DNA of 64,000 nucleotides, taken from contig NZ_QULN01000006.1 in assembly GCF_003481705.1 (NCBI RefSeq), positions 1 to 64,000 of the forward strand, written 5' to 3'. This stretch comes from Butyricicoccus sp. OM04-18BH (lineage in GTDB: Bacteria > Bacillota > Clostridia > Oscillospirales > Butyricicoccaceae). The notes below the pieces were generated by a model. It saw only the letters and a list, made by a program, of their open reading frames with translations, was not told where the DNA came from and did not search any database. The stretch's first letter is position 1; each line of letters opens with the position of its first letter. The position numbers were made by a program, and so were the translations under genes. Positions 1-64,000 of this stretch are shown one piece after another.

Positions 1-1353
1 TGCTTTGGCGTTTTTCTGCTGTTTCAGCCCGTCCCGGACAGGGCGGGTCTTGGAATAGGCAAGCACCTGCCGTTGCAGCTCCTTTTTCCCGTTCAGCGTC
101 TTTTCCATCTGCTTCAGCTCTGTAAGGCTTTCCCGCATGGCGGTATAGGCGGCAGAACAGGCTTCGTCCAGTTCCTCCGGGGAAGAAAAGCCGTACTGCT
201 GATAGGCGGTAACGGTAGCTGCCATTTGCTTTAGGTTGTGCTTTGCCGCCCAGCGGTCATAGCCCACGCCCTTGCCCTCGGCTCGCTTGGCTTCCCGGTC
301 AACCATGCGCTGCAAGGTGTTGTCTGCCGGGGTGGTTTTTGTGGTTTTTTCCCCTTGTGACAGCTTTTTAACCGCGGCAGGGTATTCGAGTATGGCTTTG
401 CTCTGTTCGGCGGCTCTGTGGGCGTTCTGCGTAAGCAGGACAAGGACAGCAGCCTTGTCAAAATCGTCCCCCAGCTTCCGGGCTGTGATAGGCTTTGTCC
501 TGTCCGGCGTGAGGTAGGAAAGCCGCCCCCGGCTCTCCTTGACGGTCACACCCTCCCGCAGCAAAAGGGAAGAAAATTCGTCAAAGCTGCCAGCTTGGGA
601 AAGTGCCTGCCGTATCGTCCGGCGCAGCTTCGCCTTGTCCGTTTCAAACTTGGTGGGCTTGGTCGGCTGTCCTGCGGCTTCTCTGACAGCGTTCTCTTTA
701 TCAAGGGCAAGCTGTCCTTTCTTTGCCGCCCAGTATTCCCGTTCGGTTATCCGTTCCTTGCTGCCGCTTAGGAGGTCGATTTGGTAAAGCCCCTCCCGGT
801 GGCACATCTCCATGACTTCACTCTTGAAATATTCCATAGCGGCGTTGGTGCAGCGGTGCTTGCAGCCCTCCCGTGTGTCGGCTGGTCTGTCCATGTAGGG
901 CAGAAGCGGGACTTCATAAATCCGCAGGGAGTTGATGACGATATGCACATGGATATTGCCGCTGTGGTTATGCCCGTCCGGGTGGGTGCAGACTAAGGCT
1001 TGGTGTCCGGGGAAATGCTCTTTACAGAACTGCTCGCCCAGCTCCTGCGCCCGGTCTACGGTCAAGCCGTTGTCTGTCCCGTCCCGTGGGTCAAAGCTGA
1101 TGATATAGTGGTGGCTTTTCACATCTTCCCGTTTTTGGTTTTTCTCATAGCGGAGATTAGCCCGCATACAGGCAACAGCGAAATCCTCGCCCCCACAGTT
1201 GAGGGAAGAAATGCGGTAATCCTCCCTCGGTATCAGCCGCCCGTTTTCATCAAGGGTGGGCTTCATGGTAAACTCGTCATGCTCAAATGTGAGATAGGCT
1301 TCCGCTGCGCCATAGTCCGCATTTTTAGAGCTGATATGTTTGAATGTTGCCAA
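1..1353 (-). CDS. MOB-family relaxase/mobilization nuclease (partial, 3' end outside window)
   Basis: This relaxase would nick the transfer origin of the element and pilot the DNA strand into a recipient. Read leftwards from a TTG at 1353, the frame stays open to the window edge, so about 450 residues are visible and the C-terminus is missing. The N-terminus reads (M)ATFKHISSKNADYG, and the histidine motif HVHIVINS lies near residues 135-142, preceded by a His-rich stretch HPDGHNH. This is the metal-binding three-His signature of relaxases. The start overlaps the end of mobC by 29 bases, implying translational coupling; only a weak GGGTG precedes the TTG. MobC directly upstream and the structured region before it (possible oriT) fit a mobilization module. 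Family assignment is firm; whether transfer still works cannot be told. Confidence 0.9.
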   Translation of the reverse strand, partial: MATFKHISSKNADYGAAEAYLTFEHDEFTMKPTLDENGRLIPREDYRISSLNCGGEDFAVACMRANLRYEKNQKREDVKSHHYIISFDPRDGTDNGLTVDRAQELGEQFCKEHFPGHQALVCTHPDGHNHSGNIHVHIVINSLRIYEVPLLPYMDRPADTREGCKHRCTNAAMEYFKSEVMEMCHREGLYQIDLLSGSKERITEREYWAAKKGQLALDKENAVREAAGQPTKPTKFETDKAKLRRTIRQALSQAGSFDEFSSLLLREGVTVKESRGRLSYLTPDRTKPITARKLGDDFDKAAVLVLLTQNAHRAAEQSKAILEYPAAVKKLSQGEKTTKTTPADNTLQRMVDREAKRAEGKGVGYDRWAAKHNLKQMAATVTAYQQYGFSSPEELDEACSAAYTAMRESLTELKQMEKTLNGKKELQRQVLAYSKTRPVRDGLKQQKNAKA

Positions 1354-1723
1354 CAGCGTCACCCACTTTCTGCAAGACTTCAAACTTTAGGGCAGCAAGG
1401 TCGGAAACCGCCGCCCGTACCTCCCCGGCAAGCTGCGGGTAGGGGCTGTGCCACTCGTTCAGCGTCCGGGCTATCTGGTTTAAGTTGCCGCCGATCCTGC
1501 CGTATTCGGCGGTCAGCTTCCCGACAGCGGCAAGCAACTCGTCATTGACGGGGGAAACGGTTATGATGGGGCGTATGGCTGCCCCGGTTATGGCTTGCCG
1601 GATAAACTCGGCTTGGCTCATGTTGTAAGCAGAAAGCCTTTCCGCAAACTCGGCGTATTCTTCCTCGGTCATGCGTGTCTTGACTACCCGGCTGCGGTGC
1701 GGCGTGTTATATCGTTTTCGCAT
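1325..1723 (-). CDS. mobC: MobC-type mobilization accessory protein
   Basis: Small relaxosome protein of 132 residues that helps the relaxase bind and open oriT. The start chosen is the ATG at 1723, which has GGAGG eight bases upstream; a longer frame extends to 2050 but runs through structured non-coding DNA without a good ribosome site. The N-terminus is basic, with a ribbon-helix-helix-like segment (TRMTEEEYAEFAERL), and the middle carries the MobC signature GRIGGNLNQIARTLN. The gene overlaps the relaxase start by 29 bases. It is the usual partner of the adjacent relaxase, and the pair is common on Firmicutes integrative elements. Confidence 0.88.
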   Translation of the reverse strand: MRKRYNTPHRSRVVKTRMTEEEYAEFAERLSAYNMSQAEFIRQAITGAAIRPIITVSPVNDELLAAVGKLTAEYGRIGGNLNQIARTLNEWHSPYPQLAGEVRAAVSDLAALKFEVLQKVGDAVGNIQTYQL

Positions 1724-1849
1724 GGTAAAACCTCCTTCGGCTGTGCGTGGTGTCCTCTCACTAATAGGAGAAAAACAGGGTGTAAAGCGGAACTGTTTTT
1801 GAAAAATCCGAAAAATTATTTTGAGGGATTTTCCAGCGGCGTAAGCCGC

Positions 1850-1930
1850 ATAAGCAGGGTTTGGGGAAGGCACTCCCCAACAAGATTCCCGCAGGGGCAA
1901 AATGAGCGATAAGCGAATTTTGGTACTGCG
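1850..1930. other. Putative origin of transfer (oriT)
   Basis: Upstream of mobC lie two inverted repeats: TTGGGGA/TCCCCAA at 1861-1867 and 1874-1880 with a six-base loop, and CAAAAT/ATTTTG at 1898-1903 and 1917-1922 enclosing a GC-containing loop. Position next to mobC-relaxase and paired inverted repeats are typical of oriT. The nick site cannot be assigned from sequence alone. The rest of the 1724-2347 gap holds a direct repeat and a terminator, listed separately. Confidence 0.45.
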
Positions 1931-2052
1931 GTAGAATCTTGCTCTGAAAAACTCCGGCGTTCCCCGGCTTCCGTACTTTCCGCTAACAAGACGTTTCAAA
2001 AGGGCTTTGCTACCCGCTATTCCGGCATATCTTGAAAATTTTCCTTTCACTA

Positions 2053-2125
2053 CCTACAACACCACGCAAAGCAAAATGGACGGAGATTTTTAGAATTTCC
2101 CCTTATTCCCTACAACACCACGCAA
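2053..2125. repeat. 17-bp direct repeat, two copies
   Basis: CCTACAACACCACGCAA occurs at 2053-2069 and again at 2109-2125, a 56-base period, inside the non-coding mobilization region. Function unknown; it could be a relaxosome or replication-protein binding site, or the scar of a past rearrangement. Confidence 0.7.
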
Positions 2126-2267
2126 GCCGAAAAAGGCGGACAATGGCAGTATTTTTTTCTTTGATACCCTCCACGGATAAGTAAGGGATTTTGCCAACTG
2201 CGGCGGCAATTTTCCCTTTTGTTTTTTCATACTGGGGATTTTCAAAAATGCCAAACAGGAACGAAAA

Positions 2268-2302
2268 AAAGCAGCAAATCTGTTGAATAGATTTACTGCT
2301 TT
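2268..2302 (-). terminator. Intrinsic terminator after the HTH gene
   Basis: An imperfect stem (AAAGCAGTAAATCT pairing with AGATTTGCTGCTTT on the minus strand) is followed by a T-run on the minus strand. It lies about 45 bases downstream of the small helix-turn-helix gene. Confidence 0.7.
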
Positions 2303-2347
2303 CTGGTTGCCGGCGAAGCGGCGGTTATTCAGTTGTAGGCGGTAGGG

Positions 2348-2551
2348 CTATCTCCCAAAGCGGAACTTGAAAATAGCTGTGAGAAGCGTCTGGGTGATGT
2401 AGTCCTCTGTATCTTGGTCTACCCGTCCATTCACACGGGCGGCACATTGTATGCGGCGGCGGTAATACTGCAATACAGTTCCCACCGCTTCCGGCTCCCC
2501 GCTGGTGGCTTGGACGATTGTTTCATAGGGGAGAAGCCTATTATTTCTCAT
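2348..2551 (-). CDS. Helix-turn-helix protein, conjugative-transposon ORF8 type
   Basis: A 67-residue protein resembling the small helix-turn-helix protein that accompanies the sigma factor in Tn916-like elements. The start chosen is the ATG at 2551 (MRNNRLLPYETIVQ), which overlaps the end of the sigma-factor gene by 11 bases, indicating coupled translation. Conserved features include YYRRRIQCAARVNGRVD and the C-terminal block TQTLLTAIFKFRF. It probably regulates element genes with the upstream sigma factor. Identification rests on overall similarity to that family; its target is unknown. Confidence 0.75.
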   Translation of the reverse strand: MRNNRLLPYETIVQATSGEPEAVGTVLQYYRRRIQCAARVNGRVDQDTEDYITQTLLTAIFKFRFGR

Positions 2552-2987
2552 ATGCCATTCCCTCCATTTCCGCTTGGAGCTGCCGTAGGACTTTTCGGAT
2601 ATGGTAGCCCGCTGTGCTGCGGCTGCGCCCGTACTGTCTGCCAATTTCGTGCTGTGGAATACGCTTGAAAAAGGACAGGTAAATCATTTCCCGCTCCCGT
2701 TCGTCCAGCCGTGACAGGGCTTCCGCAAGTAAGCCGCTGCTGAAAATGACCGTATCGCCGCAAAGGGTAAGTATGTATTCCTCGTCCGGCTCCGGGGCTT
2801 GGAAATATTCATCTGTCGTGCCTAAAGGGTAGTGCTTTTCGTCTGTGAGGTATTCAAGGGATATTTCTCTTTTGTGCTTCCTGCTCCGTGTCCTCGCTGC
2901 GTTGATCGTTGCATTTCGGATAACGACTTTGCAAAAGGCATGGAAAGTGTACTCGATATGTTCCCGATATTCTTCTGTACAGGTCAT
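2541..2987 (-). CDS. Sigma-70-family RNA polymerase sigma factor of conjugative-element type
   Basis: A 148-residue sigma-like regulator of the type found in Tn916-family elements (ORF7-like). The C-terminal third carries region 4: a LDEREREMIYLSFFKRIP segment followed by a helix-turn-helix (HEIGRQYGRSRSTAGYHIR). The N-terminal part resembles a reduced region 2. The start at 2987 has an A/G-rich AGGGGG sequence upstream. The helix-turn-helix gene overlaps its 3' end. In related elements such proteins drive excision or transfer gene expression, so a similar role is inferred here. Confidence 0.82.
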   Translation of the reverse strand: MTCTEEYREHIEYTFHAFCKVVIRNATINAARTRSRKHKREISLEYLTDEKHYPLGTTDEYFQAPEPDEEYILTLCGDTVIFSSGLLAEALSRLDEREREMIYLSFFKRIPQHEIGRQYGRSRSTAGYHIRKVLRQLQAEMEGMAYEK

Positions 2988-3191
2988 GGAAAATCCCCCT
3001 TTCCTCCCAAAAGGGCTGTGGCTGGTTAGTAGTTGCTTTTTATGATAGTAAGGGGCGGCAGCACTTTAGGCTGTCGCTCCTTGACTGCCTAACTGCAAAA
3101 CCGGGCGGGGCTGTCAACGGCGGGCGAAGCCCGTTCATCTTGACCGTTGACTGGCTCGGCCAGGTTTGCTATTTATCCGGCAAACTTGAAT

Positions 3192-3959
3192 TTATTTTAA
3201 GCTATCACGTTTTACCTTTTTAATCCTTACTATCATTACCATAGGAATTTCTTTGTTGTTTTTGAAACATTCTTCATAAAATCCATCAATGACAAATCCA
3301 GCTCTAAAACAAAGGTTAAAAATATCTTGTATGGAACGATGATAATAAATCTGCTCCTCCGGTTGCCCTTCAATCGCTATACCATAGTAACTGTGCGGTG
3401 TCATATATTTTTCAGTCAACGTGATAAAACAAGGGTGTTGCGTTGCAAAGACAAAAATTCCGCTTTCCTGCAACAGTTCATAAACAGCCATAAGAAGTGG
3501 TTCAATATCCGTAATATCCATAATTGCCATATTAGAAACTGCTTTCGTAAAGGCTCGATTTCTTTTTAATTCTAATATACTTTTTCTATCGGTCGCATCC
3601 GCCACACAAAATTCAATTTGTTTTGCATATTGTGATTGCCGTCTTTTAGCCAATTCTATCATTTTTTTGCTGTAATCAAAAGCGACAACCGAAGCGCCTC
3701 TTTGTGCAAGATACGAAGAATAATTTCCATTGCCACACGCAATATCCAAAATGTAATCCGCAGGATTAGGAGATAGAAGTTCCGTTACTTTGGGACGCAC
3801 TACCTCTCTGTGAAATTCATTAGATTCGTCACCCATTGCATTATCCCAAAATTGTGCGTTCTCCTCCCAGATTTTTTTACTTTCCTCTGTTCCCATGTTC
3901 TCTCCCACTCCCCAAATTTGCTTTTTTGCTTCCATTAAATCTTCCTTACTATATTCCAT
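3192..3959 (-). CDS. SAM-dependent methyltransferase accompanying tet(W)
   Basis: A class I S-adenosylmethionine-dependent methyltransferase of 255 residues. The start chosen is the ATG at 3959, because GGAGGGTAAC lies directly upstream. The SAM-binding glycine motif LDIACGNGNY is at about residues 71-80, followed by a VVAFDYSKKMIELAK motif II region. The substrate is not evident; related small-molecule methyltransferases act on varied compounds. It lies about 50 bases downstream of tet(W) on the same strand, and so is probably co-transcribed with it. AT-richer than the chromosome, consistent with acquisition as part of the tet(W) cassette. Confidence 0.8.
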   Translation of the reverse strand: MEYSKEDLMEAKKQIWGVGENMGTEESKKIWEENAQFWDNAMGDESNEFHREVVRPKVTELLSPNPADYILDIACGNGNYSSYLAQRGASVVAFDYSKKMIELAKRRQSQYAKQIEFCVADATDRKSILELKRNRAFTKAVSNMAIMDITDIEPLLMAVYELLQESGIFVFATQHPCFITLTEKYMTPHSYYGIAIEGQPEEQIYYHRSIQDIFNLCFRAGFVIDGFYEECFKNNKEIPMVMIVRIKKVKRDSLK

Positions 3960-4009
3960 TGTTACCCTCCATAACTTCTGATTGTTGCCGTCTTGACGAT
4001 TATGTATCT

Positions 4010-5929
4010 TTACATTACCTTCTGAAACATATGGCGCACCTTGTCCAGGCGGCTGTTTGGACGGCGGGGCTGGATGACCGGCTGACCGACAGCGGCCTGA
4101 TATCCTTTCAGCTCTGTAAGGCATACGCTCCGCCCGTTGGTGTAAAAGGCCAGATCAGTACGGTATGCCTGTATACAGCGGGCGGGAATCTCGCCAGTAA
4201 AGACAACTTCATCCTTTTTTACCTGGGCCGTTTCGATGGTGGCACAGTATTTCGGTGCATCATGATAAGCCCTGGAAAGGTATTCCTGGGGCGCATAGAG
4301 GATGAAGGAGAGATAAGGTTCCAGCAGCTGCGTCCCCGATTCCTTCAATGCCTGTTCCAATACAATCGGGGCCAATGAGCGGAAGTCCGCCGGCGTGCTG
4401 ACCGGACTGTAATAAAGCCCGTATTCAAAGCAAATCTTACAGTCCGTTACGTTCCAGCCGAACAAGCCCTGCTCCAGCCCGTAACGGATACCATCCCTGA
4501 CAGCGTTTTGAAAACTCTGGTTCAAGTATCCCAGCGAAACCCGGCTCTCGTATTGTACACCGGAGCCAAGCGAGAGTGGTGTAACAGACAGTCCTATGGA
4601 TGCCCAAAACGGGTTGGGCGGCACCTCGATATGGATGGTGTGGCTGGCTGCTTTGAGCGGCCGCTCCATATAAATGACGGAGGGTTCCTTTACCACTGTT
4701 TCAAGCTTGTATTTTTCCGACAGCAAAGCGGAAACAACCTCCAACTGCACCCGGCCCAAAAAAGAAAGAATGATCTCATGGGTGATGGAATCCACTTCGC
4801 AACGCAAAAGCGGGTCAGTATCCGCAAGTTGCGTAAGAGCGTCCAGCAGCCGTTCTCTTTGCGCTGCCGTTTTCGGCGCAATCGTCGTCCGCAGCATGGG
4901 GAGGGGGTCCTCGCGCCACCTTTTACGAGGGAGCCGGGTTTGGTCCCCTAATACATCGTTTAACCTCACGCTGTCGCTGGGAAGGATAACAATTTCACCC
5001 TGATAAGCGGTGTCTGTCCGAACAATTTCCCCTTTGGATGGAATACGCATCTCTGTGATTTTCAGCTTTTCTCTCCCGGCCAGGGCCACCGTATCCCGCA
5101 GGCGCAGCGTTCCGCTGTATAACCGTAGATAGACACGCCGCTGGCCGCAATCGGTGTACTCAACCTTGAAAACGCTGCCGCATAGGGCGGCGCCCCCCTG
5201 TTCCCCAATCGGTTGGAACAGCCCTGTCACCGCATCCATCAACGGTTGAATGCCAAGGCCATTTTTGGCGCTGCCATGATAGACTGGGAACAGGGAGGCG
5301 TCTTGAACCCGCTGCTGTTCCTCCCGCGCAAGTTTTTCCCGGCTGATTGGTTCTCCTGCGATATACTTTTCCAATAATTCATCGTTATTTTCGATGACCG
5401 CATCCCATGCTTCTATGTCGGTATTTTCCTCCAGGACTATTTCCGGGGACAGCGACACCGTCTGCTTGATGATAATATCGGCGGAGAGCTTATCCCGAAC
5501 AGACTGAACCACGCTCTGCAAATCAACGCCAGCCTGGTCGATCTTGTTGATAAAGATAACGGTGGGAATGTTCATTTTCCGCAGGGCATGGAACAGAATA
5601 CGGGTCTGGGCCTGCACGCCATCTTTAGCGGAGATCACCAAGATGGCCCCATCTAAAACAGCCAAAGAGCGGTACACCTCCGCCAAAAAATCCATGTGGC
5701 CGGGCGTATCCACAATGTTAACTTTACATCTGTGCCACTGGAAGGAAGTGACTGCCGCTTGAATGGTAATCCCACGCTGCCGCTCCAAAAACATGGTGTC
5801 CGTCCTCGTTGTCCCTTTTTCGACGCTCCCCGGTTCTGAAATGGCTCCGCTGGCATATAGCAGGCTCTCCGTCAAGGTCGTCTTTCCAGCGTCTACATGG
5901 GCAAGAATTCCAATATTGATTATTTTCAT
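4010..5929 (-). CDS. tet(W): Tetracycline resistance ribosomal protection protein Tet(W)
   Basis: An EF-G-like GTPase that binds the ribosome and displaces tetracycline. The 639-residue length and the sequence I recall match Tet(W) essentially throughout. GTPase motifs are in order: AHVDAGKTT near residue 10, the switch region with RGITI near 52, DTPGH near 74 and NKID near 128; EF-G-like domains follow. The start ATG at 5929 has GGGAGG upstream. Expression is expected to be controlled by the leader peptide and attenuator hairpin just upstream. A methyltransferase gene follows on the same strand. Completeness of all motifs suggests a functional resistance gene. Confidence 0.97.
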
Positions 5930-5966
5930 GTGATTGTCCTCCCTTTACAGCCCCAAAGGGCATAAA

Positions 5967-6003
5967 AATCCCCAGCAGTAAAATACTTTTACCACTGGGG
6001 ATT
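5967..6003 (-). terminator. Transcription attenuator upstream of tet(W)
   Basis: Stem arms AATCCCCAG/CTGGGGATT and GTAAAA/TTTTAC form a strong hairpin; on the minus strand it is followed by TTTTTATG. It lies just after the leader peptide stop and 38 bases before tet(W). This arrangement matches the tet(M)/tet(W) attenuation model, in which ribosome behaviour on the leader decides readthrough. Confidence 0.85.
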
Positions 6004-6033
6004 CTAATTTGCGGACATACACATATACAGCAT
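6004..6033 (-). CDS. tet(W) leader peptide (9 residues)
   Basis: A nine-codon frame, MLYMCMSAN, followed by TAG, ends exactly where the attenuator stem begins. Leader peptides of this form precede ribosomal-protection genes such as tet(M). When tetracycline alters ribosome movement on this frame, the hairpin is expected not to form and transcription reads into tet(W). Confidence 0.78.
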   Translation of the reverse strand: MLYMCMSAN

Positions 6034-6086
6034 ACACCTATTTGTGATTGCTGTTTTTTGAATATGTCAAAATTGATAAGGCAAAA

Positions 6087-6183
6087 GTATTCTTAAATTG
6101 GGTACAAAAAACCAAGCCCCCACAAAAGGAGCTATCATAATTCTTTGTTCCCACTATTTGATTATAGTTTTATTTAAGAATAC
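6087..6183. repeat. Long-range inverted repeat in the tet(W) 5' region
   Basis: GTATTCTTAAAT at 6087-6098 is the exact reverse complement of ATTTAAGAATAC at 6172-6183. The arms bracket a G-run region upstream of the tet(W) leader peptide and probably contribute to leader RNA folding or to the promoter region. The 5930-6290 gap holds only these tet(W) control elements. Confidence 0.65.
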
Positions 6184-6290
6184 CTTGCCGCATATTTTTT
6201 ACTCCTTTTCTGGAATGAAGCTATTATATCACATCAGTTTTAGGAAAGCAAGTACCTAAAAGAAATTTTTCTTCCCCTTATATGTAACAA

Positions 6291-6812
6291 TCATACCGGC
6301 TTCCTAGCGTTCAGAATGTTTTCTGCTGTCTGCTGTGGTGTTTGGTTGGAATTGTCCAACCAAAAGCCGATCCGTGGTGTTGTCTGCATAAATGTATCGT
6401 ATAAGGTTTCAACCGTAAAGCCGGAATAGCCTGTTTTCTCCCTGTATCGTTCCCTTTCTTTTATTGTTTCCACATCTGGACAAAGAACGACAACCTCAAC
6501 AGGGTATTTATGCAGATAATTTATCATTCGGTTTAATTCATCACCGTAGTAGTTATCTTGGATCACTACAGAAAAGCCGTTGTCAAAGTATGACCTTGCC
6601 GCATCAGCAGTCAATTTGTATCGAAGGTACAGCTGGCGGACTGCTTCCGCTGATGGGGTAGCTGACATATTTTCTCTGCCTGAAATAATCATTTTTCGGA
6701 ACACATCACCACGAAGATGGACGCATTTTTCTATTGATTTTGCCAGTAAATCGGAAACTGTAGATTTTCCAGAAGCCATTAAGCCTGTAATGAGATAAAT
6801 TTTTTGTTTCAT
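6291..6812 (-). CDS. P-loop kinase/ATPase, possibly phosphotransferase-like
   Basis: A 173-residue AAA-like P-loop protein with the Walker A motif GLMASGKS at residues 10-17 and a LRGDVFRKMI segment shortly after, as in small-molecule kinases of the adenylylsulfate kinase/chloramphenicol phosphotransferase superfamily. No substrate can be assigned. It lies upstream of tet(W) on the same strand, separated by about 360 bases that include the tet(W) control region, so it belongs to a separate transcript. It is AT-rich like the rest of the cassette. Confidence 0.7.
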   Translation of the reverse strand: MKQKIYLITGLMASGKSTVSDLLAKSIEKCVHLRGDVFRKMIISGRENMSATPSAEAVRQLYLRYKLTADAARSYFDNGFSVVIQDNYYGDELNRMINYLHKYPVEVVVLCPDVETIKERERYREKTGYSGFTVETLYDTFMQTTPRIGFWLDNSNQTPQQTAENILNARKPV

Positions 6813-7074
6813 TTCACTTCCTCCGGCACAAAAAATATGTACATGTAACTAATTCAACACATTTATAATTTGAATAGGGACATTATAGCATTTACTAAAT
6901 ACAAATTCAATGTATACGGAAAGAAAGATATAAGGAGTGGGAGGGATTCCGCCGTAGTCGGCATTGTAGGAAAATCCAAAAGTTTAGATTTTCCCACAAT
7001 GCTTATCTTTTGGTCTTTGGTTCGGAATAGTGTAGTGCTGGCGGTCTATCTCTTGTTTTCGGTTGCTTGCTTCC

Positions 7075-7215
7075 TTACCGTACATGAGCATTGGCGCCGG
7101 GGTTGTCGTTGCCGTAACCTTCCAGCAGGTTGATAACGCCCCAGATACCGAGACCGGCACCGAGCGCGATAACGAGGGTCTGAAGAACGGTGATTGCCTG
7201 TTCAAAAAATGCCAT
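7075..7215 (-). pseudogene. Truncated Maff2-family mobile-element membrane protein
   Basis: From the ATG at 7215 the frame reads MAFFEQAITVLQTLV, then a hydrophobic ALGAGLGIWGVINLLEGYG segment, and stops after 46 residues. This is the N-terminus of the Maff2 family found next to VirD4 in Firmicutes conjugative elements, normally about 70 residues or longer with a second hydrophobic segment. The homology ends near 7080 and the tet(W)-cassette DNA begins, so the gene appears cut by a recombination event. The VirB4-type genes that normally follow are absent from this side. Confidence 0.75.
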
Positions 7216-7276
7216 ATAGTTTGTTAGCCGGAATCTGATTAAAAAATAGGTTTGTCATGTTTCATAGGCATACAAA

Positions 7277-7322
7277 AGCCGGAACAATCTGCCGCCCGGT
7301 TTCCGGGGGCATGATTCCGGCT
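7277..7322 (-). terminator. Hairpin between virD4 and the Maff2 remnant
   Basis: Outer arms AGCCGGAA/TTCCGGCT and inner arms CCCGG/CCGGG form an imperfect stem; on the minus strand it is followed by TTTGT. Likely attenuates transcription after the VirD4 gene. Confidence 0.5.
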
Positions 7323-7434
7323 GTCCTCCTTTTTCATTATTTTTTCTCGCGATTGTCCGCTTTGTACGCCAATGGCCCATAGAGGGCAGGTGCGGCGAAT
7401 AGATAAGATCACTCCCTTCTAAAGCGGAACGAAA

Positions 7435-8910
7435 TTAAGCGCCCTTTGTGTCTACTTCATATACATCGCAGACCTCATTGGGCTTGAGTTTCAGCCTTGC
7501 AGACAAGAATGCTTCAATGTCAAAAGCGTTCTTATCATCCGCGTCGGCAGTGTACTTGAAATTGGGGTGCTTGGTGATGTCGTACTTATCCGAAAGGAAA
7601 GGACGCACACCGCGCAGCTGGAGGATACACTTGCCTCCATCCATAACAGCAAGCTCATCCTGGCTCATCAGCTCTTTCCCCAATTTTTGATAGTTGAGTG
7701 AATGGGAGGTTTCCCTCCCACGGCTCTCTCCGGTATTGTAGGTGTCGATGGTTTCCTTGCCCAGCACGGCAGCCAGCTCTTTGAGGGTAGTCGGCTCTTT
7801 ACCGCCCAGGAAGATGGATGTATCCATGTTACCGATGATGGTATCTGCGTTATCCTTATAGATCGCCTTGAGCTGACTCTGTGCCTGCAACACCAGACAG
7901 GCAGAGATTTCACGGCTTCGGATGGTGGCCACCAGCTTTTCCAGTTTCGGAATCTGCCCGATGTTAGCACACTCATCAATCAAACAGCGCACATGAACCG
8001 GAAGCCTGCCGCCATACACATCGTCGGCTTTTTCGCAGAGCAGATTGAAAAGCTGGGTATAACACATGGAGATCAGGAAGTTAAAGCTGTCATCCGTATC
8101 ACTCATAATGAGGAACAGAGCAGTTTTCCTGTCTCCCAGAGTATCCAGCTCCAGCTCATCATAAGCCGTGACCTCACGCAACTCTGCAATGTCGAACACG
8201 GCAAGGCGAGCGCCGCAGGAAATCAAAATCGACTTGGCTGTTTTGCCGGCGGCCAGCTTATATTTCTTATACTGGCGCACCGCAAAGTGATTTGGCTTCT
8301 CGGCTTCCAGTGCATCAAACATCAGGTCTACGGGGTTTTTGAACTCCTCGTCATCCTCACGGACTTCCATGGCGTTGATGAACTCAATGAGGGTAGAGAA
8401 GTTCTGCTCCTCCACCGGAGCCTCATAATGGATATAGCCAATAAGCGCGCAGTACAACAAGGTTTCTGCTTTTACCCAGAAATCGTCTCCGGCCTTGCCT
8501 TCGCCTTTGGTATTGGCGATCAGCGTTGTCACCAGCTTCAAAATATCCTTTTCCGAGTGGATGTATGCAAAGGGGTTATAGTGCATGGACTTCTTAAAGT
8601 TGATGGTATTTAGGACCTTGATTCGGTACGGCTCATAAATGACCTTGCCGTGCTTATCCTTCATGGGCTTTCCGTCCTTCCCCAGCTTGGGCGCACCCCT
8701 TTGGAGCATTTTTCCGCACTCCACCAGAATTGTTCCTTTCGGGTCCGTCACAACATAGGAGCTGTGCATCTGCATCAGGTTTGGTTTCAGCCAGAATCGG
8801 GTCTTACCGGAACCGGAGCCGCCAATCACCAGTACATTTTTGTTTCTGGCAGTCTTGGGGTCCTTGGGGCGGCTGTTCATGGTCAGGCTCTCCGTTTTCG
8901 TCAGAATCAC
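7435..8910 (-). CDS. VirD4/TraG-type coupling protein, N-terminally truncated
   Basis: Coupling proteins are membrane ATPases that hand the relaxase-DNA complex to the transfer channel. The Walker A motif GGSGSGKT is at residues 30-37 and the Walker B-like CLIDECANIG near residue 320. The open frame starts at a GTG at 8910 (491 residues), but recognisable family sequence continues upstream as WGTREDIAPYVDPVFQNN to about 8967. It then meets an in-frame TGA at 8977-8979. The family usually has about 100 further N-terminal residues with transmembrane helices; these are gone. The protein is therefore unlikely to anchor normally, and the gene is probably a remnant at a recombination junction. Confidence 0.85.
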   Translation of the reverse strand: MILTKTESLTMNSRPKDPKTARNKNVLVIGGSGSGKTRFWLKPNLMQMHSSYVVTDPKGTILVECGKMLQRGAPKLGKDGKPMKDKHGKVIYEPYRIKVLNTINFKKSMHYNPFAYIHSEKDILKLVTTLIANTKGEGKAGDDFWVKAETLLYCALIGYIHYEAPVEEQNFSTLIEFINAMEVREDDEEFKNPVDLMFDALEAEKPNHFAVRQYKKYKLAAGKTAKSILISCGARLAVFDIAELREVTAYDELELDTLGDRKTALFLIMSDTDDSFNFLISMCYTQLFNLLCEKADDVYGGRLPVHVRCLIDECANIGQIPKLEKLVATIRSREISACLVLQAQSQLKAIYKDNADTIIGNMDTSIFLGGKEPTTLKELAAVLGKETIDTYNTGESRGRETSHSLNYQKLGKELMSQDELAVMDGGKCILQLRGVRPFLSDKYDITKHPNFKYTADADDKNAFDIEAFLSARLKLKPNEVCDVYEVDTKGA

Positions 8911-9021
8911 ATTGTTCTGAAATACAGGATCAACGTAAGGTGCAATATCCTCACGGGTTCCCCATGAAGCGTTTTGTCAAGTGCTTTTTTGAGTTATTGA
9001 CGCAAATTATCGTGAAAGTGC

Positions 9022-9060
9022 GAAAGTGCAAAGTGCAAAGGGTCTGCGTTTTGCACTTTC
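9022..9060 (-). terminator. Inverted repeat at the end of the AAA-ATPase fragment
   Basis: GAAAGTGCAAA at 9022-9032 pairs with TTTGCACTTTC at 9050-9060. A second partial copy of the left arm gives the direct run GAAAGTGCGAAAGTGCAAAG. It overlaps the stop region of the 9059-9511 fragment and may act as a terminator or mark the junction to the VirD4 remnant. Confidence 0.45.
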
Positions 9061-9511
9061 AGCTTGCGGGTTCGGGTGGTTGCTTCTTCTTGATGAAGTT
9101 GTACCATTGACCGCCGACACGCCTTGCGCCTAAAATGCCGCCCATGTTGCGCTTGGCGTTCTGTACCGTCCTCTCGGATATTCCGGCTTCGGCTGCGGCT
9201 TTTACAATGTCCTCGCTGGCAAGCTCTTTCCCGTCTGCAAGCAGGTCAAGTATCAGCCGTTCCGCCTGTTCGGTCTTGGTGGCGGTGTTGCCGCCCGCGC
9301 CGGACAGCAGTTCGTCGGCGGTGATGTCGTATTCGCCTATCCACGAAAAGCCCGTTTCCGGGTCAAGGCAAAAGGCAACGGGCTTGCCCTCCGGCGCAAG
9401 GGAAGATTTGTCATGGACGATAACGCGCACATTCGGTTCTCGCTTCACGCGCCCGATCAGCAGGACGCTCCTTGCTGCGGCGCGGAAGTCGATAGAACCT
9501 ATGTCCCTCAA
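9059..9511 (-). pseudogene. 3' fragment of an AAA-family (RepA/primase-associated) ATPase gene
   Basis: The frame begins inside a family domain (RDIGSIDFRAAARSVLLIG) without a native start; the first possible codon is a TTG at 9511. The C-terminal part contains a winged-helix-like segment (SEDIVKAAAEAGISERTVQNAKR). This matches the C-terminal half of AAA ATPases of plasmid and conjugative-element replication modules. The Walker motifs of the N-terminal half are missing. It follows the 5' part of an unrelated small ORF in a different frame, so two genes have been joined by recombination near 9510. Confidence 0.7.
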
Positions 9512-9737
9512 TCACACGAGCGTAACGCTTGATCTTGATCTCCCGACGCTGCTGGCTTTGCAGGGCGGCCTGATACCCGTCCTCGGTTAAAAACAACCGC
9601 ATTTCCTCTCCGGGACTACCGTAAGCTGTGCTGGGACGCAGGACGGAAAACTCAATCATCCAGCGGGTGTTATCCCAAAACCTCTCTACGGCGAGAATGT
9701 TGTGTCCTTTCAGCTCACGGGCTGAAATATCCCTCAT
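9411..9737 (-). CDS. Element-encoded hypothetical protein with foreign C-terminus
   Basis: A 108-residue frame directly after parB (13-base gap) with AGGAG before its ATG at 9737. The first 75 or so residues (MRDISARELKGHNILAVERF...) look like a native small element protein of unknown function. From about residue 76 the frame runs out of phase through the AAA-ATPase fragment and becomes Arg-rich, which is a junction artefact. No function is assigned; the neighbourhood suggests a maintenance role with ParA and ParB. Confidence 0.5.
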   Translation of the reverse strand: MRDISARELKGHNILAVERFWDNTRWMIEFSVLRPSTAYGSPGEEMRLFLTEDGYQAALQSQQRREIKIKRYARVIEGHRFYRLPRRSKERPADRAREARTECARYRP

Positions 9738-9749
9738 AGGCGGCTCCTT

Positions 9750-10685
9750 TCATCGTTCCTGGTCTCTCTGACGCTTTTTCTGCCATGCCTCCAGCAACTT
9801 GATGATGGTTTCCTGCATCCGCTGGGGCGTATAGCTTTTAGGGAAATACTTCCGCAAGGTGTCAGAGGTAAATGTCACTCGGTCCAGATCGCTTTTCTTT
9901 TCCTCACCCATGATGACACGCATCATATCGAGGGTCAGATGCCCCTCCTGACTGTATTTCTTGAGCCGCTGGGCTTGAGAAAGAGAAGGGGTAGCCTGTT
10001 CGCTGTCCATCGCGTCCAACAGGTCTACCTGTTCCTCCTTTTTGAGAAAGGACAGCTCATAGGCAGGGTTCAGGGCAATCTTCTTTTCATCCACCATATC
10101 CAGCAGTTCGGGGATAAGCTCCGTCAGGCGGATAAATCTCTGAATTTGATTTTTACTCTGCCCAACCTGTTCAGCTAAAACATCTCTGGATTTCCTACCA
10201 TCGGACTTGTGCCCAAGTTGGGCACAAGTTAAATCCACTCGCTCTCCTTGATGTTTCATGGCATCCAGTTTCATTTTATAGGCAAAGGCCCTCTCACTTG
10301 GAAGCAGGCTTTCTCGTTGCAGGTTGCTGTCAACCATAATGATCGTGGCGGCATCATCATCCAAATCCCGAACAATGACCGGCATGGTCTCCTTTTCTGC
10401 CAGCTCACTGGCCCTGTGCCGCCTGTGTCCGGCTACCAGCTCATAGCCGCCCTCCGGGTCCGGTCGGGCAATGGCCGGAACCAGAACGCCATACTGCTTG
10501 ATACTGTCAGCGGTTTCCATCATAGCTTCGTCATCCTTGACTTTGAATGGGTGGTTCTTGAACGGATGCAGTTCCGACAGCGGGATTTCTACTACTTTTT
10601 CTCTCTGAGCATCGGCACGGCTCTCCTCCGTAGAAAACAGATCATCTACCGATGCCAGTTCTACTTTTTTCGCGCTGCTTTTCAA
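9750..10685 (-). CDS. parB: ParB/Spo0J-family partition protein
   Basis: A 311-residue DNA-binding partition protein. The N-terminal ParB/sulfiredoxin-like nuclease fold contains the CTP-binding GHRRHRASEL motif near residue 90 and NLQRESLLPSERAFAYKMKLD, followed by a helix-turn-helix region (AEQVGQSKNQIQRFIRLTEL). The TTG start at 10685 is supported by GGAGG nine bases upstream. Its 5' end overlaps parA by 44 bases, so the two are translationally coupled. Together they stabilise the element, probably when it is excised. No parS-like repeat was recognised in the window. Confidence 0.9.
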   Translation of the reverse strand: MKSSAKKVELASVDDLFSTEESRADAQREKVVEIPLSELHPFKNHPFKVKDDEAMMETADSIKQYGVLVPAIARPDPEGGYELVAGHRRHRASELAEKETMPVIVRDLDDDAATIIMVDSNLQRESLLPSERAFAYKMKLDAMKHQGERVDLTCAQLGHKSDGRKSRDVLAEQVGQSKNQIQRFIRLTELIPELLDMVDEKKIALNPAYELSFLKKEEQVDLLDAMDSEQATPSLSQAQRLKKYSQEGHLTLDMMRVIMGEEKKSDLDRVTFTSDTLRKYFPKSYTPQRMQETIIKLLEAWQKKRQRDQER

Positions 10686-11463
10686 GTTTCAACACCTCCT
10701 TCGTCAGATTTCGATACCCCTCTGCCACCTTACCGCCAGGGTCATGGACGAAAATGCTTTTTCCCTCTGCGCTAATTTCCTTTGCACGGACAGAGTGTGG
10801 AATCTCCGTTCCAAAGACTTTGATTTTACTTCCATAGGTGTCCCGCAGCAAAGCAGCAATCTCTTTGGCAAAGTTGGTGCGGTTATCCACCATCGTCAGC
10901 AGTATACCGTCAATCTGGAGCTTTGGATTGATCTGCCGTTTTACCTTGCTGACCGTAGATAAAAGCTGTTCCAGTCCTTTGGCGGGCAGATACTCTGCCT
11001 GAACGGGAATTATGATCCTGTTCGCAGCCGCCAGCGCATTGACCGTAAGCATCCCCAACGAGGGCTGACAGTCAATCAGGATATGGGAATATTGTCCCTT
11101 CAGTGTGTCCAGATATTGCCGTAAAACCGTTTCACGGCTCATGGCGTTTACCAGAGAAACCTCCATACCGGAAAGCTGAATATCCGCAGGCATCAGGTCA
11201 ACGCCTTCTGCATGATGCAGAATACCTTCTCCGGGGCGTATAGGCTGATCCATCAGAATTTTGCCCATTGCATCCGACAGTGTAAATGGCAGCTTGTCCG
11301 GTTGCGGATTTCCCAAGCTGATTGTCAGACTTCCTTGTGGGTCCCCGTCGATCAGAAGCACTTTCTTTCCGGCCTGTGCCAGACCTATTCCCAAGTTCGC
11401 ACAGGTTGTTGTTTTGCCAACGCCGCCTTTCTGGTTGGCGATGGCGATGATTTGCGTGTTCAA
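10642..11463 (-). CDS. parA: ParA/Soj-family partition ATPase
   Basis: A 273-residue deviant-Walker ATPase. The motif KGGVGKTT lies at residues 12-19, with Walker A' DGDPQGS near 40 and the Walker B LIDCQPSLG near 130. It starts at a TTG at 11463 preceded by GGAGG. It is the first complete gene inside the element after the rlmD junction and overlaps parB. It drives segregation or stabilisation of the element with ParB. Confidence 0.93.
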   Translation of the reverse strand: MNTQIIAIANQKGGVGKTTTCANLGIGLAQAGKKVLLIDGDPQGSLTISLGNPQPDKLPFTLSDAMGKILMDQPIRPGEGILHHAEGVDLMPADIQLSGMEVSLVNAMSRETVLRQYLDTLKGQYSHILIDCQPSLGMLTVNALAAANRIIIPVQAEYLPAKGLEQLLSTVSKVKRQINPKLQIDGILLTMVDNRTNFAKEIAALLRDTYGSKIKVFGTEIPHSVRAKEISAEGKSIFVHDPGGKVAEGYRNLTKEVLKLEKQREKSRTGIGR

Positions 11464-11489
11464 ATAAACCTCCTCCTTCTACAAAAAAT

Positions 11490-11513
11490 ATCCCTATTCC
11501 GAAAAATAGGGAT
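11490..11513. terminator. Hairpin between rlmD end and parA promoter region
   Basis: ATCCCTATT and AATAGGGAT pair around a six-base loop CCGAAA, with an A-run and then GCCGC after it on the plus strand. It lies just upstream of the parA ribosome site, about 70 bases from the end of rlmD. Confidence 0.45.
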
Positions 11514-11582
11514 GAAAAAAGCCGCTTACTCAAATAAATGAATAAACGGCTATGTAAGAAATATTCGATTGTAAGTAAAGTT

Positions 11583-13247
11583 TTATATCACTGCAAAATA
11601 ACGAAGTGCATCTTTGATTGCTTCTACCTTTTCTGGTGTCGGATGTTTCCTCGGCTGTTTCAATTCTTCTACCGCATTAGGAGCATCATACATCGGCAAT
11701 CCCAAATTTCGCTTTACCTCTGCGATATATGCGGTATGTACCTTGAAGCCGTATTTCGCTTCTATGTACTCCTTAATCATTTTGTAGGTCACTTTTTCTT
11801 TGGGCTTATACGCTTCGGCTCTTTTAGCAATACTATCTACCGGAATCTTGCCCTCGCCCTCTCCAAACTCCACATCAATGTGGATATAACTGTCGGCTTT
11901 TTTGTGGGATAAAAGAACTACCGTCTCGACATGAAACGTTCTCGGGAAGAGGTCATAGGCCTGCGCCTTTTCGAGGGTATAGCCTGCGCCGCACAGCTCG
12001 GCGACATCGCGCGCGAGCGTTGCCGGGTCGCAGGAAACATAGACCACGCGCGGCGGCTGCATCTTCAGGATCGCGTCGCGGGCGGTCTCGTCCAGACCCT
12101 TGCGCGGCGGGTCCACCACGAGCACATCAATGCCGCTGAACCGTCCGGCCGCCTGTCCGGCATCCGCGCAGTAAAATTCCACGTTCTCCGCCCCGTTGCG
12201 TCGGGCATTGTTCTTCGCGTTCTCGATGGCCTCGGGCACGATCTCTACGCCGACCGCATGCTTTGCGTGCGCCGCAAGCGCAAACGTGATGGTGCCTGCG
12301 CCGCAGTACAGGTCGAGCACGGTCTCCTCGCCGGTCAGTCCGGCATAGTCCACCGCACACGCATACAGGCGCTCAGCCTGCGCGTGATTGACCTGATAGA
12401 ACGCATGAGGCGAGAGCAGGAACGTGTTGCCGCACAGCCTGTCCTCCAGCATCGGCTCGCCCCACAGCACATCCGTGCGGTCGCCCAGAATAACGTTGTC
12501 GCCGCGCTGGTTGTGGTTGATCAGGATGCCCGTCAGCGACGGCTCCGCTGCACGCAGGCGCTCGATGAGCGTAGCCAGTTCGGGCAGCTTGCGCGTCGCG
12601 GAGATCAGCGTCAGCTGGCATTCGCCGCTTTTTTCGCCCGTGCGGACGTAAATATGGCGGATCGTGCCGCGTTTTGTCTCGTAATCATAGGGCGGGACCG
12701 CGAATTCGGTCATCCATTCGCGCACGATGCCCGCAAGATGGTCGGCCTTCTCCGACTGGATCAGACAGCGCTCGACCGGCACGATGTCATGGCTGCGCGG
12801 GCGGTAAAAGCCTGTCACGATATTGCCCTCTTTGTCGCGGCCCACCGGATACTGCGCCTTGTTGCGATAGTGCTCGGTCGTTTCCGCGCCCGTGATGCCG
12901 AGCAGCCTGTCTCCGTCCTGCTTTCCGATACGGGTCAGCGCGTCGCGCACCTTCTTCTCCTTGGCGCGCAGCTCCTCCTCGTAGGTGATGTGCTGATAGC
13001 AGCAGCCGCCGCACTTGTCCGAGACCGGACAGGCAGGCGTGATGCGCGCGCGCGAGGGCGTCACAAGCTTCTCCACGCGGCCGAACGCCACGTTTTTCGT
13101 GACCTTGACGATACGCACATCGCAGCAGTCCCCGACCGCCGTGCGCGGCACGAACACCGCCCGCCCCTCGATCTTTGCAAATCCCGTGCCGTCCGCTGTA
13201 TAATCGCTGATCCGACAGCGGTATACCTTGTTTTTCATCAGTTCCAT
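11583..13247 (-). CDS. rlmD: 23S rRNA (uracil-1939-C5)-methyltransferase RlmD/RumA with element-derived C-terminus
   Basis: Methylates U1939 of 23S rRNA. It has an N-terminal TRAM domain, a 4Fe-4S cysteine cluster (CPVSDKCGGC near residue 75), a SAM-binding motif DLYCGAGTI and the catalytic-Cys motif VSCDPATLARD. The start at 13247 has GAGG upstream; an alternative ATG at 13262 lacks a good site. The normal family end is HVETVVLLS. After that, near 11,915, the base composition drops and about 108 residues of unrelated sequence (KADSYIHIDVEFGEG...) continue in frame. This is the signature of an integrative element inserted in the rlmD 3' end that restores the reading frame with its own tail. 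Confidence 0.9.
   Translation of the reverse strand: MELMKNKVYRCRISDYTADGTGFAKIEGRAVFVPRTAVGDCCDVRIVKVTKNVAFGRVEKLVTPSRARITPACPVSDKCGGCCYQHITYEEELRAKEKKVRDALTRIGKQDGDRLLGITGAETTEHYRNKAQYPVGRDKEGNIVTGFYRPRSHDIVPVERCLIQSEKADHLAGIVREWMTEFAVPPYDYETKRGTIRHIYVRTGEKSGECQLTLISATRKLPELATLIERLRAAEPSLTGILINHNQRGDNVILGDRTDVLWGEPMLEDRLCGNTFLLSPHAFYQVNHAQAERLYACAVDYAGLTGEETVLDLYCGAGTITFALAAHAKHAVGVEIVPEAIENAKNNARRNGAENVEFYCADAGQAAGRFSGIDVLVVDPPRKGLDETARDAILKMQPPRVVYVSCDPATLARDVAELCGAGYTLEKAQAYDLFPRTFHVETVVLLSHKKADSYIHIDVEFGEGEGKIPVDSIAKRAEAYKPKEKVTYKMIKEYIEAKYGFKVHTAYIAEVKRNLGLPMYDAPNAVEELKQPRKHPTPEKVEAIKDALRYFAVI
11900..11940. other. Chromosome-element junction (attachment site) in rlmD
   Basis: The RlmD-family sequence ends with codons for HVETVVLLSH, and composition changes abruptly from GC-rich chromosome to AT-rich element. 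The attachment core must lie about here. The partner site with the displaced native rlmD 3' end is expected beyond the left edge of the window. Exact core length cannot be set from one junction. Confidence 0.65.
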
Positions 13248-13311
13248 AACAGAAATCCTCATCAGAGATGCGTTTCCGCCGCTCCCTGTTCCCTTCTCGA
13301 TAGATACTTTT

Positions 13312-13341
13312 ATTATACCACGGTCTGACCGCTCCGTGCAA
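13312..13341 (-). promoter_or_regulatory. rlmD promoter
   Basis: On the minus strand TTGCAC (13341-13336) and TATAAT (13317-13312) are separated by 18 bases, and TGG precedes the -10 (extended -10). It lies 65 bases upstream of the rlmD start. Confidence 0.75.
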
Positions 13342-13410
13342 TCCGCAGGCCCGCTTTCCGCCGCCGGAAAATTCTTTGCGAAAAATGTAGGATTTTTCCG
13401 AAATTTTTGT

Positions 13411-13429
13411 TATACTGTTGTTAACAACA
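13411..13429 (+). promoter_or_regulatory. xpt -10 element and overlapping operator-like palindrome
   Basis: TATACT (13411-13416) is a plausible -10. The perfect 14-base palindrome TGTTGTTAACAACA spans 13416-13429, covering the expected transcription start. This position is typical of a repressor operator. No purine riboswitch was seen, so this could be the regulatory site for xpt. Confidence 0.5.
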
Positions 13430-13454
13430 CAGGACACAAAAGGAAGGGTTCGCC

Positions 13455-14036
13455 ATGAATTTTTTAGAGGAACGCATCGTAAAAGACGGCGTGGTCAAAA
13501 AGGGCAACGTGCTCAAGGTTGACAGCTTTCTCAATCATCAGATGGATATCGAGCTGTTCGACAAAATGGGCGAGGAGTTCAAGCGCCGCTTTGCGAATGA
13601 AAACATCAACAAGATCGTGACGATCGAGGCCTCCGGCATCGGCATTGCCTGCATCGTCGCACGTCATTTCGGCGTACCGGTCGTTTTTGCGAAGAAATCG
13701 CAGAGCATCAACATCGATGGCGACGTTTACATCGCAGAGGTCGAGTCCTTTACGCACAAGTGCAAGAATCAGGTCATCGTCTCCAAGAAATTCCTGAGCG
13801 CTGACGATCACGTGCTGCTCATCGACGATTTTCTGGCCAACGGCTACGCGCTTCAGGGTCTGATCTCCATCGTTCAGCAGGCCGGCGGCACGGTCGAGGG
13901 CATCGGCATCGCCATCGAGAAGGGCTTCCAGTACGGCGGCCGCACCATCCGCAACCTCGGCTACCATCTCGAGTCTCTCGCCATCGTGGACGGTATGGAC
14001 CCGGAGACCGGCGAGGTCATCTTCCGCGAGCAGTAA
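13455..14036 (+). CDS. xpt: Xanthine phosphoribosyltransferase
   Basis: Converts xanthine and PRPP to XMP in purine salvage. It is 193 residues long, the usual size. The PRPP-binding loop is [10 protein letters not shown] near residue 120, and the N-terminal [12 protein letters not shown] and VEASGIGI-type ([10 protein letters not shown]) motifs are typical of the Xpt/PurR-like phosphoribosyltransferases. AGGAAGG precedes the start. Transcribed alone; the following intergenic repeat supplies a terminator. Regulation may involve the palindrome upstream. Confidence 0.93.
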
Positions 14037-14042
14037 AAAAAA

Positions 14043-14299
14043 AGCTGTCGCGAAACTGGCGTTTCGCCGACAAGCTGTGTGAGACTGTCGAAAAACTTCG
14101 TTTTTCCGACAATCTGTGTTCTGACTTCGCAGAACACGAGTCGTCCGAAAGTTCCCATGCGGAAACTTTCTCCCTCCAGAAGTATGAAAACCGAGGTACA
14201 CGCCCCCGGTTTTCATGAAATCGCCACGCGATTTCTATTTCATGCGCGCTAACGCGCGACTGCTGTTTTGCGCGGGCAGCTGAACTATATCGACAGACT
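14043..14299 (+). repeat. Dispersed hairpin-rich repeat, copy A, with terminator
   Basis: Begins AGCTGTCGCGAAAC and ends ATCGACAGACT, so CTGTCG/CGACAG form terminal inverted repeats. Inside are several small stems (TGTCG...CGACA twice, GTTCTG...CAGAAC, GAAAGTT...AACTTTC), an intrinsic terminator at about 14187-14213 (AAAACCG/CGGTTTT), and a GCGCGCTAACGCGCG palindrome. The same order is found in copy B at 19461-19675, which lacks one hairpin module. It fills most of the 14037-14472 gap; the rest holds only the antiporter leader. Confidence 0.8.
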
Positions 14300-14472
14300 G
14301 AGAGCGAACCATTATGGTTCGCTCTTTTTGCTGTTTTTCGGGTCATCGTCTTGACCTGTCCGCGTTTTTCTGATAAAATAGGAAAGATTTCAGCACTTTA
14401 CCGTATTCAAGCGCGCCTTGCATACGGTTTTTATTTCCAGTTTTCTGTCTGAAGGAGGAATTTCCACAAGAT

Positions 14473-15813
14473 ATGACCACGATTTTCAGCATACTCATCA
14501 ATCCGGTCACGGTTTCCGTGCTCGTTCTGTGCGCGCTGTGCCTCACCGGTCTCAACGTACTGCTCTCCATGCTCATCGCCTGCATCATCGGCGGCGTCGC
14601 GGGCGGCATTCCCCTGCTCTCCGCGCCGGAGGGCACGCAGACCGTCATGCAGCTGCTGACGAGCGGCTTCGCAAGCAATGCTACGACCGCGCTCGCCTAC
14701 ATTCTGCTCGGCACGTTCGCGACCTGCATCTCCACGACCGGCCTTGCCGAAATCCTGTCGAAAAAGCTCTCGCGCCTGCTCGGCGGCCACAGGCTCGCAC
14801 TCATCGGCGTGCTGACGCTCGTTGCCTGCCTGTCGCAGAACCTCATCCCCGTGCACATCGCCTACATTCCCATTCTCGTGCCGCCGCTGCTCGGCATGAT
14901 GAACCGCATGAAGCTCGACCGACGCGCGGTCGCGTGCGCGCTCGCCTTCGGCCACAAGGTCCCCTATATCACGATTCCGTTCGGTTTCGGCCTGATCTTT
15001 CAGCGCGTGATCGCAGATAACCTCACGGAAAACGGCCTTTCGGTCACGGTACGCGACGTTACCGCCGCGAACTGGAGCATCGGCATCGCCATGCTGCTCG
15101 GTCTGCTCGCCGCAGTATTCGTGCTCTACCGCAGGCCGCGCGAATATTATGATCTGGAAGCCGATACCTCGGCCTCTGAGGAAATCTCGGAAAAGCTCGA
15201 ATACCGCCACTATGTCATGCTCGGCGCGGCCATCGTCGTCGCGGTCGTACAGGTCATCAGTCAGGATCTCGCACTGTCCGCGCTGTGCGGTCTGGTCGTG
15301 ATCGTCGTGTTCCGCGCGATCAAATGGAATGAAATCGACGCGCAGGTCGAGGGCGGCATCCGTCTGATGGGTCAGATCGCCATCATCATGCTCGTCGCAG
15401 GCGGCTACGCTTCGGTCATCAAGGCGACCGGCGGCATTGACGCCCTCGTGAACGCCGGCATTTCCGCCATCGGCGGCAGCAGGCTGGTCGCAGCCGTCGT
15501 CATCACGCTCATCGGTCTGCTCGTCACGATGGGCATCGGCACCTCGTTCGGCACGGTTCCCGTGCTTGCGGTGCTGTTCGTGCCCATGTGCGCCTCGCTC
15601 GGCTTTTCCACCCCGGCGACCATTCTGCTCATCTCGGCGGCCGCCGCGCTCGGTGATGCAGGCTCTCCGGCTTCGGATACCACGCTCGGCCCGACCTCCG
15701 GCCTGAACGCCGACGGTCAGCACGATCATATCCGCGATACCTGCATTCCGACCTTTATCGCGTTCAATATCCCCATCATGCTCTGCGCCATCATCATGTC
15801 GCAGGTGTTGTAA
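14473..15813 (+). CDS. Na+/H+ antiporter family protein, YuiF type
   Basis: A 446-residue integral membrane protein with about 11-12 hydrophobic segments. The C-terminal signature LGDAGSPASDTTLGPTSG and the following NADGQHDHIRDTCIPT match the YuiF-like Na+/H+ antiporter family. A mid-protein cytoplasmic loop (RRPREYYDLEADTSASEE) separates two halves. Probably exchanges sodium or an organic ion for protons; the exact substrate is not provable here. GGAGG lies 14 bases before the ATG, which is somewhat long. It is monocistronic, ending in a hairpin array. Confidence 0.82.
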   Translation: MTTIFSILINPVTVSVLVLCALCLTGLNVLLSMLIACIIGGVAGGIPLLSAPEGTQTVMQLLTSGFASNATTALAYILLGTFATCISTTGLAEILSKKLSRLLGGHRLALIGVLTLVACLSQNLIPVHIAYIPILVPPLLGMMNRMKLDRRAVACALAFGHKVPYITIPFGFGLIFQRVIADNLTENGLSVTVRDVTAANWSIGIAMLLGLLAAVFVLYRRPREYYDLEADTSASEEISEKLEYRHYVMLGAAIVVAVVQVISQDLALSALCGLVVIVVFRAIKWNEIDAQVEGGIRLMGQIAIIMLVAGGYASVIKATGGIDALVNAGISAIGGSRLVAAVVITLIGLLVTMGIGTSFGTVPVLAVLFVPMCASLGFSTPATILLISAAAALGDAGSPASDTTLGPTSGLNADGQHDHIRDTCIPTFIAFNIPIMLCAIIMSQVL

Positions 15814-16142
15814 GGCAACAAAACAGAAAAGGCACGCCGGCGGCGTGCCTTTTTCGCGCCCAAAGGGCGCAGTCTCCTGTCGGATTTTGCCTTCGGCAAA
15901 ACAGGCAGGACAGGCGCTCCGCAGAGCGCCGCATAAAATTCCCCGTAAAAGTCCAGCTCTGCCGGACTTTTACCCCACTGCCTCGGGACACGTACCCCAG
16001 GGCACCTTCTCTTGCCCCTTCGGGGCAATTCACCTTGTGTCCCGAGCCGCCCCTGCTGTGCAGGGGCGAGGGGGTTATCTCCAAAAGTTTCTTCGGAACT
16101 TTTGGAGAATCTAAGGGGGACAGCGTCCCCCTTAGAAGAGCG
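15814..16142. repeat. Array of about eleven consecutive small hairpins
   Basis: The antiporter terminator (15828-15853) is followed by back-to-back stems: 15856-15870 (GCGCCC/GGGCGC), about 15884-15901 (TTTTGCC/GGCAAAA), 15913-15930 (GGCGCTC/GAGCGCC), 15947-15972 (AAAAGTCC/GGACTTTT), 15984-16044 (CGGGACAC/GTGTCCCG) enclosing 16012-16028 (TTGCCCC/GGGGCAA), 16050-16066 (CCCCTGC/GCAGGGG), 16081-16105 (CCAAAAGTTTC/GGAACTTTTGG), 16111-16135 (CTAAGGGGGAC/GTCCCCCTTAG) and a stem over the ABC-gene stop codon. Several use TTCG loops. No gene is seen in it. Confidence 0.8.
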
Positions 16143-16145
16143 AGG

Positions 16146-16925
16146 TTACTCGCTCAAAAGCATTCTGTCGTTCTCAATATTGAACTTCTCGAGCAGATCG
16201 CGCACGGTGAGGTGCTTTTTCTCCTCGCCCCTGATGTCGACGACGACGCGGCCCGAATCCATCATGATCAGACGGTTGCCGTACTGGATGGCGTGCTTCA
16301 TGTTATGCGTGACCATCATGGTGGTGAGGTTATCGCGCGCAACGATCTCCTCGGTGATCTGAAGCACCTTGTCTGCGGTCTTCGGGTCGAGCGCCGCCGT
16401 GTGCTCGTCGAGCAGCAGCAGATCCGGCTTGCGCAGCGTCGCCATCAGCAGCGTCAGCGCCTGACGCTGACCGCCGGAGAGCAGGCCGACCTTGCTCGTC
16501 ATGCGGTCCTCCAGACCCAGACCGAGCGTCGCGAGCTTCTCACGGTAGAGCTTGCGCTCCTCGTTCGTGATCCCGGCATGCAGACCGCGCCGCTGACCGC
16601 GGCGGTACGCGAGCGCGAGATTCTCCTCGATGCCCATGGTCGCGGCCGTACCCATCATCGGGTCCTGGAACACACGGCCGAGATATTTCGCGCGCTTGTG
16701 CTCGGGCAGATGCGTCAGGTTGAAGCCGTTGAGGTTGATCGTGCCGGCATCCACCGGGAAAACGCCTGCGATCAGGTTGAGCGTGGTGGACTTGCCGGCG
16801 CCGTTGCCGCCGATGATCGTGACAAAATCGCCGTTTTCCAGCGTCAGATTGAGGTTGTCAATCGCACGCTTCTCATTGACCGTTCCGGCGTTGAACGTCT
16901 TGTAAATACCCTTGAGTTCGAGCAT
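16146..16925 (-). CDS. ABC transporter ATP-binding protein
   Basis: A 259-residue ATPase subunit. Walker A is GGNGAGKST near residue 40, the signature motif LSGGQRQALTLLMA near 150, and Walker B LLLLDEHTAALDP near 170. The start at 16925 (MLELKGIYKTF) is supported by GGAGGGCC upstream. It follows the permease gene with a one-base gap, so they form one transport system. It belongs to the type paired with BPD_transp_2 permeases, such as the TrpXYZ-like systems. The substrate-binding protein gene normally found upstream is not present here. Confidence 0.9.
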   Translation of the reverse strand: MLELKGIYKTFNAGTVNEKRAIDNLNLTLENGDFVTIIGGNGAGKSTTLNLIAGVFPVDAGTINLNGFNLTHLPEHKRAKYLGRVFQDPMMGTAATMGIEENLALAYRRGQRRGLHAGITNEERKLYREKLATLGLGLEDRMTSKVGLLSGGQRQALTLLMATLRKPDLLLLDEHTAALDPKTADKVLQITEEIVARDNLTTMMVTHNMKHAIQYGNRLIMMDSGRVVVDIRGEEKKHLTVRDLLEKFNIENDRMLLSE

Positions 16926-16926
16926 A

Positions 16927-17853
16927 TCAGCGGCCCTCCTTCTTGGTCTTGACTGTCGCGTGGAAATACTTGCCCTTCCAGTACGGGATAGCAAGGAAGA
17001 TCGCAACGACAAGTGCGGTAATCAGTTTGAGATCGTTGGTATTAAGACCTGCGGTGAGGACAAACTGAATAACGATGTAATAGATGACCGCGCCGAGCGC
17101 AACGCTCAGCAGCTTGAGCGCGAAATTGCGGAAAATGCGGCTGAACACGACCTCGCCGATGATGACCGCCGCCAGGCCGATAACGATCGCGCCGCGGCCG
17201 GCGTTGACGTCTGCGAAGCCCTGATACTGGCAATACAGCGCGCTCGCGAGCGCGACCAGACCGTTCGAGATCATCAGACCGAGCACCTTGTTGAAATCGA
17301 CGTTGATGCCCTGTGCGCGACTCATGTTGGCGTTCGCGCCGGTCGCGCGGATGGAGCTGCCGAGCTCAGTGCCGAAGAACCAGTACAGCAGCGCGATAAC
17401 CACCACGGTAAACACCGCAACGACAAGGATCGGGTTCTGCGGAATGATTTTCTTGACATTTCGCAGCGAAACGAGCAGCGTGTAGTTATCCGGATTGATC
17501 GCGACGTTCGCCTTGCTGCCCATGATGCGCAGGTTAACGGAGAACAGCGCGAGCTGCGTCAGGATACCGGCGAGAATGGCCGGAATGCCCATAAAGGTAT
17601 GCAGGATGCCGGTGACGAGACCCGCGAGCATACCGGCGAGGAACGCGCACAGCAGCGCGACCCAGAGATTGACGCCGTGCGTCATCAGCACGAGGCAGAC
17701 TGCGCCGCCCGTTGCCATGGTGCCGTCAACGGTCAGATCGGCAAGATCGAGCACCTTGAAGGTGATGTACACGCCGATTGCCATGAGGCCCCAGATGAGA
17801 CCCTGTGCCACCGCGCCCGGAAGCGAGGCGAGCAGGTTAGAGAAGAATTCCAC
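16927..17853 (-). CDS. ABC transporter permease (BPD_transp_2 / TrpY-like)
   Basis: A 308-residue membrane protein with about eight to nine hydrophobic helices. Motifs such as GLMAIGVYITFKVLDLADLTVDGT and SSIRATGANANMSRAQGI are characteristic of branched-chain/simple-sugar type permeases of the putative tryptophan/tyrosine uptake (TrpXYZ) group. It starts at GTG 17853 with GGGGGAATTAAA upstream. It is co-transcribed with the ATPase. Without a neighbouring binding protein the substrate stays open; one may be encoded elsewhere. Confidence 0.85.
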   Translation of the reverse strand: MEFFSNLLASLPGAVAQGLIWGLMAIGVYITFKVLDLADLTVDGTMATGGAVCLVLMTHGVNLWVALLCAFLAGMLAGLVTGILHTFMGIPAILAGILTQLALFSVNLRIMGSKANVAINPDNYTLLVSLRNVKKIIPQNPILVVAVFTVVVIALLYWFFGTELGSSIRATGANANMSRAQGINVDFNKVLGLMISNGLVALASALYCQYQGFADVNAGRGAIVIGLAAVIIGEVVFSRIFRNFALKLLSVALGAVIYYIVIQFVLTAGLNTNDLKLITALVVAIFLAIPYWKGKYFHATVKTKKEGR

Positions 17854-18060
17854 TTTAATTCCCCCAAAATTAAATTTTTACCGTCCTTTTACTCTTGTAT
17901 CTGATAAAGCGTAAAAGCACTTTATACTATTATAGCAAAGAAAAGCCGCCCTGCATAGAACTATTTTCATGGATATTTATCGAGAAACGCGCATAATCAT
18001 CCGCTCCGCCGCCGTACCGCGAAAAAAAGCTGTTTTTCCGCTGTCTCTGGTGCAAAAACC

Positions 18061-18089
18061 TTGCCATAACGGCAAAAACATGCTACAAT
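18061..18089 (+). promoter_or_regulatory. Promoter of the aspartyl-tRNA synthetase gene
   Basis: TTGCCA (18061-18066) and TACAAT (18084-18089) with a 17-base spacer, 43 bases before the ATG. Confidence 0.8.
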
Positions 18090-18131
18090 ATAACACATCT
18101 GAGATTGCTCAATTAGAGAGGCGTTGAAAAT

Positions 18132-19457
18132 ATGGAAATGATACATGAAGCGGGTCAGTATGTTGACACCGTAAAGCGCGTCTGCGACGCAGTCGGCGGC
18201 GAGGTCACCTTCCGCGGCACGGTACACCGTGTCCGCGACATGTCGGACTTCTCCTTCGTTGTCATGCGCGTAGAGCGCGGCCTGATCCAGTGCACCTTCC
18301 AGGGTGATGCGATCGGCGACATCAAGCGCTCCGACGTACGCGATGCCATGGTCCTCGAGGTGACCGGCGCAGTCCGCGAGGAGCCGCGCGCTGAGCACGG
18401 CGTAGAGGTCGTTCTGAGCGCGGTCAAGGTCCTCGGCAAGCCGTATGACCAGCTGCCGGTGCCGATCGGCAAGAAGTATATGGGTCTGTCGCTCGACGTC
18501 GACCTCCCGCTCCGCCCGATCACGCTGCGTCATCCGCGCAAGCAGGCGATCTTCCGCGTACAGGGCGCGATCGCTGACGGCTTTGCACAGTACATGCAGA
18601 GCCAGGGCTTTACCCACATCCACACCCCGAAGATCGTCGTTGCAGGCGCTGAGGGCGGCGCGAACCTGTTCAAGCTGGACTACTTCGGTCATCCGGCCTA
18701 CCTTGCACAGTCTCCGCAGTTCCACAAGCAGTACCTCGCCGGCGCATTCGGCCGCGTATATGAGATCGGCTCGGTCTACCGCGCCGAGCGTCACAATACC
18801 TCCCGTCATCTGAACGAGTACATGGGTCTGGACTTCGAGATGGCCTACATCGACTCGATGTACGACGTCATGGCTATGGAAACCGGCATGCTCAAGAGCG
18901 TCATGAACTACGTCAAGGAGCACTGCCCCGAGGAGCTCGCCCTGCTCAAGGCTGACATCCCGGAGATCAAGGAGATCCCGACCATCCGCTTCCACGAGGC
19001 GAAGAAGATCATGGAGGAGAAGTACGGCCACAAGTCCAAGAACCGTTACGACCTCAACCCGGACGAGGAGGTTCTGCTGTGCCAGTGGGCGAAGGAGGAG
19101 TACGGCTCTGAATTCGTATTCGTAACCCACTTCCCGTCCGCAAAGCGTCCGTTCTACGCGATGGACGACAAGGACGACCCGAAGCTCGCGCTGTCCTTCG
19201 ACCTGCTGTTCCGCGGTCTGGAGATCACCACCGGCGGCCAGCGTATCCACGATTATCAGGAGCAGATGGACAAGCTTGCAGCACGCAAGATGAACGCCGA
19301 GCTGTTCGAGTCCTTCACCATGCTGCACAAGTACGGCATGCCGCCGCACGGCGGTCTGGGCATCGGCCTCGAGCGTCTGACCATGCAGCTGCTCGGCCTG
19401 AACAACATCCGCGAGGCATCCATGTTCCCGCGCGATATGAACCGTCTGGAGCCGTAA
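18132..19457 (+). CDS. aspS: Aspartate--tRNA ligase, archaeal/non-discriminating type
   Basis: A 441-residue class II synthetase with an N-terminal OB-fold anticodon-binding domain (FRGTVHRVRDMSDFSFVVMR) and a catalytic domain. Motif 2 region reads YEIGSVYRAERHNTSRHLNEY, and motif 3 GGLGIGLERLTMQLLGLNNIREASMFPRD. The block EGGANLFKLDYFGHPAYLAQSPQ is the archaeal/eukaryotic AspRS signature; the length (about 440) also fits that type rather than the roughly 590-residue bacterial AspRS with its GAD insert. Such enzymes often charge both tRNA-Asp and tRNA-Asn, with Asp-tRNA-Asn then amidated by GatCAB. It may be a second AspRS in this genome. An asparaginyl enzyme is less likely because of the motif pattern. 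Confidence 0.85.
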   Translation: MEMIHEAGQYVDTVKRVCDAVGGEVTFRGTVHRVRDMSDFSFVVMRVERGLIQCTFQGDAIGDIKRSDVRDAMVLEVTGAVREEPRAEHGVEVVLSAVKVLGKPYDQLPVPIGKKYMGLSLDVDLPLRPITLRHPRKQAIFRVQGAIADGFAQYMQSQGFTHIHTPKIVVAGAEGGANLFKLDYFGHPAYLAQSPQFHKQYLAGAFGRVYEIGSVYRAERHNTSRHLNEYMGLDFEMAYIDSMYDVMAMETGMLKSVMNYVKEHCPEELALLKADIPEIKEIPTIRFHEAKKIMEEKYGHKSKNRYDLNPDEEVLLCQWAKEEYGSEFVFVTHFPSAKRPFYAMDDKDDPKLALSFDLLFRGLEITTGGQRIHDYQEQMDKLAARKMNAELFESFTMLHKYGMPPHGGLGIGLERLTMQLLGLNNIREASMFPRDMNRLEP

Positions 19458-19460
19458 AAG

Positions 19461-19675
19461 AGCTGTCGCGAAACTTCGTTTCGCCGACAATCTGTGTTCT
19501 GACTTCGCAGAACACGAGTCGTCCGAAAGTTCCCATTCGGAAACTTTCTCCCTCTAAGAGTAAAAAAACCGAGGCGCATGTCCTCGGTTTTTTTGCGTTT
19601 GCAAAGCAAACGCTTTTGAATGCGCGCTGCCGCGCGAGTGCTGTTTTAGGTTAAAGTCAACTTTATCGACAGACT
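19461..19675 (+). repeat. Dispersed hairpin-rich repeat, copy B, with terminator
   Basis: Begins AGCTGTCGCGAAAC right after the synthetase stop and ends TTATCGACAGACT. It shares with copy A the run AATCTGTGTTCTGACTTCGC, the GTCGTCCGAAAGTTCCCAT block and the GCGCGCTGCCGCGCG region. It contains an intrinsic terminator at 19564-19594 (AAAAAACCGAGG/CCTCGGTTTTTT). Confidence 0.8.
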
Positions 19676-19678
19676 AAT

Positions 19679-19699
19679 CCCCACGCTATCAGCGTGGGG
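19679..19699 (-). terminator. trmD terminator
   Basis: CCCCACGCT and AGCGTGGGG pair around ATC, immediately downstream of trmD on the minus strand. Confidence 0.6.
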
Positions 19700-19710
19700 A
19701 TACTGTGTTT

Positions 19711-20442
19711 TCAGCCGTCCTGACGGATCTTTTCGAGGATCTTCCGGTCGCGCCTGTCCTGCGGCTCGAATTTCACGAACAGGTCGGGGCGGTCCTTTTT
19801 CGTGCGGCGCAGGCTCATTTCGCGCCGCCACGCCTCGATATTGGCATGATGGCCGGAGAGCAGCACCTCGGGAACCTCGCGGCCGCGCCAGTTTTCCGGG
19901 CGGGTGTACTGCGGGTGCTCCAGCAGTCCGTCCCAGTGGCTTTCCGCCGTGAAAGCCTCCTCGTCGGGCAGCACGCCCGGCACCATGCGGCAGACCGCAT
20001 CCGCGACCGCCATGGCCGGGATCTCGCCGCCGGTCAGCACGAAATCACCGATGGAGATCTCCTCATCCACGCATTCGTCGATAAACCGCTGGTCGATTCC
20101 CTCATAATGACCGCAGACCAGAATAAAATGCTCCTTCGCGAGCAGCTCACGCGCCTTTCCCTGATTGAACGGCGCGCCCTGTGCGGAGAGAAACACCGTA
20201 TGAACATGTTCGCCGCCGCTCAGCGCCTCATGGCACAGGTAAAGCGGCTCCGCGAGCATGACCTGACCGCGGCCGCCGCCGTAGGGCGCATCGTCCGCCT
20301 TATGGTGCTTGTCGAGCGCATAATCGCGGATATTCGTCGCCTTGACCTCGACAAGACCCTTGTCCTGTGCGCGCCCGATGATGCTTTCGCGCATGACTGC
20401 GTTGATCATCTCGGGAAACAGCGTCATAATGTCGATTTTCAT
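19711..20442 (-). CDS. trmD: tRNA (guanine-37-N1)-methyltransferase TrmD
   Basis: A 243-residue SPOUT-class methyltransferase that makes m1G37 and prevents frameshifting. It shows MKIDIMTLFPEM at the N-terminus, DDAPYGGGRGQVM, HYEGIDQRFID and the knot region IGDFVLTGGEIPAM. Length is standard. Its ATG overlaps the rimM stop by four bases (ATGA), the usual rimM-trmD pairing. The rpsP and rplS genes that often flank them are not in this window. Confidence 0.97.
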   Translation of the reverse strand: MKIDIMTLFPEMINAVMRESIIGRAQDKGLVEVKATNIRDYALDKHHKADDAPYGGGRGQVMLAEPLYLCHEALSGGEHVHTVFLSAQGAPFNQGKARELLAKEHFILVCGHYEGIDQRFIDECVDEEISIGDFVLTGGEIPAMAVADAVCRMVPGVLPDEEAFTAESHWDGLLEHPQYTRPENWRGREVPEVLLSGHHANIEAWRREMSLRRTKKDRPDLFVKFEPQDRRDRKILEKIRQDG

Positions 20443-20945
20443 TCGATCAGGCCCTCGATGCTTTCCACATAGACGATGCCGGCGTCCATGTCGATCTCCT
20501 TGAGGAAGGGCTTGATGGCCGGGATATAGATGAGGCGGCCGTCCTCGCCGGCGATCTCGTACATATCGTGCGCCGGATTGGAGGTCAGAACGTCGCGGAT
20601 ATGGCCGATCACGCGGTCAACGCGCAGATCGTATACCTTGAACGTGAGAATATCCTGAATAAACACGAGGTCCTCGGGCAGATCGACATCATCGCGGTCG
20701 AGATGCAGGATCTTTCCGCGCAGCTTTTCCGCCGCCTCTACCGTATCAACGCCCTTGAGGTGCATCAGAACGACGTTTTTGTGCACCTGTGCGCTCTTGA
20801 CCTCGACCGGGGTCTTTTCGTCCAGATACAGTGTATCAAAATCGCACAGAACCTCCGGCGTGTCGCACCAGCTCTGCACCTTCAAATCGCCGCGAATGCC
20901 GTGCGTGCCGACGATCTTACCGGCCTCCAGAAACTTTTTAGGCAT
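20439..20945 (-). CDS. rimM: 16S rRNA processing protein RimM
   Basis: Assembly factor for the 30S subunit head, binding S19. The 168-residue protein starts MPKKFLEAGKIVGTHGIRGDLKV, with the RimM N-terminal beta-barrel, and ends with a PRC-barrel (DMYEIAGEDGRLIYIPAIKPFLKEID). The start at 20945 is preferred because GGAGAG lies upstream; an upstream in-frame TTG would add six residues made from that ribosome site. Overlaps trmD by four bases. Confidence 0.94.
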   Translation of the reverse strand: MPKKFLEAGKIVGTHGIRGDLKVQSWCDTPEVLCDFDTLYLDEKTPVEVKSAQVHKNVVLMHLKGVDTVEAAEKLRGKILHLDRDDVDLPEDLVFIQDILTFKVYDLRVDRVIGHIRDVLTSNPAHDMYEIAGEDGRLIYIPAIKPFLKEIDMDAGIVYVESIEGLIE

Positions 20946-21207
20946 GTTTTTCTCTCCTTGCAAGTGATCGGGCGCCTCGCCGCGCCGCTTATATTTCTTA
21001 TTATATCATCTTTCCGTGCGCTTGAAAATTCATTTTTTTGCAGACGCAAAAAACGGCTGCGGCGCGCGAATATTGCCGTGCCCTCTCCTGCGCCGGGAGG
21101 TTTTTTCTGTCATTTTTTGATATTTTTGTGCATATGATACAAAAGTTTCATGTGAATTTTGTGTGATGCTCGAGAAAATAATATAAAACTTTTCCTTACA
21201 TCTATGG

Positions 21208-21213
21208 TATAAT
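21208..21213 (+). promoter_or_regulatory. -10 element upstream of the c-di-GMP riboswitch
   Basis: TATAAT preceded by ATGG (an extended -10, TGG) without a clear -35. Transcription from here would begin about 120 bases before the riboswitch aptamer. Confidence 0.55.
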
Positions 21214-21337
21214 TAGGGTGCAGCAGGATTTACTGTTGCGCGGGCGAACCCACAAACTTCCATGTGCCCGGAACGACCGGTTCGCTCAGCTCAGACAACT
21301 TGATCTGTGCATTATGCGCCGAGGGCGTGTCTGTACA

Positions 21338-21422
21338 GAAAAAGGCACAGCCGGCGAAAGCCGGTGCCGCAAAGCCACAGGGTCTAAACGGACTTTTCCG
21401 CACGACAGCCGGTTGCCGAACA
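21338..21422 (+). ncRNA. Cyclic-di-GMP-I (GEMM-I) riboswitch
   Basis: The leader of the SLH gene contains AAAGGCACAGCCGGCGAAAG, a P1b-type stem (GCCGGC GAAA GCCGGT), the conserved core CCGCAAAGCCACAGGG with TCTAAACGG, and the closing arm ACAGCCGGTTGCCG. These blocks match the GEMM-I consensus in order, including the GAAA tetraloop and its receptor region. It is followed 11 bases later by a terminator-like hairpin that contains the Shine-Dalgarno sequence, giving a ready expression platform for transcriptional or translational control by c-di-GMP. Confidence 0.88.
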
Positions 21423-21432
21423 GCAGAAAATC

Positions 21433-21470
21433 ACCTCCTTTGCGTCTGTATGCACGCAGAGGAGGTTTTT
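21433..21470 (+). terminator. Riboswitch expression platform: terminator hairpin with buried RBS
   Basis: ACCTCCTTTGCGT pairs with ACGCAGAGGAGGT (one wobble) and is followed by TTTTT. The GAGGAGG that serves as ribosome binding site for the ATG at 21473 lies in the 3' arm, so the folded hairpin blocks both transcription and translation. Confidence 0.8.
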
Positions 21471-21472
21471 GC

Positions 21473-24220
21473 ATGAAAAGGAGAAATAACCGTTTCCTCG
21501 CCGGCACTCTCGCCGGTCTGATGATGCTCACTATGCTGCCCGTGACCGCGCTCGCGGCCGAAGAAGGCGCAGCAGACGAAACCACGACGCTGACAACTAC
21601 GGACGGTACACCCGTTCCCGGAGCGTCGGATAACGGCATTGAAAATGTAGTAAATGATACCGGAGACAGCCAGGATACCGTGGATACCGGCGCAAATGCA
21701 GCCGCTAACGACACGGGTGACGCAAACCCAATCGCCGGTAATGACGGTGACAAAACCGGCACATCTGTCGGCGGCAATGATGTACAGACCGGCGCTTCTG
21801 GCAATGAAGGCGAAGGCAGCTCGGCGGAAACCGGCGGCGAACAGGGCGGTGCAGGCAATTCCGAGAACGGCAACACGCCTGCCCCGGCTCCGGCAGAAAC
21901 GTTTACCGCGAAAATCGGCGATACGAAGTATGAGACGCTGGATGCAGCAATCAACGCTGCACAGGACGGCGATACGATTGAGATTGGTGAGAATTGCACG
22001 CTGACCGTTGGCACGATTAAAAAAGCTGTTGTTATCAATGGTAACAGCAACACCATTACCATTCCCGAGCAGGGTACTGAAAATCATGCGCTCAATATCA
22101 ATGCTTCGCTGACGTTTAATAAGGCAAACGTAGTCTTTACCAACGATATTGATAATGTCAACCAGTGGTCTGTTACCATGAACAGCGACGGCGTGCTGAC
22201 TTTAGACGAAGGCAGCACCTGCACCATCGAAACCCACGGTATTTATGCCTCTCCTAATGCTGTCATCAATGTATATGGCGGCTCTAAGCTGACCATTCGG
22301 AACACAACCTATACGGCAATGATGGCTGAAAATTACGCACTTCTGAACATCGAAAACGACTCTCATCTTTTGATTGAAAATTCTGCAATCAACGGCATGA
22401 CTCGTTTTATTACGACCGTCACTGGTTCGACTCTCCGTGTTCTGAACTGCGCCAATCAGGGTCTGGTTAGATGCCCGTTGACGCTTGATGATTCTACGGC
22501 AGAAATCAGCGGCAACGATTACGGTATTTCCGGCTACAACAAGACCGATGTGCTGACGATGAAAAACGGTTCTTCTCTGACGATGGAGGACAATAACTCT
22601 GCCGGTATCTTCCTCTACGGCGGCAATATCGACGTACAGGACGGCACGACACTCACTATCACCGGCACGGGCAAAGATCTGGATAATACCGATGATCGTT
22701 CCGTCGGCGCTCTCGCCGTATATTATTACTACAATACCTATGCCGCAAACGTCACCTTTGCTGACGGTGCATCGGTAAATCTGGTCGACAACGCCGTTTC
22801 CGCTATCAACAACGACGGTACGCTCTACATCGGCAAGGGTACAACTATCACAAACAACGGCAGCAAGGCTCTGTACGGCGGCGGTATTCAGAACCGCGGT
22901 GATATTACCATTGCCCCCGATGCCAAGGTATACAACAACCGCGCTAGCGTTGCTGGCGATGACATCTACAACACTACCGGCGACGGCATGGACAGAGACA
23001 AAAACACCGTAACCTACACCGGCTCCCTCACCCTTTCCCCTGTCGGCGAAAACTGGGTACTGGACGACTGCGGCGATCCGATCGTAGGCTGGTATCACGA
23101 CGGCAAGGAAAAGCTGACGGACAATACCTACAAGCGCTGGAACGGCGACGCGACGGACGACAGCTACTACGCAGACGAATATACGGTCGATAAAAAGGCC
23201 GTTTCCGACGCGCTCGCGCTCAAGGCCGCGCACGGCAAATTCTGCAATGTCACCTATGAAGTAACGGGCGATATTCCGTCCGACGCAGGTGCTGCTCCGG
23301 CTTCTGCCAAGGTCAAAATGGGCGGCAGCTACACGGTCGCGCCCGCGCAGACCACCTCGCAGAGCCGCTACACGTTCAGCGGCTGGCGTATCAACGGCAC
23401 CGGAGATATTGTAACCTCGCTTGAGAACCTCCAGCAGGACGTCAAGCTCGTCGGCGTATGGTCCTACCGCTCCGGCGGCAGCTCCGGCGGTGGCGGCGGC
23501 CGCAAGCCGACTGTCGACATTCCGGATGACGTACCGACCGGTCTGAACGGCGACGATCATTTTGCGTATATCGTCGGCTACCCGGACGGCAACGTAAAGC
23601 CGGGCAGCAGCATCACCCGCGCCGAGGTCGCGACCATCTTCTTCCGTCTGCTGACCGAGGACGTCCGCACCGCAAACTCCACCCAGTCCAACAGCCTGTC
23701 CGACGTTTCGCGCGGTCAGTGGTTCAACCACGCGATCTCCACGCTCTCGTCGATGGGCATCGTAAAGGGCAACCCTGACGGCACCTTCGACCCGGATGCA
23801 CCGATCACCCGTGCGGAATTCGCAGCCATTGCAGCTCGTTTCGACGACAAGAATACGAACACCACCTCGAATTTCTCGGATATCGCTTCTCACTGGGCGA
23901 AGGACGAGATCGGTGTTGCCGCAAACAAGGGCTGGATCAACGGCTATCCCGACAGCACCTTCCGTCCCGACCAGTATATCACCCGCGCCGAGGCGATGAC
24001 GCTCGTCAACCGCGTACTCAACCGCCTGCCCGAAAAGAGCGAGGATCTGCTCGATGACATGATCAAATGGCCGGATAATGCGGATGCGTCCGTCTGGTAC
24101 TATCTCGCCGTGCAGGAGGCTACCAACAGCCACGATTACTCGGACAAGAGCAACGCCGACAAGTACGAAAAGTGGACCAAGATCCGCGACGCACGCGACT
24201 GGACGCTGCTCGAAAAGTAA
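21473..24220 (+). CDS. SLH-anchored surface protein with beta-helix domain
   Basis: A 915-residue secreted protein. The ATG at 21473 is chosen because GGAGG precedes it and a signal peptide follows (MKRRNNRFLAGTLAGLMM...ALAAEE). After it come an acidic, Thr/Gly/Asn-rich linker to about residue 140, a long stretch of short beta-strand repeats resembling a right-handed parallel beta-helix (about 140-520), and a Listeria-Bacteroides-type repeat (YTFSGWRINGTG) near 630. A Gly-rich linker (GGSSGGGGGR) and three SLH domains (FAYIVGYPDGNVKPGSSITRAE, GIVKGNPDGTFDPDAPITRAE, GWINGYPDSTFRPDQYITRAE) follow. SLH domains bind pyruvylated secondary cell-wall polymer. The c-di-GMP riboswitch suggests an adhesin or biofilm factor. 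No catalytic motif was recognised. Confidence 0.88.
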   Translation: MKRRNNRFLAGTLAGLMMLTMLPVTALAAEEGAADETTTLTTTDGTPVPGASDNGIENVVNDTGDSQDTVDTGANAAANDTGDANPIAGNDGDKTGTSVGGNDVQTGASGNEGEGSSAETGGEQGGAGNSENGNTPAPAPAETFTAKIGDTKYETLDAAINAAQDGDTIEIGENCTLTVGTIKKAVVINGNSNTITIPEQGTENHALNINASLTFNKANVVFTNDIDNVNQWSVTMNSDGVLTLDEGSTCTIETHGIYASPNAVINVYGGSKLTIRNTTYTAMMAENYALLNIENDSHLLIENSAINGMTRFITTVTGSTLRVLNCANQGLVRCPLTLDDSTAEISGNDYGISGYNKTDVLTMKNGSSLTMEDNNSAGIFLYGGNIDVQDGTTLTITGTGKDLDNTDDRSVGALAVYYYYNTYAANVTFADGASVNLVDNAVSAINNDGTLYIGKGTTITNNGSKALYGGGIQNRGDITIAPDAKVYNNRASVAGDDIYNTTGDGMDRDKNTVTYTGSLTLSPVGENWVLDDCGDPIVGWYHDGKEKLTDNTYKRWNGDATDDSYYADEYTVDKKAVSDALALKAAHGKFCNVTYEVTGDIPSDAGAAPASAKVKMGGSYTVAPAQTTSQSRYTFSGWRINGTGDIVTSLENLQQDVKLVGVWSYRSGGSSGGGGGRKPTVDIPDDVPTGLNGDDHFAYIVGYPDGNVKPGSSITRAEVATIFFRLLTEDVRTANSTQSNSLSDVSRGQWFNHAISTLSSMGIVKGNPDGTFDPDAPITRAEFAAIAARFDDKNTNTTSNFSDIASHWAKDEIGVAANKGWINGYPDSTFRPDQYITRAEAMTLVNRVLNRLPEKSEDLLDDMIKWPDNADASVWYYLAVQEATNSHDYSDKSNADKYEKWTKIRDARDWTLLEK

Positions 24221-24291
24221 ATTTAACAACAGGCATTCGGTAAATCGCGAACCATATCTTTCATTCTGCAAGTATCGTTTTACCGGGCACA

Positions 24292-24326
24292 GCAGGGGCA
24301 GGAAGTAATTCCTGTCCCTGCACTTT
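24292..24326 (+). terminator. Terminator after the riboswitch-controlled SLH gene
   Basis: GCAGGGGCAGGAA pairs with TTCCTGTCCCTGC around GTAA, then ACTTTTT. Confidence 0.8.
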
Positions 24327-24338
24327 TTACCATTTCTA

Positions 24339-24367
24339 TTGACAAACCGACGGTCTGCCACTACTAT
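24339..24367 (+). promoter_or_regulatory. galE promoter
   Basis: TTGACA (24339-24344) and TACTAT (24362-24367) with a 17-base spacer, 34 bases before the galE ATG. Confidence 0.7.
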
Positions 24368-24401
24368 AAAATTATATGAGTAGAATCAAGGATGTGTACT
24401 T

Positions 24402-25385
24402 ATGACGATATTAGTGACCGGCGGCGCAGGCTATGTCGGCTCGCACACAGTGCGAGCAATGCTCGAGGCCGGCTATCAGGTGGTCGTGGCCGACAACCTC
24501 AGCACCGGCTTCCGCGCAGCCGTACCGGCGGCCTGCCGATTTTATGAGGGCGACATTCGCGATGCAGCCTTTCTCGCCCGCCTGTTCGAACAGGAGAACA
24601 TCGACGGCGTAATTCATTTTGCAGCGTTCTCGCAGGTCGGCGAGAGCGGCAAACTGCCGCTGCGCTACTATGATAACAACGTCAGCGGCACGCGCGTACT
24701 GCTCGAGCAGATGACCGCGCATGACGTCGGAACGATCGTTTTTTCCTCCTCCGCAGCAGTCTACGGCGAACCCGAACAGATTCCCATTGAGGAAACTGCC
24801 GCTCTCGATCCGACTAACTGCTACGGCGAGACCAAGCGCGTCATGGAGCGCATGATGTGCTGGACGGCGGCCGCGACCGGCCTGCGGTACGCCGCGCTGC
24901 GGTATTTCAATGCCTGCGGCGCGCATCCGGACGGTTCGCTCGGCGAAGCGCATTTCCCCGAAACCCACCTCATTCCGCTGGTCCTGCAGGTCGCAAACGG
25001 ACAGCGCAGCGAGATCTCGGTGTTCGGCTCGGACTACCCAACGCCCGACGGCACCTGTATCCGCGACTACGTCCATGTGTGCGATCTGGCGCAGGCGCAT
25101 ATTCTTGCGCTCGAATACCTGCTGCGCGGCGGCGAAAGCACCGCCTTCAACCTCGGCAGCGGACAGGGGTTTTCCGTACGCGAGGTGATCGAGGAGGCGC
25201 GCCGCGTTACCGGTCATACAATCCCTGCCGTGGAAAAGGCGCGCCGCAGCGGCGACCCGGCTCGGCTCGTTGCGTCCTCGGAGAAGGCGCAGAGCACACT
25301 CGGCTGGCGGCCGCGCTACAGCGCACTCAGCACCATCCTGCAAACCGCATGGAACTGGCACCGCAGCCATCCGATGGGATTTTAA
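24402..25385 (+). CDS. galE: UDP-glucose 4-epimerase
   Basis: A 327-residue short-chain dehydrogenase-type enzyme that interconverts UDP-glucose and UDP-galactose. It has the NAD-binding TGGAGYVGSH at residues 6-14, the Ser region FSSSAAVYGEP near 114-123 and the catalytic Tyr141/Lys145 pair in NCYGETK. The C-terminal RSGDPARLVASSEKA matches GalE. It stands in front of a polysaccharide cluster on the opposite strand and probably supplies UDP-galactose for surface glycans. Confidence 0.93.
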   Translation: MTILVTGGAGYVGSHTVRAMLEAGYQVVVADNLSTGFRAAVPAACRFYEGDIRDAAFLARLFEQENIDGVIHFAAFSQVGESGKLPLRYYDNNVSGTRVLLEQMTAHDVGTIVFSSSAAVYGEPEQIPIEETAALDPTNCYGETKRVMERMMCWTAAATGLRYAALRYFNACGAHPDGSLGEAHFPETHLIPLVLQVANGQRSEISVFGSDYPTPDGTCIRDYVHVCDLAQAHILALEYLLRGGESTAFNLGSGQGFSVREVIEEARRVTGHTIPAVEKARRSGDPARLVASSEKAQSTLGWRPRYSALSTILQTAWNWHRSHPMGF

Positions 25386-25460
25386 AGCTGTCGAAAAAAC
25401 TTTATTTCTGTGCGCGCTGAAGCGTAAAAAGGTCATCCTTTTTCAAGGATGACCTTTCTT
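25384..25460. repeat. Partial dispersed repeat (copy D) and bidirectional terminator
   Basis: AAGCTGTCGAAAAAACTTTA and TGCGCGCTGAAGCG resemble pieces of copies A and B. They are followed by AAAGGTCATCCTT/AAGGATGACCTTT (about 25428-25457) flanked by A- and T-runs, which can stop galE and the converging O-antigen-ligase-like gene. Confidence 0.6.
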
Positions 25461-25462
25461 TT

Positions 25463-28267
25463 TTACTGTTTGTTCCACGTTACATGGGAGACCGTCGTGC
25501 CGGCCCTGACATGCAGCGCGATCGTTACCGGCTCATCACTGTCGCCGAGGCGGTCCGCCTCGATGACAGCCTTGCCGGAAGCATCTAGCGTCACTGCCGC
25601 GCCGTCTACGTCTGCCTCCGCAACGCCGCCAAGGTCGCTGCTCTCGACAGCGAGCTCATAGCTGCCTTCGTTCTTGAGCACGGTCGAGAACACGACTGTG
25701 CTGTCCGAGTCCACAGTGAATGCACCGCCGTTCCACGTTACGCTGCCTTCCTGCACCTCCGCGCAGTCCGGCACGCCGTTTCCGTCCGCATCCGGCAGAT
25801 AAGCCGTATCCAGACCGAGCGAGGAGAAAATGGTGAGCGCGTCGACGAAATCATACGGGTCGAGCGCGTCTGCCGCAAGCAGCTTGTTAAGGAACGCATT
25901 GTTCTCCGCCGTCAACAGCACATCATCAAGCTGGTCCGCGTTGACCTGGCACAGCGTCTCGTAGCCCTTGACCATGCGGTTCAGATAGGTATCATCCTGG
26001 AGCCACTGCGCCGCGCCGATGCTGCCGCCGACCGGATCGATCATCTGCTCGTACAGGCTGAACATCTTCTGCCATACCTCAGCGTTTGCACGCGTGTATT
26101 TCGCGCCGCGGTCGAGCGCATCGAGCGCCTTGGTGTAGTCGCCCACACCGGCGTAATACTGCGCAAGCGGAATGGCGATGGCGTTGGAGTCCACGCGGGA
26201 CAGATCGGCCGCATAGCGGTCGGCTACGCCCTCCTCATTGCCGCCCGAGATCAGATACGACAGCTTGTAGTCGTTAGTCTCGAACAGGTCGATGGACGCG
26301 CACTGCTTGAGATCATCGAGCGTCAGCTCGTCGCTCGAGAACTTGCTCTGCGCGATCAGATTGAGGCCGATGAGCACGATAAAGACAGCGGAAACCGCCG
26401 CGATCGGCCAGCGGACCGCGCCGCCCTTGCTCTTGTTCGGCACATTCAGCCGCAGGCTGTCGCCGCAGTGCAGCGTCACAAGTGCGAGCACCGCGAAGAA
26501 CGTCGGTACGCAGCAGCCGACCGACCATGTAACGTCGCTGATAGCCTGACCGAACATCTGAAGCACGCACGCGCCGAGCAGCATGACGATAAGCGGCTTC
26601 TCCTTGCGGCTCTTGACGAGCGCCCAGATCGAGGTGCCGAGCATCGCAAGGAAGGCCGCCAGGCCGAGAATACCGAGGTCGCACAGCGACTCAACATAGT
26701 GGTTATGGGCGTATTTAGTCTCGTAATAGTAATCCTGCACCGAAACGACACCGTTTTCAAAGCCGCCGAGACCGCGGCCGATGACCGGCGAGGTCTTCCA
26801 GAGCTTGATAGCGTCCTGACGGTAAACGCCGCGCTGTACGACGTTGCCGTTTGCGGTGAGGTCCTGAATACGGTCCGCGATGAAAGCGGGCAGCAGCTTG
26901 TAGCCGAGCTTTACGCTGCCGTCCTTCGCGCCGGTGTAAGCCGCCTCGTTCAGCGTCGCGCCCTGTTCGCCGCCGAAGTAGAAGAACACGAGCTTGCTGT
27001 CCTCCGGCACGGTGAAGGTCACCGGAGCATCTGCCGAGCCGCTGGCAAGGTCGGTTTCGTTGTTCTGAACCAGATTGTTGGTGTTTTTATAGGTGACGCG
27101 CACCGAGGTCGAGCCGTCCGCCTGCATGGAGAGCGAATAGTCGCCTGCCGGCAGGGAAATCGCACGGCGGAACTCACCCTCCGTGCCAAAGGTGTACGAG
27201 CCGGTGACATTCAGCGCCGCAACCAGGTAGACAACAGCGATCACAGCAACCGCCGCGACCAGACCGATGAGCAGTTTTCCCTTGTCGGCAAGGCGCGCGA
27301 CAAGCTTCTCGCGCACAAAAATCTCCAGCACGCACGCTGCGGCGCAGCCGACGATCAGCATGATCATCGGCAGGAACGAGCCGGTCACATCATCACCGAA
27401 GCCCTTGACCGAAACAGCGCCGACGATCAGCGCAACGACTGCCGTCTGAACGAGCAGCAGGAACAGATCCATGCGCTTTTCTGCCGGACTCAGTACCAGC
27501 ATCGCAAGGCACGCCACGACAAACACGCCGAGCGAACCCATCGAGAACGCGAGCAGATAGGAGACTGCGTTGACCATCAGCAGGATGGTGCACAGGATCT
27601 TCTGGCTGCGGCTCGCCGCCGTGATGACGAGCCAGATAGACAACAGGCACGCGATCGACATCAAGCCGGCGTAGGTATTCGGGTTGCCGAAAATGGTGTT
27701 CAGGCGGGAGTAAAAGTAGCCGCCGGTGTTGCCGTAGCCTGCGCCGATCGCCTCCATGATGACGCGCACCGGGCGCATCAGCAGATTGCAGGAGGCTGCG
27801 TCGATGGACAGCAGACCGACCGGAGCCGCCGCGGCAGCGATCGTGGCCGCGGCTCGGCGGAAGGCGGTCCTGCCGTCATTCGAAAACAGAACGATGCACA
27901 GATAGACCGCAAAAGCCGCAAGAAAGACCGCAAATTCTGCGATCGCGAACTTGCGCGAGCGCGCATACAGCGTGGATACGCCCGACAGCAGCATGTACGC
28001 AAACAGCGCAAACGCCGGCGGCGTCAGCAGACGCTTTACCTTGTCCTTGCCTGCAAACAGCATCATGAACAGCGTACCGACCGTACAGAGCACGCCGACC
28101 ACCTTCTGCGTGAAATAGCTGCCGTTATTGTCGAAGCAGGTGATGATCCACAGCGCGATCGCCGCCATGGTGTACAGTCCCCAACGGGCGCTGCTCGGCG
28201 CGGCGGGCTTTGCCTGAACGCCTCCCTTCGCCTGTCCGTTTTTGGACTGAGCCGGTTTTTGTTTCAT
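25463..28267 (-). CDS. O-antigen ligase/polymerase-like membrane protein with large C-terminal domain
   Basis: A 934-residue protein with about 12 transmembrane helices in the first two thirds. The Wzy_C (O-antigen ligase) signature is in the loop reading RGLGGFENGVVS...YETKYAHNHYVESLCDLGILGL near residues 515-555. A 110-residue extracytoplasmic beta-rich insertion lies before that loop. After the last helix there is a TPR-like helical region (GVGDYTKALDALDRGAKYTRA) and a C-terminal beta-sandwich-like segment. Family members polymerise or ligate lipid-linked glycans; here the target is probably a cell-wall polysaccharide or S-layer glycan. Its start overlaps the stop of the glycosyltransferase gene. 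Confidence 0.82.
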   Translation of the reverse strand: MKQKPAQSKNGQAKGGVQAKPAAPSSARWGLYTMAAIALWIITCFDNNGSYFTQKVVGVLCTVGTLFMMLFAGKDKVKRLLTPPAFALFAYMLLSGVSTLYARSRKFAIAEFAVFLAAFAVYLCIVLFSNDGRTAFRRAAATIAAAAAPVGLLSIDAASCNLLMRPVRVIMEAIGAGYGNTGGYFYSRLNTIFGNPNTYAGLMSIACLLSIWLVITAASRSQKILCTILLMVNAVSYLLAFSMGSLGVFVVACLAMLVLSPAEKRMDLFLLLVQTAVVALIVGAVSVKGFGDDVTGSFLPMIMLIVGCAAACVLEIFVREKLVARLADKGKLLIGLVAAVAVIAVVYLVAALNVTGSYTFGTEGEFRRAISLPAGDYSLSMQADGSTSVRVTYKNTNNLVQNNETDLASGSADAPVTFTVPEDSKLVFFYFGGEQGATLNEAAYTGAKDGSVKLGYKLLPAFIADRIQDLTANGNVVQRGVYRQDAIKLWKTSPVIGRGLGGFENGVVSVQDYYYETKYAHNHYVESLCDLGILGLAAFLAMLGTSIWALVKSRKEKPLIVMLLGACVLQMFGQAISDVTWSVGCCVPTFFAVLALVTLHCGDSLRLNVPNKSKGGAVRWPIAAVSAVFIVLIGLNLIAQSKFSSDELTLDDLKQCASIDLFETNDYKLSYLISGGNEEGVADRYAADLSRVDSNAIAIPLAQYYAGVGDYTKALDALDRGAKYTRANAEVWQKMFSLYEQMIDPVGGSIGAAQWLQDDTYLNRMVKGYETLCQVNADQLDDVLLTAENNAFLNKLLAADALDPYDFVDALTIFSSLGLDTAYLPDADGNGVPDCAEVQEGSVTWNGGAFTVDSDSTVVFSTVLKNEGSYELAVESSDLGGVAEADVDGAAVTLDASGKAVIEADRLGDSDEPVTIALHVRAGTTVSHVTWNKQ

Positions 28268-29418
28268 CAGTTTTCCTCCTCAGATGCCGCGCGTCCCGTT
28301 TTTCCGGTCAGCGCATCATAATATAATGTGGTCAGCGCGGGAAACACGGTATCCAGACCGTATTTCTGCACGCTTTTTTCCGCTTTTTCGCTCATCATGC
28401 GGCGTACCGCCGGCTCACCTGCGACCCGAACCGCGCGGCAGAACGCCTGCCGGTCGTCATAAGGATACAGCTCGCCGTTCTCGCCGGGGCGAACCAGATC
28501 CTCATGCCCCTTGACGTTCGTCAGCACCGCCGGAAGGCCGCACGCCATCGCCTCCATGACGTTGAACGGCAGGCCCTCGCTTCGGCTCGACGAGACACAG
28601 ACATCGGACGCGCGGTAGTAGTCCTCGATATTCGACACGAAGCCGGGAAACCGCACGCGCTCGCGCACTCCAAGCCGGTCTGCCAGCGCCTTGCATTTGT
28701 CGAGCGCCGCGCCCCGTCCGGGCAGCAGCAGCACAACGCGCTCGGGCAGCTCCGCCATCGCCTCGATTAGCATGGACTGATGCTTGCGGCCGGAAAACTC
28801 CGCCGCGTAGACGAGCACGAGCTGATCGTCCCTCAGCGAAAGCTGACGGCGCAGCCAGGTGCGCTCGGGCGCGGACGGGCGGCTGAACCGCGCAAGATCG
28901 ATGCCCATGCCGTCCGTCTGCACGATATGCCGTCCCAGGCGATACTGCCGCGCGATACGCTCATCCTGACGGTTCATGGTCAGCAGCCAGTCGGTCACTG
29001 GCGCGGTCATGCGCTCCGCCGCAAGCAGAATTTCGCGCTTCAGCGGCGGTGTATCGCGGTCGAACAGGTAGCCGTGCACGGTATTCATCACGATTGGCCT
29101 CTGCTTTCCGCAGGTCATCACCGCAAGCCGGGTGAAGAACGCCGCGAGCGAGGTATGCACGCTGATCATGTCGTACTTCTCCTCGCGCAGAACGCGGCGC
29201 AGCTGTATCACTGCGGCGAAATTGCGCGGCGAGAACATGCTTTTCTCGAACGAGACCGGGATATACCGCGAAACGCCCGGCAGCTCGGCCGTACTGCCGC
29301 CTGCCGCCGCGTGCACCGCTGCGCCCTGCTGCGCCAGCCACGCCAGATATGGCTTGTGAAAAGATGCCAGATGTCCGAATGTCGAGGCAACATACAGCAC
29401 CTTTCTGCTGTTTTTCAA
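28267..29418 (-). CDS. Glycosyltransferase, GT-B fold (family 4 type)
   Basis: A 383-residue cytoplasmic glycosyltransferase. The N-terminal domain starts KVLYVASTFGHLASFHKPYL; the donor-binding C-terminal domain holds the EX7E-type motif SSSRSEGLPFNVMEAMACGLP near residue 285. Its stop overlaps the start of the downstream ligase-like gene, indicating an operon. It probably adds a sugar to the repeat unit begun by the phosphosugar transferase encoded on the opposite strand. Donor and acceptor are unknown. Confidence 0.88.
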   Translation of the reverse strand: MKNSRKVLYVASTFGHLASFHKPYLAWLAQQGAAVHAAAGGSTAELPGVSRYIPVSFEKSMFSPRNFAAVIQLRRVLREEKYDMISVHTSLAAFFTRLAVMTCGKQRPIVMNTVHGYLFDRDTPPLKREILLAAERMTAPVTDWLLTMNRQDERIARQYRLGRHIVQTDGMGIDLARFSRPSAPERTWLRRQLSLRDDQLVLVYAAEFSGRKHQSMLIEAMAELPERVVLLLPGRGAALDKCKALADRLGVRERVRFPGFVSNIEDYYRASDVCVSSSRSEGLPFNVMEAMACGLPAVLTNVKGHEDLVRPGENGELYPYDDRQAFCRAVRVAGEPAVRRMMSEKAEKSVQKYGLDTVFPALTTLYYDALTGKTGRAASEEEN

Positions 29419-29602
29419 ACTCTATCTCACCACCATCAATAAAAAAGCGCAGGCAACTGCACCTGCGGCCAAAAAACAACGTCGTTTTCCGCAGTCTGTC
29501 CGCCAGCCGCGGTCTGCGAAACTTTTCCATATTACTCTAAAAATTTTACCCCAGAGCATAGTTCTTGTCAAGGAGATGATGGAATTTTCCTGCCATTTAT
29601 GG

Positions 29603-29608
29603 TAGAAT
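29603..29608 (+). promoter_or_regulatory. Extended -10 promoter of the sugar-phosphate transferase gene
   Basis: TATGG followed by TAGAAT, 37 bases before the start, without a clear -35. The same TGGTA(G/T)AAT form recurs upstream of recQ and the riboswitch gene. Confidence 0.5.
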
Positions 29609-29644
29609 AAATTATAAATTTAAGTATTTCAGGAGGCTGCAAGT

Positions 29645-31027
29645 TTGATTAAGGAAAATCAGCGCGCGCTCAACCAGATCAACGGTCTGACGGACGCGCT
29701 TATACTTTTCCCCTGCATGGCGTTTGCCTATTTTATCCGCTTCGATCTGTTCCACGGGATCCCCGGGCACGTCGGGCTGTCGTACTACATGACGACTGTA
29801 TTGTGCATGGCGCCGCTGTTCTGGCTGATGTACGGACTGATGGGGCTTTACGACTCGTTCCGCTCGAAGAATTTCCTGCGCGAGTTCAGTCTGCTGCTGC
29901 GCAGCAACGTCATCCTGTTCGGCGTGCTGCTGGCGTTTCTGTTCGTCTGCAAGCAGTTTCACCTGTCCCGGTGGACGCTGTTCATCTTTTTCCTCCTCGC
30001 GACCGTTTCCGTCGCGGTCAAGCGATGGATGCTGCGGCGCGTGCTGCGCCGGTTCCGCGAGCACGGCTACAACCTCAAGCACGTTCTTCTCGTCGGCTGC
30101 GGCGAGCAGGCGCAGGCGTACTGCCGCGCGGTACAGGCCGACCGCACGCTCGGCTTCTGCATCGACCACTATCTCGCGCCGCGCGACTGTCTGCCGGGCA
30201 TATCCTACCTCGGCACCTACGACGCGATCGCGAACGTTCTCGACCGGCAGAACCCCGACGAAGTTGTCATCGCGCTCGAGGCGAACGAATACACCTACTT
30301 ACAGGGCATCATCGCGAGCAGCGAGAAAAACGGCGTCAAGGTATCCCTCATCCCGTTCTACAACAAATTCATGCCCTCGCGCCCGGCGATCGACGAGATC
30401 GGCGGCGTTTCGCTCGTCAATCTGCGCCACATTCCGCTCGACAACATCGGCAACGCTTTCCTCAAGCGCGCCATGGACATCATCGGGTCGCTGATACTGA
30501 TCGTCTGCACCTCGCCGCTCATGCTGTTCGCGGCGGTCGGCGTCAAGCTGTCCTCGCCCGGCCCCATCCTGTTCAGGCAGGAGCGCGTCGGACTGAACAA
30601 AAAGCCGTTTTACATGTACAAATTCCGCTCCATGCGCGTAAACGACCGGCAGACGACCGGCTGGAGCACAAACTCCGACCCGCGCAAGACGAAATTCGGC
30701 TCGTTCATCCGCAAATTCTCGATCGACGAGCTGCCGCAGTTCTTCAACGTCCTCAAGGGCGACATGAGTCTCGTCGGGCCGCGCCCCGAGCTTCCCTTTT
30801 TCGTCAACCAGTTCAAGGAGAGCATCCCCCTGTACATGGTCAAGCATCAGGTCCGCCCGGGCATCACCGGCTGGGCGCAGGTCAACGGCTTCCGCGGCGA
30901 CACGTCCATACAGGGACGCATCGAGCACGATATTTACTATATCGAGAACTGGACGCTGCTGTTTGACATCAAAATCCTGTTTATGACGGTATTCAAGTTC
31001 AGCAATAACGAAACCCTCGGCAAGTAA
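29645..31027 (+). CDS. Undecaprenyl-phosphate sugar phosphotransferase (WcaJ/EpsL-type polyprenyl glycosylphosphotransferase)
   Basis: Starts glycan synthesis by moving a sugar phosphate to undecaprenyl phosphate. The 460-residue protein has four N-terminal transmembrane helices, a CoA-binding-like Rossmann domain (HVLLVGCGEQAQAYCRAVQ) and a C-terminal bacterial sugar transferase domain. That domain shows KRAMDIIGSLILIVCTSPLM, FRQERVGLNKKPFYMYKFRSM and DELPQFFNVLKGDMSLVGPRPE. It starts at TTG 29645 with AGGAGG upstream. Divergent from the glycosyltransferase/ligase pair, with which it forms a polysaccharide locus. Confidence 0.92.
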   Translation: MIKENQRALNQINGLTDALILFPCMAFAYFIRFDLFHGIPGHVGLSYYMTTVLCMAPLFWLMYGLMGLYDSFRSKNFLREFSLLLRSNVILFGVLLAFLFVCKQFHLSRWTLFIFFLLATVSVAVKRWMLRRVLRRFREHGYNLKHVLLVGCGEQAQAYCRAVQADRTLGFCIDHYLAPRDCLPGISYLGTYDAIANVLDRQNPDEVVIALEANEYTYLQGIIASSEKNGVKVSLIPFYNKFMPSRPAIDEIGGVSLVNLRHIPLDNIGNAFLKRAMDIIGSLILIVCTSPLMLFAAVGVKLSSPGPILFRQERVGLNKKPFYMYKFRSMRVNDRQTTGWSTNSDPRKTKFGSFIRKFSIDELPQFFNVLKGDMSLVGPRPELPFFVNQFKESIPLYMVKHQVRPGITGWAQVNGFRGDTSIQGRIEHDIYYIENWTLLFDIKILFMTVFKFSNNETLGK

Positions 31028-31066
31028 GCCGGGGGTTTTGCTTTGGGTCGGTAGAGGACATAAGAA

Positions 31067-31091
31067 AACCCCCGCTCGGAGAGCGGGGGTT
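31067..31091. terminator. Bidirectional terminator between two converging genes
   Basis: AACCCCCGCTC and GAGCGGGGGTT pair around GGA. It serves the sugar transferase gene on the plus strand and the silent SLH gene on the minus strand. Confidence 0.8.
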
Positions 31092-31113
31092 CCTTTAACT
31101 CGGGGATTAAACC

Positions 31114-33822
31114 TTACTTGGTGTAAAGTTTGATCTCCTTGTTGTCGTTGTTCTTGATGCGGTTAGCAGTCTCGTAAACGAGCAGTTCGATCTCGTTATC
31201 GCTGTTAACGATTACGAATGCGTTTGCGTAGTAGCCGTCGCCATCAGACAGCTCCTCAGCCTTGGACGGAGTAGCGTCGTCAGCCTTGTAGTTATCCTCA
31301 TCGATGTTGATGACTACAGAATCAGATACAACCTTACCAGCTGCAATGGAGATTACCTTGGACGGGGTTGCAACGTCAGCCTTGGTAGCGTATACGTCGT
31401 ATGCGCGAACCAGCTTGCTGGAGTCAGACCAGTCGTTTGCAATTGCAATGTAGCCGGAGTTCTTGTTGTCAGCAGTAGAGGAAACAACCTCGATGTCGTC
31501 GTTAGCCTTCTCGTAAGAGCCGGTGAAGGAAACGATCATGCCCTTGGTGAACTTGGAAGCCTTGCCGGTCTCCTCAGTCTCAACGGTCTTGAGGCCCTCA
31601 GAGGTGATCATATCGAGGTAGATAACGGTATCAGTGCCGTTAGACTCAGTGCCGCTGTAGGACTTCTTAACAACGCCGTACAGGGTATCGGTATTGCTCA
31701 GACCCTTCTCAAGGTCAATGTAAGCTGCAACTACGTTGTCGTCGTCAGCCAGAACAACAGAATTGTTGCGGCCAGTCATCTTGTCGTAGTTCTTCAGAGC
31801 AGAACCAGTGATTACCTTGTAGGAATCATAGTTCTTGTAGGAGATGAAGATCGGAGCTGCATCCTCAGCCTCAGTGCCGGAGAAGGTCTCGGTCTTGTCG
31901 TTGTACTCAACCTTAGCGCCCTTAGCTGCAACCTTAACGTCGCCAGCCTTGAAGTTCTCGTCCAGAACGAACAGAGTGTAGTCAGAGCCGTCCTGATCGT
32001 AAGCGTACAGCTTGTTAGCATCCAGCTTGGTCAGCTTCTTAGCAGTCTTAGCAGTCTCAGTAGTGCACTTGTTGTCGGTATCGGACTCGTTGTCGTTCCA
32101 ATCGTTCAGATCGAAGCCCTTAGAAGCAATTACAACGTCGGTAACGTTGATAACCTTCTCGGTGCCGTCCTCGAAGTAAACCTTAGCTTCTACGCCCTCG
32201 TCCATTGCCTTGTAGTCGCCAACAGACTTAACGAGCAGGGTGTCAACATCGCTGTTGGAACCAGACTCGCCGGTCAGGTAATAGATGTAAGAACCGTAAA
32301 CGTAACCGGTGTAGGTCTTGCCAGCCTTAGCAGTGTAGGACTTGCCAGAAGCCAGTACGTAGTCGTGCCACTTGCCATCGATCTTGATGGAGTCAGCCTT
32401 GAAGGAGTCAGCCTTGCCAGAGAGGGTTGCAGCCTTCTCGATTACAACAGCGTCGTTGTACAGGTCAGCGCCTACGAATACGTAGTCGTCCTTCTTGTAG
32501 CCGTCGTAAACTTCCGGCTCGTCATCCTCGAGGTCGAGCTTGACAGCAGCGCCGGTGGTGTTGCCCTTCATGTCGAGCAGAACAGACTTGTAGGAAACAG
32601 AAGTGCTGTTAACGGTGGTCAGCTTAGCAAAGGTCTTGTTGTTAACGAAGATAGCGTCAACCTTCTCATCGTTGTCGTTGGAGATAACGGTGATTTCCAT
32701 GTCGCTGTCCTTGATAGCCTTGATAGCAGTGCTGATGTCAGAAGCGTTGTTCTTAACAGCGGTAGAAGCGATCTTAACGTTGCCCTTGGTATCTACGCCG
32801 ATGGTGTAGATGGTCATGCCGTTCTTGTTAACGGAGTACTTGGTGTCGTCAACCTTGAACTTAGCCTCGCCGGAAACGGTGTCCAGATCGGAAGCCAGAG
32901 CAGAGATGTTAACATCGTTGTCATCGGTTGCGTAAACGCCGTAAACCTTGTCCTTGTCCTTGTACATAACCTTAACAGCCATGCCCAGGAGATCGGAGTA
33001 ATCGGTCTTGATGTCGGTGAACTTGATCAGATCGTTAGCTTCGTACTTGGTGTTCAGAACGGTCTGCTTCTCGTCAGCCTTAACAACCAGAGCCTTAGAA
33101 GCGCCGGTGTTGTCCAGGCCAACCTTACCGGAAGCCATCAGGATGCCGGTAGCATACTTGAGGCCCATGTACTTCTCGCCGATGGTCGGGTTCTCGTCGC
33201 CGTTGTAGTTGTACTTGGTGTAAGCATCGTCACGCCATACAACAGTGGAAGCGTCGATTGCGTTGTAGATCAGCTGAGCTGCGTACTGACGCGGGCACGG
33301 ACCGGTGAAGGAAGTGGTAACATCCTCGAGCAGGCCGTTCTCGTCAGCCAGAGCGTTGGTCTTGGAAGCCCAGTTGATGCCTACCAGACCTGCCTTCTGA
33401 GCATCGTAGCCGAGGGTTACGAGCAGCATCTTAGCAGCTTCCTGAGCAGTTACGGTCTGGTCCGGTGCAAACGTGGTTGCAGACTGACCAGCGATGATGC
33501 CCAGGGACTGGCAGTACTTGACGTAGCCGCGAGCCCAGTGGCCGTTGATGTCGGTAAAGGTGGTCTTGTCGTTGTTGTACGCAGAAGCGTCAGAGTTACC
33601 AGTGCGCAGCACGTAGATCATCTTCGCCATCTCCGCACGAGTTACGGTATCGTTCGGCTTGAAAGAGCCGTCGGTGTAACCATTGATTACGCCGAGGGAT
33701 ACCAGGGTGTCCACGACTTCAGCGTCGACCTTGATGTCGGCCTGATCCGTGAACGCCGCACCGGCAAACATAGTGAACGCGCAAGCGAACGCCAGTACCA
33801 GTGCGAGAATCTTTTTGAGATT
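31114..33822 (-). pseudogene. Silent SLH S-layer-type gene (start-less expression cassette)
   Basis: Encodes about 903 codons of an SLH-domain protein homologous to the gene at 35217. The frame reads NLKKILALVLAFACAFTMFAG (signal peptide without its first two residues), then SLH domains (VINGYTDGSFKPNDTVTRAEMAK and others) in the first 220 residues, then a long, diverged Lys/Asp-rich C-terminal region. It lacks the ATG, RBS and promoter: upstream of AAT at 33822 the sequence is unrelated to that of the active gene, and an in-frame TGA lies farther up with no usable start between. The first ATG (33771) would begin inside the signal peptide. The body has no stop codons and keeps highly biased codon use, so it is under selection. 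I read it as a silent cassette in an inversion switch, not a decayed gene. Confidence 0.85.
33725..33822 (-). repeat. Left 98-bp inverted repeat of the S-layer switch
   Basis: Perfect reverse complement of 35223-35320, checked base by base. It encodes signal peptide and mature N-terminus of the silent gene. At its inner edge AGAATC-TTTTTGA-GATTGC (33806-33824) has the form of a tyrosine-recombinase core: short inverted arms around a 7-base spacer. Confidence 0.95.
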
Positions 33823-33878
33823 GCAGGCAAAATAATCAATTTCACGGTTAAACCCGCAATTTCGAAAAAAGCGTTGCC

Positions 33879-33899
33879 TTTTCCGAATTTTTCGGAAAA
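33879..33899 (-). terminator. Hairpin after the recombinase gene
   Basis: TTTTCCGAA and TTCGGAAAA pair around TTT, 39 bases beyond the recombinase stop. It would limit readthrough from the recombinase into the silent SLH gene. Confidence 0.6.
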
Positions 33900-33937
33900 A
33901 TCACGCACTCCGAAAAGCTGGAATAATCTTGCATCTC

Positions 33938-34972
33938 TCAGATTTCGATGATCGGAATCGCGCTCTTGGCGATAGACTCCTTCTCCACATACGGCACGTG
34001 CGCGTAGACGTTTGCGGTCGTGGCGATATCCGAATGACCGAGCCATTCCTGAATCTGCTTGAGGGAAAAGCCCTGCTGGAGCAGGAGCGTCGCGACCGAA
34101 TGCCGCAGATCGTGAAACCGGATGCACGGCAGACCGGCGCGGCGGCAGACGCGCCCGAACTCGCGGGAAATATAGTCCGGGCGGAGCGGTGTGCCGTCCT
34201 CACGGACGCAGACATAATCGCTCTGGTGGTAGGCTTTGCCGTATTTCCGGCGGTTTTCCTTCTGGCGGCGGCGAAGATCGGTCAGATACCGCCGCAGCGA
34301 GTCCGACAGCGGCAGCGTGCGGTAGCTCGAGCGGGTCTTGACGTTATCGACATAGAGAATCCGCCCGTTCGAGAGAATGGCGGTGTGGTTGATGACCATG
34401 CGCCGCGCGCGGAAGTCGATCGCGCTCCACCGCAGCCCGGCGCACTCGCTCCGCCGGAGGCCATAGCTGGCGGCGAGGACAAACGCCGCCTCGGCGGGGG
34501 ACTGCAAAGCCGCCGCGAGGAAAACATTCAGCTGCGCGCGGTCATAGACCTGCCCGCGGAAGCGGCGCCGCTTGGGCAGCATGACGTTATCCGCGGGATT
34601 ATTCGGGATAATCTGGAGCGCAACGGCATATTTCAGACATTTGTGCATGATCGAGTGAAATTTCGCGATCGAGGTCGGAGAAAGGCCCTGCTCGAACTTA
34701 AAATTGACGAAATCCTGAAAATCCATCGGCCGGGCGGTCGCGAGGGTCATCCCCCGCGCATCAAAAAACGGCCGGATATGCTTTTCGAAAGCATACCGAT
34801 AGCCGTCCATCGTATTTTGGCGCACCTGCGTTTTCATCTGGCCGAGCCAGCCGTCCATAAACGCGGAAAAGGCGATCGTCGACTGTTCCGAGTAGCGCAG
34901 CCGCATCAGCTCCTCGGGGCGCAGGATAAAATGAATATAGCCGCCCTCCTCAAAAACGCGAATATTTTCCAT
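33938..34972 (-). CDS. Tyrosine recombinase (site-specific integrase family) of the S-layer switch
   Basis: A 344-residue recombinase with an N-terminal SAM-like core-binding domain (FMDGWLGQMKTQVRQNTMDGYRY) and a catalytic domain. Catalytic residues are visible: Arg in AASYGLRRSECAGL, the HxxR box in RFHDLRHSVATLL, His in WLGHSD and the nucleophile Tyr in TTANVYAHV. No arm-binding zinc or AP2-like domain is evident at the N-terminus, and no other mobile-element gene lies nearby. It sits between the two inverted repeats, divergent from the S-layer promoter. A role in inverting the segment is inferred from this position. It could instead be a lone integrase remnant, but it is intact and exactly flanked by the repeats. 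Confidence 0.9.
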   Translation of the reverse strand: MENIRVFEEGGYIHFILRPEELMRLRYSEQSTIAFSAFMDGWLGQMKTQVRQNTMDGYRYAFEKHIRPFFDARGMTLATARPMDFQDFVNFKFEQGLSPTSIAKFHSIMHKCLKYAVALQIIPNNPADNVMLPKRRRFRGQVYDRAQLNVFLAAALQSPAEAAFVLAASYGLRRSECAGLRWSAIDFRARRMVINHTAILSNGRILYVDNVKTRSSYRTLPLSDSLRRYLTDLRRRQKENRRKYGKAYHQSDYVCVREDGTPLRPDYISREFGRVCRRAGLPCIRFHDLRHSVATLLLQQGFSLKQIQEWLGHSDIATTANVYAHVPYVEKESIAKSAIPIIEI

Positions 34973-35135
34973 GATAAAACCTCCTGAAAGTGATGACCGG
35001 GCGAAAAAACCGCGCGAGTCACCTTTATTTTACGGGAAAACGGCAAAAACCGACAATATGAAATCCGCCGCGCGGCGGCAGGCGGTGTAATGCGGCGTGT
35101 AATATTACGCTTATGTTACATCTCGCGAAAATCCG

Positions 35136-35164
35136 TTGACCGTGGGGGCGCGCTATGGTATTAT
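35136..35164 (+). promoter_or_regulatory. S-layer gene promoter inside the invertible segment
   Basis: TTGACC (35136-35141), 17-base spacer ending in ATGG, TATTAT (35159-35164). A GAGC-GAAA-GCTC hairpin follows at 35177-35188 in the leader, possibly stabilising the mRNA, then AAGGAGG at 35201-35207 and the ATG at 35217. No equivalent exists before the silent copy. Confidence 0.85.
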
Positions 35165-35216
35165 ACTTAACGAAATGAGCGAAAGCTCAAAAAATTTTAT
35201 AAGGAGGAATTTCCCC

Positions 35217-38054
35217 ATGAAGAATCTCAAAAAGATTCTCGCACTGGTACTGGCGTTCGCTTGCGCGTTCACTATGTTTGCCGGTGCGGCGTTCACGGAT
35301 CAGGCCGACATCAAGGTCGAGAATGAAGTCGTGGACACTCTCATTGAGCTGGGCGTAATCAACGGTTACACCGACGGTTCGTTCAAGCCCAATGACACCG
35401 TAACTCGTGCGGAGATGGCGAAGATGATCTACGTGCTGCGCACTGGTAACTCTGACGCTTCTGCGTACAACAATGACAAGACCAGCTTTACTGATGTCAA
35501 CGGCCACTGGGCCGCTGGCTTCATCAAGTACTGCCAGTCTGTCGGCATCATCGCTGGCCAGTCTGCAACCAAGTTTGCACCGGACCAGACCGTAACCGCT
35601 CAGGAAGCTGCTAAGATGCTGCTCGTAACCCTCGGCTACGACGCTCAGAAGGCAGGCCTGGTAGGCATCAACTGGGCATCCAAGACCAACGCTCTGGCTG
35701 ACGAGAACGGCCTGCTTGACGACGTAAACACTTCCTTCACCGGTCCGTGCCCGCGTCAGTATGCTGCTCAGCTGATCTACAACGCAATCGATACCCCGAC
35801 CGTTGTATGGCGTGACGATGCTTACACCAACGTAACTCTGCTTGGCGACGACAACAAGACCGTTGGCGAGAAGTTCATGAACCTCAAGAAGACCACCGCT
35901 GTTCTGGAGGACGTTTCCAAGACCTCCGGCAAGGAGACCTTCGAGCTGACTCTCGACAAGTCCACTGTTGACGAGAACAAGACCACTGATGACAAGGGCA
36001 AGGCTCTGTACAACTTCACCAACGTGAAGAAGGACTACTCTGACCTGAAGTATCAGATGGTTACCGTTCTGTACAAGAACAACGACAAGTCCAAGGTTTA
36101 CGGCGTTTACGCTACCAAGGACAACACCCAGCAGACCGGCATCCTGAAGAACCTCAAGATGGACGGCAACAAGGCTAAGCTGGACGACACCAAGTACGAT
36201 CTGGCTGATAAGAACACCGTTTATGTAAACGGCAAATCTTGGACGGAAAACAAAAAAGATTCGAACAATATCAAGAGCTTCATTGATACCTACGGCAACG
36301 ACTCTGATACCAAGTACACCAACGCTGCTTACATGCAGCCGACCGAGGTTAAGCTGCTCGCTACCGATGGCTCTACCGATTACTCCATCCTGAACGTTAA
36401 GACCTTCGCAGTAGCTAAGGTTACCGCTGTTGGTTCTGACTACATCAACGTCTCCTTCAAGAAGGGCGACAACACCATCGCTTCCAAGTCCAAGCTCGAG
36501 TCCGATGACTGGGATTGGTACGACGGCGTTAAGAAGAACGACTACGTTGTTCTGACTGCTGCTGGCAACTATGGCACCGGCAACGGCCTCGTTGAGAAGG
36601 CTACCGTTGTTACCGGCAAGGTAAACGGCACCAAGTCTGACGATGGCGTTGCTATCGACGGCGAGTGGTACACCATGGCAGGCAAGAAGGGCAATATGGT
36701 TACCCGCCCGAACACCGGCGCTAACGTTGAGATGGTAGTTGTAAACGGCTACGTTTACTACACCGACACCACCGCAGGCTCCATCGACGACATCGCACTT
36801 CTGGTTGAGGCTGCTCCTAAGGGCGGCGTAAACTCCAAGTGGGAAGCTCGCATGATCTTCGCAGACGGCACCGACAAGGTTGTCGAGATCGAGAAGAAGT
36901 GGGACGACAAGGACGACGGCAAGGCTATCGCTGAGTTCCACGAAGGCAACGACGAGAACCCGAACGCTAAGGAGACTATTGGCACTGGCAACTCCTCTAC
37001 CAAGGCACAGCCGATGCTCGTATCCTACGAGGTATCCAAGGACGTTTACACCCTGACTCGTCTGGGCTTCAAGAACACCGACGATAAGAACGCTACGAAG
37101 ATTGACACCAACGGCTATGACGAGTACGTAACTGCTAAGTCCGTTAAGACCGACGGCTCTATCAAGGGCACTGTAACTCTGTCTGACAAGTCCACCATCT
37201 CCCGTCTGTACTACGAAGCAACCGGCGTTGTATTCGTTAAGTCCAAGGCTGACAACAACGGCGACGACGGCGACTACAAGGTAGTAACCGGCAAGACCGC
37301 TTCTGGCTACGATCGCACCCTGCGTGCAGCTGCAGCAGTTGCTAACAAGTCCGGCAACAGCTACTACGCACAGGCTGCATTCATCGACCTTGGCAAGGAA
37401 TCCACCGGCGGCTCTTCCGACAACTACGCAGTTGTTCTGAAGAACGTTGAGAAGAAGACCGGCACCGCTAACGGCACTGTTTACGTCATCACCGCTTGGA
37501 ATGGCACTGAGCAGATCACCGTTACCACCGATGATTCCAAGGCTGCTGACATGAGCAAGGGCGACATCTTCTCTTACTCTGCAACTGGCGACACTCTGGC
37601 TGACATCGAGTACAGCGAGAACAAGCAGGCTGACTACTACGTAACCGCTTACGATGACGCTTCTGGCGACATCTCCCTGTACAACCTTGGCAAGGATGCT
37701 AAGTGGGTTGCAGCAGGCGGCAAGGATGCAGATAAGGACGCTTACACTGTTGTTGACAGCAAGAACACTGTAATCCTGTTCGTTGACTCCGACGCAGGCA
37801 AGGGCGAGACTGGCTACACCATGGCTGATATCGACCTGGCTCGTACCTTCGACTCCGACTTCTGGAGCAAGGGCAAGCTGCCGGCTATCAACGACATCCA
37901 GATCTCCGGTAAGGATGCAGTTGATGCAAAGGATAAGGACAACACCCTGACCGAGGATGCAGTACCGAACGTTCGCGTATTCGTTGACAGCGCTTCTGAC
38001 GACCAGATCACTGTTATCGTAGTTGACGTTCAGCACGACATCACTGCTTGGTAA
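35217..38054 (+). CDS. SLH-domain S-layer-type protein (expressed copy)
   Basis: A 945-residue secreted protein. The start ATG has AAGGAGG upstream and begins a signal peptide MKNLKKILALVLAFACAFTM...AFT. SLH domains follow within the first 220 residues (VVDTLIELGVINGYTDGSFK; VNGHWAAGFIKYCQSVGIIAGQ). The remaining 720 residues are a Lys/Asp/Gly/Thr-rich beta-type region without recognised enzyme motifs. N-terminal SLH, size and very strong codon bias (AAG, AAC, GAC, GGC) suggest an abundant S-layer or outer-wall protein. The first 98 bases from codon 3 are identical to the silent gene, and the SLH part is very similar; the C-terminal parts differ strongly. A strong terminator follows. Confidence 0.92.
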   Translation: MKNLKKILALVLAFACAFTMFAGAAFTDQADIKVENEVVDTLIELGVINGYTDGSFKPNDTVTRAEMAKMIYVLRTGNSDASAYNNDKTSFTDVNGHWAAGFIKYCQSVGIIAGQSATKFAPDQTVTAQEAAKMLLVTLGYDAQKAGLVGINWASKTNALADENGLLDDVNTSFTGPCPRQYAAQLIYNAIDTPTVVWRDDAYTNVTLLGDDNKTVGEKFMNLKKTTAVLEDVSKTSGKETFELTLDKSTVDENKTTDDKGKALYNFTNVKKDYSDLKYQMVTVLYKNNDKSKVYGVYATKDNTQQTGILKNLKMDGNKAKLDDTKYDLADKNTVYVNGKSWTENKKDSNNIKSFIDTYGNDSDTKYTNAAYMQPTEVKLLATDGSTDYSILNVKTFAVAKVTAVGSDYINVSFKKGDNTIASKSKLESDDWDWYDGVKKNDYVVLTAAGNYGTGNGLVEKATVVTGKVNGTKSDDGVAIDGEWYTMAGKKGNMVTRPNTGANVEMVVVNGYVYYTDTTAGSIDDIALLVEAAPKGGVNSKWEARMIFADGTDKVVEIEKKWDDKDDGKAIAEFHEGNDENPNAKETIGTGNSSTKAQPMLVSYEVSKDVYTLTRLGFKNTDDKNATKIDTNGYDEYVTAKSVKTDGSIKGTVTLSDKSTISRLYYEATGVVFVKSKADNNGDDGDYKVVTGKTASGYDRTLRAAAAVANKSGNSYYAQAAFIDLGKESTGGSSDNYAVVLKNVEKKTGTANGTVYVITAWNGTEQITVTTDDSKAADMSKGDIFSYSATGDTLADIEYSENKQADYYVTAYDDASGDISLYNLGKDAKWVAAGGKDADKDAYTVVDSKNTVILFVDSDAGKGETGYTMADIDLARTFDSDFWSKGKLPAINDIQISGKDAVDAKDKDNTLTEDAVPNVRVFVDSASDDQITVIVVDVQHDITAW
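35223..35320 (+). repeat. Right 98-bp inverted repeat of the S-layer switch
   Basis: Perfect reverse complement of 33725-33822. Identity begins at codon 3 of the active gene (AAT) and ends at 35320; the base before and the bases upstream are unrelated. AGAATC-TCAAAAA-GATTCT (35221-35239) at the inner edge is a symmetrical candidate crossover site. Confidence 0.95.
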
Positions 38055-38096
38055 TCTTAACGGTTCTCCGTTAAGCCTGCCATAAGGCAAAGCAAG

Positions 38097-38124
38097 ACCC
38101 CCGAGGAAATCCTCGGGGGTTTTC
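38097..38124 (+). terminator. Terminator of the active S-layer gene
   Basis: ACCCCCGAGG pairs with CCTCGGGGGT around AAAT, followed by TTTT. Confidence 0.9.
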
Positions 38125-38161
38125 CTATGCCTTCCGCCGTCCAAAATACACGCAATCTACA

Positions 38162-38190
38162 TTGCACGAAGCGCCGGAGTCATGTATAAT
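38162..38190 (+). promoter_or_regulatory. lgt-folD promoter
   Basis: TTGCAC (38162-38167) and TATAAT (38185-38190) with a 17-base spacer ending in CATG. Confidence 0.85.
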
Positions 38191-38271
38191 ATTCACAGGC
38201 GAAACTTTACCCTGCGCGGCGGCGCGCCGTGCACCCCCATCGCATCAATACCCCTAAAGGAAGGTCGAAAC

Positions 38272-39096
38272 ATGGAACACACTATCGGTTTTCCGAACCT
38301 CGGTCTGGAATTCACGCTCAGCCGCGTGGCCTGCACCGTACTCGGAAAGGACATCTACTGGTACGGCATCATCATCTGCGCCGGCTTTATCCTCGCCGCG
38401 CTCTACGTCAATTCCCGGACGAAGGACTTCGGCATCACCTCGGATAACCTCACCGACTGCCTCATCATCTGCGTGCCCCTCGGCATCATCTGCGCGCGTA
38501 TCTACTACGTCGTTTTCGAATGGGGCTACTACGCGCAGCACCCGGGCGAGATCATCGCCATCTGGAAGGGCGGCATCGCTATCTACGGCGGCATCATCGG
38601 CACGCTCATCGGCCTGTTCGTGTACAGCCGCGTCAAAAAGCTCTCGCTCGCGAGCCTGTGCGATCTGGCGGCGTTCGGCCTGCTCATCGGCCAGTGCATC
38701 GGCCGCTGGGGCAATTTCGTCAACGGCGAGGCCCACGGCGGCCCGACGACCCTCCCCTGGGGCATGACCATCGACGGCCAGAGCATGGTCCATCCGACCT
38801 TCCTCTATGAGTCCCTCTGGAACCTCGCCGGCTTCGTCCTGCTGCATTTCTATTCGAAAAAACGCAGGTTCAAGGGCGAGATCGCGCTGCTCTATGCCGC
38901 ATGGTACGGCGCCGGCCGCGCATGGATCGAGGGCCTGCGCACGGACAGCCTGTATATCGGCTCGGTCCGCGTCTCGCAGCTGCTCGCCATCATCAGCTGT
39001 GTCGCGGCGATCGCAGTGCTCGCGCGGCAGTATCACCGGATTAAGGTAGCAAAGGCGTTTTATATGCCGAAAACGGACGAAAACAAGGGCGAATAA
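38272..39096 (+). CDS. lgt: Prolipoprotein diacylglyceryl transferase
   Basis: Membrane enzyme that transfers diacylglycerol from phosphatidylglycerol to the lipobox cysteine of prolipoproteins. The 274-residue protein has about seven hydrophobic segments. The Lgt signature [16 protein letters not shown] is present near residues 145-160, with [11 protein letters not shown] upstream and the C-terminal [16 protein letters not shown]. The start at 38272 follows AAGGAAGG; an upstream in-frame start at 38182 falls within the promoter. folD follows 25 bases later in the same operon. Confidence 0.95.
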
Positions 39097-39121
39097 TCAT
39101 AATCATAAGGAGAGAAACAGC

Positions 39122-39973
39122 ATGAGTGCAGTAAGAATGGACGGCAAGGCGCTGTCCGCCAAGGTGCGCGGCAGTATCCTCGCGGAGACCGAGGAGCTGA
39201 AGAAAAAGGGCGTGACGCCCGGCCTTGCGGTCATTATCGTCGGCAACGACCCGGCCAGCGAGATCTATGTGCGCAACAAGGAGCGCGCCTGCGAGCAGTG
39301 CGGCTTTTACAGCGAAAAGTACGCCCTGCCCGAGGAGACCTCGCAGGAGGAGCTGCTCGGCCTGATCGCGCAGCTCAACGAAAGCCCCCAGATCTCGGGT
39401 ATCCTGTGTCAGATGCCGGTGCCGAAGCATATCTCGGAGCAGGCCGTCATCGACGCCATCGACCCGCGGAAGGACGTCGATGCGTTCCATCCGGTCAACG
39501 TCGGCAAGATCATGGTCGGCAATTTCGATTTCGTGCCCTGCACCCCGGCAGGCGTGATGGAGCTGCTCGACGAGTACCAGATCGACCCCAAGGGCAAAGA
39601 ATGCGTCGTTGTCGGCCGCTCGAATATCGTCGGCAAGCCGATGGCCATGCTGCTGCTGCACCGTCACGGCACCGTGACCATCTGCCACAGCCGCACGCAG
39701 GATCTCGCTGAGGTCTGCCGCCGCGCGGATATTCTGGTCGCGGCCGTCGGCAAGGCCGGCTTCATCACCCCGGATATGGTCAAGGAGGGTGCGGTCGTCA
39801 TCGATGTCGGCATCAACCGCAACGCCGAGGGCAAGGTCTGCGGCGACGTGGCTCCCGAGGTAATGGATAAGGCGTCCTATATGACCCCGGTCCCGGGCGG
39901 TGCAGGCCCGATGACCATCACCATGCTGATGAAGAATACGCTCAAGGCGGCAAAGCTCCAGCACAACCTCTAA
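39122..39973 (+). CDS. folD: Bifunctional methylenetetrahydrofolate dehydrogenase/methenyltetrahydrofolate cyclohydrolase
   Basis: Interconverts one-carbon tetrahydrofolate derivatives using NADP. The 283-residue protein carries [10 protein letters not shown] with the catalytic Lys near residue 53, [21 protein letters not shown], the NADP-binding [13 protein letters not shown] and [14 protein letters not shown] at the end. GGAGAG precedes the ATG. It is downstream of lgt and shares its promoter; a strong terminator follows. Confidence 0.97.
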
Positions 39974-39987
39974 CACAAAGTAAAAAG

Positions 39988-40028
39988 CAGGGAAACCGGG
40001 ATAGTTGCCTCGGTTTCCCTGCTTTTTT
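39988..40028 (+). terminator. folD terminator
   Basis: GCAGGGAAACCGGG and CCTCGGTTTCCCTGC form a stem followed by TTTTTT. It may also act for the converging exporter genes. Confidence 0.85.
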
Positions 40029-40043
40029 ATTGAAAATCCCGTG

Positions 40044-40469
40044 TCAGCGTGCGGTTTTTCTTGCGTCGATCGTCTTGAACAGCACGCTCACGACCGCAAA
40101 TCCGATCGCCATGCCGAAAACGGCGCGTGCGGTGAAGAAAAAGTAGCTCTTTGCGGTCGGCATATTGCCCGCAAAGACGTAGTAGATGGTGTAGTACAGG
40201 CTGCCGCCGGGTACCATCGGGACGGTCGCCGGCATTTGCAGCACGACCGTCGGCACGCGCAGCCGCCGCGCCATCAGCGCCGCGACAAGGCTGCAAAACA
40301 TGGCGGAGACCATGTTGGCGGCAAAGTCCCCGGCAAAGCCGTTCACGAGCAGATACACCGCCCAGGACAGGCCTGCGTTGACGGCGATGGGGAGCATATA
40401 TGCCCGGCGGATGCCGAACACGATGGAAAACCCGATGCTGCCGATTATGCTTGCAATGATCTGACTCAT
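40044..40469 (-). CDS. Threonine/serine exporter family protein, small subunit (ThrE_2-like)
   Basis: A 141-residue protein with four hydrophobic segments corresponding to the C-terminal half of ThrE-type exporters. The motif VPTVVLQMPATVPMVPGGSLYY matches this family. The ATG overlaps the stop of the larger subunit by four bases, so the two halves are made together as a split exporter. Substrate in well-studied relatives is threonine or serine; not proven here. Confidence 0.85.
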   Translation of the reverse strand: MSQIIASIIGSIGFSIVFGIRRAYMLPIAVNAGLSWAVYLLVNGFAGDFAANMVSAMFCSLVAALMARRLRVPTVVLQMPATVPMVPGGSLYYTIYYVFAGNMPTAKSYFFFTARAVFGMAIGFAVVSVLFKTIDARKTAR

Positions 40470-41236
40470 CCCAGCACCCCCTCTGCCACTACGGTGGACA
40501 GCAGAAAGCCGCCCGCGATGGTCGCGGCGATGAGCAGCGACTCGATAAAGCGGAACAGGCCGGTAATGCTCTCGCCGAGCAGCATATCACGCATCGCGTA
40601 GGTGATCGAGATGCCCGGTATGGTCAGCATGATGCAGCCGATGAGGATTTTATCGAGGTGGACACCTACACCCATGCGGACGAGCACGCAGCCGAGAAAG
40701 CCGGTCAGCATCGAGCAGAGCAGATAGAACAGCAGCTGATTTGCCTTCTTGTAAAAGCCTCTGCGGTCCATCCAGCAGATGAGGCAGGCCAGTATGGCGG
40801 CGGCGGGGATATCGGCCGCTGAGCCGCCGAAAAACACCGCAAAGCTGCATGCGGTCAGCACCGCGCCGGCATAGCTGATCCACGCCGCCTCGGTACGCGG
40901 CCGCCTGATCGCCTCAATACGGGCGGCGAGCGTCTGCGGCGGCGGACACTGCGCGCAGATCTCGCGCGAGAGCGCGTTCAGCCGCTCCACACGGTCGAGG
41001 TCGGTTGCATAGCTGCCGGCGATCCGCCGCGCCTTTACGATCTCATCGCCGTCCGGTGTGCAGGCTGTCACCTCGATGAGCGAGGTGATGGTGAATACAC
41101 CGATCTCGCGCATGCCGTAGGCGTGCAGGATGCGCGTGATGGTGTCCTCGACGCGCGTTACCTCGCCCCCGGCAAGCAGCAGCGCCTTCCCTATTTCCAG
41201 ACTGGCATCCACCAGCTGTTCCTCCGGTGTTCTCAT
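40466..41236 (-). CDS. Threonine/serine exporter family protein, large subunit (ThrE_1-like)
   Basis: A 256-residue protein with a cytoplasmic N-terminal domain (GKALLLAGGEVTRVEDTITRI, typical of DUF1212/ThrE) and about five C-terminal hydrophobic helices. GIVxTI-type motif appears as CIMLTIPGISITYAMRD. It is coupled by overlap to the small subunit downstream. AGGAGAA-like sequence is weak; the start MRTPEEQLVDASLEIGK fits family N-termini. Confidence 0.87.
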   Translation of the reverse strand: MRTPEEQLVDASLEIGKALLLAGGEVTRVEDTITRILHAYGMREIGVFTITSLIEVTACTPDGDEIVKARRIAGSYATDLDRVERLNALSREICAQCPPPQTLAARIEAIRRPRTEAAWISYAGAVLTACSFAVFFGGSAADIPAAAILACLICWMDRRGFYKKANQLLFYLLCSMLTGFLGCVLVRMGVGVHLDKILIGCIMLTIPGISITYAMRDMLLGESITGLFRFIESLLIAATIAGGFLLSTVVAEGVLG

Positions 41237-41323
41237 GAGAAATCGCCCCTTTCTCCCTTCTATTCGAAAAAGGCAGGCAGCCGCCGCGTCGGAAAGCCGA
41301 TGCGAAGCAGCTGCCTTTGCTGT

Positions 41324-42103
41324 TTACTTGAAGAACGATGCGACGAAATCGTAGAAGCCGTCCGGCGTGGTGGTCGTGCTGCCGGTCGCGGCTCTGTCCA
41401 TGCTGACGAAGCCGACGTTGCCCTCAGCAAGGCCGATGACGCGGTCGGTGAACAGCACATAATACGTGCAGATCGGCGCGTCGCCCTGTGCTGCGGCGTA
41501 AGCCGACGAGTTGTCGCGGTATTCGCCGAGCTTGTCGCTCAGATAACCCTCCGGGACCTTGATATAGCGGAGCTGCGAGGCCGAGCTCTGTACGACATAA
41601 GTGCTGCCGTCTGCAAGCTGCGGAATGAGGTCCACGATGGTGTTGGTGTCTGCCACGGTCGCGTCAGGCAGAGCGCTCGTCATGCTCGCGGTCAGGGTGT
41701 CGACCTGCTGCTGGAGCGAGGTGATCTGCGCGGAAAGCGACTGCTTGTCCTGACCCAGCGTGTCGATCTGGCTGTTCAGCTCCTTGATTTTGCCGCCGCG
41801 CGACATAAACAGGACGAAGAACAGCAGGGCGATCACGAAGAACGCGAGAACCGCGCCGCAGAGCGCCGCACGGTAGTTCGGACTGCCTTTGCGTCCTGTC
41901 GGGCGCTGCTTTTTCATGCCGCGCATCGGGCGGCCGCTCGCCATGCGGATGCCGGGGCGCGGGCCGCGGTCTTGGCGAAACGCGGCCGGATCGTCCGGGA
42001 TATCGTCCTGCACGGTCGTGCGCGGCGTCTCCGGGCGCGAAAAGCGGCTGAGCAGCTCGTCGTCGCTGTACGAACCGTTTCGCTCGTTATAATCCATGTT
42101 CAT
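41324..42103 (-). CDS. Single-pass membrane protein with coiled coil, unknown function
   Basis: A 259-residue protein I do not recognise. The first 80 residues are hydrophilic, Arg/Pro-rich and probably disordered (cytoplasmic). One transmembrane helix follows at about 81-102 (ALCGAVLAFFVIALLFFVLF), then a short coiled coil (KIKELNSQIDTLGQDKQSLS) and a C-terminal extracytoplasmic domain with aromatic residues. GGAGGAA precedes the start. It lies 22 bases downstream of rpiA on the same strand, so probably one operon. A cell-envelope or division-associated role is possible but not shown. Confidence 0.75.
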   Translation of the reverse strand: MNMDYNERNGSYSDDELLSRFSRPETPRTTVQDDIPDDPAAFRQDRGPRPGIRMASGRPMRGMKKQRPTGRKGSPNYRAALCGAVLAFFVIALLFFVLFMSRGGKIKELNSQIDTLGQDKQSLSAQITSLQQQVDTLTASMTSALPDATVADTNTIVDLIPQLADGSTYVVQSSASQLRYIKVPEGYLSDKLGEYRDNSSAYAAAQGDAPICTYYVLFTDRVIGLAEGNVGFVSMDRAATGSTTTTPDGFYDFVASFFK

Positions 42104-42130
42104 TCCTCCTGCTGTGGGATGCCGCCCGTC

Positions 42131-42808
42131 TTACTTGGACGGGTTCTCGATGACATCGACCGTACCGTCAGAGTGGCCGACGATCATGCGCTTGCACATA
42201 TTGAGGAACAGACCGTGCTCCAGAACGCCGAGCATACCGGTCAGCTTGGAGTAAACGTCCTGAATATCGAAGCCTGCGCCGAGGTGCAGATCTGCGATAT
42301 AGTTGCCGTTATCGGTGACGAAGGTCTTGCCGTCGCGGACGCGGAGAACCGGGTTCCAGCCGTAGCCGGTCATGCGCTCCATCGCCTGCTTGGAGCCGTA
42401 CTGCGCGATCTCGACCGGCAGATGGAATGCGCCGATCTTGTCGACGAGCTTGGACTCGTCCATGATCCAGATGACTTCCTTGGCCATGGAAGCGACAACC
42501 TTCTCGCGGTACAGTGCGCCGCCGCCGCCCTTGATGGCATTGAACTGCGGGTCGATCTCGTCTACGCCGTCGATCGCGAGGTCAACATGGTCGAGCTCGT
42601 CGATGGTGAGCAGCGGGATGCCCAGCTCGCGCGCCTGCGCCTCGGTAGCCTTGGAGGTCGGGATCGCCTGAATCTTCAGACCGTTCTTGACCATTTCGCC
42701 TACCGCGTTTACCATGTGGTAAGCGGTCGAGCCGGTGCCCAGACCAACTACCATGCCGTCCTTTACATAAGTGGCAGCCTTATCGCCTGCAAGTTTTTTC
42801 ATATCCAT
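42131..42808 (-). CDS. rpiA: Ribose-5-phosphate isomerase A
   Basis: Interconverts ribose-5-phosphate and ribulose-5-phosphate in the pentose phosphate pathway. The 225-residue protein shows VGLGTGSTAYHMV near residue 22, the DELDHVDLAIDGVDEID active-site stretch near 75-90 and IKGGGGALYREKVV. Length and motifs are standard for RpiA. First gene of a probable operon with the coiled-coil membrane protein. Confidence 0.96.
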   Translation of the reverse strand: MDMKKLAGDKAATYVKDGMVVGLGTGSTAYHMVNAVGEMVKNGLKIQAIPTSKATEAQARELGIPLLTIDELDHVDLAIDGVDEIDPQFNAIKGGGGALYREKVVASMAKEVIWIMDESKLVDKIGAFHLPVEIAQYGSKQAMERMTGYGWNPVLRVRDGKTFVTDNGNYIADLHLGAGFDIQDVYSKLTGMLGVLEHGLFLNMCKRMIVGHSDGTVDVIENPSK

Positions 42809-43383
42809 TTTATTTCGTCCTCCCCAGAGTTTGATACCGTTTAACGGGTGCTTTAAAAGGGTAACTATTCATCTTTTATTATAAGATGAAACGCTGTAAA
42901 GGTCAAGAACGGTTTCGGCTTCGCGCGCCGCACTCCGGTGGTCCGATGATGCCGTATTCTGTCGTTTCATGTCGAATTTGTACATTTTATATAAAATTTC
43001 ACAAAGCAGAGCCGTTCAAACCATACAGCGTGCCATTCGACGTTTTTTACAGCAATTTGAAATATTCTCATACAATATTGACACGCAGCGTGAAAAACAG
43101 GTTAAACTGCCGTTGGGTCGGAGGGCGGCCGGGGCTCATTCGCAGACGGCCTTGAATTCTTCCGGATAGCGGGATCTTAGCGTAAAAAGCGGGACTTTCC
43201 GCGTCTGTTTGTGCAACCTGCTGTTCTGCGCCTCGATTTTCGACACAGCAGTAAGATTATGGATAACCCATCGAATTTTTCTTCTTTTTTCCTGTTTTTT
43301 CGCATGATATAATGGGACTCAAAGAAGGAAATTTCCTTTCTGCATACCATATTCAAGAGAATTATTTATCGGAGGTTGTGGTT
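42809..43383. promoter_or_regulatory. Intergenic region with Spo0A-box-like sites
   Basis: No gene seen. TGTCGAA, the Spo0A (0A box) core, occurs exactly at 42970-42976 (plus) and 43238-43244 (minus, as TTCGACA), with a near match TTCGACG at 43036-43042. An extended -10 (TGA-TATAAT, 43308-43313) sits before the Spo0A-like gene. The sites may bind Spo0A or the encoded paralogue; 7-mers can also occur by chance. Confidence 0.4.
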
Positions 43384-43821
43384 ATGATGTTGATGATGGA
43401 TGATGCAGTTGTTGCGGAAAAAGCGGAATCTGTCGAAAAAGAATACTCTGCTCTCGCACGGGAGATTGAATTTCGCTTGACGCCCTATCTTTACCAGCTT
43501 GGTATTCCGCCGCACGTTACGGGATACAGCTATCTGCGCAGTGCGGTGGTCGAGTTTTTACTCAATCCGTCGGAGATGCGGGAGATAACCAAAACGATTT
43601 ATCCGCGGATTGCTCTCGACCACGGTACGACGGTCAGTGCGGTGGAGCGCGCGATTCGCCATGCAATCGCCGCGGCATGGAACAACGGCGGTCTGCGCGG
43701 CATAAAGGGGGACCCGTGCACGGCGCTTCTGACGTTCCGCCGCAAGCCAACAAACAAGGGCTGCATCACCGCGTTTGCGGATATGATCCGGCTCGTGTAC
43801 GGCACGACAATCGGTCTTTGA
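43384..43821 (+). CDS. Stand-alone Spo0A C-terminal DNA-binding-domain protein (copy 1)
   Basis: A 145-residue protein with the Spo0A_C fold but no receiver domain. Family blocks are clear: LYQLGIPPHVTGYSYLRSAV, then TKTIYPRIALDHGTTVSAVE and RAIRHAIAAAWNNG, the sigma-A-contacting and recognition-helix regions of Spo0A. The ATG at 43384 is favoured by GGAGG eight bases upstream. Spo0A itself is a receiver-plus-effector protein of about 260 residues, so this is a paralogue free of phosphorylation control. Its target genes are unknown; it could antagonise or extend Spo0A. A converging second copy lies downstream. Confidence 0.85.
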   Translation: MMLMMDDAVVAEKAESVEKEYSALAREIEFRLTPYLYQLGIPPHVTGYSYLRSAVVEFLLNPSEMREITKTIYPRIALDHGTTVSAVERAIRHAIAAAWNNGGLRGIKGDPCTALLTFRRKPTNKGCITAFADMIRLVYGTTIGL

Positions 43822-44010
43822 GCGCCCAAAAAGGGGAAATAGCGTCCGTTTTTGCGTCAAAACGGCTGCTTTTCTGCGCAAAAAAGCAGCTGCCGAAAAG
43901 CAGCTGCGAAATGAAAACGATGCCGAGATATGGGGCCGGCGCGAGCAGCGGACGGATTTTACCCGCTGATAAAGCGCAGTTTTCGCGGAAATACCTGATG
44001 AACGGCCCGT

Positions 44011-44478
44011 TTAGAGCTTGATTTCGTCACCGATCTTGCTCCGAACAGCCGCTGCAAGACGGTCGATAAACTGTGTTACTGTCGGCATTTCGCGGAACGC
44101 GAGGGCATCGGGACCCTCATCGTCTGCGGACATATAACCCTCGTTCCACGCATATCTGACCGCAGCGGCGCAGGCGCGCTCCACAGAGGTAAGCGAGGTG
44201 CCGCGCTCGACAGCAATCGTCATGAGCAGGGTAAGGTGGGTCGAATTCTGAATGCCGTCAAGGAGGTACAGGATAACGGCGCGGCAAAGAATCTCATAAC
44301 CGCGCATCTGCGGCGTAATACCGAGCCGGAACAGATACGGAAGGGTTGCGCAGGCAATTTTCTCCTCGTCAGCCGCGCGGCCGAACAGGATATTCTGATG
44401 CAGGTACAGCGCTCCCTGCTCTTCCTCCGGCATCCAGAGGTAATCGTACAGATCGTTCATAAAATCGTCCTTATCCAT
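44011..44478 (-). CDS. Stand-alone Spo0A C-terminal DNA-binding-domain protein (copy 2)
   Basis: A 155-residue protein, again only the Spo0A_C domain: LPYLFRLGITPQMRGYEILCRAV, LLMTIAVERGTSLTSVERACAAAVRYAWNEG. It has a different acidic N-terminal extension (MDKDDFMNDLYDYLWMPEEEQ). Start ATG at 44478 has GGAGGTGTAACT upstream. It converges on copy 1 and is clearly diverged from it. Probably a transcriptional regulator linked to sporulation or stationary phase; no target is known. Confidence 0.82.
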   Translation of the reverse strand: MDKDDFMNDLYDYLWMPEEEQGALYLHQNILFGRAADEEKIACATLPYLFRLGITPQMRGYEILCRAVILYLLDGIQNSTHLTLLMTIAVERGTSLTSVERACAAAVRYAWNEGYMSADDEGPDALAFREMPTVTQFIDRLAAAVRSKIGDEIKL

Positions 44479-44819
44479 AGTTACACCTCCTGAAAGTGCA
44501 TAAAAATTCATTATTTATATTGTATATTATACCATATTTCCCGTGCCGCGTCACAAGGAATATTGCGTTGAAAATAATGAAATTCATGCCGTGTTTTTGG
44601 TCGTTTTGGTGAAAAATGATAAAAACCTCAGTTTTATGGCGGAATTTTGAATTTACAGGTGGGGAAACCGGGGTTTTCTCGAGCAATCGGATTGTCTGAT
44701 TATTGCATCTGATATGCCATCTGCAGAAATTAACAATGCTGCCCGTTTTGCTCGCCTGCACAGCAAGCGAGCACTGATTTAAATACTGCTGACATGCATT
44801 TTCGCCGTTAAGCGGCACG
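44479..44819. other. AT-rich intergenic region before the degraded island
   Basis: Contains the extended -10 of the second Spo0A-like gene on the minus strand (TATGG then TATAAT, at plus 44531-44526). I see no gene or RNA in the remainder. Composition changes here to the AT-richer, patchy sequence of the island. Confidence 0.4.
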
Positions 44820-45726
44820 ATGGCGCAGCCTCAGCTGGTATGGCATCACCCCGGGAAGCCGCAGTGTCATGCTCTGGGGCAGTCCGATCGAGCTCAGCAA
44901 TCAGGCTCAGCTGAAAAACCGTATCAAGGAAAGTCTGCTGAAAAATCGCCGTATCCTGTCCGCTTACAATCTGACGGAACGCGACCTTTCTAAGCATGTT
45001 CGGTTTCTTGAGCGCTATAAGCCCGAATATCTATACGGCTACGCAACGATTTTGACTGTTTTTGCAAAAATGCTTGATGACGCAAACATCAAACCGCAGC
45101 TTTCCCTGAAAGCAGTTGTTTCCACCTCAGAAACGCTCGAAAAGTGGCAGGAAGATTTGATCGCGCGTGTATTCGACTGTCCGGTGGCAAACGAATACGG
45201 TACACGTGATGCCGGTATCCTCGCCTACACCTGTCCGTCCGGCGGCATTCACATCACTGCAGAAAACTGTATCATAGAGGTTCTTGACCCTGTCACATAT
45301 GAACCGGTGCTGAACGGACAGAGCGGTGTGCTTGCGATCACTGATCTGACCAATTATGTTCAGCCGCGTCTGCGATATATGCTCGGTGATATGGGTACAC
45401 TCTCAACCGAAGAATGCTGCTGCGGCCGCCGCCTTCCGCTGGTCCCGATAATCGAGAAAGAGCTGCTTCAGCGTCGTGAGGAACAAATGCAAAATCAGAA
45501 GCTGTACCGCAAATCATATGATACAAACTATCTGGCTTTCGTGTTTGTCAATGACATGGGAACGCTGTTCAAGCCAGATTATATTACTCGTCACTTTAAG
45601 GAACTTCTCCAAAGGAATAACCTGAAAGTCATTCGAGTGCATGATCTCAGGCACCCGTATGTCAAGCACACGACAAAAAATTTATATCTTACGCTTGATG
45701 GATTTTCAAGCACAGGCTTATCCTGA
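44820..45726 (+). pseudogene. Chimera of acyl-CoA-ligase (CapK/PaaK-like) and tyrosine-integrase fragments
   Basis: From about 44820 the frame reads SLSWYGITPGSRSVMLWGSPIE and continues through family sequence (VVSTSETLEKWQEDLIARVFDC; NEYGTRDAGILAYTC; VLAITDLTN) of phenylacetate-CoA-ligase/CapK-like adenylate-forming enzymes. The N-terminus is missing. Near 45465 it joins in frame to an integrase C-terminal fragment (FVNDMGTLFKPDYITRHFKEL...VIRVHDLRH) that then decays. Neither half is complete. It is a recombination scar, not an enzyme. Confidence 0.75.
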
Positions 45727-45831
45727 TGCTCGGCGAAAAACTCGCGGAGCTTGTCAGCTTCATCGGGGAGGACAAAGCCGAAGCCCTGTCCGTCCACTCT
45801 GCAATAGAAAGCGATTTTCATGTCTGCCACC

Positions 45832-46360
45832 TCAAGCGAAAATGTCTTGGATTTTATATGCAATCTCAATGCGCTTATCGGGGTACACCAGCACCCGGTC
45901 GATCAGCAGCTCGGCCAGCTCGGTGGTCAGCGTGTCAGCATCGAAAATCGCTTTGGACGCTTCCTTGCGGCTGTCCTGCCGAGCCTGCTCGTCCTGCTTC
46001 TGCTTTGCCTGTGCCAATACTGCGGCATAGGCGTTTTTCGTTTTCAGAAGCAGTTCGTCGCACGTAGTTTTTTCCGCCTTGTAGGTATTCAGGTCGATCT
46101 CGCCCATGAGATAGCGTTCATACAACGTGCGCTTGCCATCTTGCAGCGTCTCAATCTGCTGCTCATATTCGGCGCGTTCCGGTACGGAAGCATCTACCCG
46201 GAGCGTACCGTCAGGGGCAAGCGGCGCGGTGGCTTCCATCTGCTTTTTCAGCGGTCAGGAATACCGCCTGTTCCAGCTCCGCGGCGTTCAGGCGCATCTT
46301 GTGGCAGCGGCTTTCTACGTCCGCCTCGGAATGGCGGCAGTGATACCCTTCTTGCCTTCC
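45832..46360 (-). pseudogene. 3' fragment of a serine recombinase gene, frameshifted
   Basis: The minus-strand sequence encodes CRHSEADVESRCHKMRLNAA (recombinase zinc-ribbon-following segment), then shifts frame near 46245 into MEATAPLAPDGTLRVDASVP. It ends with the leucine-rich C-terminus TTELAELLIDRVLVYPDK. These are pieces of the C-terminal half of a large serine recombinase of mobile elements. The catalytic N-terminal domain is absent and one base appears lost. Confidence 0.7.
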
Positions 46361-46500
46361 AACGTAATGAACTGTTTTCCTGCCTTGGTGTTGGAGCCAA
46401 TATCGTCGATCAGCGTCAGATTGCCGTCCGGTGTCAGCGCGTCGCTGCCGCCCGTCATGCTGCCGACAAGGAGCTGCCAGAGGTCGGCCAGCTCTTTTTC
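46361..46500 (-). pseudogene. Fragment of a CD1107/DUF4366-like mobile-element protein
   Basis: The frame IDEKELADLWQLLVGSMTGG...NLTLIDDIGSNTKAGKQFIT resembles an internal piece of secreted or membrane DUF4366-type proteins of Firmicutes conjugative elements. It is fused at one side to the serine-recombinase fragment and follows the broken DUF4315-like gene on the other. Low-confidence family call, but clearly a gene piece. Confidence 0.45.
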
Positions 46501-46501
46501 A

Positions 46502-46624
46502 TCAATCGGTGTCCTCCAGCTCACGAATCTGCTTTTCCAGCTCGCGGTTGCGGCCTTACAGATCGGAGATTTTGCCTTTGTTCTTCTCCAGCTCCCCACG
46601 GAGCTTCATGATTTTCGGGTTCAT
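46502..46624 (-). pseudogene. DUF4315-like conjugative-element small protein with nonsense codon
   Basis: From ATG 46624 the frame reads MNPKIMKLRGELEKNKGKIS, then has a TAA at codon 23 (46558-46556), and continues as GRNRELEKQIRELEDTD before a TGA. The coiled-coil start is that of the DUF4315 family next to transfer genes. The internal stop and early end show decay. Confidence 0.6.
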
Positions 46625-46699
46625 ATCGTTCACTCTCCTTTACGGCAAGCGCCCATAGCGGTAGAAATGGGACTGCCAATAGCTTGAATTTAAGTTCGC

Positions 46700-47560
46700 A
46701 TAAGAGATCGGGTAGAGTAGGAAAGCGCCGCCTTATCATATCACTATGGCAGGTTTGCGCAGTCCCCTCACAGAACCGGGCGTGCACCTCTCAATGCACC
46801 CGGCTCGCCGTTGTATTGCTCAATTACATTTTTTAATCCATGATGAATCTTTTGGTGGCAATCATGACATACCACCAGCGTTTTTCTGCGCTTTGCAATC
46901 ATAACTACTTCCCAAGGCTCTTTTCCTTTCAGATTTTTTACCTTGTTTACATGATGCACTTCATATTTCCTGTCTTTTCCCTCATAACCACACAGTTCAC
47001 AGCGATACGCTTTCAGTCTGCTGTCGATTGTAGTTCGCCCTTTTGCAATAATGGTAATGATGGCAGGTATCACATCGTCACAACATTTTCCATCAATCTC
47101 ATTAAATTTTGTGAGCTTACGTACTTTCCTGCCTGTTTTAGTTTCATAGGGAATACTCCAGCGTTTTGCACCAATCCGGTATTTGTCATAAATTTTTGAC
47201 AGCTTGCACTGATGTTTCCATGCTAAGGTTTTCAGACAGCTGTATTCCATCAGATAGCTGAAGTAGTTCAAGCTCCGATAATTACTCGCAAGGAAATAAA
47301 AATGACACAGTCCACGGATTTCTGCATCGTAGATTGTAACTATTTCCAGGTCTGTATTTCTCGTGAGGTCAACTCTTGCCTCCGGCTCAAATTTCCCGTT
47401 TTCGGTACGTTGTTTCACCGCACCTTTATCGAAAAGGTACTTTTCAACTTTATCCTTGAGCGGAATCAGCAGTTCCACGGTATTGTTCATTGTTCTTTGT
47501 TTGCAGTTTTTCCACGGTTTGACTTGTTGGTCTCTGATCTCCGCTTTTTTCTCAAACCCG
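46700..47560 (-). mobile_element. 5'-truncated group II intron remnant
   Basis: The 3' half of a bacterial group II intron: the C-terminal part of the intron-encoded protein followed by the domain V hairpin and a domain VI/3'-end-like region to about 46700. The 5' ribozyme domains and the reverse transcriptase domain are missing, so it cannot splice or move by itself. The right boundary meets a replication-protein fragment near 47540. Confidence 0.75.
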
Positions 47561-47568
47561 TCCGTCAT
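46768..47568 (-). pseudogene. C-terminal fragment of group II intron reverse transcriptase/maturase
   Basis: A 266-residue frame containing the maturase X domain (IRGLCHFYFLASNYRSLNYF...CLKTLAWKHQCKLSKIYDKY) and an HNH endonuclease domain (YRCELCGYEGKDRKYEVHHV and VVCHDCHQKIHHG). All reverse transcriptase motifs, including YADD, are missing. The first residues (MTDGFEKKAEIRDQ) belong to the neighbouring replication-protein remnant, so the ORF start is an accident of fusion. Confidence 0.85.
46773..46806 (-). ncRNA. Group II intron domain V
   Basis: A 34-base hairpin on the minus strand begins GAGCCGGGTGCATTGAGAGG and ends CCCGGTTC. This matches the size and layout of domain V, including the AGC-like catalytic start, the GAGA-type loop and the conserved terminal GGTTC. 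It overlaps the last codons of the maturase frame, as is usual for some classes. Confidence 0.8.
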
Positions 47569-47730
47569 TCCGTCCGCCGCAGGCAGAAAGAATGAATGAG
47601 TGCTTGATAGATCAGTATTTGATTTTTGAGTATTAGATTTCTTAGTATTTAATTGCGCGGGATTATCCGTATCCGGTGCCTCCGTATCCGGGTTATTAGG
47701 GCAGTAGGCGTCAAGCTGGGCCGCGTATCA
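47569..47730 (-). pseudogene. Fragment of a replication-initiator-like protein gene
   Basis: The open minus frame reads AQLDAYCPNNPDTEAPDTDN, then a Ser/Thr/Asn-rich segment (NTQKSNTDLSSTHSFFLPAA) and ADGMTDG. This resembles the variable linker of RepA_N/DUF6017-type initiator proteins of Firmicutes elements. It has no start or end of its own and runs into the intron remnant. Confidence 0.4.
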
Positions 47731-48037
47731 AACAGAGGGCCGGCGGATTATAGTTGATCCGCCGCATGCGCGCGGCGGACGCCCGCGCTTCTAGGGCCAA
47801 ACAGGCACGAGAACAGGACGGGCGGATAGCGAAAACCGCGTGGCTCATGCGGGCAGCGAGCGCAAGACCTCTGAAATAACAAAGGGCGGGCGAAACGGGG
47901 AAAATCCGCAGGATTTTTGTTTGTTTTTTCACAAAAAGGTTGCCTTGCAAAATGGGCGGCGTGTATAATAAAAAATACAAGGCCTGTCCGGGGGGATGAA
48001 CCCCGCTGACTTACACGCGAACAGAAGGAGAACAGAT
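47731..48037 (+). promoter_or_regulatory. Intergenic region with promoter of the M64 peptidase genes
   Basis: TTGCCT (47940-47945) and TATAAT (47964-47969) with an 18-base spacer lie 69 bases before the ATG at 48038. The rest of this stretch shows no gene; composition is GC-rich again, unlike the fragments to its left. Confidence 0.7.
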
Positions 48038-51000
48038 ATGATGAGAAAGAGGATCGCCGCGTGGGCGCTGACCGCCTGCATGGCATTGACCCTGCTGCCC
48101 CTGCACGCCGGGGCCGTCCCCATCAGCGGCCCGTCCGCCACGGAGACCGTTCTGCCGACGCAGGTGACGGCGGCAGCGGAGGAGAACACCGTCCATGCGT
48201 TACAGGCGGCGGAGCTCCCGGTCTACACCCTGCAAAAAATGGGGAACGACCGGGAAAATCTGGTGCTGCTGCTGTTGGGCGACGGCTACACGCAAGATCA
48301 GCAGCAGCAATTTCTTCAGGAGGCGCGGGTACAGCTTGGCCGCCTGATGGCGCTGGAGCCGTACAGCCGCCTTGCCCACCGGATCAATGTGTACGCCGTG
48401 CCCGCCGTGTCCAATGAGGCGGGACTGAGCAACGAGAACAACAAGCTGGACACCTATTTCGGCCTTACTACCCTGTTCGAAACAAAGAGCATCGGCTTTA
48501 GGAGTGATACGGACGGGGAAGCAAGGGTGAACGCGATCCGTGCCGATCTGGAGCGGCTGTGTCTGGACGAAGGGGCGTTTGTGGACAACATCCATATGTT
48601 CATCAACACCGACGCGGATGTCGGCTCCGCTAGCGGGATCTACTCCTTTTCCACCGGAGGGGCCAAGGACTATGCCATGGCCCATGAGCTTTCCCACAGC
48701 GTGGGAAAGCTGGGGGACGAGTACGGCATAGACACGAGGTTCCCCAACGTCTCCACCGGGAGCGACATCAAGTGGAAAAAGATGATGGGCTACCGGAGCA
48801 TCATCGCATGTGAGAACAACGACGGCAGGGTGCTGATCCCCACGGCGTTCAAGTGCAATATGTACCAGTCGGATCAGCCCTTCTGCGAGGTGTGCCGTCT
48901 GGCTCTGGTGCGGCGGATGTTCGCCACGGATAAGATCCAAAACGGCATGGAGCTGTATGTGGCGAACCCAGAGGTCACCACGGCGCACAACAACACTGAG
49001 GACAGCGAGCGTTACCGCGTCACGCAGGAAAACCTGCTGAAAAAAGCACCGAATATCCGTGATCTCTCCCTGCGGACGGTGATCCAAAATCTCAGTGACC
49101 GGGAGCGGAAGGTGAAGCTGGTGCTGGGCGTGGTCAAGGCGAACGGCGAGCCGCGAGAGCCATTGAAGGAGGAGGTCTTTACCGTCCCGGCGCTGACGAA
49201 GAATGGGAACATGGAGGATGCCTGCATTTATCCCACCCTGACTTTTAATCCCATTCAGGGCACGAACTTTGAAGCTGGAGACCGACTGGTGGGAGAGGTC
49301 CGGGACGCGGAGCGCGGCGAGGTGCTGGCCACCTATCAGGAGCCGGAATACGACACCTATCAGGTGGACTATCTGTTGGAGGACGGACAGTCCATCCCCA
49401 ACACCTTCACCACAGAGTTACTCCTGCCCAAGGGGTGCGGCGATCCGTTTATCAGCCAGTGGGCCCCCCGGACGGTGGGCGGACACGCCTTTGTTCGGAT
49501 GGAGCGGGAGGGGCTTGCCCTTCGCCTTTACTACCGTCAGACCGCACAGACCGTCCCGCCCGAAAAGCCCAAGCTGGAGGGTGCCGTCACCATCATCGGC
49601 ACGCCCAAGTACAACCAGTCCCTGACAGCGACCGTCACCAATCTCACACCTGCTGGTGCCAAGCTGACCTACCAGTGGTATCACGACGATGAAAGGATCC
49701 CTGATGCCATCAAGGAAACGTACACGCCCACGGCCGAGGATATTGGCAAGAGCGTCCATGTTGCGGTTTCCGCCGAGAAGTGCACGGGCGTGTTGAAGTC
49801 CGAGGAGGTTACCGTGGCCAAGGCGGACGCGTTTAAGATGGCCGACTACGATTGTCAGATGTACTATCACATCACTGAAGTTCAGAAAATCACCGCTTAT
49901 AATTTTGTTCCGGCCGATCAGGTTCAGGATGCGGTCATCAAGGACGGCGTTCGTGATATGGTGGATCCCGATCACATCATTTCGACCGAGGACTTCACCA
50001 GCACCACGTTCAAGCTGGCGGACGGCCTGACCCCGGCAGACGCGGGCAAGACCGCAAGCTGGAAAGTGATCATCACCAGCACGACCCACGGGAACACCAC
50101 CGGCACCATCACGGTCAAGATCACGGCTAAGGATGCTCCCGTTGTTCCCAAGCCTGAGCCGAAACCCGAGCCCTCTCAGCCCGGCGGCTCTACGGGCGGT
50201 AATACCGGTGGTTCTTCCAGTGGTGGCGGTAGTTCGTCCGGCAGTTCCGGCGGTTCGTCCTCCGGTGGTGGCGGTGACACAGCGTCCGCCAAGCCGGAGA
50301 CCGCCACCAAGCCGGACGGTACGAAGGTGGAGACGGTCACCAAACCGGACGGAACAAAGGTGGAAACCGCCACTAAGCCGGACGGCACCACCGTCAAGAC
50401 CGAGACCATGAAGGACGGCAGTTCCGTCACCGAGAACAAGGCCGCTGACGGCTCCACCGGCACGGTGAAAACCGACAAGAACGGTCAGACCGAAGCGGAG
50501 ACCACCCTCAGCGGCAAGGCCGTTGAGGACGCGAAGAAGAACGGCGAGGCCGTCAAGGCTCCCGTGGAGGTGGAGGCCACCAAGAACAGCAGCACCGCTC
50601 CCGTGGTGAAGGTGGAACTGCCCAGAAACTCCGGCGAGACCAAGGTGGAAATTCCCGTTTCCAACGTGACGCCCGGCACGGTGGCGGTGCTTGTCCACCC
50701 CGACGGCACGGAGGAGATTTTGAAGAACTCCGTTCCCACGGAGGACGGCATCCAGCTCACCGTCAACGGCGGCGCAACCGTCAAAATTGTGGATAATTCG
50801 AAGGATTTTGCCGATACCCGGGACCATTGGGCCAAGGATGCCATCGACTTTGTCAGCGCCCGCGGCCTTGTGAGCGGCATGAGCGAGACCACCTACGCGC
50901 CCGACAACGCCACCACCCGTGCCCAGCTCTGGACGATTTTGGCGCGGCAGAACGACGCGGACCTGAGCGTCGTCGGGAGCTGGTACGAAAAGGCGCAGAC

Positions 51001-51277
51001 CTGGGCCAAGGCCAACGGCATTTCCGACGGCACGGCTCCCGATGGCATCATCAACCGCGCCCAGATGGTCACCATGCTCTATCGCGCAGCGGGCAGCCCA
51101 GAGGTGGAGGGTGCGTCCGCGTTCACCGACATTTCCGCCGACAGCTACTACGCCAAGGCCGCTGCCTGGGCGGCGAAGATCGGTATCACCGCCGGTGTGG
51201 GCAATGGAAGGTTCGAGCCCAACGGCACCTGCACCCGCGGCCAGATCGCGACCTTCCTGTATCGTTACATGAAGTAA
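48038..51277 (+). CDS. SLH-anchored M64-type zinc metallopeptidase (copy 1)
   Basis: A 1079-residue secreted protein. The ATG at 48038 has AAGGAG seven bases upstream and starts a signal peptide (MMRKRIAAWALTACMALTLL). The peptidase M64 (IgA-peptidase-like) domain spans about 60-310 with LVLLLLGDGYT and the zinc motif HELSHSVGKLGDEYG at residues 216-230. Then come a MucBP/InlB-like strand region (YQVDYLLEDGQSIPNT), an Ig-like segment (YQWYHDDERIPDA), a Gly/Ser linker, a PDGTKVET repeat tract and three C-terminal SLH domains. M64 enzymes include an immunoglobulin A protease; the substrate here is not known. A paralogue follows 52 bases downstream. Confidence 0.88.
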   Translation: MMRKRIAAWALTACMALTLLPLHAGAVPISGPSATETVLPTQVTAAAEENTVHALQAAELPVYTLQKMGNDRENLVLLLLGDGYTQDQQQQFLQEARVQLGRLMALEPYSRLAHRINVYAVPAVSNEAGLSNENNKLDTYFGLTTLFETKSIGFRSDTDGEARVNAIRADLERLCLDEGAFVDNIHMFINTDADVGSASGIYSFSTGGAKDYAMAHELSHSVGKLGDEYGIDTRFPNVSTGSDIKWKKMMGYRSIIACENNDGRVLIPTAFKCNMYQSDQPFCEVCRLALVRRMFATDKIQNGMELYVANPEVTTAHNNTEDSERYRVTQENLLKKAPNIRDLSLRTVIQNLSDRERKVKLVLGVVKANGEPREPLKEEVFTVPALTKNGNMEDACIYPTLTFNPIQGTNFEAGDRLVGEVRDAERGEVLATYQEPEYDTYQVDYLLEDGQSIPNTFTTELLLPKGCGDPFISQWAPRTVGGHAFVRMEREGLALRLYYRQTAQTVPPEKPKLEGAVTIIGTPKYNQSLTATVTNLTPAGAKLTYQWYHDDERIPDAIKETYTPTAEDIGKSVHVAVSAEKCTGVLKSEEVTVAKADAFKMADYDCQMYYHITEVQKITAYNFVPADQVQDAVIKDGVRDMVDPDHIISTEDFTSTTFKLADGLTPADAGKTASWKVIITSTTHGNTTGTITVKITAKDAPVVPKPEPKPEPSQPGGSTGGNTGGSSSGGGSSSGSSGGSSSGGGGDTASAKPETATKPDGTKVETVTKPDGTKVETATKPDGTTVKTETMKDGSSVTENKAADGSTGTVKTDKNGQTEAETTLSGKAVEDAKKNGEAVKAPVEVEATKNSSTAPVVKVELPRNSGETKVEIPVSNVTPGTVAVLVHPDGTEEILKNSVPTEDGIQLTVNGGATVKIVDNSKDFADTRDHWAKDAIDFVSARGLVSGMSETTYAPDNATTRAQLWTILARQNDADLSVVGSWYEKAQTWAKANGISDGTAPDGIINRAQMVTMLYRAAGSPEVEGASAFTDISADSYYAKAAAWAAKIGITAGVGNGRFEPNGTCTRGQIATFLYRYMK

Positions 51278-51329
51278 TGTTCCCAAAGCGATCCACAAAA
51301 ACAAAATCTCAACGAAAAGGAGACAGTAC

Positions 51330-54300
51330 ATGAAATACAAGAAAAGCGGCAGAGTGATGACTCTGCTCCTTTCCGCTGTCCTGACGCTCTGCCTGCTCCC
51401 TCTGCCGGTCAGGGCCGCGGGCGCGGAGACGGGCGTTCAGCTGGGCGATTACATCCGGCTGGGCAGCTACGACGGCGAGCCGATTTTGTGGCGCTGCGTC
51501 AGCGTGGACGAAAACGGCCCGCTGATGCTCTCAGACAAGGTACTGTGCGACTCTATGCCCTATGACGCGCAGACCAGCGAGAATTCCACCAGCGGCTCTC
51601 ACCGCCGCAGCGGCTACCGGAGCAAATACGGCTCCAACCACTGGCGCGACAGCGATATGCGCTCGTGGCTCAATTCCGACGCCAAAGCCGGACAGGTGAA
51701 ATGGCTCTGCGGCAACCCGCCCAAGGACGGCTATATCATGGGCGGCGGCGCGTATGACGGCAAGGCGGGCTTCCTCAACGGCTTTACGAGGGACGAGGCC
51801 GCCGCCATCAAGACGGTGACGCAGCGCTCCATCGTTTCCCATCCGGAGTACACCGCGGGCTACATCGACGCGTCGGGAGCCGACCTCCCCTACAACACCG
51901 ATATCGACTCGGTGGCGGACGGCTATGAGGGCGCACATTATGAGAACATCACCGACAAGGTGTTCCTGCTGGATGTCAAGCAGCTCTGCACCGTCTATGA
52001 AAACCTCGGCAGCTACTACATCGCGCAGAACCGGAACGGCGTCAACTGGAGCTACTGGCTGCGGACGCCGGTGACGGACTGCAACCACGATATGCGCTAT
52101 GTAAGCCCGCAGGGGAGCATCGGACGCGACGCGCCCTGCAAGGGCTACTACGGTGTCCGTCCGGCGTTCTATCTGGACGCGGCGTATTATGCCGTGACCT
52201 CCGGCAGCGGCACGGAGACCGACCCCTATGTGGGCACCGCGCCGAACAAGCCGGCGGACAGCACCCCCCTTTCTCCCGCCGAGCGGGACACCGGTGACGG
52301 AAACTGGGACGTGGACACCGAGACGTATCTTCAGGTGGAGATGAGCGACTACTACACGAAAGACCCCGAATACGCCAACGCCACCATTCCAGTATATGTG
52401 ATCCAGAAGCCACGCAGCGACACGGAGAACATGGTGATCCTGTTCTGCGCCGAGGGCTACACCAAAAGCCAGCAGGCGGATTTCATCCAAGATGTTCAGA
52501 AGCTGTGGCAGGCAACGCTGAACACGGAGCCGTACCGCAGCATGGCGGACCGGTTCAATGTCTATGCGCTCTGCACGGCGTCGAAAGAGGGCTTTGGCGG
52601 CAACACGTTTTTCCGGGCGAATACCGACGGCATTTCCACCAATTTCGGAAACTGGAGAAACCACATTTTCGAGCGCATCATAGGCACGTCTTTCCTTGAA
52701 AAGATCCATGACGCGCACATCCCCAACACGACCAAGCCGCAGGACGAAGATTACAGCCAGTATAATTATGTTTATGAGCACATCAACCAGTTCGTTGTGC
52801 TGGCGAACAGCGGGGAATATTTCGGCGGCTCCCACGATGATATAAAAAGCGGTATCCACTATATCCTGGCAGCCGCAAAAAATAGCTACTCCAAGTTTAT
52901 CCTGCGCCATGAGCTGGGACACGGACTGTTTCATCTGGGAGACGAGTATGCGACCAGCTCGACCCCCGTGGGGGAGGAGTCCTACCACGCCTCGCTGAAC
53001 ATCTCTCACACGGCGGTGCCCACGCTGGTAAAGTGGAAGAATATGCTGGGCTTCCGTAATACCTATTCCTGCCCGCACACTGACAATTCGTATGTGTACA
53101 ATTCCAGCGCTGAGTGCCTCATGCGGGATAGCACGAAAAATGAGTTCTGCGATGTGTGCACCCTTCAGGGCACCAAGCGCATGAGCCAGCTGATCTCCGA
53201 CCCGCCCGCCCTCTATGCGGCGGTTCCCGAGGTGAAGCTGTATACCGGCGACTATAAAAACCCCTCCGAGAACTCCGACGCTTACCGGCAAGCGGATTCC
53301 TCCGGCTATTGGAGGTATCAGCAGGATCGGGAGAACCGCCTTTTGAGCGGCGGCTATAAAAACCACTTCTCTCCGGACATGAAGGGGCGGGAGATCGAGC
53401 TGCGCACCATCGTTCAAAACCTCTCCGACACCGAGGAGCAGACTGTGACGCTGCGCCTGTGGGTGCAGCACGCTGACGGCAGCCGGGCGATCACGGCAGA
53501 CGGCAAAGAAATTCTGGCGGAGCAGCGCTTTACCGTTCCCGTCTGGAGCGAAAAGTCCAAGTTCTGGCCCAAGGGCGCACTGGAATACACCGGCAGCGAC
53601 TTTGATTCCGGCCTTGCTAACTGCTCTCTTGTCTACCGAATTCCGGAGAACGCCCAACTGCAAAGCGGCGATACCATCGGCTTTGAGGTGGTGGACGGGG
53701 CGGGGAATACCCTTGCCACCGACGGCACCGAAAATCAGTTCTACACCGACGTTACCATTCAATATGAATTGGAGGACGGCACGGCGATGCCCAACACCGC
53801 GCCCTCCGTTCTGCCGGTCCCGACAGGCGCAAGCGTGAACTGGCAGCCGCCTCAGACCCTGAACGGCCACGCCTTTGTCAAGAAGGAGGTCAACGGCTCC
53901 ACGGTCACCTTCGTTTATCAGGAGACCTCGGAGCAGCCGGAGGTAAAGACCTACACGGTGCGCTATGACTGGGGCGAAGCCCCCTCCGACAGAAAGCTAC
54001 CCACCGACAGAAGGGCTTATCGCAGCGTGAAGCAGGCGATGGACGCTGTGGATACCACTTTTACCGCTGATTCGACCTCCAACGCGCAGAACGGCGGCCT
54101 GACCGGCACATGGGCCTTCTCCGGCTGGGACGGCGGCACCTTAGAGGGCACGACCGTGGTGTTCCGCGGAACGTGGAGCTTTACCCCGGACGGCGGCTCT
54201 GCGGGCGGCGGTTCCACCGGCGGCACAACGCCCCCTCAGCCCGGCGGCTCCACGGGCGGCGGTTCCACCGGCGGCACAACGCCCTCTCAACCCGGCGGCT

Positions 54301-55232
54301 CTACCGGCGGCTCCGCCGTGACGCCCGCCAAGCCCGACGGCACCAAGGTCGAAACCACTACCAAGCCCGACGGCAGCTCCGTCACGGAGAGCACCGCCCC
54401 CAACGGCTCCACGGGCACGGTCAAGACCGACAAAGACGGCAAAACCGAGGCGGCGGCCAAGCTGAGCGACAAGGCCATCGAGGACGCAAAGAAGAACGGC
54501 GAGGCGGTCAAGGCTCCGGTCGAGGTCGAGGCCACCCGCAACAGCAGCACCGCCCCCACCGTGAGCATCGAGCTGCCCAAGGGGGCAGGGGAAACCAAGG
54601 TGGAGATTCCCGTTTCCAACGCAAATTCCGGCACGGTGGCGGTGCTCGTCCATCCCGATGGCACCGAGGAGGTCGTCAAGAACTCCCTGCCCACGGAGAA
54701 CGGCATCCAGCTGACCGTGAACGGCGGCGCGACGGTCAAAATCGTTGATAATTCTAAGGATTTTGCCGACACCCAAAACCATTGGGCGAAGGACGCCATC
54801 GGCTTTGTCAGCGCCCGCGGCCTCGTGAACGGCATGAACGAGACCACCTACGCGCCCGACAGCTCCACCACCCGCGCCCAGCTTTGGACGATTTTGGCAC
54901 GGCAGAATGACGCGGATTTGAGCGGCGGTAATACTTGGTATGAAAAGGCACAGAATTGGGCGAAAGCCAAGGGCATCTCCGACGGCACAGACCCCGACGC
55001 CGCCATCAACCGTGCCCAGATGGTCACGATGCTGTGGCGCGCCATGGGCCAGCCTGCGGCGGGAAGCGCGGCGAGCTTCACCGACGTCCCCACCGACAGC
55101 TACTACGCGCAGGCGGTGGCTTGGGCTGTGGAGCATGGCATCACCTCCGGTGTCGGCGGCGGTCGCTTTGACCCCGACGCCGCCTGCACAAGAGCGCAGA
55201 TCGCGGCGTTTTTGTATCGCTCCATGAAGTGA
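51330..55232 (+). CDS. SLH-anchored M64-type zinc metallopeptidase with DUF6273-like N-domain (copy 2)
   Basis: A 1300-residue secreted protein with AAGGAG before its ATG and a signal peptide MKYKKSGRVMTLLLSAVLTL. An extra N-terminal domain (about 30-310) resembles DUF6273: IRLGSYDGEPILWRCVSVDE ... NWSYWLRTPVTDCN ... GVRPAFYLD. The M64 domain follows with VILFCAEGYTKSQQ and the zinc motif HELGHGLFHLGDEY at residues 527-540. Next are MucBP-like repeats (TIQYELEDGTAMPNT; YTVRYDWGEAP), a Gly/Thr/Pro linker and three SLH domains. From the PDGTKVET tract to the end it is nearly the same as copy 1 at protein and DNA level. Probably co-transcribed with copy 1. Confidence 0.88.
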   Translation: MKYKKSGRVMTLLLSAVLTLCLLPLPVRAAGAETGVQLGDYIRLGSYDGEPILWRCVSVDENGPLMLSDKVLCDSMPYDAQTSENSTSGSHRRSGYRSKYGSNHWRDSDMRSWLNSDAKAGQVKWLCGNPPKDGYIMGGGAYDGKAGFLNGFTRDEAAAIKTVTQRSIVSHPEYTAGYIDASGADLPYNTDIDSVADGYEGAHYENITDKVFLLDVKQLCTVYENLGSYYIAQNRNGVNWSYWLRTPVTDCNHDMRYVSPQGSIGRDAPCKGYYGVRPAFYLDAAYYAVTSGSGTETDPYVGTAPNKPADSTPLSPAERDTGDGNWDVDTETYLQVEMSDYYTKDPEYANATIPVYVIQKPRSDTENMVILFCAEGYTKSQQADFIQDVQKLWQATLNTEPYRSMADRFNVYALCTASKEGFGGNTFFRANTDGISTNFGNWRNHIFERIIGTSFLEKIHDAHIPNTTKPQDEDYSQYNYVYEHINQFVVLANSGEYFGGSHDDIKSGIHYILAAAKNSYSKFILRHELGHGLFHLGDEYATSSTPVGEESYHASLNISHTAVPTLVKWKNMLGFRNTYSCPHTDNSYVYNSSAECLMRDSTKNEFCDVCTLQGTKRMSQLISDPPALYAAVPEVKLYTGDYKNPSENSDAYRQADSSGYWRYQQDRENRLLSGGYKNHFSPDMKGREIELRTIVQNLSDTEEQTVTLRLWVQHADGSRAITADGKEILAEQRFTVPVWSEKSKFWPKGALEYTGSDFDSGLANCSLVYRIPENAQLQSGDTIGFEVVDGAGNTLATDGTENQFYTDVTIQYELEDGTAMPNTAPSVLPVPTGASVNWQPPQTLNGHAFVKKEVNGSTVTFVYQETSEQPEVKTYTVRYDWGEAPSDRKLPTDRRAYRSVKQAMDAVDTTFTADSTSNAQNGGLTGTWAFSGWDGGTLEGTTVVFRGTWSFTPDGGSAGGGSTGGTTPPQPGGSTGGGSTGGTTPSQPGGSTGGSAVTPAKPDGTKVETTTKPDGSSVTESTAPNGSTGTVKTDKDGKTEAAAKLSDKAIEDAKKNGEAVKAPVEVEATRNSSTAPTVSIELPKGAGETKVEIPVSNANSGTVAVLVHPDGTEEVVKNSLPTENGIQLTVNGGATVKIVDNSKDFADTQNHWAKDAIGFVSARGLVNGMNETTYAPDSSTTRAQLWTILARQNDADLSGGNTWYEKAQNWAKAKGISDGTDPDAAINRAQMVTMLWRAMGQPAAGSAASFTDVPTDSYYAQAVAWAVEHGITSGVGGGRFDPDAACTRAQIAAFLYRSMK

Positions 55233-55238
55233 CGAAAA

Positions 55239-55277
55239 AAACAGCTCCGGTCCCTTTCACAGGGAACCGGGGCTGTT
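55239..55277 (+). terminator. Terminator of the tandem peptidase genes
   Basis: AACAGCTCCGGTCCC pairs with GGGAACCGGGGCTGTT and is followed by TTG; preceded by an A-run. Confidence 0.8.
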
Positions 55278-55378
55278 TTGCGTGAGCCGCTGCTATTCCA
55301 GAAAAAACGGGACATATTTTGTTCCGCTGTAGTCAATGGAAAGGGCTTCTTGACCGTCCAAAAATCGCACCGCTGTAA

Positions 55379-56521
55379 CAGAAGAAGAACATCCGCAAAC
55401 GAAAGGACAGCCGCTGGGAGGGAAGATACACTGTCGGTCACGATCCGGAAACCGGAAAGTCCATCATCAAAAATGTCCTCGGAAAAACGCAGGCGGAAGT
55501 AAAAGAAAAACTGAAAAAAGCCATCGAGGAGAACGTCGGCATCGACTACGGCAAAGCGAAAACCTACACCGTGGGAAGTTGGCTTGAGATCTGGATGGAA
55601 AACTACACGAAAATCAAGCTGCGCCCGTCCACGTTCAAGACCAGTCAGGGTTTCCTCAAGAACCACATCAAGCCGCAGATCGGCAGCGTCCCGCTGGCAG
55701 AGTTGACTTCTCTGGATTTACAGCGGTTCTACAAGCACCTATTGGATGGCGGGCGAGTAGACCGCATTGAGGCCAGGAAAAAGCCGAAAGGGTTAGCGCC
55801 AAAGACCGTGCGGAACATCCACCAGATGATCGGCTCGGCGTACAATCTCGCCATGGAGCAGAAGTTGGTAACCCGCAACCCGACGCAGGGCTGCGCCTTG
55901 CCAAAAGTCGAACACAAGGAGATGAAAACGCTGACTGCCGACCAACTCAGCGCCTTCTTCCAAGAAGCCAGGGACAGCGGCGTGTACGAGCTCTACTACC
56001 TTGATCTCGCCACCGGACTGCGGCGGGGCGAACTGCTGGGGCTGAAATGGACGGATGTAGATTTCGACCGCAGAGTGGTCAAGGTGCAGCGGGCTATATC
56101 CCGGCAAAACGGCAAGGTGGTCGAGGCCCCGCTGAAAACGAAAAACGCCTACCGCACACTGCCCCTGTCGGCAGACGCGATAAGCGTTCTGATGCATCAA
56201 AGGAGAAAAACGGGTAGCAGCGAATGGGTATTCCCATCGCCAAGCGGAGGCCCTATGTCACCAGACAGCGTGTTGCATATGCTCCAGCGGGTGCTGAAAC
56301 GGGCGGGGCTGCCACGGATACGATTCCACGACCTGCGCCACACCTGCGCAACTATGCTGTGCCGCCGGAAGATCTCTCTGCGAGATATTCAGCTTTGGCT
56401 CGGTCACTCAACCTATCAGACCACTGCGGACATTTATACGCATCTGGACTACCGCGACAAGATGAATACAGCCAATGCCGCAGCAGATATGGTTTTGAAT
56501 ATTATGCACAAGAACACATGA
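55379..56521 (+). pseudogene. Tyrosine integrase lacking its start (island integrase)
   Basis: The catalytic domain is intact: Arg in DLATGLRRGELLGLKW, RFHDLRHTCATML, WLGHSTYQTTADIYTHLDY with the Tyr nucleophile. The N-terminal arm-binding domain is readable in the same frame from 55379 (KKNIRKRKDSRWEGRYTVG) but is preceded at once by an in-frame TAA (55376-55378), and there is no ATG, GTG or TTG until GTG 55571, inside the domain. That GTG has no ribosome site. The gene is therefore probably inactive. It lies 185 bases from the 3' end of tRNA-Leu, the likely attachment site of the island. Confidence 0.8.
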
Positions 56522-56705
56522 GCATTCACAAAAAGGTCTGTTTACGCTTCCGCGCGAAGCACGTTTTGGTGCTGATTTGTTGGCAAATTTTTGGCAAATG
56601 CATATTTTTGCCAACACGCATGGGACAAAAATTTTCAGAGAAATTGCAGAAAACGATAAAAAAGCAAAAAGTTCCTGCACTCTCAAACGAAAGTGCAGGA
56701 ATCTT

Positions 56706-56792
56706 TGGTGCCGCCAGCCGGAATCGAACCGGCACGGGTTTAACTCCGGGGGATTTTAAGTCCCCTGCGTCTACCAGTTCCGCCATGGCGGC
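56706..56792 (-). tRNA. tRNA-Leu (anticodon TAA)
   Basis: Minus-strand sequence folds as a class II tRNA: acceptor GCCGCCA/TGGCGGC, D-arm with AACTGGTAGAC, anticodon stem GGGGA/TCCCC with loop holding TAA, a long variable arm, and the T-arm GCCGGTTCGATTCCGGC. CCA is encoded (56706-56708). The island integrase remnant ends close to its 3' side. Confidence 0.95.
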
Positions 56793-56800
56793 GTGTACTT

Positions 56801-56829
56801 ATTATAACAGAACGGGCACGGTCTGTCAA
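56801..56829 (-). promoter_or_regulatory. tRNA-Leu promoter, perfect consensus
   Basis: On the minus strand TTGACA (56829-56824) and TATAAT (56806-56801) with a 17-base spacer. The -35 lies in the loop of a GGGCACGGT/ACCGTGCCC hairpin (56814-56838), which may double as the terminator of the upstream symporter gene. Confidence 0.88.
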
Positions 56830-56912
56830 ACCGTGCCCGCTGCAAAAAACGATTTCACGCGGCGCCGCACGAACTCCGCAAAGTGCCGGAGCTTTTCCTA
56901 TGCGGTGCTGTC

Positions 56913-58190
56913 TCAGTTTTTATTGAATACAGATTTATCGAGCGCGCCGTCCTGATGTGCAACGATCGTGGTGCAGACCGCGTCGCCGGTAATGTTGACC
57001 GCAGTTCGCGCCATATCAAGAATACGGTCGATACCCATGATCAGGCCGATGCCGGCAACCGGCAGACCGACCGAATCGAATACCATCGCGAGCGTGATCA
57101 GGCCGACAGACGGAACGCCTGCGGTGCCGATGGATGCGAGAGTCGCCGTCGCGATAACGGTCAGATAATCCGCCGGGGTCAGCGTAATGCCGAACGCCTG
57201 CGCGACGAATACGACCGCAACGCCCTGCATGATGGACGTACCGTCCATATTGATGGTCGCGCCGAGCGGAATGGTAAAGGACGAAATACGGCGGTTAACG
57301 CCGATCTTTTCCTCCAGCGTGTCGATATTCATCGGGATCGTCGCATTGGAAGTAGCCGTCGAGAAGGCGAAGCCCATAACCGGAGCAAACTTCTTGAGGA
57401 AGCGCAGCGGATTGAGGCGCGTAAACAGCGCAAGCAGAATCTGGTATACGCCGCAGCACTGGATGAACAGCGCGAGCAGAACCGCGCCCATATACTTGAA
57501 CATCGGAACCATCGCGGAGAAGCCGAGACCAGCGAACGTCTTTGCGATCAGGCAGAATACGCCGATCGGCGCCAGACGCATGACCATCATGGTCATCTCC
57601 ATCATGATGTCGTTGCCCTGCTGGAAGAAGTTCGTGACGAGCTGGGTCTTATCCTGGAGCTTTGCGAGGATAATGCCGACGATGAGCGCGAACACGATGA
57701 CCTGAAGCATTTCGCCGTTCGCAAGCGCACCGATCGGGTTCTTCGGGATTATATTGAGGATGGTCTCCGCGAAGCTGACCGACTGGCCGCCCTCGATGCC
57801 GGTCTCGACCTGCTGCACCTGCGACATATCCAGACCGATGCCCGGCCTGATGAGCAGGCCAATGCCGAGAGCGACCGCGACTGCCATCATGGTCGTCAGG
57901 ATATAGAAGCCGATGATCTTGATGCCGACCTTGCCGAGGGTCTTGCTGTCGCCGATGGCGGTCGCGCCGCAGATCAGCGAGCAGAATACCAGCGGTACGA
58001 CAAGCATCTGCATCAGACGGATGAAGCCCTGACCGATGACATAGAACACACCGTTTATCAATACATTCTGCACAAATTCCACGTCAGACGCGGCGACATG
58101 CAGCACAATACCCAGAATGGCGCCCACAATCAGCGCAATAAAGATCTGCGTCGTCAGACCGATTTTCTTTTTCTCTTTCGCTCCGCTCAC
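56913..58190 (-). CDS. Dicarboxylate/amino acid:cation symporter (DAACS family)
   Basis: A 425-residue Na+- or H+-coupled transporter with about eight membrane helices and two re-entrant loops. Family marks include the serine-rich hairpin FAFSTATSNATIPMN, PLGATINMDGTSIMQGV and the helix-8 region ARTAVNITGDAVCTTIVA. Substrate is probably glutamate, aspartate or a C4-dicarboxylate. The GTG start at 58190 is favoured by GGGAGG upstream and overlaps the stop of the reductase gene by four bases (GTGA); a longer frame would run through that gene. Confidence 0.9.
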   Translation of the reverse strand: MSGAKEKKKIGLTTQIFIALIVGAILGIVLHVAASDVEFVQNVLINGVFYVIGQGFIRLMQMLVVPLVFCSLICGATAIGDSKTLGKVGIKIIGFYILTTMMAVAVALGIGLLIRPGIGLDMSQVQQVETGIEGGQSVSFAETILNIIPKNPIGALANGEMLQVIVFALIVGIILAKLQDKTQLVTNFFQQGNDIMMEMTMMVMRLAPIGVFCLIAKTFAGLGFSAMVPMFKYMGAVLLALFIQCCGVYQILLALFTRLNPLRFLKKFAPVMGFAFSTATSNATIPMNIDTLEEKIGVNRRISSFTIPLGATINMDGTSIMQGVAVVFVAQAFGITLTPADYLTVIATATLASIGTAGVPSVGLITLAMVFDSVGLPVAGIGLIMGIDRILDMARTAVNITGDAVCTTIVAHQDGALDKSVFNKN

Positions 58191-59044
58191 TTGTGCGCAC
58201 CTCCCTTTTTCGTGCTGAAATAGTCCGCAAGCGCGGTCTTCCAGTCCGGCATCTGATACAGACCGGTGATGCGCAGCATCATGTTGTCGAGCAGCGTAAA
58301 GCGCGGACGCAGCTCGGTGTTCTCCGCCGCGGAGATGACCGGGATATGATCCATGCCGTTCAGGCGCAGGATTTCGCGCGCCCACTCCGCGCGCGAGCAC
58401 GAGCCGTCGCAGGAGGCATGATACAGGCCGAACTCACGGGTGTGCATCAGACACTCGATAAAGCCTGCCAGCGCGTCCGCAGAAGTCGGAGAGGAGATCT
58501 CGTCCTCCGGCAGCACGACCTTGCCGTCCTTTTTCGCGTTGTCGAGCACGCGGTCGACGAAATCATACGAACCAACGCCGTACAGCCACGAGGAGCGCAC
58601 GATAACGTGCTTGTCGGTCAGCTCGCGAACGAGCTTCTCGCCGGCATACTTGCTCTTGCCGTACATGGTGGTCGGATGCGCGTCGTCGAACTCGCACAGC
58701 GCCGCGTCATCGTCGCCGCCGAATACGTCATCGGTCGAAATCTGGATGAGCTTCGCATCGATGCGGCGCGCCGCGACCGCAAGGTTTCTCGCACCGATGG
58801 CGTTGATCTTGTACGCTTCCTCAGGCTTTTCCTCGCAGGCGCGCACATCGGTCAGACCGGCGCAGTTGATGATAACGTCCGGGTGGTTGAGGTCGGCAAA
58901 GCGGCCGGCCTCGCGCGCGTCCTCGATCGGGACGTCGCGGTCGCTCGTGACGAGCTTATAGTCGGTGTTGCCGCTGAACCGGTGATAAAGCGCAGAACCG
59001 AGCCGTCCGCCCGCACCCGCGATCCATACTCGCGTGATACTCAT
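58187..59044 (-). CDS. RmlD-like (dTDP-4-dehydrorhamnose reductase family) NAD-dependent reductase
   Basis: A 285-residue short-chain dehydrogenase. The NAD-binding motif is IAGAGGRLGSAL near residue 9, with INCAGLTDVRACEE and QISTDDVFGG in the middle and the YxxxK pair in TTMYGKSKYAGEKLV near residue 140. RmlD reduces dTDP-4-keto-rhamnose; no rmlABC genes are adjacent, so another nucleotide-sugar or cofactor-bound substrate is possible. Start at 59044 (MSITRVWIAGAGG) has GAGAG upstream. Unusually it is translationally coupled to the symporter gene. Confidence 0.8.
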   Translation of the reverse strand: MSITRVWIAGAGGRLGSALYHRFSGNTDYKLVTSDRDVPIEDAREAGRFADLNHPDVIINCAGLTDVRACEEKPEEAYKINAIGARNLAVAARRIDAKLIQISTDDVFGGDDDAALCEFDDAHPTTMYGKSKYAGEKLVRELTDKHVIVRSSWLYGVGSYDFVDRVLDNAKKDGKVVLPEDEISSPTSADALAGFIECLMHTREFGLYHASCDGSCSRAEWAREILRLNGMDHIPVISAAENTELRPRFTLLDNMMLRITGLYQMPDWKTALADYFSTKKGGAHK

Positions 59045-59128
59045 AGTGCATCTCTCACTCTCATAGTTTTGTAATATCGCTGCTTTCCGCACGCCGTATG
59101 TTCGCATATATCAGCAATATTTTATTTG

Positions 59129-59157
59129 ATTATAGCACAATAAGAATGAAATTCCAA
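59129..59157 (-). promoter_or_regulatory. Promoter of the reductase-symporter operon
   Basis: On the minus strand TTGGAA (59157-59152), 17-base spacer, TATAAT (59134-59129). Confidence 0.75.
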
Positions 59158-59193
59158 CATCCACAATAAAAATACATCTGTCTTTATAGAAAA

Positions 59194-59256
59194 AAACCGG
59201 AGGCACAGGCCTCCGGTTTAAGACTGTCGGCGAAACGTCAGTTTCGCGACAGGCTC
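59194..59256 (-). repeat. Dispersed hairpin repeat (short copy C) with terminator
   Basis: Read on the minus strand right after the zinc-ribbon gene: CCTGTCGCGAAACTGACG, GTTTCGCCGACAGTCTTAA, then AAACCGGAGG/CCTCCGGTTT with a T-run. The first part matches the head of copies A and B, and the terminator holds the same relative place. Confidence 0.7.
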
Positions 59257-60588
59257 TTACATCATGTCGAGCAGCTTGTAGCAGCGCGCCTTGGTATAGC
59301 TCTGCTTGAAGCTGTACGACGCGAGCTGCTTCTGCGTGCTGTCCTCGGTCGCACTCGCGGCATTTTCCGCGCCGCTATCGCGCTCCGCGACCCACTTCTT
59401 GTAGTTTTCCTCTTCGGACGCATACTGGTCTGCGTTGAGCACGCCCGCCAGATAATCATACATTTCGCTCAGCAGCTCATCCCACTGCTCGAACGAGCTT
59501 GCCGTCATGGCCAGCTCATCCTCTGCGTTCGCCGCCGAGGAGATCTTGAGATCGTCGCTCTCCAGCTCGTCCATCTCGCTCGAGAACGCCTGCTTGCGCT
59601 CGGATTTCTTCTGCTCGTTCTCCTGCTGCTGCTGTGCGCTGTCTTTTGCGGACTGGAGCTTGTTCTTCATGTCCTCGACCTGCTTCCTCTGCTCGTCGGT
59701 CAGCGAGGAGTCCTGCTCGAGCGAATCGAGCTTGCCGGAGGCCGCATCCAGCTTGTCATCCTCCAGATAGCCCTGCGCCTCCTCCAGATCGGAAGCAAAA
59801 GCGCTGTCCGACTGTGCGCTCTGCGCCTTGCTGAGCAGATCCTCGATGGACTTGTACATGGTAGAGTCCTTATCGGTCACGCGGTCGCGCAGCTGCTTGA
59901 GCGCCGCGATGGCCTCGGTGTACTGCTCGCTGTCTACATAATCCTCCGCATTCTGATAGTCGCGGATGAGCTGCATCGCCGCATTGATCGCGGTCGGGTC
60001 CTTGGCCTCCTCCGCCGCCTTCTCGTAGTAGCCAAGCGCCTTGTCGAAGTCGCCGCGGTCCATATACTTCTCCGCAAGCGTCAGATTTTCGTCGTTTTTG
60101 TGATTGTTCATGAAGAACCACACGCCGCCGCCGATGAGCGCTGCGACGAGCAGCACGACGAGCGTCACGACCGCTGCGCGCCTGCCCCTGGACGGCTTGC
60201 GGTATACGCGATCATCCGGGTCGGGACGGCCGCCGTAATAGGTCGTGCGCGGTGCGTCCTGCGTCGGACGGGGGCGGGCTTCCGGGCGCTGCTGCGGCAC
60301 GCGGGACGCCGCCGCCGGCTGTTCGGATGTATCTGCGAGCGGATCGATGGCCATGGTCTCCTCGGCATCCTCGAGCGCCTGCCGGCTCTGTCTGCGCGCC
60401 GCATCGAACGCCGAAAGGTCGATGCCGCCGTCCGCCGGGGCGCCGCCTGCGTTCCGCAGCTCCTCGGGCAGCGTGGTGAACACCTCGGTCTCGTCGCTCA
60501 CGCCGGTCTGCTCAACGGGCGCGCCGCAGAACGGGCAGAACTTGCCCCCTGCATAGGGCAGCTCCCTGCCGCATTTCTTGCAAAGCAT
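59257..60588 (-). CDS. Zinc-ribbon, single-pass membrane protein with TPR-like and coiled-coil regions
   Basis: A 443-residue protein starting with a zinc ribbon (MLCKKCGRELPYAGGKFCPF, CxxC twice). A Pro/Arg-rich linker and one transmembrane helix (VVTLVVLLVAALIGGGVWFF) at about 155-175 follow. Next come a TPR-like stretch (AEKYMDRGDFDKALGYYEKA; YVDSEQYTEAIAALKQL) and a Gln/Glu-rich coiled coil. The C-terminal region around LLSEMYDYLAGVL...YKKWVAERD...KARCYKLLD loosely resembles lysozyme-inhibitor LprI-type domains. GGAGGAAAT precedes the ATG at 60588. Function unknown; a cell-envelope sensor or protein-protection role is a guess. Confidence 0.75.
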   Translation of the reverse strand: MLCKKCGRELPYAGGKFCPFCGAPVEQTGVSDETEVFTTLPEELRNAGGAPADGGIDLSAFDAARRQSRQALEDAEETMAIDPLADTSEQPAAASRVPQQRPEARPRPTQDAPRTTYYGGRPDPDDRVYRKPSRGRRAAVVTLVVLLVAALIGGGVWFFMNNHKNDENLTLAEKYMDRGDFDKALGYYEKAAEEAKDPTAINAAMQLIRDYQNAEDYVDSEQYTEAIAALKQLRDRVTDKDSTMYKSIEDLLSKAQSAQSDSAFASDLEEAQGYLEDDKLDAASGKLDSLEQDSSLTDEQRKQVEDMKNKLQSAKDSAQQQQENEQKKSERKQAFSSEMDELESDDLKISSAANAEDELAMTASSFEQWDELLSEMYDYLAGVLNADQYASEEENYKKWVAERDSGAENAASATEDSTQKQLASYSFKQSYTKARCYKLLDMM

Positions 60589-60715
60589 GGATATTTCCTC
60601 CTGTGAAGTAAAAATTCGTGTGTATATTCTAATCCAATGATATAGTATAGCACAGCGCGCGCCGGTTGTAAACCGGCAGGAGACTGCCGGAAACGCCATT
60701 TATGCGAACATCAGT

Positions 60716-60744
60716 TTGCTTTGTCCCGGGAAATGTGGTAGAAT
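60716..60744 (+). promoter_or_regulatory. recQ promoter
   Basis: TTGCTT (60716-60721), 17-base spacer ending TGTGG, TAGAAT (60739-60744). Confidence 0.75.
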
Positions 60745-60775
60745 AGGTTCATACTATGTATGAAGGAGCCTTTAC

Positions 60776-62614
60776 ATGCCGACCGCACAGGAAATTCTCA
60801 AACAGTACTTCGGCTACGACAGCTTCCGTCCGGGACAGGACGAGCTCGTGCAGGCCATTCTTTCCGGGCGCGACACGCTCGGCATCATGCCGACCGGCGC
60901 CGGCAAGTCCATCTGCTATCAGGTCCCGGCGCTCGCGCTGCCCGGACTGACGCTCGTCATCTCGCCGCTCATCTCGCTGATGAAGGATCAGGTCGGCGCG
61001 CTGAATGAGGCCGGCGTCCCGGCCGCCTGCATCAACAGCGCCCTGTCGTTCGAGGAGATGCGCGACGCGCTGTATTTCGCCGGACGCGGCCAGTACAAGC
61101 TGCTCTATGTCGCGCCCGAGCGGCTGACCGCGCCGTTCTTCCTCGATTTCGCACGCCGCGTGCCGATTTCCATGGTGACGGTGGACGAGGCGCACTGCAT
61201 CTCGCAGTGGGGACAGGATTTCCGCCCGAGCTATCTGAAGATCCTCGACTTTCTTGCCGCCCTGCCCCAGCGCCCGCTCGTTTCCGCCTTCACCGCGACC
61301 GCGACCGCCGAGGTCCGCGACGACATCATCCGTGCGCTCGGTCTCGAGGACCCGTTCGTCATCACGACCGGCTTCGACCGCCCCAATCTGTACTTCGCGG
61401 TCGAAAAACCGTCCTCCAAGCCCTCCGCCCTGCTTGCGCACCTGCTCCGGCGGCGCGACAAGAGCGGCATCGTCTACTGCTCGACGCGCAAGACGGTCGA
61501 GGAGGTGTGCGATATGCTGCTGAGCCGCGGTCTGCCCGCGACGCGCTACCACGCCGGTCTCGACCCCGAGGAGCGCCTCGCCAATCAGGACGACTTCCTG
61601 TACGACCGCAAGACCATCATGGTCGCGACCAACGCCTTCGGCATGGGCATCGACAAGTCCAATGTCTCGTTCGTCATTCACTATAATATGCCGAAGAACA
61701 TGGAAAGCTATTATCAGGAGGCCGGGCGCGCCGGACGCGACGGCGAAGCCGCGGACTGCATCCTGCTGTACAACGGGCAGGATGTGCGTACGGCGGAGTT
61801 CCTCATCGAGCACAGCCACGAGAGCGACGACGACTCCATCGACGAGAAAACGCGCCGTGCGCTCATCGAGCGCGATATGGAACGCTTAAAGCAGATGACC
61901 TTCTACGCCACCACGACCGACTGTCTGCGCCGGTATATCCTCAACTACTTCGGCGAAAAAGCGCCCGTCTGCTGCGGTCACTGCGGAAACTGCGACACGA
62001 ATTTCGAGGAAGTAGACGCGACGATGGACGCGCGCAAGATTCTGTCCTGCGTCTACCGTCTCGACGAGCGGCGGCTGCATTTCGGCAAAATCGTCGTCGC
62101 CGCCGTGCTCACAGGCAGCAAGAGCGAGCAGATCGGCCGTTTCAGTCTCCACACGCTCTCGACCTACGGCATCATGAGCGAGCAGACCGCCGTGCGCGTG
62201 CGGCAGCTCATCGACGTCCTGCTCGAGCGCGGCCTGCTGACCGCCGACCCCGAGCGCTACAACGCGCTTTTCCTCACGAAAACCGGCAACGCTCTCATGC
62301 GCGGCCGGGGTGAACTGCATATCCGCCTTCCGCGCGAGAAAAAGCCCGAGACCGTCCGCCGCACCGAGGAGCTGTCCGCCGATGTGGATGAAAAGCTGTT
62401 CGAAAAGCTGCGTGCACTGCGCACAAAGGTCGCACAGCGCGCCGGTGTGCCGCCGTATGTCGTGTTCTCGAACGCGACGCTCGCGGACATGGCCGCGCGG
62501 CAGCCGAAGAGCGAATACGAGCTGCTCGGCGTGCGCGGCGTAGGCGAGGCCAAGGCGCGCCGTTACGGCGCGGAATTCGTCGACTGCATCCGCGACTATC
62601 TGGAGGAAAACTGA
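60776..62614 (+). CDS. recQ: ATP-dependent DNA helicase RecQ
   Basis: A 612-residue 3'-5' helicase for recombination repair. Superfamily II motifs run in order: FRPGQDELVQAIL, the Walker A MPTGAGKSICYQ near residue 45, DEAHCISQWGQDFRP, FTATAT, GIVYCSTRKTVEEV and HYNMPKNMESYYQEAGRAGRDG. The RQC zinc-binding Cys set (CCGHCGNCD) and a C-terminal HRDC domain (LRALRTKVAQRAGVPPYVVF) complete it. Length is standard. The stop meets the converging tepA gene. Confidence 0.97.
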   Translation: MPTAQEILKQYFGYDSFRPGQDELVQAILSGRDTLGIMPTGAGKSICYQVPALALPGLTLVISPLISLMKDQVGALNEAGVPAACINSALSFEEMRDALYFAGRGQYKLLYVAPERLTAPFFLDFARRVPISMVTVDEAHCISQWGQDFRPSYLKILDFLAALPQRPLVSAFTATATAEVRDDIIRALGLEDPFVITTGFDRPNLYFAVEKPSSKPSALLAHLLRRRDKSGIVYCSTRKTVEEVCDMLLSRGLPATRYHAGLDPEERLANQDDFLYDRKTIMVATNAFGMGIDKSNVSFVIHYNMPKNMESYYQEAGRAGRDGEAADCILLYNGQDVRTAEFLIEHSHESDDDSIDEKTRRALIERDMERLKQMTFYATTTDCLRRYILNYFGEKAPVCCGHCGNCDTNFEEVDATMDARKILSCVYRLDERRLHFGKIVVAAVLTGSKSEQIGRFSLHTLSTYGIMSEQTAVRVRQLIDVLLERGLLTADPERYNALFLTKTGNALMRGRGELHIRLPREKKPETVRRTEELSADVDEKLFEKLRALRTKVAQRAGVPPYVVFSNATLADMAARQPKSEYELLGVRGVGEAKARRYGAEFVDCIRDYLEEN

Positions 62615-63301
62615 TTATTTTTCTGCCTTTCGCCGCTCGATCATGCCGTAAAGCTCCTCGAGCGCGTCCGACAGCGTACCGACCCGGTCGATCAGACCGA
62701 TCTCCTGCGCCTCGCGGCCGGAAATGACCGTACCGACGTCGGCGGTCAACTGTCCGGTCTCGCGCATCAGGCCGGCCAGCCGTTCCGGCTGGATATGCGA
62801 ATGCCCCGTGATGAAATCGCTGATGCGCTCCTGTATCTTCGCGAGATATTCAAACGCCTGCGGCACCGCGATGATCGTCCCGTTGATGCGCACGGGATGA
62901 ATGGTCATGGCGGCGGAAGCCGCGATAAAGCTGCGCCTTGCCGCTACCGCGAGCGGCACGCCGATCGAATGCCCGCCGCCGAGCACGAGCGAAACGGTGG
63001 GCTTTGTCATGCCCGCGATCAGCTCCGCGATGGCGAGTCCGGCCTCGACGTCGCCGCCTACCGTGTTCAACAGCACGAGCAGACCGTCGATGTCCTCCGC
63101 CTGCTCGACCGCCGCGATCTGCGGGATGAGATGCTCGTACTTGGTGGTCTTGTTCTGCGCCGGCAGCTCCATATGCCCCTCGATCTGGCCGACGATGGTG
63201 ATGCAGTGCACGGTCCCCCGCGCGGTATGCGCGGTGATGGAGCCGGTCTCGGCGATGCTGCTGCGCTCGGGCGCCGGGACGGCGGTGATCTCTTCTGCCA
63301 T
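62615..63301 (-). CDS. tepA: ClpP-class serine protease TepA (translocation-enhancing)
   Basis: A 228-residue cytoplasmic ClpP-fold protease. In Bacillus, TepA/YmfB affects secretion and spore outgrowth. The catalytic Ser is in GGGHSIGVPLAVAARRSF, and the His region is AAMTIHPVRINGTIIAVPQAFEY, both characteristic of TepA. The start at 63301 has GAGGAG upstream; the longer frame to 63415 covers the DnaA-box region. The last bases abut the recQ stop. Confidence 0.88.
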   Translation of the reverse strand: MAEEITAVPAPERSSIAETGSITAHTARGTVHCITIVGQIEGHMELPAQNKTTKYEHLIPQIAAVEQAEDIDGLLVLLNTVGGDVEAGLAIAELIAGMTKPTVSLVLGGGHSIGVPLAVAARRSFIAASAAMTIHPVRINGTIIAVPQAFEYLAKIQERISDFITGHSHIQPERLAGLMRETGQLTADVGTVISGREAQEIGLIDRVGTLSDALEELYGMIERRKAEK

Positions 63302-63320
63302 GGATACGCTCCTCTCCGTC

Positions 63321-63524
63321 TGTGGATAATTCTCTCGTCTGTGTGAGTTTTCCACAGACGCGCCGGTTTTATGTGCACCGCCCGCTCGACAAAATATTAC
63401 AGACGGTAAATGCAAAATCGGCCACTGGTCAACAGATTGACCGCCCTATACAAAAAGTTATCCACTTTATCCACAACGTTATCCCCAGCGCACCTGTGGA
63501 AACCCCTGTGGATAAAGTGGATTA
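63321..63524. promoter_or_regulatory. Cluster of DnaA-box-like sites
   Basis: Exact TTATCCACA boxes occur at 63321-63329 (minus), 63467-63475 (plus) and 63507-63515 (minus). One-mismatch forms are TTTTCCACA at 63348-63356, TTATCCACT at 63458-63466 and TTATCCCCA at 63479-63487. More distant forms are at 63494-63503 and 63516-63524. This is far more than expected by chance in 200 bases. There is no dnaA or dnaN nearby, so it is probably not oriC; a DnaA titration or regulatory cluster is more likely. Confidence 0.75.
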
Positions 63525-63589
63525 CTCGCGGCAGACGCCGCCCCTCTCCCCTGTTTTTCCGCGCAGGCCGCTTATTCCCCAAACACCAC

Positions 63590-63618
63590 TTGCCGTATAT
63601 CGGGAAATTTGCTACAAT
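63590..63618 (+). promoter_or_regulatory. Promoter of the cyclophilin gene
   Basis: TTGCCG (63590-63595), 17-base spacer, TACAAT (63613-63618), 50 bases before the ATG. Confidence 0.8.
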
Positions 63619-63668
63619 ACTAATACAGAATGCGACTACACGCAAAATTTTTATGGAGTTGATAAATA

Positions 63669-64000
63669 ATGAGCAATCCTATCGTTACTATCGAAATGGA
63701 AAACGGCGGCATCATCCGCGCCGAGCTGTACCCCGAGGTTGCGCCGAACACCGTGCGCAACTTTATCTCCCTGGCGAGCAAGGGCTTCTATGACGGCACC
63801 ATCTTCCACCGCGTCATCCCGGGCTTCATGATCCAGGGCGGCGACCCGGACGGCACCGGCATGGGCGGCCCGGGCTACGAGATCCGCGGCGAGTTCACTC
63901 ACAACGGCTTCCATAACGACCTGCTGCACACCCGCGGCGTGCTGTCCATGGCGCGCACCGCAGACCCGAACTCCGCAGGCAGCCAGTTCTTCATCATGAC
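63669..64000 (+). CDS. Peptidyl-prolyl cis-trans isomerase, cyclophilin type (partial)
   Basis: Catalyses proline isomerisation during folding. From ATG 63669 (GGAG upstream) the frame reads MSNPIVTIEMENGGIIRAEL and contains the cyclophilin core FHRVIPGFMIQGGDPDGTG and the active-site segment MARTADPNSAGSQFFIM before the window ends, about 110 residues in. No signal peptide, so cytoplasmic. The C-terminus lies outside. Confidence 0.95.
   Translation, partial: MSNPIVTIEMENGGIIRAELYPEVAPNTVRNFISLASKGFYDGTIFHRVIPGFMIQGGDPDGTGMGGPGYEIRGEFTHNGFHNDLLHTRGVLSMARTADPNSAGSQFFIM

Follow-up and report, generated by a model that had tools for sequence, protein, structure and literature searches.

A DNA segment predicted to invert between two SLH surface protein genes, and related multi-cassette loci, in butyrate-producing gut Clostridia

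In the 64-kb stretch of DNA that was analysed (the window), two genes for SLH surface proteins lie on opposite strands, on either side of a 1,400-bp segment (33823..35222, no strand assigned) that is predicted to invert and is framed by perfect inverted repeats. The right-hand gene (35217..38054, plus strand; 945 aa) occupies the expressed position: its ATG is found at 35217, its first two codons (ATG-AAG) both fall inside the segment, and it is preceded by a Shine-Dalgarno sequence AGGAGG (35202-35207, plus strand), read from the sequence, and by a predicted promoter (35136..35164, plus strand; TTGACC-17-TATTAT with an extended -10). The left-hand gene (31114..33822, minus strand) is silent and start-less: promoter, RBS and start codon are absent from it in the window, its first in-frame ATG/GTG/TTG is an internal Met codon at 33771, and no stop interrupts its frame between 33822 and the terminal one at 31114 (902 intact codons plus the stop). 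As the homology of this gene starts at codon 3, its usable frame is 31117-33822, which is longer than the listed 31114-33771. The segment further contains a tyrosine recombinase gene (33938..34972, minus strand; 344 aa) with a promoter-like site in front (35027..35056, minus strand; 9/12 matches, from a scan not above chance), and no second gene was recognised within the 1.4 kb from its reading frames and a reading of the sequence. The promoter scan gave 2 such sites in 1.8 kb against 1.0 ± 1.0 expected, which is near the chance number, so that on its own the scan is no proof; by eye, a similar 5' region precedes the expressed copies of relatives. The initial annotation had placed promoter, RBS and ATG before the right-hand gene only, inside the segment and together with the recombinase, and this was borne out, with a promoter-like site for the promoter.

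The segment is flanked by the two arms of a 608-bp inverted repeat (33215..33822, minus strand, and 35223..35830, plus strand; 92% identity, 1,400 nt between the arms), in which the silent gene (left) and the expressed gene (right) encode their signal peptide and SLH head. The repeat opens with a perfect stretch of 98 bp (33725-33822 / 35223-35320), the first mismatch being base 99. It had been reported as a perfect 98-bp repeat at the 5' ends of both SLH genes, with coordinates that proved exact, and it is the longest exact inverted repeat within the window; the longest ones in 5 mononucleotide shuffles of the window measured 15-20 bp. Segment-ward of the arms the homology ends sharply at codon 3 (12/60 bases match). 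The arms start with a core site in the signal-peptide codons, present twice in the window: 33797..33822 (minus strand, AATCTCAAAAAGATTCTCGCACTGGT) in the silent copy and 35223..35248 (plus strand) in the expressed copy. Taken with its 2 preceding bases, the expressed core reads AGAATC-TCAAAAA-GATTCT, possibly a pair of half-sites around a 7-bp spacer; this pairing is weak in the silent sites of relatives. The locus thus combines one gene with start signals, one intact gene without them and inverted 5' homology, features of an S-layer inversion switch of the slp/sap kind.

The heads of the two SLH proteins (first ~205 aa) are 92.6% identical and their bodies 31-33%, in line with the earlier claim of conserved N-terminal SLH parts and differing C-terminal parts. 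Both belong to the SLH proteins, each with two stretches of PF00395 (SLH); the signal peptide was read by eye, and a sequence profile of the family picks up the Sap SLH domain. In the predicted structure of the right-hand protein (mean pLDDT 75.3, pTM 0.53) the SLH head matches the crystal structures of SpaA-SLH and Sap SLH (TM 0.64-0.73 by target), and the long body is rich in beta structure. A structure search with this model gave no usable PDB match for the body fold beyond the SLH head: the 15 matches at E ≤ 0.001 were 14 SLH anchors and one with a TM below 0.1. The effective codon numbers of the two SLH genes (28.1 and 29.2) are the lowest of the 11 window genes compared (lgt was left out; others 33.2-46.0), and this strongest codon bias, that of the silent gene included, is as expected of highly expressed proteins. 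Presumably both proteins form the S-layer, with which the codon bias and the beta-rich body are compatible.

The recombinase carries two phage-integrase domains, PF00589 (E 1e-29) and PF14659, its only in-frame stop is the terminal one, and the six residues R172, K211, H286, R289, H312 and Y322 (R-K-HxxR-H-Y), which we take to be catalytic, are present in 15/15 aligned recombinases of the family. An identity as XerC or XerD was rejected on the NCBIfam equivalog cut-offs (105.6 bits against 335.15 for XerC, 95.2 against 329.6 for XerD), and that of a Hin/Gin serine invertase on the tyrosine recombinase domains. The nearest recombinases in genomes came from Agathobaculum, and one scan of viral contigs yielded one distant relative (34% identity).

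Elsewhere in the window a second, unrelated tyrosine recombinase gene (316 aa; 55571-56521, plus strand) adjoins a tRNA-Leu gene (56706-56792, minus strand); integrases of mobile elements often sit beside tRNA genes. One arm of a perfect 20-bp inverted pair (46028-46047 / 56132-56151, 10 kb apart) falls within this gene. Two tandem genes for large proteins (47996-51277 and 51330-55232) have, by eye, SLH-like C-terminal ends and share a 300-nt direct repeat (77%).

The window is closest to G001, the genome that has the A. butyriciproducens locus, with 81-89% nucleotide identity in the two best matched pieces of a neighbouring stretch, and therefore represents another species; Agathobaculum is a genus used in probiotic research. 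Among 87 genomes of the family the core pattern was found in 17 and a reversed control pattern in 0. At the fetched loci, ATG-AAG precedes 18 core copies, one per genome and with that of the window among them, and is absent from 28, a count that leaves out G028 and in which two G007 sites were fetched without upstream DNA. The pattern marks 27 silent cassettes of relatives, which are pattern-defined, and a pattern-free list shows the same start. A pattern-free search with the SLH head gave matches at E ≤ 1e-25 in 18 of the 25 genus genomes. Of its 35 places, 15, all from different genomes, begin at residue 1 and 16 at residues 2-4; the other 4 have an internal stop (G001 C4 and G024 C2) or are cut by contig ends (2). 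In relatives, too, the start-less cassettes open at the core site, within the signal-peptide codons. One silent copy of G009 has an in-frame GTG directly before the site, without a Shine-Dalgarno sequence. Genomes of Agathobaculum and one genome outside the genus hold one expressed copy and 1-5 start-less SLH cassettes, and the core sites number six in G006 and G046, four in G012 and G007, two in G001 and G009 and three in G011 (contig end). The initial annotation had described a switch between two genes; this stands for the window, which holds two, and is too narrow for its relatives, which carry up to six cassettes. Since one and the same site is used by two to six cassettes there, the two-gene form of the window is the smallest multi-cassette version. 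The non-switching contrast is G028, with three co-oriented SLH copies (L226, L227), each with its own ATG-AAG and Shine-Dalgarno sequence, and no such recombinase. The SLH pair of G009 is also enclosed by an outer inverted repeat (L009 5075-5573 / 13949-14448; 384 and 117 nt, 93%), on which a further gene pair lies, so that the palindrome is nested.

The recombinase was recovered at E ≤ 1e-75 in 14/87 family genomes. Silent cassettes are present in 11/14 genomes with the recombinase versus 3/73 without (Fisher p = 4e-9, kinship not corrected; G028, with its three own-start copies, scored as without silent cassettes) and, within the genus, in 10/13 versus 3/12 (p = 0.017, kinship not corrected). 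Among the 13 recombinase-bearing genomes of the genus, the gene is located between or beside cassettes (3), within 7 kb (2), elsewhere (5) or in a genome in which no cassette was found (3). The compact layout with the recombinase in the segment, which the initial annotation had singled out, recurs in two other genomes. In G046, outside the genus, a recombinase of 61% identity lies between an expressed and a silent copy 1.6 kb apart (core sites 1193670, minus strand, and 1195240, plus strand); in G009 one of 60% identity lies between both copies, together with a gene resembling a sugar-nucleotide epimerase. In G010 the gene directly precedes a silent copy close to a contig end, and in G004 it is 219 bp from a silent copy. 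In G001, G005, G007, G011 and G012 it is on another contig or far from the cassettes, so that the link there is one of co-occurrence, and the enzyme would act in trans. Silent cassettes without a recombinase match (G018, G023, G025) and a recombinase for which no silent cassette was found (G003, G008, G016) both occur in assemblies in many pieces. At the loci where the recombinase is away from the SLH pair, a ~760-aa secreted protein is often encoded nearby (6/7 loci: L001, L003-L007), as is an 860-aa SLH-like protein (4/7: L002, L003, L006, L007), both by eye.

We inspected public protein entries, which are gene predictions known here as proteins alone, taking the best 120 of 4,956 and the best 120 of 5,414 matches (237/240 classified). 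Among the matches listed, left-type bodies (at least 97% identical, 10 entries) start with MKNLKK in 2 (P0122, P0123), with MFAGA in 6 and otherwise in 2, and right-type bodies (at least 97% identical, 84 entries) start with MKNLKK in 70, with MFAGA in 10 and otherwise in 4. The MFAGA starts are the internal Met start, the same as that of the silent gene of the window; as the ranking of the lists by score puts the longer form at an advantage, the ratios of the start-bearing and start-less forms are not frequencies. Entry P0121 runs across a silent junction that is the same as that of the window (...NREIDYFACNLKKIL), and the silent junctions of P0121, P0124 and P0323 differ from one another, a hint that related strains have more than two cassettes. 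Two entries on contigs of 1,400 bp (P0003, P0004), equal to the segment, were set aside, as many matches have similarly short contigs. Heads and bodies are not fixed to one another: among the matches listed, right-type bodies (at least 80%) with the left head of the window comprise 13 MKNLKK and 3 start-less entries, left-type bodies with the right head 5 and 15, and the head types VDAEVV, VENEVV, VDSEVV and others combine with both bodies. Because heads and bodies are reassorted, crossovers must also occur beyond the core site, inside the 608-bp SLH-coding repeat, and this mixing fits homologous recombination or gene conversion between copies.

Two genomes of relatives that are close to each other hold one cassette in both states. 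The cassette that is silent in G012 (C1:504817, minus strand) is expressed in G011 (C56:92043, plus strand), with 98.3% identity over 2,712 bp, and the two expression sites are 94.5% identical over a 6,963-bp alignment (flank, promoter and head start). In G011 the junction falls in the 50 bp, core included, that separate AATCTC, which is of the expression-site type, from ATGTTT, of the cassette type. Within G012 the silent 504817 cassette agrees with the expressed one at 96% of the first 50 bp, and at 74, 74 and 52% in the three 50-bp bins that follow. As the homology drops beyond these first 50 bp, long homology is an unlikely guide of this exchange, except if G011 recombined with a cassette that is not seen, perhaps one with a more similar head. 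The same holds more widely: in all 32 within-genome cassette pairs compared (two locus-end-cut cassettes omitted) the first 50 bp are 92-100% identical, even where the identity at 100-600 bp is only 52-80%, as in all pairs of G012 and G011 and the four of one G006 cassette. The orientation comparison among relatives proposed earlier thus found both states, in the public proteins and in G011 versus G012, and not the window's own segment reversed.

From this we consider it very likely that the locus acts as a DNA switch and decides which of two SLH surface proteins is made, with inversion as the predicted mechanism. The recombinase would bind the core in both arms and invert the 1.4-kb segment, by which promoter, RBS and ATG-AAG would be joined to the other SLH gene and lost from the first one. 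The recombinase of the segment is the likely catalyst of the flip and would cut at the core site, and flipping would presumably take place within one clone, with one coat per cell. A second process, probably homologous recombination or gene conversion in the 608-bp SLH head, mixes heads and bodies as well. The earlier reading as an inversion switch thereby holds for the two states, the G011/G012 junction and the co-occurrence, and falls short on the head/body mosaics, which show further exchange.

The reading that competes best with a recombinase-driven inversion is that the inverted 608-bp SLH heads exchange by ordinary homologous recombination of the RecA type, the recombinase being a passenger or a mere helper. 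The 608 bp at 92% identity are ample homology for this, heads and bodies are reassorted in the population, and the recombinase is away from the cassettes in 5/13 of the genus genomes having it; however, the first 50 bp are conserved in 32/32 pairs irrespective of the divergence that follows, the G011/G012 junction falls inside those 50 bp, recombinase and silent cassettes co-occur, and the recombinase lies between the copies in the window, G009 and G046, so that we regard this explanation as improbable. Far less probable still is that a small mobile element, with the recombinase as its integrase, inserted between the SLH genes and that the repeats are a by-product: the phage-integrase domains of the recombinase (PF14659 and PF00589) and its different places in different genomes would agree with this, but the 1.4 kb hold no second recognised gene, the one viral-contig scan gave a single distant relative (34%), and the core pattern is found, in the 25 genus genomes, at SLH-head starts or at contig ends too short to tell. 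That the left-hand gene is a dead duplicate in a frozen arrangement, as its missing promoter, RBS and start codon in the window and the decay of the internal-stop copies in G001 and G024 might suggest, is hardly credible given its 902 stop-free codons, a codon bias among the strongest of the genes computed, and P0122 and P0123, which have closely related bodies with a start unless they are assembly chimeras.

The predicted recombinase-driven switch shares traits with several known systems. In Campylobacter fetus one sap promoter serves several silent cassettes with a conserved anchor part, and a promoter-bearing segment inverts, giving antigenic variation; the species is Gram-negative, its S-layer is LPS-anchored, the exchange is RecA-linked and the segment is not known to carry a recombinase. 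The likeness lies in the one promoter, the silent cassettes with a conserved anchor part and the promoter-segment inversion, predicted for the window; unlike sap, the window system carries its recombinase in the segment. In the Salmonella Hin switch a serine recombinase gene and a promoter are part of the inverting segment, which moves the promoter and not the start codon. This layout, recombinase and promoter together within the segment, is found in the window, G046 and G009, with the difference that the window has a tyrosine recombinase and the start codon in the segment, where that of the Hin system stays put. The nearest known S-layer inversion switch is slpA/slpB of Lactobacillus acidophilus, reportedly described by Boot et al. 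in 1996, whose slp proteins, to our knowledge, lack SLH domains. There an expressed and a silent S-layer gene are interchanged by inversion of a chromosomal segment (PMC6176008). One expressed and one silent S-layer-type gene that swap by inversion (predicted in the window) are the shared trait; unlike slpA/slpB, the window has SLH-anchored proteins of Clostridia and recombinase, promoter and start codon inside the segment, and its relatives have up to six cassettes. The cwpV/RecV system of Clostridioides difficile (PMC2784873) resembles the window in its surface protein, tyrosine recombinase, gut clostridial host and DNA inversion, which for the window is predicted; it differs in that a 195-bp segment upstream of one gene, with the promoter outside, gives ON/OFF control through proposed transcription termination, whereas the window chooses between two genes and promoter and start codon would move. 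In Bacteroides thetaiotaomicron promoter inversion controls the S-layer protein BT1927 and phage protection was shown (PMC12548429); an S-layer-type protein gene under promoter inversion (predicted in the window) is common to both, but BT1927 is an ON/OFF control of one gene, and the window would exchange bodies at a site inside the coding region. The novelty with respect to the known S-layer switches lies in cassettes of SLH type, a site within the signal-peptide codons, the cassette number and a recombinase that is carried in the segment. Titles and abstract openings of open-access papers, a set that excludes subscription papers and preprints, gave no report of an invertible switch of SLH S-layer genes in Agathobaculum or in Clostridia related to it.

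Seen over the family, the loci probably make up an S-layer shufflon of butyrate-producing gut Clostridia: an expression site, 1-5 start-less cassettes in either orientation, a crossover site in the signal peptide and an own recombinase family that in some lineages moved into the segment, with exactly one coat worn at all times. If so, promoter, start codon and switching enzyme travel together in the lineages with the recombinase in the segment. These commensals probably have few surface molecules more abundant than the coat protein, which is a likely target of phages and antibodies, and the benefit of the switch would presumably be escape from either, by antigenic or phage-receptor variation. 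A compact switch with its own enzyme would make the diversity of coats in the gut countable from metagenomes via one junction, and would render the purpose of S-layer variation, an old question, directly testable.
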